Of a stretch of DNA of 54,543 nucleotides, positions 1-54,543 are shown in pieces (the first letter of the stretch is position 1; the number at the start of each line of letters is the position of its first letter). Under the pieces are notes generated by a model. The model was not told where the DNA came from. It made no database searches and was given only the letters and a program-made list of their open reading frames with translations. The stretch spans positions 1-54,543 of the forward strand of contig RBNI01000026.1 in the NCBI GenBank assembly GCA_003990745.1, written 5' to 3'. The translations under genes were made by a program, and so were the position numbers. Source of the stretch: Jimgerdemannia flammicorona. Its lineage: Eukaryota > Mucoromycota > Endogonomycetes > Endogonales > Endogonaceae.

Positions 1-90
1 AGTGGGGGGAACAGGGAGAACAGTGGGGGGAACGGGGGGACCAGTGTGGGGAACGGGGGGAACAGTGGGGGGAACGGGAGGAGATACCTG
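1..90. repeat. G-rich minisatellite
   Basis: Tandem, slightly variable units of about 18-20 bp built from AGTGGGGGGAAC and GGGGGGAAC blocks. The plus strand carries many runs of four to six G, so it could form G-quadruplexes. It begins at the window edge, so its true length is unknown. No reading frame or gene is apparent. Confidence 0.85.
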
Positions 91-507
91 ATTCCGATTT
101 GGGCTTTCAGGGATGATGATGCACCACGTTTAAATTCTTTCTTTACGATATATTTAATTCGGTGACCATCCTGGTCATTATTCTCGTGCGCATTATGTTA
201 GGACCCATAACTGATTATTTGGGCCACCTATCGAATCGCTCACACAACGCACCGCAATCCATCTTCTGAAACACAATGATGTTATATAAACACCACATTA
301 ACTGTCGCATGCTGTAGCATAGTTAATATATTTAACAGTCGACATGTGACTTTCTCAAACGTAATTAAAATGAAATGCGTACTTGGGTGTTGTAATCCGA
401 TGACGTCACGCGTGATTTTTAACAGAATGAATGTAATTGGTTAGATGCGTCGCACCATCACCAATTTTATCCGAAGTCTGCTCTTTGGAGGGTTTGCCTT
501 ATTAAAG
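91..507. other. Intergenic, no gene seen
   Basis: Mixed composition with ordinary CpG content, unlike the mobile elements further right. I see no reading frame of useful length, no RNA gene and no repeat in this stretch. Confidence 0.5.
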
Positions 508-1017
508 CATCATCTAAATTTAATGCGATTTTGTGTACTGAAATGCTGACATTAGTGTGGTTTTAACAGGCTCAGGATCAATGGATTTGGATGATGGGTT
601 GTTGAGAAACGAAGTAAATTGTCAAAGTTACCAACTGATCGCTGCCTTTAATTGGTAGATAGTAACTGAGATCGCGGCTTTAAATTGGAGGCCTCTAACT
701 ACATAAGACCGCGGCCTTAAATTACAGGCCATTAATAGTGTTGGAGGTCAATAACTGAGATTATTAGTGCATTAGTTATCTGTGAAATTTTAAGTCAAAA
801 TGATGAGATGGCGTAGGCCGCGATCTCCATTTGTAAGGCCGCGATCTGAGTTACTAGCCATTTAAGGCATCGATCAGTTAGTGGCTAAAGAGTCTAATAA
901 TTTAACTCCTAGACATTTCGTTTCGTTTCTCGGCGACCCATCATCCAAATTTAATGATCCTGGACTCATTAGAACTGGCATTCCAGTACACAAAATTTTA
1001 TTAAATTTGGGTGATAC
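508..1017. repeat. Fold-back element 1 (long imperfect inverted repeat)
   Basis: The two halves are imperfect reverse complements. The left end (GCATCATCTAAATTTAAT, 508-525) pairs with the right end (ATTAAATTTGGGTGATAC, 1000-1017). Inner segments also pair: GATGATGGGTTGTTGAGAAACG (left, about 588) with its counterpart near 930-960, and the GATCGCGGC blocks near 671 with GCCGCGATC near 820-850. The centre is near 762. There is no coding capacity, so it resembles a non-autonomous fold-back or MITE-like element. Flanking duplications were not identified, and 1018-1265 holds nothing recognisable. Confidence 0.75.
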
Positions 1018-1265
1018 TTCGCGGAGAAATCAGGAAAAAACTTAAGAGATAAAAAATTACAGACTTGCGAACTCAACTGTGCTGTTAATATGACGGTGCG
1101 ACGGAATACCCACATGCGATAGAATAACAGAATAATCCACATCTAGTTGGTAGTTTTTTCTCATCCGGTCTAGTCGAGTAGATCATGTAAGTAGTTCACC
1201 GACTGGAGCCCGTTATTGGGTGCCAACTTCCCGCCGCAGCGAAAATGAGCGAGACAACTTTACGT

Positions 1266-1627
1266 GATTCGAATCGAACATTGTTTTGATTTCCAAGTTA
1301 GACAATTAAATGTTTATATCAATAACTTAATGTATAATGATACAAAGAACATTAAAATCGGATTATGCGTTGCCGAGCTTTTAAGGAAAATGTTCTTTTG
1401 AAGAAATTTCCAAAATCGGTGAGTTGAATGTTTTCCTTGATAACTCAGCAACATGTGATCCAATTTCAATGTTCTTGGTATCATTAGAAAGGGCTTTAAA
1501 ATGACACCATGATCATAAATATTGGATGATTATACATCAAGTTATTGATGTAAATATTTACATCAAGTTATTGATGTAAATATTTAATTGTCTAATTTGG
1601 AAATCAAAACAATGTTTGATTCAAATC
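1266..1627. repeat. Fold-back element 2 (long imperfect inverted repeat)
   Basis: The left arm (CATTGTTTTGATTTCC near 1279) is answered by GGAAATCAAAACAATG near 1599-1614. Further in, AAGAACATTAAAATCGG pairs with CCAATTTCAATGTTCTT, and AAGGAAAATGTTC with GAATGTTTTCCTT, giving a centre near 1411. The right arm is longer because a block near 1537-1588 (TACATCAAGTTATTGATGTA) is tandemly duplicated there. No reading frame is present. It is unrelated in sequence to the neighbouring fold-back element. Confidence 0.75.
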
Positions 1628-2299
1628 CAGATCCATCTGAGCTGATCCAGATGGGATTCAATCCAAATCCAATCTGAATCCAATCTGAATTGAATTGACT
1701 TGTTCAGAGCACTAACCATAGATTAACTCATTCAGTACAGCCTACTCCTGAATTTATTACATTAGTTCATCTCTCTTCATTATCTATGCCTAAATGCATT
1801 CACTTATACTGTCTGCAAAACTAGTATTACTGTCTACAGCTGTTGATATACTGATATATTTATCATTATAATGATCAATTCTATTACCAAGTAAATGGTC
1901 TTAAACCTTCTCCTCTTTTACTCTAACTCATAGTTATATTACTTCTACTTATGAGTAGTTTACAGAGCTTTTTAATTCCATTAATCTCTGTTATTATGAT
2001 ATTACTTATATTATCAATTCTTATGTTTTCCCCTCCTCATTCTTTTGTTATATTTCTCTTGACTATATATTTAAAGTTATTATTTATTTTTTTTAAAACT
2101 ATAAATAATTTTCTTAAGTAATTATAGGTTAAATATTATATTAATAATAACTATATATATAATATATATTAATAGATATATATATAATATAATAAGAATA
2201 TAGAAATATATCAAGCTAAATCTGTAAACAATTCAATAGTATATTATTTCAAAGTATAGTATAGTATACTTATACTCAATATTTTTGCTAATCCTTTTT
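1628..2299. other. AT-rich intergenic, no gene seen
   Basis: Starts with short CCAATCTGAATCCAA-type repeats (about 1650-1695) and grades into A/T-rich DNA with TATATA tracts. No reading frame or RNA gene is recognisable. Confidence 0.5.
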
Positions 2300-2831
2300 A
2301 ATATATTTAATAAAAATAGTTTTTTTTACTATTTTATAATAGATACCATAACTGGTCATAATTTTAGCCTTAAATTAAGTACTTTTACAAAGTCAAATTA
2401 ATCAAAAAAACTATTCATGAGACTAGTCACAATTTCAGTAGACCTAGAAGTTACTTTTATAAAGCTAAATCTCAAATATTTGAAATTATATTAGCTGAAT
2501 ATTTTATTTACTGAGTTCTTCTTTATTGAGATCCTCTTTACTAAGTTCTCTTTTCAACTAATCTCATTCTTACTAAGTTTTCTTTTGCTAATATGAAATA
2601 AGCTAATTATATAATATTTTTAAAGTGAAAAATTATATATAATATTATATTATTGCACAGTACTTATACTCAACTTTTTACTACTCCTTTTTAATAGATT
2701 TAATAAAAAATAAAAAAATAAATCATAAATTAATAAAGTATTTTATTAAGTTTAATCTAATAAAGAGCTTTTTTATTTTTATATATAATATTTTAATAAA
2801 AATGTTATTTTTACTATTCTATAACTTAAAA
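2300..2831 (+). repeat. RepA, left part (interrupted copy)
   Basis: An AT-rich dispersed repeat that matches, in reverse complement, about 42300-42830. Shared landmarks include ATAACTGGTCATAATTTT, CAATTTCAGTAGACCTAG and TTTTTAAAGTGAAAAA. It stops abruptly at the TAAAA target duplication of the LTR element inserted at 2832 and resumes at 18856. It is non-coding and contains internal diverged copies of its own modules (the TTTTTTACTATTNTATAA and AGAGCTTTTTTATTTTTATATAT blocks). Confidence 0.8.
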
Positions 2832-3439
2832 TATAAGAGAATTACTTATAAAAGTACTGTTGTGTAGTTCTGAAAGAGATTTCTAGAAGTTCTCTATATT
2901 CTGGAAAACTGTTTTCTTTAATTTTATATAGAGTATATTCTCTATACTTATTGATTTTAAGATCAGATTAATGTCTCAACTAAAGTTCTTTTTCAGACTT
3001 GTTCTGGGTGTTCAGGATTTTCCATATTTCAGAAAGTTCAAGAAACTAAAACTAGCTTAGTTGAATTGGCATATCACTGCAGATAATACTCAATTAGGAA
3101 ATTTCATAATATAGTTAGGAGTGAGATCTAACAGAGTATAGATTTACTTAAGAGTAGTTTGTGGATTATTAAATAGATTTATTTACTATTTATGATATTG
3201 CTATACTAGGAGTAGTGTGTAAAGAGACATTATAGAGAAGTGTTCAGAAGTTCTTATATATAGATCTGTTTAAGTCTGAGTTTCTGAGGTCTGAAGGAGG
3301 GGATATTTATACTAATGAGAGACTATCTAGACTATACTAAATATGGATATAGCACTTAGTATCTTACTGAGTCAGAATACAGTTATATTGTATAAGGCTA
3401 ATCTAACTATACTAATGACTGCTAAGCTATCTATAATTT

Positions 3440-3453
3440 AGATACTGTCTGGA
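3440..3453. repeat. LINE target-site duplication, left copy
   Basis: AGATACTGTCTGGA; its partner is at 9144-9157. The only difference between the copies is one C/T transition. Confidence 0.88.
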
Positions 3454-3615
3454 CAAAATATACTCATCTTTCTCTAGTAATATTCAGGTTATACAATCTT
3501 TTAGCAATACTCATAATATCATTTTTGGAGAAAAGATACTAGTAGCATGACAATTGATGAGTGTTCCAAGATATGGACTGGGCAGGGTGGCCCTAGCATA
3601 TTCAACTAGTAGTAT

Positions 3616-5434
3616 GTGGGGAGGGGCTCTGGCTTGGGGGGGAGCATGAGAGATCTGCTGGTAGGAGGATACAGAAGGAGAGGAAGCAGTACTGGAGGAC
3701 TAAGGACTAGGAGGGTGAGCTTTATGGAGAAGATGAAGGGGGGTCAGCCAGCAACTAGACTGGAGGGCTGGCTGAGGAAGGGCAAGGAGATGGTAAATGC
3801 TGTAGGGTAGGGGAGAGTGGTTCTTGGTAATAGGGGCAGTAGAGCTGGGGAAGTAGTAGCTGGAGAGAGTAGGACTGCTAATGATCAAAAGACTGCCAAT
3901 CTGGAAAAAATCCAGATATAATAGCTGATGGTGAACTGAGTTGTGGAAAGGGCATGAGGTCCAGTGATCTTGCTGATAGTATAACAGAGCTGGTGGCAGC
4001 TCCATTACTCAAGAAGTCAAGATCTGAATTTGTAATCATAATGTGCTTCTGGGGCTTAGCAGTGACAGTGAAGATGGTACTGGGGCTATTAGCTAAGGAA
4101 GTGAAGAGTATAACCTTGGTGAAGTTTTTGAAAAAGCTTGAGTCAGTAGAAGTTGGCTTTGAGGAAGAGGAGGTACTATTGGGGGCTTTGGAGAAGGGGT
4201 TGGTGATTGAGAGGATAGTAGTACCAATGGTAAGGTATATATGCTGAGACTCCAGAGTGGTTTAACTAGTGGTAGTAGACTTGCCAACTGTCAGGAAGGA
4301 GAAAGTTAGGCAGTTGGTAGAGAATACTATCAAGGAGTTTGATGATATTGTCAATATTGAATTTTGGGTCTGGGAGAGAATGGAGCTCAGAACTGGAGAT
4401 GTGGATGTCAGGATGAGGCTGGTAGGAAAGAAGAATACTGGGAAGAAGAGGGGCTGACTAGTGGTGCTGATATGGGGACCAGTGAAATACAAGATGTCAA
4501 GGATACTAGGGATACCAGAGGAGAAGAAGGACTTGCTAGAGATACTGGAGAATATAGTGGGAGCAGTTGAGAGGAGGCAGAAGACATAGGAGGAGTATAT
4601 AGCTAGAACAGTGGTTGAGGTTGTCAATGGCAAGAGGGTGTAGATAGACAGGATGCTCTGAAAAAAGACACAAGAGAGGAAGATACAGAAGAAGTTTTAG
4701 CATATCTAGGAGGAGAACTGAAGGGGGCTGAGGTGACTAGAGGAGATGATATAAGGACTAGTATATAGGCTGAGAAAGGACAGTAAGAGGAAGGCCAGGG
4801 GGGTGAACTGGATCAGAGGTTGAAGGAGGCAGCAGTGGATATAGAGATAGTAGAAGAGACTTCAATCTAGTATAGAGTGCCTGGCTTTGGAGAGGAGGAA
4901 CTGCAGGATGTATCCGAGAATGGGTGGGATGAGTCTGAGAGGACTGAGGAGGTGGAGGGCAGGGGAGCTGGAGGGCAGAAGCCAGCCCAGGAGAAGGAGG
5001 CAGTTGGTGGAGAGAAATAGTTGTGGAAGACAATGAGGAATGTAGCAGTAGAGGAATTGGGAGAGGTAGATTTTCATGTAATCAGTGAGAACTTTTGGGG
5101 GGAAGTGCTGAGAGGGGAGGGAGTGATGAAGAGGCTGAGAGATGAGATGATGACAGTACTGTTGGAGGAGGAGGAGTATGAGGTAGATGGGGCCCATGAG
5201 GCAACCCTACTGGGTATTGCAAATGAGTGGGCAGTATATCTGTGGGGGCCAAGAAATGGTCTGGCAAAATGTCAGACAGTGTGTGAGGAGTACTGTACAA
5301 CTATGGAAATAGTGGATGGAGAGAATTGTGTGGAGTTGCTGGCAGTACTAGATGACCAACAGAAATTAGAGGCTGAGGTTGAGGCTGAGCAGAACTTAGA
5401 TTTGGCAAGAGAGAATGTGAGTATGGAATTATAG
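3616..5434 (+). pseudogene. LINE ORF1-like region (broken)
   Basis: The region between the LINE's 5' end and its endonuclease is where ORF1, the RNA-binding chaperone-type protein, normally lies. Several short open stretches in different frames span it. The longest, at 5021-5434, has acidic and Glu-rich segments (LEEEEYEVDG and LEAEVEAEQNLDLA). I see no intact zinc knuckle, and the assignment rests on position only. The strand is purine-rich and stops are frequent. Decayed, with no function expected. Confidence 0.5.
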
Positions 5435-5493
5435 AGTGGATCTATACCTCTATAACATTAATTACTATAAACAGTATAATCAATATATTCTCT

Positions 5494-8400
5494 ATAAATG
5501 TCAATAGATTGTAGGGGGCTGAGAGGTATCAAAACATCTTTGGCTGGCTGAGAAATCTGGATACAGATATATTTTTACTTCAAGATATGAGGTGGGAGGT
5601 TGAGGTAGATGGATTGGAATGGATGAGAAAGTGGGGAGAGGCTGTAGTATAGCAGGGAAAGGTAGGCATATTGATTAGGAGAGGGAAGGGGGACATTGGG
5701 AACATTGGACATTAGAGGAGCAGATTGGTGTAGGAGTCATAACAGAGGCCAAGATGGGATACCATAGTTGTAGGTTCTTGTTACTGCCTGGCAGAGAGGG
5801 GGGCTAGAGTGGAATAGATACAAGGATTGCAAGATTCTGGAGCTCTGGTAGAGGCTGGAGTAGACTACTTAGGTGGAGACTTCAATATGGTCCAGGATAG
5901 CAGACTGAACAGGACAGATGGTGGTAGAGGGATGCCAGGAAGAAGTGGAGAAATGGAGGACTAGAAGGAGATTGAGAGACTTGGGGCTCTGATAGATACT
6001 GTGAGGATATCTGGGAGTAAACATCAGTTGTATATGCACTGAACTGGAGGGCTGGGCTTTAGGATTAATTGGATTTTAACTGCTGAGTACTGGGGGGAGA
6101 TGGTTTGGAGAGGGTAGAGGTGGAATAGTACTCCTGGTCTGATCGCTGGAGTATCTAGAGATAAGAGAGGTTCAGAGGAAGTGGAGAAGGGCCTGGACAT
6201 TAGTGCCTAAACTCCTCTCTATTGGATGATACTGAACTGTGAAATTTCTGAGAGAGGAGGATTATGTCCCAGATTGTCATCTAAAGGGAAGCAGGGCTGA
6301 GTATTGGGGACCAGTGATGTAGATTGAAGTCTGGGGCCCAGTGTTTCTGGGGAGAAGCAGGGAAGACAAGGGGTGCTCAGAGGAGACAGAGGGTTCAGTG
6401 GGCATCTCAGTAGCTAGAACAGATTTTGAAAACATGGGTGGGGCTATTGGAGGAGAAAGGGAGGATGGACTGGAGGGCTCAGAGGGCTAAGCTGGAGGTT
6501 GCTAAGCTATAGAATGTACTGAGAAGAGAGGAGGAGGTGTAGATGAGGGCATTGGTAGCTAGGCTGAGATGGCAGAGACTAAAGGAAGGAGAGTGACCTA
6601 CCAAGTTTCTGTTGAGGCTCCTCTGAGCAAGGAGAGCTCAGCATAGATGAGATGGAGTCTTGGATGAGGCTGGCAAGATAGTAGTGGGGTGTAGGATATA
6701 TTAGAACAGCTGAGTGACTATTGGGGCAGACTTTAGAGTAAGGAGGAGAGAGGGGAGGATGCACTGAACATTGAGTGATATTTAGAAGAGTGGTACTCAG
6801 CACCAGCTATGGGTCTGGGGGATCTGAGTACATCAGTAAAGTAGGTGGAAATACTCCAGGTCCTGGCTTCAATGAGTTGGAGAACTATCCCAGAAGAGAA
6901 TAGATTACTATGAGATTTTTGAAAGAAGATGGCAGTAGTAGAGAAGGTGCTGGAGGAGATAGTACAGATGTGTGATGAGGTTATTGGTTCTGGGGTATGG
7001 ATTGGTAGACAGCAGTTGGGGCTGGTGACTTTATTGGATAAGGACAAGGAGAGGCAGGAGTATTGGAAGAATTAGAGGCTGATTATGCTTCTTGACATAG
7101 ATCATAAGCTAGTGATGAAGATTCTAGCAGCTAGGCTACAGGGAGTAGCACAATAGGTATTAGGAAAGAAGTAGCAGGGCTTTGTTGGGAGCTACATTAT
7201 TAGGGATAACACTGCTTGAGTTTACAGTATTATTGAAGAGACAAGAGCTACAGGAGTAGATAGCTGCCTGGTGTTCTTGGATCAGGAGAAGATCTATAAC
7301 AGGATTCAGAGAGTTTGGCTGGACAGAGTACTATAGTATATTGGAGTTCTCTAGAGCATTTGATGCTTCATCATTAGTCTGCTGGAGGAGAGCAGGGCAG
7401 CTATTTTGACTAATGGTCACAGGGGAGTCTCCTTCTCTCTTAGAAGAGGAGTACCTCAGAGGAACTCACTCTTCTCTATTCTTTATGCTTTTGTATTAGA
7501 ACTGCTACTAGATAGGATTAGGTTCTGAGTGAGAGGTCTGGATATCCTTGGGGTGAACTGGAAGGTTGGGGCCTTTGTGGATAACATAGTGGTGGACCTG
7601 GGGTTAGTAGCAGTACTGAAGAGGGCAGTGGAATGATATGAGAGGTACTCTGGAGTGAAGCTTAACTAGCATAAGTGTGAAATGATAGTACTTAGTGAAG
7701 GGGTGGTAGAGGGGAATGTCATTAGAACAATTGTCCCTACTGGAGAGATGGTCTGGTATCTGCTGATGGAATAGAGCAGAGTACTAATAGGATGGAGCAG
7801 TAGACACATCTTGCTGGCAGGAAGGGTGATGGTGCTGAATATATACTAGATGCCAAAGTTGTGGTACCTAGGCTACCACCTTAACTTCCCAAAGTAGGTG
7901 GTTAAGAGGCTGCTAAAGATGGCTCACTCATAGCTCTAGATAGAAAAGTATAGCCAAATAGGATGGGAGATACTGACAGAGCCTGTGGGTCATAGAGGGA
8001 TGGGTCTGGTAGACTTTGCAATACTTGAGAGTATGGTGGCTGAAGTGAGCTGGTGAACTGTGAGGAGGAGAATAGATGCCCCTAATGCAATATATTTGAG
8101 AGATATAGGTGTCACCCAGGGGTGGCTCTGGTAACCTGCTCTCTTTGGTGGCATTAGAGGAGAGTCGAAAGATATGATATAAAGGCTTTTGGTGGGGGTA
8201 GTTAATGGAGCCCACTATATTAGTATCTGGTGGAGAGGTAAAGAGAGAGAAGAGGACTAGGGGCCTAAGATGTGGAGGTGGGACCACCTTCTGTTGGGTG
8301 GCAGTCAGATTGAGGATTTTAGCCTTGAGGATAGAATAGAGTATCTTAGAGGATAGGGGAGAGATCTCTGGTCAGAGGCCCGGTAGGGGATCAGTATTGA

Positions 8401-9060
8401 TAAAGAATAAGACTGAGCTGATATCTGATTGTTGAATAAGACAATAGTAAGATGACTTCTACCTAAGTTCTGGGTGGTGTGGTGGAGGTTCCTGAGGCAG
8501 AATGTGATGCTGAACTTCTGGTCTGGACATTTGGTAGAAGGGAGTACCTTCAAGTGCAAAGTGTGCTTTAATGTTAGGCAGGAGGGGGGGGGGGTGGTGC
8601 AGACCCCAGAACATTGATTGGGAGAGTGAGAGTTTGGGGATCTTCTGGAATAGGATTGGATGGAGGTTGGGAGTGGTTGCTCCTGTGCAAGAGAGAGGTG
8701 GGAGGTGGGTGGTCCTATGCTCACATCTGGTGGGGGGGGGGGGGGGAGAATGAGTGGCTAACAGTTAGATAAGTGCTAGCTATATGGATTGAACTTGCAG
8801 AACATTGGCAGAGTATCTTTGAGGAGGGCTCCAGAGTGGTAGTTGGAATGAGAGAGGCAAGATGGGAGTGGTTAATATTGGAACTCCTGAATAGGTGGAA
8901 GTTAGAGTAGAGGCCCAAGAGGGAGAGCTAAAAGAGGCTGGTGAAGAAGATTGCAGAGAAGAGTGAAGAGAGGATTGAGGTGTCCAATAGAAGAGTCTTC
9001 TAGATAAAGAATAGGATTGAGAGAGTTCTATGTGAGATAGGATAGAGGAGTGGCTACTAT
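5494..9060 (+). pseudogene. LINE ORF2: APE endonuclease and reverse transcriptase (broken)
   Basis: The start of the endonuclease is legible at about 5496-5600 as INVNRL...GAERYQNIFGWL followed by DTDIFLLQDMRWE, which matches the N-terminal Asn and the LQE-type motif of APE endonucleases. The reverse transcriptase is legible from about 7170: GFVGSYIIRDNTA, then FLDQEKIYNRI near 7277, then RGVPQRNSLFSILYAFVLE near 7447. The active-site box reads AFVDN near 7571, where the family has FADD, so one catalytic Asp has become Asn. In-frame TAG and TGA codons interrupt throughout. The layout fits a Tad or I-type fungal LINE. Runs of 12 and 15 G lie near 8584 and 8732. Confidence 0.82.
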
Positions 9061-9107
9061 AATAATATATTATAGATGAGAGAGATAATAAAGAGCAGTT
9101 AAAGTAA

Positions 9108-9142
<35 letters not shown>

Positions 9143-9144
<2 letters not shown>

Positions 9145-10290
9145 GACACTGTCTGGATAGTCTTCAATGACATCACTATCAATGATATTATCTCTGATAA
9201 AGTAGTTGTCTAGGAAGAGTGGTTCTTGGATTACTTCTTTCTGTTTACTTAAATAATAATATATTGGGGCCATATTACTGTCTCACAAGATAACATCATT
9301 TGTCTCATATACTGAGTATAGAGTTGGTGAGTAAAGGAGAGATACATTATCTTTGCTTTCATCAGATTTGCTATCTGTATATCTTTTATAGGTTATAGCA
9401 CTATATGTTACTAGGTTATAGTAAGCTAGTGGCTGTTCTTTATATCACTCATACTCAGATAGTGGAGTTATTAGTTCAATCTCAAGGATTGTCTGGAGGT
9501 ATAGATTGTATTCTTCAGTTTCTTCATTATAGTTGAAGTAATTAGACATGAATGCAAATTGGTACTTATACTAGTAGTCATTATCTCAATAGGTCTTATA
9601 AGTGATTATGAACTATTATAAGTTCATCAGCAAGGTTAGCAGAGTAATCAGGACTGACAGGGATCTTTGGCTAGAGCTCATATTGATATTAGAGATCATT
9701 ATCTTCTACTTCATCATTATTGAACTAAATTATATCATAGATATCCTTCATAGTATATCCAACTTAGGGCATTTGCAGATTATAGTCATTGAGATACAAG
9801 AAGGTTCTGTCTATAGTTTGAATATACTCAATCTACTTATGGTTGAGTTCTTGTACCATGTTGTTGATTTTACCATAAGATAGGGTAATAACTATTTTAG
9901 TAGTAGTAACTTAGAGGCAGGGAATAAAGGTGCTATATTCATAAAAGAGTTCTCGGTATTTACAGGTGATGAGTTTCTAGTATTAAGATATCTGAGTAAT
10001 ATTTGTATCATAGTAGTGTTCAACTATGTCTTCTAGGAGATAGCTGATCTGGTAGTAGCTTGAGATTTGTCTGATTCAGTGAGCTTCACTGAGTATGTTC
10101 AGAGTATTTCATCAGGCTTCTATAAAGTAAAGAGGTGCCAGGCTATATATATTCATGAGAGGCAGAGGAGGTATGACTCAATTGATAATGATATTTCAAA
10201 TATCAGCACAGATATAGTTGTAGATCTCAGTGATCATATTTATATATATGTTCAACTCTATTTTAATATATCTGAGTACTTGGTATATAT
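9143..10290 (-). pseudogene. LTR-borne ORF of the chromovirus (unknown protein)
   Basis: Inside the LTR, on the same strand as gag-pol, a long frame with few stops can be read. Stretches include FNNDEVEDNDL, SPDYSANLADELIIVHNHL, FMSNYFNYNEETEEYNLYLQ, ILEIELITPLSEYE and, toward the end, SKQKEVIQEPLFLDNYFIRD then IDSDVIEDYPDSV. The last part is acidic. The same frame is detectable, with different stops, in the other LTR (about 17540-18600). I do not recognise the protein. An ORF inside an LTR is unusual. The LINE insertion cuts it near its 3' end. Confidence 0.6.
9144..9157. repeat. LINE target-site duplication, right copy
   Basis: AGACACTGTCTGGA directly after the A-tail and its single T. The sequence that follows (TAGTCTTCAATG) continues the interrupted LTR, matching about 17546 onward. 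Confidence 0.88.
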
Positions 10291-10469
10291 ATTCAGTTCT
10301 GATTGATATTATTTTGTTTGTATAAATCTTGTATTCTGTGACTTCGAGTTAACTTAGCTTTATGCTCTGTGACTTCAGTTTGACTCAGCTTTGTAATCTT
10401 GTATATAATTTCTGGATTTGTTTTAAAAGTAATATGTGATTTTGGTGGCTTGAAGATTGTGTACTTACA

Positions 10470-10486
10470 ACTCTCTCCTTAGCTTT
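10470..10486 (-). other. Polypurine tract of the chromovirus
   Basis: On the minus strand GCTAAGGAGAGAGTT runs directly into the 3' LTR start TGTAAG. This is the expected position and composition of the plus-strand primer. Confidence 0.7.
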
Positions 10487-10924
10487 CAATATCCTCATTG
10501 AGGTCTTCTAATTTTGGTCTAGTATTGTTATACCATTTGGATAGTCAAAAGTCCAGTATCATTCATTTTTCTCAGAAAGTAGCATACTTATAGTATAGTT
10601 GTTTAATATATTGGATTCATATATTAAAGGGTCATATATTTGATATCATATATCAGAAGTGATTCTGATATCATTTACTACTGGAGAATTTCCTTTAAGA
10701 AATCCTCTTAAATATCTATACCTCATTTCCCACTAGTGGTATGGGGAGAATAGACTGGCTTTCAGATTTGCTATTTTTCTAGAGGATTGGTATTCTTTTG
10801 TCTTAACTTGCTGAGTTCTTGATTTCATTTCTGATAATTATAAGAATACTTAATGTTCAGAAGGGATAATATATAGTATAAACTGATAGGTGCTAGAGTA
10901 TTCAGGTTTTAGTTGTTTAAAGAA

Positions 10925-11092
10925 TTATATTCTTAAACTAAGTTAGTAGCATTCTGGAGATTGGTCTTGGATTCCCATATCGTATTATAGATTGGGCAAC
11001 CTTTCTATTCGATAAGATATTCTGGATAGTTCTTGTGTCCACATTTATTGAGGATTTGTTTAACTTCATATTCTTCTTGGTCATTAATAATA
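10925..11092 (-). pseudogene. Chromodomain at the C-terminus of the chromovirus integrase
   Basis: The minus strand reads NDQEEYEVKQILNKCGHKN, then YPEYLIE, a TAG where Trp is expected, KGCP, and WESKTNLQNATNL with a stop before the final EYN. This is the standard chromodomain layout (EYEVE-I-L, YLVKWKGYP, TWEP--NL-NA--L) with the central Trp lost to a TGG-to-TAG change. In chromoviruses this domain directs integration toward particular histone marks. The upstream stretch (about 11095-11280) carries the usual GPF-like linker (KLNSKFIGPFKVI). Confidence 0.8.
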
Positions 11093-11099
11093 ATAGGTG

Positions 11100-14000
11100 C
11101 AGGTGGTTTTGTGGTTTAGTTTGAGAATAACTCATCATCATTTTCATTATATCACTTGAGACATTGGACATAGTATCTGGTAGCACTAATTTGTAAGAAG
11201 TTGGAGAGACTTGTGTGATAACTTTGAATGGTCCAATAAACTTACTGTTTAGTTTTGTAGATAGTCTATACTTAAGGTTATCAACTTAGTATCCTCAGAT
11301 GTCTAGTAGAACTTTTTCTCTAATGTTAAAAGTTTCTTCTTAGTAGTGCTGATTGATATACTGTAACTGTTTTTCTTGAGGTCAAGATAAATTCTTAATT
11401 GCAATCTGGCTTAAGTTGTATATTTGGAGCAAAAATTCTTCAATAGCTTCAATAGTGGAGAGTTCATCAGTAGTTCTGATAAGTGTTAGAGAGATGTTTG
11501 GATTTTGTTCTGTATTAGTAAAGAACAGAGTTATTCCAAGAGAGGCTTGTTTGCTATTATTATAGACAAACTCAACTACAATAAAGTATTCATACCAATT
11601 ATCTTGTCTATAGAAAATATAGTTCCTTAGTATTTATTCTAGGGTTTAGTTCAATCTTTCAGTTTAGCTATCAGTTTCAGAGTGAAAGGCTGTAGATAGT
11701 ATAAGTTTTATTCCAAGGTATGCATGTTGAGCTTTCTAAAAGTAGCTAGTGAACTTCAGATCTTAGTTACTAATAATGATCTTAAGAAGATCATAATAGC
11801 AGAAAACATTATCAAACAAAAGTATGGCTATATCTAGTATTGTTGCAGTGGTAATAGTTGGTACAAAATAAGCTTGTTTGCTGAGATAGTCTATAAAAAC
11901 AACAATTGCATCTTTCTCATTCTTGTTTCAGAGTAGTTGTACAATGAAGTCTATAGAGATTTATTTTCAATTAGTAGATGGTACTAAGATAGGGTAGAGT
12001 AGGCCAGATTTTGCCAGTATTGAGAACTTATTGCATTGGCAGACATTATAGGAAGTGATATAGATCTTTAGCTGATCTATCATATAGGGCCAATAGAAGT
12101 TTTAGAAAATAACTTTATAATATTTATCAAATTCTAAATATCTGGCTGTAGGAGTATTATGACATTTGAATAGGATAGTCCTTCAGAGATCTTAATTAAT
12201 TGAAATATACAATCTGTCATTGTAGTAGATGACATTATCCTTCAGTTGGTATTGGTGATATTGAAAGTACTTGTTAATATCATTACTGTTCAGGATTTCT
12301 CAGAGTACTTGAGCTTTGTTATCATTAGCACATACTGTAATAATTTGTTTCATAATGGAGTTGGTAACTAAGGTGAGAGTTTGGATAACTTCTTCAATTA
12401 GTAGTCTGGAAATTATATCAGTAATAATATTCTTCTTGCTAGAGTGATACTGGATTTCATAGTTGAAGTTAGTGAGAACTTTTATTCATCTGGCTTACTT
12501 TTGAGAAAGAGTAGCCTAGGTCTTGATATTGATAATGATTTGTGATCTATTAAAATAATAAAGTATGCTCCTTCTAGATATGATCACTATTTGATCAGAG
12601 TGTCTACAATGGCTAACATTTCCTTCTCATAAGTTGCATAGTTGATTTTGGCATCATTGAACTTCTGAGAATAGTAGGCCACAGGGTGTCCTTTTTGTAT
12701 AAGTACTGCTCCAAGAGCTAGATCAGAGGCATCAGTAGTAACTTCATATAGTAAGATAGGATTTATGCTTGAAGTACTGAAGTGGTTATCAAGGTATCTT
12801 TCAGTGCTTGAAAGGCTGTGTCTTGTTCAGGTCTCCAATTCATAAGATTGTTGAAGTATTTTTCTTATTTTATATCAGAGCTGTTCTTCTTTTTTACTGT
12901 ACTTGGTCATTTAGATAAGGATTGTAGTGATCTTGGTGAAGTTGGCAACAAATTACTGGTAATAGTTTGCTAGTCTTAGGAATGACCAGAGATCCTTTTA
13001 CTTCTTGGGTCTGGGTCATTTCATAATTGTGGAGATTTTGCTGAGGTCTACTTTGATTCCATTGAGAGTAATAATATGTCTAAGGAATTAAATTTCCTTC
13101 AGGAGAAATTCACATTTGCTGAGTTTTATAAAGAGTTAGGTTTCTCAGAGTTTCAGTAGTACTAGTTCAAGATGTTCAAGATATTTCTTTAGGGTTTTAC
13201 TGAAGACTAGGATGTCATCAATATAGACAATAACAAATTTGTCTAGGTATAGGTATAGGATGATATTAATCAGTATCTGGAAGATTGCAGGAGTATTAGT
13301 TAAGCCAAAAAGCATAACCAAGAACTCAAAATGTCCATAGTAGGTTCAGAAGACAGTTTTGTAGATATCTTCTTCCTTTATAGCAATTTGTCAATAGTCA
13401 TTTCATAGATCAAAAGAGCTTATAAACTATGAGTTAGTAAGTCTATCAAATATTTCATTAATTCAGGATAGTGGGCAGCAGTTCTTGATTATTTGTTCAT
13501 TGAGGTTATGGTAATTAATATATATTTATAGGTCTTCTCTTTTCTTGACAACAAAGAGGACTAGTATACTGTATGATAATACACTAGGTCTAATGAATCC
13601 TTATTCTAGAAGTTTATCAATTTCTTTTTTAAGTGTATCAATCTCTCTAGGAGATATGTGGTAGATTAACTTGAAGGCAGACTTGGCATCTGAGATAGTT
13701 TTGATGATATAGTCTACTACTTATTTAGGTGGTAGGCCTTTTGAGAGTTTCTTTTTAGAATTTCTGGAATAAGAGTCTAATATGACTATTAACTTTAGAA
13801 AAGTCTTCTTCAAGATTCTTGGATTCTTCTTTAGATTATTGGATGGAGATAGTAAAGAGAGGGCATTTCTTGGCTAGTTTCTTGAGTTGTAGCTTATTGA
13901 TATAAGTAATCTTTGAACCAGGGTCACTAGAACTGAGTGGGTCTTTTTTGCCTTACAATTTGAAATTGTGGTGTTCTTTCTTAATGATCAGAGAATGGTT

Positions 14001-14420
14001 TACCCAATTAATCATAGGGTTCTCTTGTTTTAACCAAGAGGTCTCAAGGATGATTTCATTATCAAGAAGTGATATAATCTAGAGTATAATATATACTTAG
14101 TAGTTACCAATTCAGAAGAATAGATTGTAGACTTACTAATGACATAAGAGGTTCTATTAGCTGTAATAACTGCTTGAGTCTGTTATACCAGAGAGGTCAG
14201 AATCTTGAGTCTGTTGGCTGTTTCTTCATTGATGAAGTTGTCTAAGGCACTACTGTCTATTATGATCTTAACAGATGCTCTATTGATAAAAGCTTGGAGT
14301 ATAAGCAGTTTGTCTAATCTAATAGTGGTGATTTCAGTTATAGGAGCTTTCCTTCTATTAGTTTGCCTTTGGATCAGTTCATTGATATAAAAGAAGTAAT
14401 CATCAATTATTCAGAAAGAG
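11100..14420 (-). pseudogene. Chromovirus pol: protease, RT, RNase H, integrase (broken)
   Basis: Reading on the minus strand, a protease site appears near 14250 as KIIIDSSALDNFI (family: DSGA). The reverse transcriptase follows at about 13660-12960, with [24 protein letters not shown] and an intact [13 protein letters not shown] near 13210. RNase H and the integrase zinc-binding and core segments follow to about 11650 in fragments. In-frame stops occur every few tens of codons. I see no dUTPase-like segment between protease and RT here, unlike the other two Ty3/gypsy families in the window. Confidence 0.82.
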
Positions 14421-14499
14421 TACATTCTAATAATATGAGAACATTGGCTACTTGGTATAAATCTATCTTTAATTTTTTTATAAAATTGTTCTTCTTTAT

Positions 14500-16900
14500 T
14501 TATAGTGGGTTGGGCTAAGGTCTTGTTTGATGAGCCAAATCTTCTGAATCCTCAGATGGTAGACAGTAGTTCAGAGACTTCCTTGACTGTCAGAGTTGAC
14601 TTGATTTTTTTGAATAGAATTTAAGCAATACAAAAACTGATAGGGATCTTGAATAGTATCCAACTATGGTTTCAGATAAGAATAATGATTTCATCTGTGT
14701 AACCTTTATCAATAATTCCTCCTTCTACTGAGAGCCCTTTTAATGCTAGGCTACTGTGATAGCATATTCTTTTAATATATCCTTCAGGAATTTGAATACT
14801 AATTTCTATATAGACTTGCTTGACTTCTCAGTTAGAGACTGTAGCTTCTTTGGCTGCATATAGGTCATATCTGACTGCTTTTTGACTTTCTTTGATTGGG
14901 GCTATAGTAGTTGGCCTTAATTGACAAAGTCTAATATCTTGGTGATCAGATTATTGAGATAATGCAGAGTGATAACAGTTGCTTATATTGCTGTTTATAG
15001 TTTTTGATTAGGGCAGGCACTGGCCATATGTTCTGTCTTTCAGCAATAGAAGTATACTCCACTTCTTTGAAGTTCATTTCTTTCTCCTTTGGTGAGTTTC
15101 TTAAAGATATTTGGCTGGATAGGTTCAGGATTTTAGAGTGTCTAAGAGGTGGATATGGAGGGAGCTCAGGATGCTTCATGCTTGAGTTCTTCTTTCTTGG
15201 TCCAAGTTTTTTCCTTATTGTTAAATTGTTTTCAAGGCAGAATTGGTCTAGCTGTCAGAATTTGCTTGACCATAGTCTTAATTCTTGCTAGATATCATTG
15301 TTAGTGATTATAATCAACTAGGTATTCTTATTCTCAGATCTTTCTTATAAGCTATTCAGATAGTATATTGAATAAATAGTCTGTTCTTGTACTATTTTGT
15401 GCTTTATCATTGGCAATATATTCTAGACCAACAGTATTCAGGAGTGACTCAAGTTTTATACATAAGGTTTCAAATTTCTCCTTACCATATACATCAAATT
15501 TGAGATTGTGAGTTTAACTTGAGATTTGGTAATTAGAGTTTCACTATGATATTGAGCAATCATAAGTTGTTTGAGTCCAGGGGCTACAGAGTAGTCTCCA
15601 TATCTAGGGATATTATTTGCTATATTTTGGATAATTACTATAGGTCAAATATCCTATATGAGGAGTTTTCCAAAAAGAGCCTACCACCATTCTTCAGCAA
15701 GTCTTTGGAAGAATGTAACAACTTGATAAACATAGACTAAAGAGTTATTCCAGAGTATGGTCTTGATTGTTTGTTAGAAGGCAGTCAGCAACTTGCTCAT
15801 TGGTCTATTGATTGACTTCAAAATTAGTATCAATTATACTAATAAAGCTTTGGACTTCTTATACAGTAATATTGAAGGTAGATAGGCTCAGACTTTTGAT
15901 TAGTTAGATCTATTTGGCTAAGGCAGTAATGGTTGCTACTATTATGGCTATCTGAACTGTGAGGTCTAGAATCTATTAGTTTGCTATATTGTTTACTAGA
16001 GGTAGTTAGACTACTGGTAGTGAGGTTACTGATATGACTTGAGATACTAGTGTAGAGTGTAATGGTGTTCTTTGAGTCTATATAAGTTGCTGGAGTAACT
16101 GTTGTAGGTCTGGTGTAAGGGCTTGATAGATAACTGTCTATTGTCCTATAGGTGTGTTTTATCCTGAGAGGAGTATATCTCTTTTAGTAGTATATCTGGG
16201 ATTGAATTCACTGAGATACTTCTCCTAATCTTCACTTTGGTCCCCATGTAGTTGGGTTTGTTCAGCATCAAAGTAGATAGTATTAGTTGTATATCAGATT
16301 TCAGATGAGCTTAATTCAAAAGCTAGTTTTGGTTCAATATTGGTTTTAGTTTCAGATAGAGTTATAGCTGAGCCTGCTTCTGGTTCAGAGTCAGGTTGTT
16401 GATAAAGGGTTTCTCTGACTTCTTCTTTAAGAATATAGTGGGTCTTGCAATTTTGGAAATAGTAATATAAGGTAGTCTTGGTCCTGGTACAGTAATAGTC
16501 AGTAGAGTTGAGCCACTTGGTTATGGATGCTCAGGCTTTGTAAGGAACTAAGACTAGAAAGATAGCTACTGGTTGTCCTAGATTACTTAGGTTTGTAGAG
16601 CTGACAAAACTCTTGTTGAGAAGAGTAAAGAAGGCTTATATAAGACCTTCTTCATCTTAACTTGTAGAGTATAGAGCAAGGAGTTCAATATATAGAGTTT
16701 CACCTATCTGCTGATTTAATTGGAGTACTTCTTTTTGTAAATAAAGTCTGTCCCACTTGTTACAGATATAGAGGTCAAACTGTCCTTATATGTCAGGTTC
16801 AATTCTCTCCAGATTGTCAGATAGTTCAGAATGAATTCCAGTTCAGAGGTTGGGCTTTATATATACCAACTTATAGGAATTCTTATAGAGATTTGTAGCA
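14500..16900 (-). pseudogene. Chromovirus gag region (broken)
   Basis: Placed between the 5' LTR and the protease. Near 15040 on the minus strand a degenerate zinc-knuckle-like stretch can be read (EVEYTSIAERQNIWPVPALI). Upstream of it the frame is fragmentary, with Gln- and Leu-rich pieces. Identification depends on position and this weak knuckle. No intact frame exceeds about 80 codons. Confidence 0.55.
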
Positions 16901-16953
16901 GAGTGAAGAAGCATCTTGAAGTAGAATTGGATTATAAACTACTACTACTAAGT

Positions 16954-18855
16954 TATAAGAGGGTTACTTATAAAAGTATCATTATATATGTAGTTCTGGA
17001 TATTCTAGAAGACTATTTTCTTTAGATCAAGATCAATTTCATATGGAGTATGTCCTCTATACTTATTGATTTCAAGATCAGATTGATGTCTCAACCAAGT
17101 CCTTTTTTGGACTTATTCTGGATGTTCAGGATTTTTTATATTTCAGGAAGTTCAAGAAACTAAGACCAGCTTAGTTAAATTGGTATATTGCTGCAGACAA
17201 TATCAAATTAGGAAATTTTATGATATAGTTAAGAGTAGGATCTAATGAGATGCAGATTTACTTAAGAGTAGTTTGTAGGTTATTAAATAGATTTATTTGC
17301 TATTTATGATATTACTATACTAGGAGTAGTGTGTGAAGGGATATTATAGGGAAGTGTTCAGGAGTTCTTATTTCTGAGGTCTGGGGGAGAGGGTATTTAT
17401 ACTAATAGGAGACTATCTAGACTATGCTAAATATGGATATAGTACTTAGTATCTTGCTAAGTTGGAATGCAGTCATATTATATAAGGCTAATTTAACTAT
17501 ACTAATAACTGTTAAGCTATCTATAGATTTAGATACTGTCTGAGTAGTCTTTAATGATATCACTATCAATGATATCATCTCTAATAAAGTAGTTATCTAG
17601 GAAGAGTGGTTTTTAGATTACCTCTCCCTATTCACTTAGATAATAATATATTGGAACCATGTCACCATTCTACAGGATAGTATCATTTGTCTTGTATGCT
17701 GGATATGAAGTTAGTAAGTAAAGGAGAGATGTATTATCTTTGCTTTCATTGGATTTGCTGTCTATATACCTTCTGTAAGTTATAGTATTATAATTTCTGA
17801 GTTGTAGTAAGCTGGCAGCTGTTCTTAATATTACTTGTACTTAGGTGGTAGAGTTATTGGTTCAATCTCAAGGATTGTCTGGAGGTACAGGTTATGTTCT
17901 CTAATTTCTTCATTATAGTTGAAATAATTGGGTATAAATATAGATTAATACTTATACTAGTGATCATTATCCCATAGGTAGTTATAAACTATTATAAGTT
18001 TATTAGTAAGATTGGTGGAGTGATCAGGGCTGGTAGAGATCTTTGGCTGAAGGTTATGTTGGTATCAGAGAGATCATTATCTTCTGGTTTATTATTATTG
18101 AACTAGATTATATTATAGATATTCTTCATGGTATATCTAACTTGAGATATTTGCAGAATGTGGTTATTGGAGTATGAGAAGATTCTGTCTGTAGTTTGAA
18201 CATACTCAATATAATTATAGTTGAGTTCTCATACTATATTATCAATTTGACTATAAGATAGAGTAGCAACCATTTCAGTAGTAATAACTTAGAGGTGGAA
18301 AATAAAGATGCTATACTCATAAAAGAGTTCTTAGTATTTGCAAACAATGAGTTTCTAGTATTAAGACATCTGAGTAATATCTGTATTATAGTGGTGTTTA
18401 ATTATGTCTTTTAGGAGACAGCTGATCTGATAGTAGCTTGAGATTTATTCAATTCAGTGGGCTTCACTGAGTATGTTTAGAGTATTCCATCAGACTTTTA
18501 TAAAGTAGAGAGATATCAGACTATGAATATTCATGAGGGGTAGGAGAGGTATAGCTTGGTTGATAATAATATTCCAAATGTCAGCATAGATATAGTTAGA
18601 GATCTCAGTGATCATATATATTTGTATATATGTTCAAGAGTTATGATTATTTATTTGGTTTGTTATAGTTCTCTGTTTTGATACATCTGAGTATTTAGTA
18701 TATATGCATTTGATCCTAATTGGTAAAGTTCTGTTTGTGTAAATCTTATGTTTTATAACTTTGAGTTAACTCAGCTTTGTAATCTTGTATGTGATTTCTG
18801 GATTTATTCTGAAGGTAATATGTAATTTTAGTGGCTTGGAGATTATATACTTATA
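16954..18855 (-). repeat. 5' LTR of the chromovirus (uninterrupted)
   Basis: 1902 bp, TATAAG...CTTATA, the intact counterpart of the interrupted LTR. It shows the empty LINE site at about 17529-17545 (TTAGATACTGTCTGAGTAG). It is followed on the right by the TAAAA duplication at 18856-18860. Confidence 0.9.
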
Positions 18856-19100
18856 TAAAATATCACAATTTATAAATCTCTTCTCCTCTATATTAGCTAT
18901 ATTAAAAAAATATATTATTAAAAATATATATAATAAATATTATCTACTTTAATCAAATAGAGAGTTTTTTTTTATTTTTATTTTAGTTATAATAATATAT
19001 AAATTTAAATAATATAGTTATTAGTATTATATATAATATAGAACTGAAATTGTGACCAGCCTTTTACTGAGCTGAATTTATTCTCTTTAGGCACTTTTAT
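18856..19100 (+). repeat. RepA, right part (interrupted copy)
   Basis: Begins with the TAAAA duplication and continues the RepA sequence left off at 2831. TATCACAATTTATAAATCTC matches the inverted copy near 42280, and CTGAAATTGTGACCAGCCTT matches it near 42100. Together with 2300-2831 it makes one repeat copy of about 0.8 kb. Confidence 0.8.
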
Positions 19101-19153
19101 AAGCCAAATCTCAGCCCTATGTGACTTAATAATACCTCTATAAATTATTAGCA

Positions 19154-19250
19154 CTCAAGCCAGTAATCATATACCCAAGCCAGTAATTGTATACCTAAGT
19201 CAGTAATTGTACACCTAAGCCAGTAATTGTGCACCCTAGTGATAATTATA
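19154..19250. repeat. 20-bp tandem repeat
   Basis: About five copies of a 20-bp unit, CCTAAGCCAGTAATTGTATAC with small changes. The surrounding 19100-19600 is AT-rich with no gene seen. Confidence 0.85.
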
Positions 19251-19604
19251 TACTTCTTTATAATTTAATAGCTTAATGAAAACACAATCAAATTTAACTT
19301 ATTTTAGTATGTCAGATTCATATTCATCAGATGAATCCAGTATAATAAAGATAATTAAAATCAGATGTATTTTTATTATACAGTTAATATTTAAAGTCTC
19401 TGCATAATTTCAAAATTGAATTAGGACAAAAAGTTATCATAGTACTCATGGCTAATCAATAAAAACTGAATATATTTGATAGAGTTATTTATACAATATA
19501 TTAGGTAGCTAACTCAAATAATATTTTGAGAGATATAGTAATATAAATAATATTTTTTTATATCATTTTCTGTATTAGCCAAAATAAGTTCTTTTGATAT
19601 GTAT

Positions 19605-21163
19605 TGTAACAGTGACCCCAGAATGATGACATCAGCACAGGAGACAGTCTTTTCTTGCAAGCCACCAGATCAGAGTACAAGAAGATCATATAGTATATGA
19701 GATAAGTGATGATGATCAACTGTGAGTCATTGTGACCACAGTTCAGATATCTTGAGGAATATGAAAGAAGAATCAAGGAACTACAGTAGTAGCAACCAAC
19801 AAGACCCACTAATCCCAAAATAGCTCAAAGACTTACTATAAACAAAATGCCTGCTGCTCATCAAACCTCAAGATCAAGGAACCACCAAGGTATCTCAGTT
19901 GAAGAAGGAATGTTCCAAGACATCAGAAGAGCCATGAGGACCTGCTCAAGAAGGACTCCTAGTGTCAACCTGGGTACTGCCAACCCTTATCACTTTATCC
20001 TCTACTACTGTGAAATGGAAACAAGGATCATCATTGCTACTGAATGTCTCCAAATGTGGTAGAAGTACAAAATAGGAAACCTCCTCTGCTAGGAGTTCCC
20101 ACAGACCAGCCCTCAAGAGCTACAAGATACCACTTCTATAGATATACACAAGGCAAGAATAGCTAAGAAGATCCATCAGATCTTCAGGCATGCACCATGG
20201 TCAATCCCCAACTTGGAGTATGTTAGAGTCTCAGATTTCAGAGACCTGTCATCCTGCTATATCAATACACTAGAAGCCAGGATGGCCACAGAAGCCTAGT
20301 CTACTATCACCCTCAATAGTAATGAAGTAGAAGACTTCTGGCATCCCATTCTCCAGGACAACCCAGATCAATTCCTATAAGGATTGATCTCAGTATTCCA
20401 AGGCCCAAGCATCTAGGTTAGACCTCCCCAAGACCCCACATTTGTCCCCTATTTTATGGAAGAGAACCTCGTAGACTGGAGAGTACCAGACCTCCTTCCC
20501 ACTGCTGAATGTGATGATGTCATCAGTGATGATGTCATCCACATGACATTGAAGCACACGAAATGTACAACCTATATAATAATGATGATAAGACAGATAA
20601 GATGTTCACAGACCTCATCTCCTTCAAAGACATCCTGACCTCTGATGATGAAGCTCCTATGGTCTTGAACATTCTGCTCTAAGTCCCTTGGTTACACTGA
20701 ATAATGCCAGCACGGACATTCTGATGTAATACTGAATAATGCCAGCACTGGCATTCTGATGTGATACTGAATTATACCAGCATCCTAAACCTATACAACC
20801 ATCAGTACTAACCCTGGAACTTAGCAGTTTTTCCTGTCCTGGCATTTTATTTTAGTTATTGAAATTTATATTTAGCTTTATATCTTAGCAACTATTGAAT
20901 TATATTTTGTATAAATACTCCTCTTATTTTCTCTGAAATAAAGTCAGTCAATTCAGTTTCTCTCAGTGCAATACATATACTTCCTTGAAAGCAATCTAAG
21001 AGATATGTAACAAGATAGTTTAAAGATAAGACATTTGAGGACTATAAGATCTTGGAAAGGCACTCTAATAAGAACTTGCTTATAACAAACTTGAGTTAGT
21101 CTAAGAGATATATCTTGAAGAGAATCTAGCATATTTGAAGGACTTAGCAACCACTACATGATA
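19605..21163 (+). repeat. 5' LTR of Ty3/gypsy element 2
   Basis: Pairs with 26864-28420 with mostly C/T and G/A differences. It contains an internal ORF (19847-20682) and, near 20695-20775, two-and-a-half copies of a block including ACTGAATAATGCCAGCAC. Confidence 0.93.
19847..20682 (+). pseudogene. LTR-borne ORF, 5' copy (unknown protein, about 278 aa)
   Basis: An ORF starting MPAAHQTSRSRNHQG lies wholly within the LTR on the sense strand and ends LTSDDEA...LNILL then TAA. Premature stops in this copy (for example at TGG-TAG-AAG, CTC-TGC-TAG and CTA-TAA-GGA) are CAG or CAA in the other LTR, so the ancestral frame was open. Compared with the right copy it also lacks one base near 20540. The protein has a basic start, a central EVEDFWHPILQDNPDQFLQG stretch and an acidic tail. 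I recognise no domain. Confidence 0.7.
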
Positions 21164-21165
21164 AC

Positions 21166-21182
21166 TTGGTACCCATTGACTG
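21166..21182 (+). other. Primer-binding site of element 2
   Basis: TTGGTACCCATTGACTGG starts two bases after the 5' LTR, the usual place for a tRNA primer site. I cannot name the tRNA with confidence. Confidence 0.5.
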
Positions 21183-21199
21183 GTAATTCAAGATGAATT

Positions 21200-22113
21200 C
21201 CTCACTTTCAAGCTGAAAATGAACAACCCCTACAACAACTACCCTGACTACAAGAGTCACCCCTGCAAGAATTCAAGACAAAATGGAAATGTACCTCCCC
21301 ACATTCTATGGATATACTACTGAAGAGTCAATCCTGACCTTCATTGAAGACTTTGAACAATTTGCCACCATATGAGCCCTTGGTGTGGATGCACAATTGG
21401 CCCTTCTATCAGTCAGCCTCAGAGGACCTGCCAGAGACAAGTTTAATGCAGCTACTATTACTGATAATGGTGCAGCCAAACTTGCCAACATGAAGGCCTT
21501 TCTCAGAACAACATACTATATTGAAGAGATCAAGCAAGCTCTCAAGGATCAACTCAACACTATCTGCCAGGGACTCAGTGAAGATCCCAACTCATTCTAT
21601 ATCTGAATCTGCTACTAGATTGTCTTGGCTAGCTACAATGATGCCCTCAAGGAACAAATAGCAGATTCAACCTTTCTCAAAGAAGTTCACCCTGAAATTG
21701 CCCTAGCAATCTGGTCTACCCCAGCTGCACTGACCCTTGATCAGAAAGTGGTCTTTGTGCAGAGATATTGGACTGCCAGACACTCTACAAAACACTCAAT
21801 AGAGAAAATAACTAGTATCAATATAGAGCCATCAAAGCCAACTAGTATCATATCTGCTACAGTTGTAAACAAACAACTATCCCTACCTACCCCCAAGATA
21901 GCCAAAGCTGACCCAGTGAAAGAACTTGCCAAGCAGTTCACCAAGATGACTGCACACCTTAGTAATATTGTTAGAGAAGTCCAAAGTACCAACAGGAGAC
22001 CAGTGCAGAGATTTGCAGCTACTACAGGAGAATGTAATATTACATACTTCAGATATAGAGAAGAAGGCCACTATGCAAAGAATTGCATAACTGAAACAAG
22101 ACACAAAGCCTAA
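21200..22113 (+). pseudogene. Element 2 gag with zinc knuckle (broken)
   Basis: Two long pieces are in frame with each other apart from stops. One contains YLPTFYGYTTEESILTFI and ends near 21606. The other, at 21625-22113, starts with ASYNDALKEQIADSTFL and ends in a zinc knuckle. The capsid-like part matches the retrotransposon gag pattern (tryptophan and tyrosine spaced through helices). The knuckle reads YFRYREEGHYAKNC, where CFRCREEGHYAKNC is expected, so the first two Cys are both Tyr, each a single G-to-A change. The terminal His and Cys remain. Nucleocapsid zinc binding would be lost. Confidence 0.8.
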
Positions 22114-22541
22114 CTAAGCAATACTAGCAGAACCAGAGAACAAACTAATGCAGTAGTCATTGAGGAGATTAGTGATACTGATGATGAAGAATACTATGAG
22201 AAGCTCGAATTCTACCCTGCTACTGAAGGTACCAGAACCTGGTCCAAGCCCTATGACAAGAAGAGCAACAGCAAGCCAGTTGGAAGACCAAAAAAGACCC
22301 CAGCTGTCACTATTCAAAGTAAGACTCAACCTGAGGAGATTGATCAAGACATGGAGTTAGATGAAGCTGCCCACCAAATCATTGAAGGCACTACTCCAGT
22401 CTCAGGAGAAAGCAAAAGCAAGAAGGAACAGAAGCTGCACAAGACTAAGATCTACCAGTATGATATTACAAGGACCTCAAGGAACAGAAGGTCAATGCTA
22501 CTTTTGGACAGCTAGCTGAAGTCCCTGCCTTCAGATAGCAG

Positions 22542-23010
22542 TTGAGAGTAGGATGTGCAACTACTGCCAAGAATCAAGAGTACAAGATTGTAGAAGTTCA
22601 CAATGCACAGGAAGAATCCGAAAACTCAGGCAAAGAATCTGAGGACCAGCACAAGATATCAGCCTATACCCTATGTCAGATCGAAGACTGTATCTTTGAT
22701 ACCATCATTGATACTAGTGCTGGAGGATGCCTCATGAGCAAGAAGGCAATTGACTGCCTAGGTTGGGACATTGAAGAGTCCACCAAGATGGTCTATGTTA
22801 CAGCAGATGGTACATAAGCTATCCCCCTTGGCAAAATCTGAGAAGTCCCCATCAAGATAGGAGGAGCTACCATCCTAGTAGACGTGATTGTTACAAGCAC
22901 CACTAACTATGACATCCTTATTGGCAACTAATGGCTTTACAAGGCCAAGGCCATCATTGACCTCAATGCCCAGAAGATGCAGATCAACTATAGAGAAAGA
23001 AAGGTACGAG
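22542..23010 (+). pseudogene. Element 2 aspartic protease (broken)
   Basis: CIFDTIIDTSAGGCLMSKKA places the catalytic motif as DTSA near 22710. The flap and substrate segment MVYVTADGT follows, and TSTTNYDILIGN marks the C-terminal hydrophobic-Gly motif. Two stops fall between them: TAA where CAA is likely and TGA where CGA is likely. The TAA in GN-TAA-WL is another C-to-T change. The order matches Ty3/gypsy proteases that process Gag-Pol. Confidence 0.8.
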
Positions 23011-23094
23011 TCTCTATCAATGTCCACAAAGGGGTTCTACCAGATATGGAGAAAGGAGATAAAGAGAACACAGAGGTCTTTATGCATTTGGTGA

Positions 23095-23360
23095 ACAAGA
23101 ACAAGAACAAGACACCCAAGCTCACAGATGAGCAGTGGTACAACAAGATCATTGATGGCTATGCCCCTCAAGGAAGATGCCCCCATGGTACTAGAATGTA
23201 CTGCTCTGAATACCTGAATGACTGCTGGTCCTGTATCAGTGAAGTTAGGAAAATCTGCCAACAGAAATATGAGCAAGAAGCCGCCAAAGCAAAAAGGAAA
23301 GCTGAAGAAGATGACCATCCCCCAGAGCTTCAAGCTGGTAGTGATGATGAGGAGGAATAA
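23095..23360 (+). pseudogene. Element 2 Cys/His-rich module between protease and dUTPase
   Basis: The frame contains GRCPHGTRMYCSEYLNDCWSC then seven residues and another Cys, followed by a highly charged tail of Lys and Glu ending SDDEEE. The CPH...C...CWSC...C spacing suggests a small zinc-binding fold. It lies between protease and dUTPase, where most Ty3/gypsy elements have only a short linker. The third family in this window has a comparable Cys/His module at the same place. Function unknown. Confidence 0.55.
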
Positions 23361-23441
23361 AAACCAGATATCACTCTCAAGGTCAAGAAGTTCTACCCTG
23401 AAGCCAAGATCCCAGAATACAAGACTGAAGAAGCCATAGGA

Positions 23442-24056
23442 ATGGACCTTGCCAGCATTCAAGATACTACCCTTGAACCACAGACCACTACCCTACTTGG
23501 TACTGGAATTGGAGTCAAGCTGCTAGAGAACTATGCTGGAATTATCAAGACTAGGAGTAGTCTGGCCAAAAGCAAAATCTCAGTTAAAGGAGGAGTAATT
23601 GACTCTGATTATACTGGTGAGATCTTCCTCATAGTCAGAAATCACAACCCCACCACCCCATTTGAAGTCAAGAAGTATGACAGGATTGGCCAGATGCTGA
23701 TCTACGAAATCAAGAAACCCAAGATCACTGAAGCCATTGAACTCATCAAGACTAAGAGAGGAGAACAAGACTTTGGATCTACTGGAAGAGGAGTCTATGC
23801 TGCCACCAAGATTACCAAACTTGAGCACAAGAAAGACAAGGACCAGAACAAGTACACATATACTATTGGAGAAAACTTTCCCCTAGAAGAACAACTTCTT
23901 AAGATCCTATACCAGAATGAAGAAGTACTTGCTATAGACTTCAGGGATATCTACAATCAAGAACCCAAGTACTACCATGAAGTTGACACTAGTGATACCA
24001 AGCCTATCTACCAGAAGGTCAGACCCATACTACCTGCCTACAGAGAATGGCTGTGA
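23442..24056 (+). pseudogene. Element 2 dUTPase-like domain, leading into reverse transcriptase
   Basis: dUTPase hydrolyses dUTP to dUMP and keeps uracil out of newly made DNA. Four of the five family motifs are readable: KTRSSLAKS (motif 2), GGVIDSDYTGEI (motif 3, holding the catalytic Asp), YDRIGQMLI (motif 4) and RGEQDFGSTGRG (motif 5, the Gly-rich nucleotide lid). Motif 1 is probably the TLLGTGIGVKL stretch. This piece of 204 codons is open from 23442 to a TGA at 24055 and runs on into the reverse-transcriptase N-terminus (KPIYQKVRPILPAYREW). It is the least damaged stretch of this pol. Confidence 0.82.
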
Positions 24057-25311
24057 GCAGAACTCAAGGAAATGAAAGAAGTTGAAATCATCAAACAAGC
24101 TATCAGTCCCTGAGCTTCACCTATTGTCCTTGCTCCAAAGAAAGGAAGTAAGTCTGGAGAGTTTGCACCAAGACTCTGTATTGACTACAGGAAGCTCAAT
24201 GCCATCACAAAGAAGGATAGACAGCCCTTGCCAAATATTCAAGAAATCCTTACCACTCTTGGAAATAAAGCCAAATACTACACCACCTTGGATCTGTTCT
24301 CAGGCTTCTATTAGATTGGGCTCACTCAAGATGCCAGTCAGAAATCAGCCTTCATCACATCTGATGCCACCTATATTTACATACCTGTAAATGCCATTTG
24401 GAATGTGCAATGCCCCAGCAAGTTTTCAGCGAATAATAAACAGAGTCTTCAGCAATGAGATTGGAAAATAGCTCTTTGTCTATGTTGATGATGTAATCAT
24501 CTTCAGCAATACTGTACAGGAACATGTCAATCACATACAGCTAGCCCTCAAGAAGCTCAAGGAGCATGGCCTTTACATCAAGCCCAAGAAATGCAAGTTT
24601 ACAGCTCAAGAAATCGCCTACCTAGGACACCTCATCAACCAGACCAGAATCCATACAGACTTCATGAAGATTGAGGCTGTTGCAGCCTACCTGAGACCCA
24701 GAACAACTACAGAAGTCTATGCCTTCCTTGGACTGGCCAGCTACTATAGAAGATTCATCAAAGAATACTCCAACATTGCAGCACCTATCTACAAGCTACT
24801 GAAGAAGGAAACCAAATTTGAATCAACCAAGGAATGCTAAGAAACCTTCAATGAACTCAAGACCAGGTTGACCCAAGCACCTATCCTCAGAAGACCAGAT
24901 TGGAACCTAGAATTCATCCTGCAGACAGATGCAAGTACTATAGGACTTGGAGCAGTCCTAGCTCAGAAGAAAGATGGACATGAATATGTCATCTTCTATA
25001 CAAGCTGAGGTACCCATAGAGCAGAACAGAACTATGAGTCATGCAAGCTTGAATGCTTAGCAGTAGTTTGGGCAGTAGACAAGTTCCACTACTACCTAGC
25101 TGGGAAACACTTCACCATTCAAACAGACTATTCTGCTCTTGCCTGGTTATTCCACACTCTAAACCCTAAAGAAATATATGCCAGATGGATCTACAGGCTG
25201 CAAGAGTATGACTGTACTGTCAAGCACCACTCAGGAAGAACTAACACCAATGCTGATGCACTCTCAAGGATACTCCAAAACACTCCCATCAAGATTACTC
25301 AACATGAATAA
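24057..25311 (+). pseudogene. Element 2 reverse transcriptase and RNase H (broken)
   Basis: Readable RT motifs are [46 protein letters not shown] and an intact FVYVDDVIIFS near 24476. Later FLGLASYYRRFIKEYSNIAA and the RNase H pieces [26 protein letters not shown] and FTIQTDYSALAWLF follow, ending with NADALSR near 25265. A frameshift near 24385 separates the first half from the YVDD half. Stops such as TGA in YTS-TGA-GTHRAEQN (CGA expected) interrupt it. Confidence 0.88.
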
Positions 25312-25477
25312 GGAGCTATACTATGGATTAATCAGCTACTTTGGGCAGCAGAAGATGCCCAACCACCTTGAACTCTGGACAATCACTATTATCAACCAGA
25401 CTTGGAAACAGTTTGAACTAGACAACACTATACTCAGAAAAGGAGAAAAGCTAGTAATACCTGAACATAAGAAGTAT

Positions 25478-26549
25478 TAAGTAATGTAGGAAGTATATGA
25501 GCAAAGACATCTAGGAGGAACCAATATATATGATAAGGCAAGAAGAACCATGTAATGGCCTAAGATGGAAGAAGACCTGAACCAATTTGTCAAAGGGTGT
25601 GACAAGTGCCAAAAACAGAAACAAGATCAGTAAGACCAGGTACCTGGATCATTAATAATTGAGCCTATCCCCTTCCACTACATCATAATAGATATTATTG
25701 GGCCATTACTAGTAATACTATCAGGAAACTGCTATATTATAGTTATTATAGATCTCTTTACTAAATAGATAGAAGCAGGAGCATTACAAGAAGCCAATGC
25801 CCTCTCTATAGCTGACTTCCTGTATCAAGAAATCATCTGCTGCTATAAGACACCAAAGAAAATCACAACAGACTGTGGTACAGAATTTGTCAATAGATTT
25901 TATGAGATAATATATCAGAAATACAAGATCCAGTACATCAAGACCACTGCATATCACTCTCAAGGAAATAGACAGACAGAGAGAACCAATAAGACCCTCA
26001 AGAACATCCTGGCAAAAATCTCAGAGACATATGAGAATTGGGATAATTATCTCCCAACTACCCTCTCTGTCCTATAAGACATATGGTCACAGAGCACACA
26101 CTTTACCCAAGAGAACTGCTCTTCGGAGAAAAAGATTCTGATGGAATCTTAGCCACAAATCTAGATCTAACTTGGAGACAGGTCGATGCAGAAATCCAGA
26201 GACTATACCAAATCAGAAAGAAGGCTGAAGATTACATCATCAAGTCACAAGTGCTGATAAGGAAGAATGCAGAAAAGAATCACAAGACCCTAGAACCCAT
26301 CCAAATTAGAGAAAAGGTCCTATTATATTGAAATATAGTAGAAGCCTCATAGTTGCAAAAACTGGAGCCCAAATGGGAAGGACCCTTCTATGTGCAAGAT
26401 ATCAAGAGAACTACCTTCTGGCTTAGAAAAATCTCAGGAACCATACTGCCTACTACAGTATATAGGAACAGACTCAAGAAGTACCATAAACCTATACAAG
26501 AGAAGCAAAATGTGATAACTGCTCATGAGGTTCTAGTCTGCGAATTATA
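25478..26549 (+). pseudogene. Element 2 integrase (broken)
   Basis: The zinc-binding N-terminus is legible (EQRHLGGTNIYDKARR then FVKGCDKCQKQK). The core carries the D,D,E triad in context: IIDIIGPLL near 25690, TTDCGTEFVNRF near 25868 and GNRQTERTNKTLKN near 25970. The C-terminal part (26083-26549) has the KLEPKWEGPFYVQDI and VYRNRLKKYH motifs common to Ty3/gypsy integrases, and I see no chromodomain. A frameshift near 26070 and TAA/TAG stops break it. Confidence 0.85.
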
Positions 26550-26823
26550 ACAGCATATCCCATGACCAGCAGGCTATCTATCTGGACCATTCTCTAAGAG
26601 ATACAGCACTAGCAACTACTTATCCATGAGACTTTTGAAACCAGAGGAATTCAAACTGTCAACTGATTGATCAAGATCAGAATCAGGCCCTTACTCTATA
26701 TGAAGGGAGTGACCCTTCACCATCACACCAAAATACATAGAGAAGACACTAGCCCATAAACACCACTTTTTGACCCCTTGCCAGAGGTTATGGGATCAGC
26801 AAATTTTTCAGGACTGGACCAAT

Positions 26824-26863
26824 GAATAAGGATACTCGAGAAGATCCTTATTCAGGAGGAAGA
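26824..26863 (+). other. Perfect hairpin plus polypurine tract, element 2
   Basis: GAATAAGGAT (26824-26833), a 10-nt loop, and ATCCTTATTC (26844-26853) form a perfect 10-bp stem. The polypurine tract AGGAGGAAGA (26854-26863) follows with no gap, and the 3' LTR begins at 26864. A hairpin in the same place occurs in the third Ty3/gypsy family. Confidence 0.8.
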
Positions 26864-28420
26864 TGTAATGGTGATCCCAGAATGATGACATCAGCACAGG
26901 AGACAGTCTTTTCTTGCAAGCCACCAGATCGGAGTACAAGAAGATCATATGGCATATGAGATGAGCAATGATGACCAACTGTGAGTCATTGTGACCACAG
27001 TTCAGATATCTTGAGGAATATAAAAGAAGAATCAAGGAACTGCAGTAGCAGCAACCAACAAGACCCACCAATCCCAAAATAGCTCAAAGACTTACTACAA
27101 ACAAAATGCCTGCTGCTCACCAAACCTCAAGATCAAGGAATCACTAAGGCATCTCAGTTGAAGAAAGGATATTCTAAGACATCAGAAGAGCCATAAGGAC
27201 CCACTTAAGAAGGACTCCTAGTGTCAACCTGAGTACTGCCAATCCTTATCACTTTATTCTCTACTGCCATGAAATAGAAACAAGAATCACTATTGCTACT
27301 GAATGCCTCCAAATGTGGCAGAAGTATGAAATAGGAAACCTCCTCTGCCAGGAGTTCTCACAGGCCAGCTCTCAAGAGCTACAAGATGCCACTCCCATGG
27401 ATATATACAAGGTAAGGACAGCTAAGAAGATCCATCAGATCTTCAGACATGCACTATAGTCGATCCCCAACTTAGAGTATGTTAGAGTCTCAGATTTCAG
27501 AGATCTGTCATTCTGCCATATCAATGCACTAGAAGCCAGAGTGGCTACAGAAGTCCAGTCCACTATCACCCTCAATAGTAATGAAGTAGAAGACTTCTGA
27601 TATCCCATTCTCCAGAACAACCCAGATCAATTTCTGCAAGGATTGATCTCAGTATTCTAAGGCCCAAGCATCCAGATTAGACCCCCCCCAAGATCCCACA
27701 TTTGTCCCCTATTTCATAGAAGAGAACCTCATAGACTGGAGAGTACCAGACCTCCTTCCCACTGCCGAATGTGATGATGGCATCAGTGATGACATCATCC
27801 CACACAATATCGAAGCACACAAAACATGTGACCTATGTGATAATGACAATAAGACAGATGAGATGTTCACAGACCTCATCTCTTTCGAAGACATCCTGAC
27901 CTCTGATGATGAAGCCTCTATAGTCTTGAACATTCTGCTCTAAGTTCCTTGGTTATACTGAATAATGCTAGCACTGGTATTCTGATGTAATACTGAATAA
28001 TGCTGGCACTGGCATTCTGATGTAATACTGAATTATACCAATATCCTGAACCTGTACAACCATCAGTACTAACTCTGGAACTTAGTAGTTTTTCCTATCC
28101 TGGCATTTTATTTTAGTCATTGAAATTTATATTTAGCTTTATATCTTAACAACCATTGAATTATATTTTGTATAAATACTCCTCTTATTTCCTCTGAAAT
28201 AAAGTCAGTCAATTTAGTTCCTCTTAGTACAATACATATACTTCCTTGCAAGCAATCTAAGAGATAACAAGATAGTTTAAAGATAAGAAGTTTGAGAACT
28301 ATAAGATCTTGGGAAGGCACTCCAATAAGAACTTGCTTATAACAAACTTAAGTTAGTCTAAGAGATATACCTTGAAAAGAATCTGGCATATTTGAAGGAC
28401 TCAGTAACTACTACATGACA
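26864..28420 (+). repeat. 3' LTR of Ty3/gypsy element 2
   Basis: TGTAATGG...CTACATGACA, 1557 bp, paired with 19605-21163. The LTRs differ mainly by transitions, including places where one copy has TG and the other CA, as expected from decay of an ancestral CG. Confidence 0.93.
27106..27943 (+). pseudogene. LTR-borne ORF, 3' copy (unknown protein)
   Basis: The same reading frame as in the 5' LTR, starting MPAAHQTSRSRNH and ending LTSDDEASIVLNILL. Its premature stops fall at different codons from the 5' copy: TAA where the other has CAA, TAG where it has TGG (near 27457), TGA where it has TGG (near 27598). A nine-C run near 27682 adds one base. The complementary stop pattern means the element inserted with this frame open or nearly so. 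Confidence 0.7.
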
Positions 28421-30069
28421 GTATTTATATATTTTTATAAATAATATATATATATTCTAATTGTAATAAGATCAACAGAGGCTAAAGCTTTTGAAGTATT
28501 CTGCTTCAGTCCAGTTCATGTATAATTGTAATAAGTTCTAAATATTATAATTAATAAATATAAATTAGTATTATTATTAAATTATTATTAAAATTTAATA
28601 ATATATTATATACCTATAATACTTTTTTATACTACTCTAAAAATATTTTATATAATTAAGTTCACAGAGAAACTTAGGATAAAAAATGCATTTATGACCT
28701 AATTTTTCAATAACTTCTTAAATAAGTGGCTTCTGTGCTTTAAAATCCTCTTGAAGAGATAGAATTTATATAGTATAATAATCTTCTTTTTTGTATTTTT
28801 TCTTGCATTTCTTCTTAAATATTCTCTTCAAAGATTTCTTTCTTCAAGTACTTGTTTTAAGCTCTTTGCTTTACTATGCAGTTTAACAATTTCATATTTT
28901 GATAAAAATATTATTTCTTAAGTGATATTGTTAAACTTTATAATTCTTATAAATAGCTGTTTTTCACTAGATCCAAGATTCATCTTGTAAGCAAATAAAG
29001 TATTTGATATATATATGAAATATCCTTAACTATGATTAAATGCAAATACTACTATACAGTTGAGATTAATAGTATTAAAAATTAGAATAGCTTTGTTTCT
29101 AATCTAATAATATATTATTAATTTATATTGTAAGTATTTTTTATTTAATCTATTTACTAAATTTAATTATTATTATATATAAAGATATATATCTGATCTA
29201 TTAGATTATTTTCATTCTAATAATCTTTCTTAGCTTTTCTAATTTCAAGTAGACAATAAGCTTCTTTTGAAGGCTTTGGACTCTTTATATCTTTATATTA
29301 TTTCTCAGATATAGCCAGTCTTTCAATAGTATCTAGTAGAAAGTTACTAATCATTATACTAGTATCTCTACTTTTTTTTTCTTAGAGAAAATTGTTCTTT
29401 TGATTTCTACTTATAGTTTAGATCATCATTAGTATTAAAAGTAGCCTTATCATATATCACTAGAATATATTATTATCTAAGAGGAATATTATATTATAAT
29501 GATTAAAAATCTTCATCATATTGAATTATAAATAGTTTTCAGTCAACCATCTGCTTTAAAAATTATTCATGAGATACTTTAATATTATCTCTTTTATGAT
29601 TATCAATATAAAGTCCTTTTCTATATCTACTGTAAGTATAGTACATCTTTAGCATCTATTTTCTTACTGTATTTTTATAAATCTTTATTAATTCTACTGA
29701 TATTGACAAAATCTCTTCTTCTAAATATTTTTTAAGAGATTTTGAAGTAGTAGTAAAATATTCTTTTCTAAACAATTTTAACTATAAGTTTAATATTTTT
29801 ATCTTTAAGAAGACTTTTCTTTTTAGTATATCTTTCTTGCTGAGAAATAGAAAGAGTTTTATTATTAATCTAATCTTATATCTATCTTCTTAAAAGCTTT
29901 ACATAGTATAAGCATTTATTGATACTTTCTATAATTAGTTGACTAGCTTGAGAAGTACTCCTATTATTATTTCTAAATACTCTATATATTGTGATATATA
30001 ATGTTATTTTAGAATATAATTTATAGATAAATTCTCCAAACTCTTCAAATAAACTTTAAGTATAGTAAT
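28421..30069 (-). pseudogene. AT-rich spacer with a fossil transposase-like gene
   Basis: Mostly A/T, with almost no CpG. On the minus strand, between about 29900 and 29200, a decayed protein is readable: YRKGLYIDNHKRDNIKVSHE, then IIQYDEDF, then ILVIYDKATFNTNDDLNYK and SLRKK. This resembles fungal DDE-type transposase-like proteins that have a Y-K-G-x-Y-x-D-G-H-E motif and a later D-E-S-T-F-N-A-N-D motif. Many stops interrupt it. I could not define ends or terminal repeats. The rest (28421-29200) shows nothing recognisable. Confidence 0.45.
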
Positions 30070-30300
30070 ATGAGGTTCTCAGCTACTATTAGTTTTTTTT
30101 ATCTTTGTCATTATTATTATCTTCTTCTTCTTCCTCATTATCTTATCTCTCATTATCATCTTCTTCTCTCTCATCTTCTTCTTTTTCATCTTCTTCATCT
30201 TCATCATTTTCATCTTCTCTCTTATTATTATCATCTATATTATAATTGTAATTATAATTATAATTAATATATTATTAATATTATTAATATTTATATAATA
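30070..30300. repeat. Low-complexity TTC/TTAT tract
   Basis: Pyrimidine-rich (TCATCTTCTTC-type) sequence grading into ATAATTATAATT. The open frame across it is a product of composition, not a gene. Confidence 0.85.
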
Positions 30301-30456
30301 ATATTTATATACTTAAATTTTTTTCCTCAAGTTTATAATATCTTAAAACTTTTTAGTACTGGTTTTGTTTAGCTAGTCTTGGTATTTTATTATAACTAAA
30401 AATATAAACTTAATAATTTAGTAAAATCTATAGAAAGGTGATTTGGGTAAATATAG

Positions 30457-31852
30457 TATAACAAACCAAAATGTACCACCTAAATTATAACTTAGCCAGA
30501 TAACATGGGCTCCCAACATAATGTGACTTCTAGTATATCATAGTTACTCATGTCCACTATACTTATAATTAGCCAGGATACTAGACCAGGGTTGTTTATC
30601 CATATCCTGAGGACACACCTGTGTCCAGTGGACACACTCATATCCTGCAGACATACTCATGTCCTGCAGACATACTCATGTTCTGTAGATACACCTGTAT
30701 CCAGAGAATACACCTAAACATTACCAGAAGTAGTAAATCTATAGTTAGCCACATAGTAACCAGATAGCAACCAATCTGTATAAAATATCCCAGAGACAAG
30801 AGTGAATAAACCTCAGTCTAAAATTGAATCTAAAGCAAAAGACAAATCTGCCTACCATACTTTGAGAGGAACTCTATAGCTACTGTTAGGAGATTGTAAG
30901 CAAAGCATTCCTTTTCCACTCCAGTCTACTTTCCAATACAAAGTCTGAGTTTGTTGCCAAAGTTTGAGTGAAGAACTTTGCCACCTTTTGAAGAGAAGTC
31001 TGCTACTTAAGAAATAAGCCACACTATTGATTTGCTTGCCAGATAAGCCTGAAGATTTCCACCTTTCTACTGCTAAGAAAGCTGCCTTGCTCAAGCCAGT
31101 TTCTGATATAACTTCACAGTAAATCCATTTGTACAAATGAAGCCAGTCTTTGATGCAACTTTGCTAAGAGACCCTTTCCCAAAGCTATCAGTTATATTTT
31201 TTAGTTGAAGCCACTGTTTTCAAGTTATCTACATTCTCAGAAAACCTCACTGATTCAGGAAGAATCTGCAACATCCAAGTTATTTGTTCTCAGTGAGCCT
31301 GATTCAGAAGAACTGCTGAGTTATTATTCCCAGAAGCCTGATTCAGAGAATCTGCCACCAGTATAATTCCCAGTAAGCCACTATTTCAGAGAAGCCACAC
31401 CAAATCAAGCCATCTGCCAGAAATCATATACTTTTAGAGATCATCATGCTACACAAAGATCATTATGCAGAGATCATCACTACTCAAGAAAGAAACTGCT
31501 AAATCACCAGATTATCATGTATAAGGAATCTGCTATACTATACAGAAATCACCTATTACTTAAGAAAAAAATCACTCATGCTACATTTGAAATTCTACTA
31601 ATTCCCAGTTGACCCAAGAAGGAAACCCATTCACACAAATCACTGCTATACCCAGAGAACCATCCCAATAAGGAAACCTGACGAAATTGACCATTATATC
31701 TAGAACTTGACTATTATATCACTAAACACCAACAAGGACCTCAGGAATCTTAAAACATTTTATTGCTTTTTAACAAAGTAACTGGGAGCTCAAGCCAAAC
31801 TACACTAACCTCCAACCTTGTAATTTGCCTCCATTGAGCCAGGTACATTACA
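30457..31852 (+). repeat. 5' LTR of Ty3/gypsy element 3
   Basis: Pairs with 39410-40791. It holds a short tandem array at about 30600-30715 with units such as TCCTGCAGACATACTCATG. The second half contains many GAATCTGC and AGATCATCA short repeats. A long antisense frame in it is discounted. Confidence 0.92.
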
Positions 31853-31854
31853 TT

Positions 31855-31863
31855 TGGGGGCTC
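31855..31863 (+). other. Primer-binding site of element 3, proline-tRNA-like
   Basis: TGGGGGCTC begins two bases after the 5' LTR. It is identical to the first nine bases of the well-known proline-tRNA primer site used by murine gammaretroviruses, and it diverges after that. Confidence 0.55.
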
Positions 31864-31888
31864 AACTAGAAATAGATTTCAAATCAAT

Positions 31889-33360
31889 GTGACTTTTCAG
31901 CTCACAAGAACCCACAGTCAAACTGGATACATTTGATACAATACCAATCTCTGCCACTACAGAAGAATCAGTTATTACCAGCATCTGGACAGAAAGAGAA
32001 GTAATCACATCAAGACTTGCCAACTACCTAGTATTAGAAGGATCCCAATCAGAACCAGAAGCCAGTATAGTCTGAAATCCCCAACCAGATCAACCAGATA
32101 ATACAGATGGCCCTGTTGGAGATTTTGAAGAACTTGCACAAGAACTAGAAGATCTTATTATACAAGCCTGAGATCTTACAGCCAGATACCTCATACCAGT
32201 TTCACCAATCTCACCAATAGAACCTTTACCACTAGCCCTTGCAGAATTGGAAGTAGTTTATACAAGAATATCTAGGCTCATTCTACTTCATCCAAGGTCC
32301 AGAACCCTATCCTCAAGATACTCAAGCACCCCCATTTCCAGTGATAATTCAGAAAGTGAATCCAAATCAGAATTAGGACCAGAACCAGAATCAGAAGAAA
32401 GTGATGATGAAATGGCCACCTTACTACCAACCTTTGCAAGATATCTGGAGAAAGACTCCAGAGAATTCCTTGATGGAATTGAAGGAATCACAGCCCTGAG
32501 GAATCTTTCAGATAAAAGAAAAATCACCATCTACAAGGCCTAGCTCAGAGAACCAGCCAGAGGAACAGCAAATGACCCAAATTCAGAACTAGTGAGACAG
32601 ATACAAGCAGCAGCATCTTATGAGCTAGAATATATAGCCATGGTCTACTGGCTTATTAAAAAGTATACAGAAAATGAAACCTGCCACAAGGCTCAAGAAT
32701 CCATTATAGGGATGAAGATAAATCTTAGAGAATCACCCAGAGCCTTCTTCACAAGAATCCAGAAGAGAATGTATGCTACTGGGTTCAATGCCACCAACCA
32801 GGACATCATAGGTCCAATTACCTTCATGAATGGAATTCCTCTGAACATTGCCCAGCATGTCCACACCTTAGGCATCAGAAGGTCTGAAGAGCAAGTAGAT
32901 GTAGTCCAAGGATTCTTTAATATCAGACAAGGAACTACCTGGAGTGATCATGGTAAGAAGGATAATAAGAAAGACATTCTGGTCAAAGCCCTACAAGGAC
33001 TCCTCTAAGAACAAGAGAGATCTGAAGAAAGAAGACTAGCTAAAGAAGAAAAGAAAGATAGAAGTAAAATCCAAGACCTCAGCTCCAAGTTAGACTGATT
33101 GGTTGGACAGATTGAAAAACTTATCATATGTAAAAACTGGAGTTACCAAGACAACAGAGGATACCCACCACAGAGGAGCCAAGACTATCCACTCAGAGAT
33201 AATAGGAGCTATCAGCAAAAAGAAAGAAGATATTCTGTCTGAGATAGAGCCCAAGTTCAATGCTTTTACTATGAACAATTTGGATACTATACCACTGAAT
33301 GTAACAATAAAAGAAGTGATTGAAGAGACTCAGAACCACTAAACCAAAGGAATGACACTC
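31889..33360 (+). pseudogene. Element 3 gag with zinc knuckle (broken)
   Basis: The frame opens soon after the primer site. It includes an acidic stretch (SDNSESESKSELGPEPESEE), the capsid-like part LPTFARYLEKDSREFLDGI and SPRAFFTRIQKRMYATGFNA, and a knuckle near 33255 reading CFYYEQFGYYTTEC. CFYCEQFGHYATEC-like spacing is expected, so the second Cys and the His have both become Tyr (a G-to-A and a C-to-T change). Stops at TAG codons interrupt the 5' part, and a frame change lies near 33100. Confidence 0.78.
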
Positions 33361-33879
33361 AGTACAAGAAGACTGAAGCCCATCTTATTGAAGATTTCGA
33401 GGAGGTAAGCAACAGTGAAGACTACAGTGACCTGGACCTGTACTCTATCAAGGTCACCACTCAAAAAACAGTCTATCCAGTAGAAAAGAGAAAGAGATCC
33501 ATAGGAAGACCATCCAGGAATATCAGCAGAAGAATTATCCAGGAAGAAGATGAAGAGCATGAAGAGGAGTAAGTAGAAATACCTTCCTGAACTCCCTTAC
33601 CTTTTGTTCCTGAAACAAATAAGCTGCTACCAGAAGATGAAGAAATGGAACATGAAGAATAGAAGCCTGCTGCTTCAAAGCCCAAGAAGAAGTATACCCC
33701 AAAGACTATGCCTAGAGACATCTACAATGAAGCCTGGTAGAAGATTCAAGAGGCCAAGATAGAAGTCCCTCTCCTGCAGTTCCTGCAACTAACATTAGCT
33801 GGAGTTTGAAACAAATTGCTGAGAACCACCAGGTCTAGCACTGGCTGAGTTCCAATTCCACAATAAGAACCAGTCTCCA

Positions 33880-34320
33880 TTCCTATCCAAGCTGCAGAAA
33901 GACATATCAGCACTTACTTATATGGAGACATTGGAGGACAAAAGGCAAAAATCCTCATAGACACAGGAGCAGTAGTCTGTGTTATTGTCAAACAGTTTCT
34001 AGACACCCTCCAATGGCCCATTGATGGACCATCCAACCTCAGCATCATAGTAGCAGATGGAGCCCAAACTCAACCCCTTGGAAAAGTATGAAACATTACT
34101 ATTTCCCTTGGACACATTCAGTTCTCCATCCTGAAAGCTGTTGTCACTGAAGCTGTCACCTATGATATGATCCTTGGTACTAACTAGATGAAGGAAATGA
34201 ATACAGTTATTGATATCAGTCAACAAGTACTCAAGTTTGACTACTGGGACAAGAAGTACAGAGTCAAGGTGACCAGCTATAAGCAATTAAAGAAAAAGAA
34301 GAAGGTTACTATCTAGGAAG
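33880..34320 (+). pseudogene. Element 3 aspartic protease (broken)
   Basis: GGQKAKILIDTGAVVCVIVK gives an intact DTGA catalytic motif near 33957. NLSIIVADGAQTQPLGKV is the flap region and AVTYDMILGTN the C-terminal motif. A TGA and a TAG interrupt it. Upstream (33360-33880) is a Lys/Glu-rich linker. Confidence 0.82.
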
Positions 34321-34479
34321 AATATGCCAGCAGTGAAAAATCTACTATAGAAGAGGAAGAAGAATCTGAAGATAGAAATGATCTCAGACTCAATCCCAGG
34401 ATCAATCTAGTGGATGACAGACCAGAAGACAATGTATGAGCCAAGAACACTATCCCCATTACTATTGGAGCCATTGCAG

Positions 34480-34760
34480 GAGAAATCAAAGGATACCCTA
34501 TCTGCCTTAAGAGATACAAGTGCCCTGAGCACTCCTCCAAGATCATTGGGATAAGGAATTCACCTGGCACAGCCTGCCCTGAGTGCAGAAGGAAGAAGAA
34601 GAAATGCAGACATGTTCTGGAGACACCTGCAGCTGAAGCTGCAGAAGTACAAGCAATTTGGGGCCAAGAATTATCTGAGGAAGAAGAAGTTCCTGACAAA
34701 GAAGTTCTCAAACAAGAAGCATCTGAAGAAGAAGTGGTCCCTGAACTCATTCTCTAAGAT
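34480..34760 (+). pseudogene. Element 3 Cys/His-rich module between protease and dUTPase
   Basis: The frame shows YPICLKRYKCPEH, then about 15 residues, then ACPECRRKKKKCRH. Both halves have pairs of Cys and a His, as in small zinc-binding folds. It sits at the same place in pol as the Cys-rich module of element 2, with different spacing. An acidic Glu-rich tail follows. The next 900 bases (34760-35690) continue the polyprotein in fragments that I cannot assign. Confidence 0.5.
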
Positions 34761-35694
34761 GACTCTTGCTGGATACCACCCAAAGATAATGACCCTTGGA
34801 ATATAGAAGAAGGACCCAGTACAATTCCCATTATTCCTAAGAAAGAAACTCACCAAGAAAGGGCTTTTCGGCTAGAAAGATGTCCACACCAAATGGTCTT
34901 CCACTCTCTCTGAGACTACTGCTACCAGTGCTATCTACTAGACCAATAGGAGAGATAGAGACCCCAGAGACCAGAACCCCTGATTATAGTTACACAGTCA
35001 ACTATCTTCTAAGAAGTTACCACTAAGTTGCAAAGCCAATTCAGAGGACAAGATCTCTTCACCCAAATAGAAATATACCCATTGTCCACCCTTCTCCAAA
35101 ATTATGATCAAGATGAGTACCAATTTCTGAGACAACAAGAGATCAATAGTTAGGAACATCATTTCTGAGCAATGGGATATTGTAACTATAGAAGACATCC
35201 AGACTGCTGAGACTGCAGATATCAGAAGATTTATCTCAGTCATAATGTTGCAATCTACATCTTGAAGAGAGAAGATAACCGAAGCCAGATCTGAAAAAGC
35301 CAGACCAAGAAGCCAGAAAGAAGGACTCTCAAGATCTATAATTTAGGAGAAGACATCCTAGCTCTCATCAGACATACAACTCACTAAGGATGGATAGAGG
35401 ATGCCACCAACTTTATAGAAGCCCTAGACCCTATAGAGAGAAGAGGAATTAACTACCTCCAAGATCCCTCCACTGGAGCCAGATGGCCACACCTCAACCT
35501 CAGAGCCTGGAGGCTCTCTGCTAGTAGAGCTTCAGCCCTAGAATAGTCTGAACTCAGTAAGGATATTGCTCAGTATGCCCTGCTACATCCAAAGACCAAA
35601 CCCCTGACCAAAGCTTACTCAGAAGATGTAAGATATGATCTTCACAGTCTAGAGAATGATCTATTAAGTCTGGAAAAATGTTCATGATCAGAAT

Positions 35695-35990
35695 CAGACT
35701 AGCTATGCAGCCACCTCAAGGAGTTTACATCCAACTAATCTCAAGATCTAGACTTGCCAGACAAGAAATAACTATAGAAGAAGGAATCATTGACTCAGGA
35801 TATATAGGTGAAATCAAGGTTATTCTATACAATAGTAGTATAGAATGACACTGAATCATTAGAGGACAGAAGATTGCTCAAGCAGTCTTCATGAAGGTCA
35901 AGACTCCACAATTATAAGAAGTCTCTGAACTAACTGAAGAAACTAGACAAGCCAAAGGATTTGGAAGTTCAGACAAAAAAGTATATCTCC
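35695..35990 (+). pseudogene. Element 3 dUTPase-like domain (broken)
   Basis: Motifs in order are SRSRLARQ (motif 2), EEGIIDSGYIGEIKVILYN (motif 3; the Asp of IDS is present), RGQKIAQAVF (motif 4) and RQAKGFGSS (motif 5, partly kept). Two stops occur just after motif 3 and another after motif 4. It lies between protease and reverse transcriptase, as in element 2, although the two differ greatly in sequence. The family role is to remove dUTP. Activity here is excluded by the stops. Confidence 0.8.
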
Positions 35991-36363
35991 TTCAAGTCAA
36001 CTACCTCAAGAGGAATGCTCCCCAGCAAGTGTACTGCCAACTAGTTAAACTACACAAAAATCTCATCCTGGAGCCTGGAGAACAAACCACCTTCAAAATC
36101 TTTGCACCACCCGACCCCAGAAACCTTTTCTTTGAACCCAATGAAGATATCCCATACCTGGACATAGAAGGATACACATTCTCTGACAAGATGAACTCAG
36201 TATACTCCCAAGCAATCAACCAAAGTTGGGAAACCATCATCTTGCTGAAAGGAACCATCATAAGACATCTGGTGCCTTTTCTCAGCCGAACTCATAGAGA
36301 AGTTTATGAACTAAACTTATTGGGAAACAGCAAAAGGTCCCAGAAGAAAGGAAAGACCCCTTT

Positions 36364-37793
36364 GTGATCCAGGAGACAGTTAAGCCTTCTACCAACATTG
36401 GAGTAGAATTGATGCCCCAGCAGCAGCAACAACTAGTAAAACTTCTCAATAAATATCAAGATATCTTCACTACTAATTATAGCAACCTGCCATATAATCC
36501 ATCATATCACCACAGCATCAATACAGAAAATGCAATACCCATTCGGCAGAAATCCTATAGAATACCCCATCACTTAAAAACATTTTTTAAAAGGAGTATA
36601 TTTAAGAACTCTTAGACAATGGAGTTATCTGACCCTCTACCAGCCCTTGGGCCAGCCCTATACTTATTGTACCAAAGAAAGGAGGATGGAGACTCTGTGT
36701 AGATTACAAGAAACTCAATACAGTCACCAAAAAGGATGCCTATCCTTTGCCCAGAATTGATGACCTTTTGGATCAGTTACAAGATGCCAGATACTTCAGC
36801 AGTATGGACCTTTTTGCAGAATTCCACAAAATCCCCATGGATCCTAATGATATTCAGAAGATAGCCTTCCTTACTCTAGGAAAACTGTTTGAATACCTCC
36901 AAATACCCTTTGGACTTTGCAATGCACCCCCCACCTTCCAGAGGATTATGAACTCAGTCTATGCCCCCTTGATCTACCACTGTCTGATTGTATATATGGA
37001 CAATTCCAAGATCTATTCAGCAAATTTTGAAGAATACCTACACTACCTAGAGGAATTCTTCAAGCTCATCTGCAAGAACCACCTGAGACTCAATGTAAAG
37101 AAATGCTCTTTGGGAAACAGAAACTTGAATTTCTTTGATTTTTAGTTTCAAAAGAAGAAATCCATGTAGACCTAAAGAAAACTGAGAAGATCAACAATTG
37201 GCCAGTACCCAAGACTCCAAAAGAAATACTATCATTCCTGATACTAGTATCCTACTATAGAAGGTTTATCAAGGACTTTGCCCAAATTGCCACCCCAATC
37301 CATGTCCTTCTCAAGAAAGAAGTATCTTATAAATAGACAGAATTATAAGAGAAAGCCTTCAAAGAACTCAAGAATCACATGACCACAGCACCAATCCTTG
37401 GGTGCCCCAATCTACAGAAGCCATTTATCTTATATACAGATGCTTCTAAAGATGGCCTAGGAGCAGTTCTAGCCCAAGAAGGACCTGATTAATAACACTA
37501 TATAATAGTTTATACAAGCTAAGCTACCAATCAGCAGCAGATGAACTATGATAGCACCAAACTGGAATGCCTTGCAGTCATATGGGTGGTCACCCTGTTT
37601 AAGTATTATCTCATCAGAAAAAGATTCACTCTGATCACAGACTATGTAGCTCTCAAATGGCTATTTAACTATAAGAAATCTGCTGGAATCCTAGTTTGCT
37701 GGATCCTTATCCTTCAGGATTACAAAATTACCATTATTCACAAAGTGGGAAAAGCCCACAACAATGTTGATGTACTTTCCCACCAGCCCCAAT
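36364..37793 (+). pseudogene. Element 3 reverse transcriptase and RNase H (broken)
   Basis: RT pieces are PYNPSYHHSINTENAIPIRQ, ASPILIVPKKGGWRLCVDYK, YFSSMDLFAEFHKIPMDP and QIPFGLCNAPPTFQRIMNSV. The active-site box reads VYMDNSKIYS near 36990, so the second Asp of YMDD is Asn (GAC to AAC). RNase H pieces are [28 protein letters not shown] and HKVGKAHNNVDVLSHQPQ. Stops and a frame change near 37145 separate the halves. Confidence 0.85.
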
Positions 37794-38905
37794 GAATCAG
37801 AAGAAGGGTGTCTCAAGAAACTACACTCTAAAGGAAGCTCCTCAGACCATCAAGGCACAAGAAGATCTCATCTGAAAAGAACATCAGAAAGCCCACTAAG
37901 GACAAGCAAACATAGAAGAAAAGCTGTGAACAATACACCAACATTGACCCAATCTCAGAATATAAGTCTGGGATATACTCAAGAAATATAACATCTGCCA
38001 GAAGTACCAAGGAAGAAAGAACTACCAAGCACTATTGCAACCAATTGCACCACCAGACAATATCTTTCAGAGATAGAGAGTAGACATAATTGGACTCCTA
38101 CCAGTTACACCAAGAAGAAACAAATACATCCTTGTATTTGTGGAATATCTGACTAAGTGGTCTGAGGCTTTCCCAATGGAAATTGCAGATACCTTAACCA
38201 TTGTAGACCTTCTCCATAGACTCACACTCAGATATAGACCTTCAGAAGAACTCATCTCTGACTGAGGCACAGAATTTATCAATAACATAATCACAAGTTA
38301 TGCCCAAATTCACAAGATCCACCTCAAATGAACCACATCATACCACTCTCAGACCAATAGTATGATAGAAAGAATGAACCAGACCATCAAGAAAGAACTT
38401 GCCCAAGTCAATCCTACTAATTGAGACATCTGCTTACCTGAGATCCTATGGAAAATTTGGAACACCCCTGCTACCTCCACTAAGCAAAAGCCATTTGAAA
38501 TGATGTTTGCTAAGAAAACTAGAACTGCTGACCATGAGAATCTTAGAGATCTCCTCAAGAAGGCAGAATAGTTATATAATCAGACCTGAGTTCAGATTAC
38601 CAAAGCCCAAGAAAGACAAAAGAAGTACTATGACCAGAAATAGAAGGATCAGAAGATCAAGATTGGAGATCAAATACTAGTTTGAAGAAATATGATTGAA
38701 ACAAACTTTGCTACCAAATTGAAGCCCAAATGAGAAGGATCTTATCTTATATACAACATCAGAAAAACCAGTGTCTATTTAAGAAGCTTGGATAGATGAA
38801 CCCTGAGGACACCAGTACACATCAACTGCCTCAAGATATATCTCTCTCTATATTATGAACCAAAAAATTGACAACTGCCTCCAGACCCTTGTCCTCAGTT
38901 CCCTC
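37794..38905 (+). pseudogene. Element 3 integrase (broken)
   Basis: Readable segments are VDIIGLLPVTPRRNKYILVF near 38080, YRPSEELISD followed by a stop and GTEFINN near 38262, and SQTNSMIERMNQTIKKEL near 38350. The C-terminal domain shows KPFEMMFAKKTRT, then KLKPK, a stop where Trp is expected, EGSYLIYNI, and later INCLKIYLSLYYEPKN. No chromodomain is seen. From 38905 to 39366 the sequence has no motif I recognise. Confidence 0.82.
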
Positions 38906-39366
38906 TAAGCCCTACCAATTCCTCTGCCACAGTTTAGAGAGCCCAATGGAACATATCTCCAAAGAATCTGAGTATATCAAGAAAACCTCACTCTGGCTGA
39001 GAGACTACTTCAGGTCCACCAGCTGTAGGCTTATTATGTAATTAGAGAACAATTGCAGAATATCCCCCTCCTAGACCTGGTCTATGTCTACAACACTACT
39101 AGTCTGAACAGAAGGAATACTACTGCTGCAGAAAGACTATATACAATCTATAAATGAAACTCTTCAGCTCTAATCCAGGCCCAGTTCTCTCTAAATAATC
39201 TTCAAAGGATGACCCTACCTATCTACCTCAGTATCATTTATCAATTTGAGATCCTATTTCCTGAGGAAGAAGAGGAGCCTTTAGAATAGAGTAACTCTAG
39301 TATAGACAACAAAGATGATAGAATAGGTATAGATGCAGAAGCTACTTATATTTATTGGAATGATGA

Positions 39367-39409
39367 CTAAAGAATAGTTTGGGACAGACTATTCTTTAGT
39401 GGGGGCTGA
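39367..39409 (+). other. Perfect hairpin plus polypurine tract, element 3
   Basis: CTAAAGAATAGT (39367-39378), a 9-nt loop (TTGGGACAG) and ACTATTCTTTAG (39388-39399) form a perfect 12-bp stem. The G-rich tract TGGGGGCTGA follows directly, and the 3' LTR starts at 39410. The related minus-strand copy keeps the stem with one mismatch and one G-T wobble. Confidence 0.82.
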
Positions 39410-40791
39410 TATAACAAACCAAAATATACCATCCTAATTATAACTTAGCCAGATGATGTGAACAATTAGCATACTTAGCCAGATGACATAGGCTCCCAAC
39501 ATGACATGACTTCCAGTATATCATAGTTACTCATGCCCACCACACTTATAATTAGCCAGGATATCAGACCAGGGTTATTTATCTATATCCTGAGGACACA
39601 TCTGTATCTGGTAGACACACTCATGTTCTGCAGACACACTTATATCCTGCAGACACACTTATATCCTATGGATACACCTATACTCAGAGAATATACCTAA
39701 ATATTACCAAAAGTAGTAAATCTATAGTTAGCTATATAGTAACCAGATAGCAACCAATCTGTATAAAATACTCCAGAGACCAGAGTGAATAAACCTCAGT
39801 CCAAAATTGAATCTAAAGCAAAAGACAAGTCTGCCTACCATACTTCAAGAGGAACTCTACAGCTACTGCTAGGAGATTGTGAGCAAAATATTCCTTTTCC
39901 ACTCTGGTCTACTTTCTGATACAAAGCCTGAGTTTGCTACCAAAGTTTAAGTGAAGAACTTCACCACCTTTTGAAGAGAAGTCTGCTGCTTAAGAAATAA
40001 GCCATGCTATTGGTTTGCTTACCAGATAAGTCTGAAGATTTCTACCTTTCTGCTGCCAAGAAAGCTACCTTACTTAAGCCAGTTTCTGGTATAACTTCGC
40101 AGTAAATCTGTTCATACAAACAAAGCCAGTCTTTGATGCAACTTTGCCAAGAGACCCTTTCCCAAAGCTGCCAGTTATATTTCCCAGTTGAAGCTACCTT
40201 TTTTGAGTTATCTGCATTCCTAGAGAATCTCGCCAATTCAGAAAGAATCTGCAACATCCAAGTTGTTTGTTCCCAGTGAGTCTGATTCAGAAGAACTACC
40301 AAGTCATTATTCCCAGAAGCCTGATTCAGAGAATCCATACCAAATCAAGCCATCTGCCAGAAATTACATACTTTTGAAGATCATCACACTACATAGAGAT
40401 CATCATGCAGAGATCATCACTACTTAAGAAGGAAACCACTAAATCACCAGATCATTATACATAAGGAACCTGCTGTGCTATACAGAAATCACCTATCACT
40501 TAAGAAGGAAATCACTCATACTATACATGAAATTCTACCAATTTTTAGTTAACTCAAGAAAGAAACCCATTCATATAAATCACTACTACACCCAGAGAAC
40601 TATCCTAATAAGGAAACCCAATGAAATCAACTATTGTATCCAGAACTTCACTATTATGCCACTAAACACCAACAAGGATTTCAGAAATCTTAGAATATTT
40701 TTTGCTTTTTAACAAAGTAACTGGGGGCTTAAGCCAAACTATACCAACCCCCAACCTTGTAATTTTCCTCTATTGAGCCAGGCATATTACA
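39410..40791 (+). repeat. 3' LTR of Ty3/gypsy element 3
   Basis: TATAACAAACC...CATATTACA, paired with 30457-31852. It repeats the 39590-39690 array of CCTGCAGACACACTTATAT-type units. The ATAG duplication follows. Confidence 0.92.
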
Positions 40792-40795
40792 ATAG

Positions 40796-41910
40796 TAAAT
40801 ATCTCATCTCAATAGAATAGAGAGATGGATGATTAAAATGAGACAGAACTGGATGGATGATTGAGACAAGATAAGACAAAACAGATAATTGAGATAAGAT
40901 AGAGTATAGATAATACCTCTTCTATATTTATTACTAAATATATATCTTAGCTAGATAGATGATTGAGATAAGATAGATAATTGAGATGAGATAAATGATT
41001 GAAATAAGATAGATAATTGAGTGTAGATGGTATCTTCTCTATATTTATTAAATAAATATATATATATATATATCTTGGTTAGATGAATAATTAAGATAAG
41101 ATAGATATTTGAGATGAGACAGATAATTGAAGTAAGATAGATAATTGAAATGAGATAGATATGTAATTGAAATGAGATAGGACTAGATAGATGATTGAGA
41201 TGATAGTATAGGATAGGATGGATGATTGAGATGAGATAGATAATTGAGATAAAATAGATGATTGAGATAAAATAGATAATTGGGATAAGATGAATAATTG
41301 AGACAAGATGGATAATTGAAATAAAAGAGACAATTGAGATAAGACAGATAATTGAGATAAGATAGATAATTGAGATAAGATAGATAATTGAGACAAGATA
41401 GAGTGTGGATAATATCTTCTCTATATTTATTACTATATATATATATATCTTAGCTAGACAGATAATAGATAATTAAAATAAGATAAATAATTGAAATAAG
41501 ATAAGACTGGATAGATAATTGAGATAATGAAATGAGACAAGATGGATAATTAAGATAAGACAGACAATAGAGATGAGATAGATAATTGAGATGAGATATA
41601 TAATTGAGATAAGATAGATATGTAATTGAGATAAGATAGATAATTGAGATGAAATAGATAATTGAGATGAGACAGATGATTGAGATGAGATAGATAATTA
41701 AGATAAAATAGATAATTGAAATAAGATAAATAATTGAGACAAGATAGATAATTGAGATAAGATGAATAATTAAGATAAGATAGACAATTGAGATAAGATA
41801 GATAATTGAGACAAGATGAATAATTGAGAAAAAATAGACAATTGAGATAAGATAGAGTATGGATAGTATTTATTACTAAATATATATATTATATATATAT
41901 CTTTATTTTA
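40796..41910. repeat. 18-bp minisatellite with higher-order spacing
   Basis: Dozens of copies of an 18-bp unit close to GATAATTGAGATAAGATA. Every few hundred bases a different linker recurs (near 40905, 41018, 41402 and 41850) containing GAGTATAGATAATA, TCTCTATATTTATTA and a TATATA run. The linkers divide the array into higher-order blocks. A Leu/Ser/Gln-repeat frame on the minus strand is an artefact of the repeat. Confidence 0.9.
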
Positions 41911-41999
41911 TATATTGAGAAAAATTATTAATAGTATTATCAAATGAGCAATCTTATATAGAAATAAAATATAGATATCATATTCCTCTCAGTCATAAT

Positions 42000-42830
42000 C
42001 TTTAAAGTTAAATCTACACCTATAAAAGACTGGTCACAATTTTAATGATTAGTTTAAGTTAAAATTATGACTAAAGAGAATAATTTCAGCTTAGTAAAAG
42101 GCCAGTCACAATTTCAGTTCTATATTATATATAATATTAATAATTATATTATTTAAATTTATATATTATTATAACTAAAATAAAAATAGAAAAAAACTCT
42201 CTATTTGATTAAAGTAGATAATATTTACTATATATATTTTTAATAATATATATTTTTTAATATAGCTAATATAGAAGAGAAGAGAATTATAAATTATGAT
42301 ATTTTAAGTTATAGAATAGTAAAAAAACCATTTTTATTAAAATATTATATATAAAAATAAAAAAAAGCTCTCTATTTAATTAAACTTAATAGAATACTCT
42401 ATCAATTTATAATTTTATTTATTTATTATTAAATATGTTAAAAAGAAGTAATAAAAAGTTAAGTATATATGTTGTATAATAATATAATATTATAGTTTTT
42501 CACTTTAAAAATATTATATAATTAGTTTATTTCATATTAGCAAAAGGAAACTCAGTAAGAATGAGATTAGTTGAAGAGAGAACCTAGTAAAAAAGATCTC
42601 AATAAAGGAGAACTCAGTAAATAAAATATTTAGCTAATATAATTTATAAAAGTGACTCCTAGGTCTACTGAAATTGTGACCAGTTTTATGAATAGCCTTT
42701 TTAATTAATTTGGCTTTGTGAAAGTATTAATTTAAGGTCAAAATTATGACCAGTTATGATATCCATTATAAAATAGTAAAAAAAACTATTTTTATTAAAA
42801 TATTATATATAATAATAAAAAAAAGCTCTC
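42000..42830 (-). repeat. RepA, uninterrupted inverted copy
   Basis: The reverse complement aligns with 2300-2831 joined to 18856-19100. The junction reads ACTATTCTATAACTTAAAA then TATCATAATTTATAA (about 42279-42312), with no retrotransposon and a single TAAAA. A second diverged copy of part of the repeat lies at about 42770-42870, followed by a run of T. Confidence 0.82.
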
Positions 42831-43101
42831 TATTTGATTAAACTTGATAAAATTTATATCGGTTTATGAATTTTTTTTTTTTTTTTTTTTTTAAAAAAAT
42901 ACATTAAAAAAAGGTTGAGTATAAGTATGGTGCACTATATATCAATTGGCAAAAATAAACTAAATAAAGAATGACAAAATTTTAACACTCTCTTACATCA
43001 ATATAAGATCAAGAAAGATTTTAACAATAAAGCCAAAACAAGAAATTTCAAATCAAACACATCATCTATATCACTCTGTAAATTTTCCAAGTTATGAATT
43101 T
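42831..43101. other. AT-rich spacer with T-run
   Basis: Contains a partial RepA module and a run of about 24 T near 42869, then the presumed 3' flank of the kinase gene. No gene is seen. Confidence 0.5.
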
Positions 43102-46100
43102 TCATTTTCTCTGATATACTACCTTTTTCCTATATTCGGAAGGATGAGCATTCCCTGCTAATGACTCTGATGCAGATGGAATGTTCAAATTTTGCTGCAT
43201 CGTACCAGGCAACATATCCTCCTCTGTTGAGCGTCGTTCGGTTGCTGCCCTCGAAGAGACGAATTGATCACGCAGTTGGACAGACGGCTTGTGACCGGCC
43301 ACTGATGTTGACAAAAACATCTCAACTCGTCTATTGGAATTCTGTCGTGCATCTTCCAGAATTGCAGCCTCCCTTGTCAAAGGTCCCAACACTAATGAAG
43401 ATATATCAACTAGACCATCCAAATTCTGGCGCATACTGTCTGGAATCGTATTCTCTGTGATGCGCGGAATGTCCACTGGGGCCACAGAGACGCCATGAGC
43501 AGAGTGCAGGAGGAGTTGCTCGTGTACCGATTTTAGGATGCTGACGATCTCTTCCATCTCAGGTCGCTCCTTCGGCTGCGCTGATCCACAACATCGGTAC
43601 AAATTTTGATATTCAGGGCTGGGACACAGTGGCAGGGGCTTCAAACGGTTAGGGTTAACTGCTCTCTCATTGCTGCCCGGAAATTCGGACGACGCAATCT
43701 CCCAACACAAGACACCAAAGCCAAAAATGTCGTGCAAGTAGTTGTATGGCGGGGGTGGCTTCTTCCAGAGTTCAGGAGCGATGTATGCAAGTCGGCCGTA
43801 GATCTTGATTCGGAATTCTGGGCGTTGCGCCTCCTCGAAAGTTCGGCTCAGCCCAAAGTCCGTGAGAAGAGCCGACCCATCCTGTACAAAAATATAATTG
43901 ACAATGAGCATACGTCCTCAGCCAATGTAAATATAAGGAATTCGAGATGTACTTACATCGTCTATAAGAATGTTGCCACTATGCATGTCGCAATGAATTA
44001 TATGGTGTTGGTGAAGGAATTGCAACCCTTGTGCAATATCCAACGCGATCTTGACCTTTTCAGCCCAAGGCATACTAATAAACGCCTTGTTGTAATGAAT
44101 ATATTTCTGAAGACACGATTGGGCCCTGTGCATGACAATATAGTTCAAGGTGACATCTCTATAAAGAAATAGAAAGCGAATATATATGAGCATATCACAA
44201 ATATTTTTCATATTTTCAATATTAGAATTTTAATGATTTGAAATTCATCAAGACATACCTTGTAATACCATAGAATCGGACAATATTCGGATGACCTGTC
44301 ACCATCTTTAGAATTCGCACTTCTTGTATTATATCTGCTGCATGCTTCAGTTGCGATTTGACAGCTACTTCTACTTTTATATCTTTTTTGATGCTCAAAA
44401 CACCCATATGGATATCTGCAAACCCACCCCTGCAAGCATTCTTTTGAGTAAAGAACAGATTTTCAAAAGCAATAATGTCTAACCCCAATTGCTCCAGCTC
44501 TTTGTTGATATCAATTCCTGTCATATGTTGCAAAAGATTTATTGAATAACCTATGTGAACCAACTGCAGAAATTAAATAATATAATAAATTCAACGCACG
44601 AACCTATTTTTCTTTGGTCTTCTAGGCCTAGCCAGACGCTCTCCAATAGTTCCCAGTTGAAGTCACGATCATCTTCGGCGGACTTCAGGTCTCGCAACCT
44701 GGACACCACGGTATCTATGGGAGGCCAAACAAGTATGTCGGTATCCCAACATACCTCATAGAGCCGAATGTAATCAAGCGGGACATTTTTCATCGGTAAT
44801 ACAGTCTCTGTGTCCATTCCTGGTCGGAGGCCGTCCATGATATTATCGAGGAGGTCTGGATTGTAGTTATCCTCAAATGCACGCTTCTCATGTAGAATTT
44901 CCCACAACAGAATTCCAAGGCTGTAAATATCGCTCTTCTCGAAATCTACTTGCACTCCATCATAATAGTCCAGCTGTTCCCGGATGCGAGCGTTTGTCGT
45001 TGAGCAGGTGAGTCCGCTCAGACTGAAGCCAGTCAGTGCCACCGAGCCATCTTTGCGGACTAGAACATTCTCGCAATCCAACCCTAATAAAATATAATAT
45101 TTTGTCACTAACATATAAGGGAACAAGAACTACTCTATACATTCAGAGCATAAATGGAAAAATGTAAATACCTCGATGTACAATTCCTTTGGCATGCATA
45201 TGCTGTAATCCACATGCCAAACCATATGCCATTTTTATTCTCGTTGGCCATGGTAACGAAATATTTTTTTTTACATCCCAAAAGTCATGCATATTTCCCC
45301 TCTCTGCATACTCCAGAATAATTTCGTATTGCTTTGTTTCAGGGTTCCTATAAAGAATAATTAAAATGTTAATCATCAATATCAACAATATACCTAATTC
45401 TAAAATGACAATAAGATGACTTACTTTGTAATACCATAAAATCGGATAATGTGATCATGCTCTCCCAATGTTATAAAAACTTGAACTTCATGAACCATGT
45501 CGCTCAAATCCAAAAAATCCTTAACAGCAACAAATGGTGATTCATGTCCTTTCCAACTAGCTCTGTATACTGTCCCATAGTTACCACGGCCAATTATACC
45601 AACTTTTACAAGATCTTCATAGGGTATTTCATGAATGGTCTCTGTGGTCAAAGCATTGACAATCCAGACATGTGGCTCAGCTTCATTGGATTGAATCTGT
45701 GGTTCTGATTCTTCCATAATGATGCTGCTATATGCGAGTTTTGCGGATTCCGAGATATTTGTTGAAGTTAGGCCGACCTTCCGCTGTTGATTGTTGCTGC
45801 CTGTCGCGTTGTCATCGTCTATAGCAGGCAGAGGACGTTTAGGAATATATCGGTGGGCGAACCAGTGAGTCCTGGCTGCATCTGGTTTGTCAGTGCGGTC
45901 TTTTTTCAGATTTCGTTCGAGCTGTTGTTTCAACCTCTGGCGTACTGCAGCTAATTCCTGGCTGGTTTGCCCAACTTTATAGATATGCACCCAGAAGATT
46001 GAAAAGGTTCAGAATTAAAAATGTTTAGCTTAATTTTATAAGATAGCAGTACTTGGAAACAAATTTTAACAAATATAAAATCTGTGGCTCAAACTATTGG

Positions 46101-48252
46101 CAACTGTTTCATAATTTTGACATACCATTGATGTTAGATTTAAGTAATGTCTCATTCCGCTTCAGAGCCATATTTATGGCATTTATCATCTCATCGTCGA
46201 TGTTGACTTCTAAAGATGAACAGCGAATAGGTGAACAAACATGCACAGGTCAGCTGGACCAAATCATCCACATTCAACCAGTCACACACTGATTTCCGAC
46301 ATACCTCCGAGATTCAGCTGGGTAAGGGTCGTGTTCTGCTTCATAGACTCGGCCAGAACACGGGCACCCTCAGCGCCGATTTCGTTATCTATGAATACGC
46401 AATAGGTTGGCTGGATTGAATCACCCACATTCAAACAGTTACACACTGATTTCCGACATACCTCGGAGATTCAGTTGAGTAAGGGTCGTGTTCTGCTTTA
46501 GAGACTCGGCCAGAGCACGGGCACCCTCAGCGTTGATTTCGTTATCTATCATACGCACAGGTCAGCTGGATGGAATCATTGACATCCAAACTGCCACACA
46601 CTGATTACTGACATACCTCCGAGATTCAGCTGGGTAAGGGTCGTATTCTGTTGCAGAGACTCGGCCAGAGCACGGCCACCCTCAGCGCCGATTTCGTTAT
46701 CTATGAATACGCACAGGTCAGCTGGATCGAATCACCGACATTCTAACAGCCACACACTGATTTCCGACATACATTCCAAATTCAACTGGGTAAGGGTCGT
46801 GTTCTGCTTCAGAGACTCGGCCAGAGCACGGGCACCCTCAGCGCCAATTTCGTTATCTATGAATACGCACAGGTCAGCTGGATCGAATCACCCACATTCA
46901 AACAGCCACACACAGATCTCCGACATACTTTCGAGATTCAGCTGGGTAAGGGTCATGTTCAGCTTCAGGGACTCAGCCAAAGCACGGGCACCCTCAGCGC
47001 CGATTTCGTTATCTATGAATACGCACAGGTCAGCTGGATCGGATCACCCACATTCAAACAGTCCCACACTGATTTCCGACATACATTCGAGATTGAGCTG
47101 GGTAAGGGTCGCGTTCTGCTTCAGAGACTCGGCCAAAGCACGGGCGCCCTCAGCGCCGATTTCGTTATCTATGAATACGCATAGGTCAGCTGGATCGAAT
47201 CACCCACATTCAAAAAGCCACACACTGATTTCCGACATACATTCGAGATTCAGCTGGGTAAGGGACGTGTTCTGCTTCAGAGACTCGGCCAGAGCACGGG
47301 CACCCTCAGCGCCGATTTTGTTATCTATGAATACACAGGTCAGCTGGATCGAATCACCCACATTCAAACAGTCACACACTGATTTCCGACATACTGTAGA
47401 GATTCAACTGGGTAAGGGTCGTGTTCTGCTTCAGAGACTCGGCCAGAGTACGGGCACCCTCATCTTTAATGTTATTCGCTGAAAAATGCATAAATACGCA
47501 CGGTCAGCTGGATAGAATCACCTACATTCAAAAGTCACACGCTGATTTCCTACGTACATCTGAGATTCAGCTGGGTAAGGGTCGTGTTATGCTTCAGAGG
47601 CTCGGCCAGAGCACGGGCACCCTCAGCGCCGATAAAGTTATCTAAATGAATACGAAGTCAGCTGGATCGAATCACCAACATTCAAATAGTCACATACTGA
47701 TTTCCGACATACAGGAGATATTCAACTGAGTAAGGGTCGTGTTCTGCTTCAGAGACTCGGCCAGAGCACGGGCACCCTCATCGCCGATGCTATTCCCTGA
47801 AAAATGCACAAATACGCACAGGTCAGCTGGATCGAATCACCCACATTCAAACAGTCATACACTGACTTCCGACATACTTTCGAGATTCAGCTGGGTAAGG
47901 GTCGTGTTCTGCTTCAGAGATTCGGCCAGAACACGGGCACCCTCATCGCCGATGCCATTTGCTGAAAAATGTATATACAAATACGCACAGGTCAGCTAGA
48001 TCGATTCACCAACATTCAACTGATTTCCGACATACATTCGAGATCCAGCTGGGTAAGGGTGGTGTTCTGCTTCAGAGACTCCGCCAGCGCGAGTACACCC
48101 TCAGCGTTAATATCTGAAGTTGAACAGATGGATGAGGCAAATACGCACAGATTGTCAGTTGGAACTCGTCAGACAGCTACAATCAACAGTTCACTCTGTT
48201 CAAACATACCAATGAGATTCAGCGTAGTCTGGGTCGTGAGCAGTGTTGGCAT
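43102..48252 (-). CDS. LRR-pseudokinase-kinase receptor-like protein (20 exons)
   Basis: Hand splicing gives 20 exons and an uninterrupted 1202-residue protein, with phases agreeing at every junction. Exons (plus-strand positions): 48210-48252, 48036-48113, then LRR exons 47878-47961, 47713-47796, 47558-47641, 47395-47478, 47241-47324, 47085-47168, 46929-47012, 46773-46856, 46617-46700, 46462-46545, 46305-46388 and 46126-46209. The kinase part is 45425-45974, 45172-45347, 44604-45083, 44259-44550, 43957-44158 and 43102-43881. Residues 15-376 are leucine-rich repeats of ribonuclease-inhibitor/NLRC type, with core IGAEGARALAESLKQNTT. About 377-490 is a charged linker. About 495-745 is a pseudokinase: glycine loop IGRGNYGTVY at 504 and Lys528 of VAVK are kept, but HRD is HRG (617-619) and DFG is GFS (637-639). 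About 800-1067 is a kinase with VAVK Lys843, HCD (931-933), Asn938, DFG (951-953) and APE (978-980). No signal peptide or membrane segment is obvious, so a cytosolic sensor is inferred. Confidence 0.85.
43510..44475 (-). other. Active-type kinase-coding segment of the receptor-like gene
   Basis: The glycine loop is unusual (ACRGGFADIHMG), of the GGFADV style seen in many fungal TKL-like kinases. The Lys, the catalytic Asp (in HCDMHSGN), DFG and APE are present, so activity is plausible. The HRD Arg is Cys. The sequence TDFGLSRTFEE and the activation segment end in RLAYIAPELW. About 135 residues of low-complexity tail follow to the stop at 43102. Confidence 0.8.
44604..45615 (-). other. Pseudokinase-coding segment of the receptor-like gene
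   Basis: Spans three exons. It retains the glycine loop, the VAVK lysine, a candidate helix-C Glu (539) and the DIYSLGILLWEI segment. The catalytic-loop Asp is Gly619, whose codon is split across an exon junction, so the base at that splice site matters. The metal-binding DFG reads GFS, and no APE motif is present. Predicted to bind nucleotide weakly or not at all and to act as a regulatory domain. Confidence 0.8.
46126..48113 (-). repeat. Tandem one-exon-per-LRR array
   Basis: Thirteen tandem exons. The first is 78 nt, and the next twelve are each exactly 84 nt, encoding 28 residues from one Leu-rich repeat to the next. All break after the first base of a codon. The introns between LRR exons are mostly 70-81 nt (the last is 95), have GTATGT-type donors and CATAG or TTCAG acceptors, and are themselves similar to one another (for example GTATGTCGGAAATCAGTGTG). 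The duplicated unit is therefore exon plus intron, about 156 bp. The last repeat (46126-46209) is the most diverged. Confidence 0.9.
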
Positions 48253-48426
48253 GTTTGTTTAAGTGTTAAGAGCAACGTGTCAAATGGTCAAATGTCGGTT
48301 AATAAAACTTTATTCCCAACCCTAACCCTGGGCATCCGATAATCGATCTAACAATATACGCTTTGTAAGGTATCTTAAACACTGCTTTCTATCATCCATA
48401 ACCCCCACTCAATATAAGACAACTGC
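48253..48426. promoter_or_regulatory. Divergent intergenic region upstream of the kinase gene
   Basis: About 170 bp separate the kinase ATG from the first plus-strand reading frame to the right, so any promoter for the kinase gene must lie here or beyond. I see no clear TATA box in the expected place. Assigned by position only. Confidence 0.3.
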
Positions 48427-48809
48427 ATGACAAACACCCTTCCTGTTCACCTCAGGCACCATCTTTGGTCTGTACTCTCAAGTACGTCCCACTCGCCCCG
48501 CCTCCTCCGCCATCAACCACTTCCCACCGGAGGTCTTCGAGAACATTATCCTGCACATTGCCGCAACGTCACGACTTCATCTCCTTCATCCTCACGAGTT
48601 ATCCCAGCACAAACGTGGCCACGGCCTCCTACCTACGAGAGCGGTGGTTCAAAGCGCATTACGATGACGACTCGACCTCGGGTGCTGATGGAATGCTAGG
48701 GCGTCGGGGTTGGGGGGTGGGTACTTACACGATCTGTCACTTGTTGCTGATAAGGTCATTGTTCTCGCCATGCTTGCGCCCTCGTATCGACACGAGACCG
48801 TTTTGGTAG
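48427..48809 (+). pseudogene. F-box-like remnant with frameshift
   Basis: One frame reads SAINHFPPEVFENIILHIAAT, which resembles an F-box start (P-x-E-x-x-x-x-I-L). A second frame then continues HDFISFILTSYPSTNVATAS and YLRERWFKAHYDDDST. The two join only if about one base change in length is allowed near 48568. Composition is CpG-normal, as in the kinase gene. The 3' part (48810-49270) is open only in short pieces and may hold introns. F-box proteins recruit targets for ubiquitination, but this assignment rests on one short stretch. Confidence 0.35.
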
Positions 48810-49274
48810 TGAGTGGGCTGTCAGAACTCGTCGTACCGAGGTAAGCGAGGATCGTGTTTTGTCATAGGCGCAATAACCCAACGGGTCATCGTTGGGCGCG
48901 TGTGTTGACTTGATCGTGTCCACGGAGATGGATGCCGGGTGAAAAGAAAATAGGGGATTAAGATATCGCGTGAGGACTGTGTTCCTATATTTGAGGCTAT
49001 ACGATAACTCGACAGATGTTTTCTTCGCACTGGACCCGGAATATCGCGTCATCACTGGCCGACACCGCCTCCTTGACTTTTCCCTGCCATCTCTGCCTCT
49101 GAACTGACTCCCTTCTCCCCTTCAACCCCTCCCTCATCGCCACCAGCCCCCCTTCCTAGCCACACCTCCTTCCGCATGGTCACCACAACGCGTTGGCGGA
49201 GTTGGCAATCGACGAACGTGAGGAGCTATGCACCGGTCAGCTAAACAAGCATCTCATGCGGCAACAACCTTCAT

Positions 49275-49601
49275 TTGATTTTTGAGATCAAGGACAATGT
49301 GATCGTCATCATCTATCTCAATGTCGATGAGCTGACCATCAGCTATTATATCGTGAACGTCGAAATGACCTTCTCAACCAGCCCTTTTTTCAGGAATGAA
49401 GACGCAGGGAATGCATGCACATCTATCACGCTGAACTGCTGCGAAGCACACAAAATTCCTGCTCTGCAAACATCAGACCACGTGGCGGCGGCGGTGAGGG
49501 AGTCAGGTAATGACTATGACAAATTTGCAGTGGTTGACGGCGGAGTGGCGGCTCCATACAATATACGTACCTTTCGTATCCCACTCGCCTCGTTGTTCTG
49601 A
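49275..49601 (+). CDS. Hypothetical ORF, unrecognised
   Basis: 108 codons, CpG-normal, with hydrophobic strands at the start (NVIVIIYLNVDELTISYYIV) and a polar middle. I recognise no motif. It may be an exon of a larger gene with the F-box-like remnant to its left or the frame to its right, because no spacer of its own is evident. Confidence 0.3.
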   Translation: MIFEIKDNVIVIIYLNVDELTISYYIVNVEMTFSTSPFFRNEDAGNACTSITLNCCEAHKIPALQTSDHVAAAVRESGNDYDKFAVVDGGVAAPYNIRTFRIPLASLF

Positions 49602-49622
49602 CACGCAAATATGATACTCTAA

Positions 49623-49958
49623 ATGGCAGGTGCTAGGATTACGTGGTTGCTGGTGCACTATGTGCACGCACTGACTGTGCAGATCGCTGAGACGTACGGG
49701 TATCTGTGGGTGTCGCACCGCAGGGATGGGGGCCATGTTGGAGGCGTACGTGATGGTGTATGCCAAAATGGCGAGCAGGAAGTGAGGTTCTGGAGTGAAG
49801 AGTTTACAGCTCTGAATGGGTCGTTTGAGTTTGCAAGCTTATCGGAGAAGTATTCAGATGGGAAAAGCATACTTGGGAAGGTGAAAAGGAAAACAATACT
49901 TGTGCAGGAAGGTGATTTCGGAGCTGTGATGAAGGAGGTCAGGCCATCCAAGACCTGA
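49623..49958 (+). CDS. Hypothetical ORF, unrecognised
   Basis: 111 codons reading MAGARITWLLVHYVHALTVQ, then ETYGYLWVSHRRDGGHVGGV, and ending VMKEVRPSKT. Codon and CpG use match the kinase island. No domain recognised. It could be the last exon of a plus-strand gene starting left of 49600. Confidence 0.35.
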   Translation: MAGARITWLLVHYVHALTVQIAETYGYLWVSHRRDGGHVGGVRDGVCQNGEQEVRFWSEEFTALNGSFEFASLSEKYSDGKSILGKVKRKTILVQEGDFGAVMKEVRPSKT

Positions 49959-51648
49959 ATGCTGGCGTGGAGTTTTGATCAATTTTATGAAGTTTCAGGG
50001 CTTGTTTTGTTTTGGAAGGAGGTGACAAAATATGAGACAAAAATTTATTGAAAGTAAAATAATATGTCAATTAAATTGAAGTAAATAAATTCTTTTGGTT
50101 TGATGTGAGGATTTGTGATTATTTAAGCAAATTGCAGCCATTTTGTTTACTCAGCAAAAGGTCTTTAATGATTATAATATTTCCAGTTATAGATTCTGAT
50201 GCAAATATAAATACTATATATAATAATAGTGAGATATACTACTGCTATAGACTGCAGAGAAAGAAATTTCAAAAAAAGATAATGATAATATACTAATAGA
50301 TTATAAATACCAAATTAAGATGATTAGATATTGACAAAAATGAAGTAGTTTGAGGTGATGAGGTTTTGTATAGATAAGCTCTGATAGATATATATAATTG
50401 TAAAGAATAGAAATAACAAATTATTGAGCAGCAAACATATAAGTCTCTATCTCTAAATAACAGCACTTACAGATTGGGTAAAAAAATCTCTGCAAGCTTA
50501 TAAGGTTATGATAGTAAAGATTGATAGTATAAAATAGTTGTCTTATTCTATATTGCAAGTTCTAACCTACTACATAGTAGTCTTACCCAAGGACTAATTA
50601 TCAACTAATGAATTTATAAAATTTTAGAGTAAATATACTAAATATAACAGTAGTAAGATTAGAGATTTATTAGAAGACTAGTTGTTAATTAAAGATATTC
50701 TAAATATATATATATATTATTCAGTGTCTGATTCTCTTCTTTAAGAGGAGATGAGTATTTAACATTTTTGTCAACTTATACTCTCTATATACCATGAGCT
50801 TAGTACTAGTCAAGAATTTATATTTCTTATTATTTTATTATTTTAATTATATAGAACTACATTATTAACTGACTATAAAATAAATAAAAAAAAAGATATA
50901 AAGAGTAATATAAAATAATATATAATATCTATTAAAATTAATATTAATTAATAGATAATTAATAAGCTAGATAATAAAAAAAATATTATTTATTTGTAAT
51001 ATTATTATTTTAAGAATTTAATAATGAGAATAATATTATTTTATAAATAATTTTGCAGCTCTTTTAAATATTTAAATTTAATATAAAATATATAATTATT
51101 ATTCTATATAATTCAAAATATTATATCTGTTAAATATATTATGAAGAATATTTATTAAAAAAATATTTATTATATTTTAATAAATTAATATTATATATTA
51201 TTATTATAATTAAGTTTTTTTTTTTTTTTATTTTTTAATTTTTTATTTTTTTTTTTTTAATTTTTAAATATTTGATTTTTTTTTTTACTAACTTTTATAT
51301 AATAAAACTATATACCAATAGAATTAATATATTACAGAGAGTCAAAGATGACTTTTGGCTCTACATTTTGAGTTCTTGAGAAAGTGCTAAGTTTTAATTA
51401 TCTTTTATAGTAAAGTCTAGATATTATCTTTAGGTTCTTATACTAGTAGAAGTACTGTACTTATATCTTAAATTAATCAGACTCAGAATTATTAACAAGT
51501 CAGATTTGAGAGTTCTTTATAATAAGAATACTACTTTATTCTTATATTTAGAAAAAGCAGAGCTAAGATTATAATATACTTAATATAGAGAATATTTATA
51601 TATATTTATAAGGTTATAACTAAATATGGGGTACTGGATATATCTATA
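49959..51648. other. AT-rich spacer, no gene seen
   Basis: The CpG-normal island ends near 49970 and A/T-rich sequence resumes. From 51210 to 51290 there are several runs of 8-13 T. Short frames near 50105-50296 look incidental. No RNA gene or known repeat is recognised. Confidence 0.5.
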
Positions 51649-52609
51649 TATAATATAACATACTCAGCTCAATAGTGGCAAATTATAAGATTAGAGGTTG
51701 ATATAGTTTGGCTTGACAATTTAGTAGTTTCCTTCTTAAGTAGCAGTGATCTCCAAAAATATATGATTTCTGTATAACAATCTCTTATATAGTGCAATAA
51801 TCTCCAAAAGTATGTGATTTCTACAGATAACTCAATTTGGTACAGATTCTCCTAAATCAGCAGCTCTTTAGAAATAACAGATAACTTAATAATTCAGATA
51901 ACTCAGATGTTGCAGATTCTTAACAAGTTATATCAAAAACTGGTTTCATTTGTATGGGGTTATATCATAGACTGGTTCTACTGCAAAGTTATATTGGATA
52001 GACTGACTTATAGTAAGAATAGCAAGCTCTCTGGAAATAGTGGATGATATGGATTTTTTCTAAATTGGCAGACTTCTTAAATAACTCAGATTCTTTTCTT
52101 GGTAAAGTTATATTAAGACTGGCTTTGTTTACATGAATAAGTTTACTGTAAAGTTACATCAATAGACTGACTTTGTGATAAGATGGTAGACTTTTTTTTT
52201 TAAAAATAGTAGCTCTTTCTTAAGTAGTGAATTTACTCAAATTCTGCAGACTTATCTAACAAGTGAACTAAGGCTTTATATTGGAAAGAAGACCAAAGTG
52301 GAAAGGGAAGCTGTTGCTTTAGATTCAATTTCAGACTGAAGTTTATTCACTCTTATCTCTGGGGTATTTTATACAGTTATAGTTGCTATCTGGTTACTAT
52401 ATTACTAATTATAGACTGCTAACTATGGTAAGTGTACCTGAATAGTATAGTGTACTGAAACAGTATAGTATACTGGACTGGTATACTGTTTCTGATCTCT
52501 GGTTAATTATATAGGTTGGTATAGTAAAGTAGTCTTGATTACTTAGTATACTAAATATAATATAAGGCTAATTTATAATTTTAGTGGTACAATTCTGCTG
52601 CTCATCACA
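51649..52609 (-). repeat. 3' LTR of the truncated element 3 copy
   Basis: Starts TATAATATAAC (TGTAATATGCC expected) and runs to ATCACA at 52609. At about 960 bp it is shorter than the 1.4-kb LTRs of element 3, so it carries deletions. The left part (TATAGTTTGGCTT near 51700) matches the end of the other LTRs in reverse complement. Confidence 0.75.
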
Positions 52610-52653
52610 TCAGTCTCCACTAAAGAATGGTCTGTCCTCAGACTATCCTTTAG
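52610..52653 (-). other. Hairpin and polypurine tract of the truncated copy
   Basis: On the plus strand, CTAAAGAATGGT (52620-52631), a 10-nt loop and ACTATCCTTTAG (52642-52653) form the same stem as at 39367-39399, with one mismatch and one G-T wobble. Confidence 0.7.
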
Positions 52654-52899
52654 TCATCATCTCAATATGTATAAATATTTTCAGCATCAATACCTAAATC
52701 ATCATCTTCATTTGAATCAGAGTTACTCTATTTAAGAGATTCTTCTTCTTTTTCTAGGAATAGGATTTCAACATAGTTGATGATATTCAGATAGATGGCA
52801 GAATTCATTTATTATATATCATTCAGAAAAAACTGCACCTGTATCAGTACTGGGGTGTTTTATTTGTAGATTATATATAATCTATCTGAAGTAGTGGTG

Positions 52900-54472
52900 T
52901 TTTTCTAGGTCAGACCAGTGGAGTTCTTGATGTAGATAAGGTCTGAGATTGGCAGGTTCTGCAACTGCCCTCCAATTGCATAGTAGGTCTATAGCTGGTG
53001 GACTTGTAGTAAACATCTGACCAGAGTGAGATTCTCCTGATGGATCTGGATTTGTTAAAGGGGGTTTTCTGGAGAACTGGAAGTAATTGGAATAAACTCA
53101 GAACAAGAGTCTGGAGATGCTGATTAATTGTCTGATTCATAGTGTGGGGAGAGGTATATTTTGAAGTAATTAATATATACTGGTGTCCTCAGAGTTTATC
53201 TATCCATACTTCTTAAATAGATATTAGTTTCTCTAATATTGTATATAAGATAAGTTCCTTCTCATTTGGGCTTCAGTTTGATGATAAAGTTTGTTTCAAT
53301 TATACTTCTCCAAACTAATACTTGATCTCTAATCTTGATCTTCTGATCCTTCTGCTTCTGATTATAGTACTTCTTTTATCTTTCTTGGGCCTTGATAATC
53401 TGGACTCAGACTTGATTATATAATTGTTCTATCTTCTTGAGGAGGTCTCCAAGGTTCTTATGATCAGCAGTTCTGGTTTTCTTAGCAAACATCATTTTGA
53501 AGAGCTTTTGTTTAGTAAAGGCAGCAGGACTATTCTGAATTTCCCATAAGATCTCTAGTAAGCAGAGGTCCCAGTTGGTAGAATTGATTTGGGCAAGTCT
53601 TTTTTGATAGTCTGGTTCATTTATTCTATCATACCATTGGTCTGAGGGTAATATGATATAATATATTTAAGATAGATCTTATGAATTCAGACATAACTTA
53701 TAATTATATTATTGATGAATTCTGTGTCTCAGTTAGAGATAAGTTTTCTGGGGGTCCATATCTGAGTGTGAGTCTATGGAGGAGACTTATAATGGTCAAG
53801 ACATCTGTAATTTCCATTGAGAAAGCTTTGGGCTACTTGGTCAGATATTTTACAAATATAAGGATATACTTATTCCTTCTTGATGTAACTGATAGAGGTC
53901 CAATTACATCTACTCTCTATCTCTAAAAGATGTTGTCTAGTGGTATAATTAGTTCTAGTGATACTTGATGATTCTTCCTTCTTTGATACTTCTGACAGAT
54001 ATCACATTTCTTGAGTATATCCTGGACTTGTGTTCTGAGATTGGGCCAATGTTGATATGTTGTTTGTAACTTTTCTTCTATGTTTGCCTGTCCTTGGTGA
54101 ACTTTCTGGTATTTTTTTTGGGTGAGATCTTCTTATACTTTGATAGTCAGAGGAACTTCCTTTAGGGTATAGTTCCTTGGTATATCTTTCTTCTAGTTTA
54201 TTAGAGTTGGTGGAAAAGTATATCAACATTATTGTGAGCTTTCCCTGCTTTATGAATGATGGTGATTTTGTAATCCTGAAGGATAAGAATCTGGTGGGCT
54301 AAGATTCTAGTAGGTTCCTTACAGTTGAATAGCTATTTGAGGGCTATATGGTCAGTTATCAGAGTGAATATTTTTCTAATGAGGTAATGCTTGAATAGAG
54401 TGACCACTTATATGACTACAAGGTATTTTAGTTTGGTGCTACCATAGTTGGTTTGCTGCTGATTAATTGCTT

Positions 54473-54474
<2 letters not shown>
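52900..54474 (-). pseudogene. pol fragment of the truncated copy: RNase H and integrase (broken)
   Basis: On the minus strand the RNase H end (LITDHIALK near 54340 and HKAGKAHNNVDILFHQL near 54220) is followed by the integrase core (VEYLTK then YGPPEN near 53750). Further on are pieces equal to the integrase tail of element 3 (KLKPK-EGTYLIYNI near 53260). Stops are dense. It matches element 3 in order but differs at many bases. Confidence 0.78.

Positions 54475-54543
<69 letters not shown>
54475..54543 (-). repeat. Run of 69 T at the window edge
   Basis: A continuous T-run that interrupts the RNase H region of the truncated element. The simplest reading is the A-tail of a LINE inserted on the minus strand, as the plus-strand LINE at 3454-9142 ends in A34. 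An assembly artefact or a contig end in a homopolymer is the alternative. Confidence 0.5.

Follow-up and report, generated by a model that had tools for sequence, protein, structure and literature searches.

The window analyzed here is a stretch of 54,543 nt, positions 1 to 54,543 of contig RBNI01000026.1 of Jimgerdemannia flammicorona (GCA_003990745.1), and the minus strand of positions 43102..48252 is a real gene with a confirmed splice model. Rebuilding it from 48252 to 43102 yields 20 exons, 19 GT-AG introns, a single terminal stop and 1202 aa, or 1191 aa if intron 17 ends at the other acceptor discussed below. From the N- to the C-terminus, the protein is formed by 13 leucine-rich repeat (LRR) exons of the ribonuclease-inhibitor (RI) type, a linker, a pseudokinase and a kinase. 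Exon 1 (48210..48252, minus strand as all features below) provides the start codon (MPTLLTT...), whose surroundings are conserved in 5/5 copies of the gene, and runs straight into the first repeat in all five. The array of exons 2–13 (46305..48113) encodes one 28-aa repeat per exon, exon 2 having 78 nt, and exon 14 (46126..46209) is a divergent capping repeat that is the last LRR exon in 5/5 readable copies. Exons 3–14 measure exactly 84 nt each and introns 1–14 are of phase 1 throughout. A 96-nt stretch formed by an exon and the start of its intron recurs in 12 copies spaced 154–165 nt, 11 of which are 85–94% identical to the reference copy, so the unit repeat is not due to chance. On the spliced protein, Pfam recognizes 11 LRR_6 stretches and two kinase domains, besides weak ABC1 and HOASN matches lying inside the LRR/kinase stretches. 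No transmembrane stretch was found by hydropathy (the 19-residue maximum is 1.27, in the C-terminal tail) and no signal peptide by eye. Rfam at the gathering score and a tRNA scan gave no match in the window, and neither did phage records in near mode. Retroelement-like reading frames are present at 21–37 kb of the window; a transposon origin of the gene appears unlikely, as no RT, integrase or LTR was noticed inside 43102–48252.

The kinase part starts with exon 15 (45425..45974), which encodes the linker (aa 377–491) and the beginning of the pseudokinase N-lobe, with its GRGNYG loop and VAVK lysine. Exon 16 (45172..45347) reaches the HR of the HRG loop, and exon 17 (44604..45083) covers the C-lobe, with the remainder of HRGLDCEN and LTGFSLS. 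The second kinase domain is encoded by exon 18 (44259..44517; degenerate RGGFADIH loop, VAVK lysine and QEV glutamate), exon 19 (43957..44158; catalytic loop HCDMHSGN) and exon 20 (43102..43881; DFG, APE, the rest of the C-lobe, a copy-variable tail and the stop codon). The 20-exon, 1202-residue model of the sequence-only reading splices as it described, except that the copies favour another acceptor for intron 17. In that model the intron ends at 44551, whereas the favoured form (44518..44603, GTTCGT...TGACAG) has 86 instead of 53 nt. Comparison of the copies favours the acceptor at 44517 over that at 44550 because the interval between both candidate sites is 4 bases longer in C1182, the first-site AG of C217 is displaced one base downstream and no longer agrees in phase with the conserved donor, and with the second site the window, C427, C217 and C1182 are all open. 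The window protein would then have 1191 aa.

A single gene with the order LRR, pseudokinase and kinase had been proposed from the window sequence, with the suggestion that it may belong to a family, and both were borne out in the genome (135 Mb), where five further loci have the same order. Three of them are open from start to stop (1226, 1048 and 1026 aa), one has a stop and a frameshift and one is heavily decayed; together with the window, the loci are C427, C217, C1182, C52 and the decayed C138, the first three being, like the window, the open ones. The start exon, the LRR-kinase junction and the degenerate motifs are conserved in 5/5 readable copies, and the number of LRR exons across the six loci is 13, 17, 8, 7, 5 and 17, a range of 5–17. 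In C427 and C217, one repeat each has no AG at the 84-nt boundary, and the acceptor in use lies 15 or 12 nt further upstream and preserves the frame; these two units were entered as 84 nt in the divergence and identity counts. Moreover, thirty more contigs have both kinase and LRR matches. As for the host, contig C5230 encodes a fungal type-I fatty-acid synthase, whose best match scores 617 bits among fungal-type FAS beta chains and 171 among type-I FAS chains of the bacterial kind; as Glomeromycotina have lost this enzyme (a subject touched on in PMC12574304), it speaks against that group. The AML2 primer site has no match when up to 2 mismatches are allowed, although rDNA may be missing. PACRG, taken as a marker of flagellated fungi, gave neither a match nor a positive control and carries no weight, whereas the repeat content would suit Endogonales (PMC10386755).

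The junction between both parts of the protein is intron 14 (45975..46125; 151 nt, GTATGT...AAAG, phase 1), at a site common to 5/5 copies. In 9/10 copy pairs this intron has a divergence of 0.22–0.31 with 40–69 gapped columns, whereas the exon part that follows has 0.12–0.17 with 0–9 gapped columns, all multiples of three; in the tenth and youngest pair the divergences are 0.08 and 0.04. The copy comparison thus speaks against separate LRR and kinase transcripts and against an unspliced 45975–46125. We consider it very improbable that there are two adjoining genes here, one for an LRR protein that terminates just past exon 14 and one for a tandem kinase initiated at an internal Met of exon 15, even if the LRR frame read through the donor stops five codons on, AAAG is a weak acceptor and that Met stands at the same place in 5/5 copies. 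The 86 codons upstream of the Met are open in frame in all five copies, with 2–5 stops in each of the other frames; they show only 3n gaps, start directly after the shared acceptor and have a dN/dS of 0.54, modestly below the values of the shifted frames (0.85 and 0.65). The LRR-to-kinase order and the junction are, besides, kept at five loci.

For a single protein with two kinase domains, the question is which of them could be catalytic. The catalytic loop reads HRGLDCEN in the first domain and HCDMHSGN in the second, the DFG position is TGF and DFG, respectively, and APE is found in the second domain and not in the first. The pseudokinase has nevertheless retained its nucleotide-binding loop (GRGNYG) and VAVK lysine, while HRGLDCENVL and LTGFSLSGL are kept in 5/5 readable copies; the dN/dS of the pseudokinase is 0.16–0.28 in 10/10 copy pairs. 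For the kinase-2 exons, dN/dS is 0.06–0.46, leaving aside the C1182–C52 pair (0.58 and 1.19) and the frameshifted exon 20 of C52; this copy was kept in the counts, and its exon 20 gives meaningless values (0.43–0.85) that do not enter the quoted ranges. The values of the C1182–C52 pair for the linker (1.87) and exon 19 (1.19) are based on few changes. MAP3K/TKL kinases lead the list for the pseudokinase, and in the PDB list for kinase 2 an EGFR chain comes first and 7t6f ("Tyrosine-protein kinase", two-stretch match), which we take to be a JAK, second. No relatives of exon 17 were confirmed in viral and prokaryote contigs. Because the glycine loop of kinase 2 is degenerate, its activity is not certain. 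Alternatively, neither domain would be catalytic and the protein would serve as a switch or scaffold, a role that some pseudokinases and plant tandem kinases may have. This would suit the kinase-2 loop (CRGGFA), which by alignment lacks the first and third glycines, and the HCD in place of HRD. We think that this is quite unlikely, given that the VAVK lysine, alpha-C glutamate, catalytic Asp, Asn, DFG and APE of kinase 2 are present in 5/5 readable copies and that selection on the domain is strong.

The LRR array shows a very different pattern of change. Its repeats match by sequence the structures of RI, NLRP and NLRX1, with 5irm, presumably NOD2, in the same list. Each repeat has three fast residues, x27, x28 and x2 in ...LTQLNL-x-x-N-x-IG..., which are adjacent in the protein and split by an intron. 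Over 35 units, pN at these codons is 0.634, compared with 0.139 in the introns and a pS of 0.201, i.e., 4.6 times the intron value (bootstrap 3.8–5.5) and 3.1 times that of synonymous sites. In the closest unit pairs (61 pairs) the values are 0.477 and 0.052 for fast codons and introns. Outside the family, pN at the three codons exceeds intron divergence at 14/15 loci (ratio 1.7–5.7) and at these same loci is at least equal to pS (1.01–6.67), the remaining locus, L053, having two units whose fast codons lack nonsynonymous differences. By this counting method, a few sites per repeat appear to evolve faster than neutral. The three codons also have a high synonymous rate (0.526, few sites), so a local mutational cause may be at work; the intron 3' edges vary too (0.568 in an ungapped comparison that mixes two acceptor types). 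In most LRR proteins the exposed repeat positions are variable, so the array could be a structural scaffold with three residues that are merely unconstrained or placed at a mutation-prone exon end, and the position of the variable codons on both sides of an intron and their raised synonymous rate would agree with this. Relaxed constraint, however, cannot make nonsynonymous change faster than that of introns and synonymous sites, the remaining positions of the repeat change little (pN 0.074), and in C1182 (4 units) the three codons reach a pN of 0.5 despite introns differing by 2%. In our opinion, a mere scaffold is therefore unlikely. Mean repeat identity is 72–88% across 5 arrays and above 85% in 2/5 of them, the mark for fungal NLR repeats being more than 85% over at least 100 aa; the window array has 81%, or 88% if the three variable sites are left out. 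Intron divergence within arrays (0.151) is not lower than that between them (0.135), which leaves array-specific concerted evolution unsupported.

We lean towards the view that the gene encodes an intracellular LRR sensor that is subject to diversifying selection, would evolve much as the repeat domains of fungal NLRs do and has a JAK-like pseudokinase-kinase output, a proposal that extends to ligand, catalysis and mechanism. As a receptor-like protein of the cytosol, it would bind a variable partner with its N-terminal LRR solenoid, via the three residues per repeat, and the linker would relay binding to the pseudokinase. The latter, having lost the catalytic machinery and kept the nucleotide-binding loop and lysine, might hold or release the adjoining, putatively active TKL-like kinase, a role played in JAK by JH2 towards JH1. 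The array would grow, shrink and re-assort by whole exons; with exons mostly of 84 nt between phase-1 introns, any repeat number stays in frame, so that one exon per repeat lets array length change without a frame cost.

Animal JAK likewise has a pseudokinase followed by a kinase in one chain, and a pseudokinase with the lysine and without the catalytic Asp and the DFG Asp. The present protein differs in having no Pfam match to FERM or SH2, the LRR in front, MAP3K/TKL kinases leading its pseudokinase list and, as far as known, no association with a membrane receptor. Plant and oomycete LRR receptor-like kinases share an LRR sensor upstream of a kinase, whereas the LRRs here are of the RI and not the plant type, the kinase domains number two, and neither a transmembrane helix (by hydropathy) nor a signal peptide (by eye) was seen. 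Several plant tandem kinase proteins have the kinase before the pseudokinase, and none of the plant tandem kinase-pseudokinase proteins known to us has a long LRR array. Such proteins, e.g., WTK1/Yr15 (accessible text of PMC6170490), likewise have two kinase domains, one of them degenerate, and a suspected recognition role.

The repeats had also been called NLRC-type: they are indeed of the RI type, but Pfam finds neither NACHT nor NB-ARC in the protein, which is thus not an NLR by definition. Fungal NLRs carry WD, ANK or TPR repeats and no LRRs, according to the accessible part of PMC4986451. Those with highly conserved repeats (HET-E, HET-D and others; PMC4986451 and PMC12222747, accessible parts) are likewise intracellular with a sensor of similar repeats, a copy-variable repeat number and few fast positions per repeat on the predicted binding face. 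In contrast, the sensor here is an N-terminal LRR with an own exon for each repeat, and a pseudokinase plus kinase output takes the place of NACHT/NB-ARC. The accessible text of PMC2939053 reports immune-type LRR receptors as absent from fungi and names nine LRR+kinase genes among 49 fungi, 4 from Batrachochytrium dendrobatidis and 5 ascomycete ones that are intron-less and close to bacterial proteins. These also combine LRR and kinase in one protein without a transmembrane region; a pseudokinase-kinase pair goes unmentioned in that text. The earlier suggestion that the order is undescribed in fungi fits the open-licence literature in its accessible parts, which cannot prove absence; among the matching papers listed there, the subjects are plant resistance kinases, pseudokinases and pseudoenzymes, and in one case a plant NLR.

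A multi-copy fungal family with a fast LRR array, a pseudokinase under selection and a kinase is, in our opinion, a testable candidate for non-self recognition. It is possible, although we put it below even chances, that intracellular recognition in this fungus relies on an LRR-based system standing where NLRs stand in other fungi, with a large LRR-kinase gene set, one-exon-per-repeat arrays and hypervariable contact residues, in which the LRR-pseudokinase-kinase branch would be a JAK-like switch. If true, this would be an exception to the rule that immune-type LRR receptors are missing from fungi. The family also adds another lineage with a pseudokinase placed before a kinase. The C4734 locus has a diverged tandem of this kind, a pseudokinase (HDN, SGF) followed by a kinase (HCD, DFG), with no LRR array in the stretch examined, which suggests that the pair either predates the LRR fusion or survived the loss of the LRR.

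The minus-strand gene was rebuilt from 48252 to 43102 as 20 exons and 19 GT-AG introns, with 1202 codons and a single terminal stop. The sequence-only reading had proposed this same splice model, and it stands except at the acceptor of intron 17, between the pseudokinase and the second kinase domain, where the paralogs favour 44517 over 44550. In the paralog on contig C1182, four additional bases lie between the equivalents of the two sites, and in that on C217 the AG of the first site is shifted one base later, out of phase; the second site is in frame in both. Since, moreover, the copies are least alike where the longer version of exon 18 begins, we favour a predicted window protein of 1191 residues. 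The introns are short and show, by eye, CTGAC-like branch sites. Introns 1–14 are all in phase 1 and exons 3–14 measure 84 nt each; the 96-nt unit formed by exon and intron start occurs 12 times at a spacing of 154–165 nt, with 11 copies 85–94% identical to the reference copy. Pfam finds LRR_6 in 11 stretches of the protein, together with two PK_Tyr_Ser-Thr domains that are each significant on their own (1.4e-30 and 8.9e-39). By sequence, the closest solved kinases are MAP3K/TKL and tyrosine kinases; for the LRRs, the closest structures are of ribonuclease-inhibitor type, among them NLRP proteins and entry 5irm, which we take to be NOD2. No transmembrane helix-like stretch was found in the window protein.

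The genome of the window (134.8 Mb, 7754 contigs) was searched with the pseudokinase, LRR and kinase halves as queries. Among the matches listed, the order LRR, pseudokinase, kinase recurs on C427, C217, C1182, C52 and, decayed, on C138, which bears out both the domain order first read in the window and the guess that the gene has a family; partial matches, also among those listed, lie on C994, C51, C622, C4239, C3457, C6656, C7342, C550 and C1572. Spliced alignments and an LRR-exon finder give 13 LRR exons in the window array and 17, 8, 7, 5 and 17 in the relatives. With the corrected acceptor, C427 (1226 aa), C217 (1048 aa) and C1182 (1026 aa) are open; by spliced alignment, C52 is broken by a single stop and a single frameshift and C138 by several such defects. 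One repeat exon is longer in C427 (+15 nt) and one in C217 (+12 nt), and the last exon of C427 ends the protein about 80 residues earlier. Both the start exon and the sequence around it are kept in all five readable copies, so the predicted protein begins with the repeats.

At the LRR-to-kinase junction, intron 14 (45975–46125) has donor and acceptor at identical positions in the five copies. Its divergence is 0.22–0.31 with 40–69 gapped columns in nine of ten pairs, and that of the exon part ahead of the internal Met is 0.12–0.17 with 0–9 gapped columns, all multiples of three (nine of ten pairs); dN/dS of this exon part is 0.54, modestly below the 0.85 and 0.65 obtained when the frame is shifted. 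In every readable copy the pseudokinase retains GRGNYG, VAVK, HRGLDCEN and TGF and lacks APE, with dN/dS of 0.16–0.28 in all ten pairs (287 codons). The linker is less constrained: nine pairs give 0.37–0.68, and the youngest pair, C1182–C52, gives 1.87, a value resting on few changes. A far relative on C4734 (loci L003/L032; 7400–5350, minus strand) encodes a pseudokinase (HDN, SGF) followed by a kinase (HCD, DFG) 40% identical to the family's second kinase domain; its N-terminal part differs from the family's, and no LRR array was found within the 4.7 kb stretch read.

Change in the repeats is concentrated at a few positions. Across 35 family repeats, positions 2 and 27 reach an entropy of 2.6 bits, all other exon codons staying below 1.9; position 28, whose residue is split by the intron, has an equally high pN (0.65). 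Presumably, going by the LRR consensus, these three residues lie at the strand end and in the loop lining the binding face. Their pN is 0.62 versus 0.072 at 24 other codons (position 5 excluded), with an overall pS of 0.20 (40 units). This amounts to 3.1 times pS (bootstrap 2.5–3.8; 40 units) and 4.6 times the divergence of introns in the same units (3.8–5.5; 35 units), or 24 times in C1182 alone (four units), with the caveats that pS is also high at these codons (0.53) and that the intron 3′ edge is variable too (0.57, ungapped comparison). The three sites had been chosen from family data and were therefore tested on other loci. Outside the family (180 repeats, 15 loci), the most varied positions are the same three plus 5 and 23. 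In a first set of 11 loci, the four with fewest repeats being omitted (L066 with its nine apart), three-codon pN exceeded intron divergence in every case; among the other four it did so in three, with zero nonsynonymous change at these codons in L053 (two units). The total is thus 14 of 15 loci, counting L060 and L066 from one contig (C4477), with ratios of 1.7–5.7 to introns and 1.01–6.67 to pS.

In similar repeats, length changes and fast sites on a predicted binding face, the family resembles the fungal NLR repeat sensors (PMC4986451, PMC12222747). The output half can be likened to JH2-JH1 of JAK, and by analogy only we suppose that its pseudokinase and kinase might work in the same way. 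Membership of the NLRs, the JAKs or the LRR receptor kinases fails in each case for want of one defining domain. No fungal LRR-pseudokinase-kinase protein appeared among the titles and abstract openings listed from the open-licence literature; a survey of 49 fungi describes LRR receptors as almost missing and names nine LRR-plus-kinase genes (PMC2939053).

The LRR-kinase set of this genome appears far larger than the family, with candidate genes on at least 30 contigs. LRR matches listed fall on at least 68 contigs: 4 of this family, 30 others also among the listed kinase matches, and 34 not. Co-location of matches was counted in the 30, as candidate single genes (parts in L010, L055, L059–L061 and L066); both matches lie on the same strand in all 30 and at most 3 kb apart in 29. 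Kinase precedes LRR in 18 of the 30 and follows it in nine, and in three the LRR match lies between two kinase matches. On C826, of the kinase-then-LRR set, L010 (2582–3547) has HED and DVG in place of HRD and DFG, and by eye the kinase frame crosses a GTATGTCG like those opening LRR introns. LRR frames free of stops, the longest of 2403 aa, lie in loci L042–L052 minus L045 (C5367, C2995, C1490); their repeats are related but more diverged (37–49% identity). A contig of the assembly carries the beta part of a fungal-type fatty-acid synthase, which, taken with the short GT-AG introns and the CTGAC-like branch sites, indicates that the DNA is probably fungal.

Upstream of the gene, the stretch 48430–48900 (plus strand) is kept ahead of four of the five copies and its opposite strand reads, by eye, as an F-box-like fragment (INHFPPEVFENIILHIA), which suggests a divergent neighbour gene duplicated together with the kinase gene; one fragment of it, submitted to Pfam, matched no family. 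Telomere-like TTAGGG repeats (CCAGGGTTAGGGTTGG; about 48315–48332) also precede the start in four of five copies. Elsewhere in the window, a long low-complexity tract at 40951–41888 holds open Ile/Ser/Leu-repeat frames on the minus strand, and retroelement-type frames were recognized by eye on the plus strand at 21600–24060 and 32540–37150, with a dUTPase-like part fused to a polyprotein part at 23361–24056 and a reverse transcriptase-like frame at 36633–37145.
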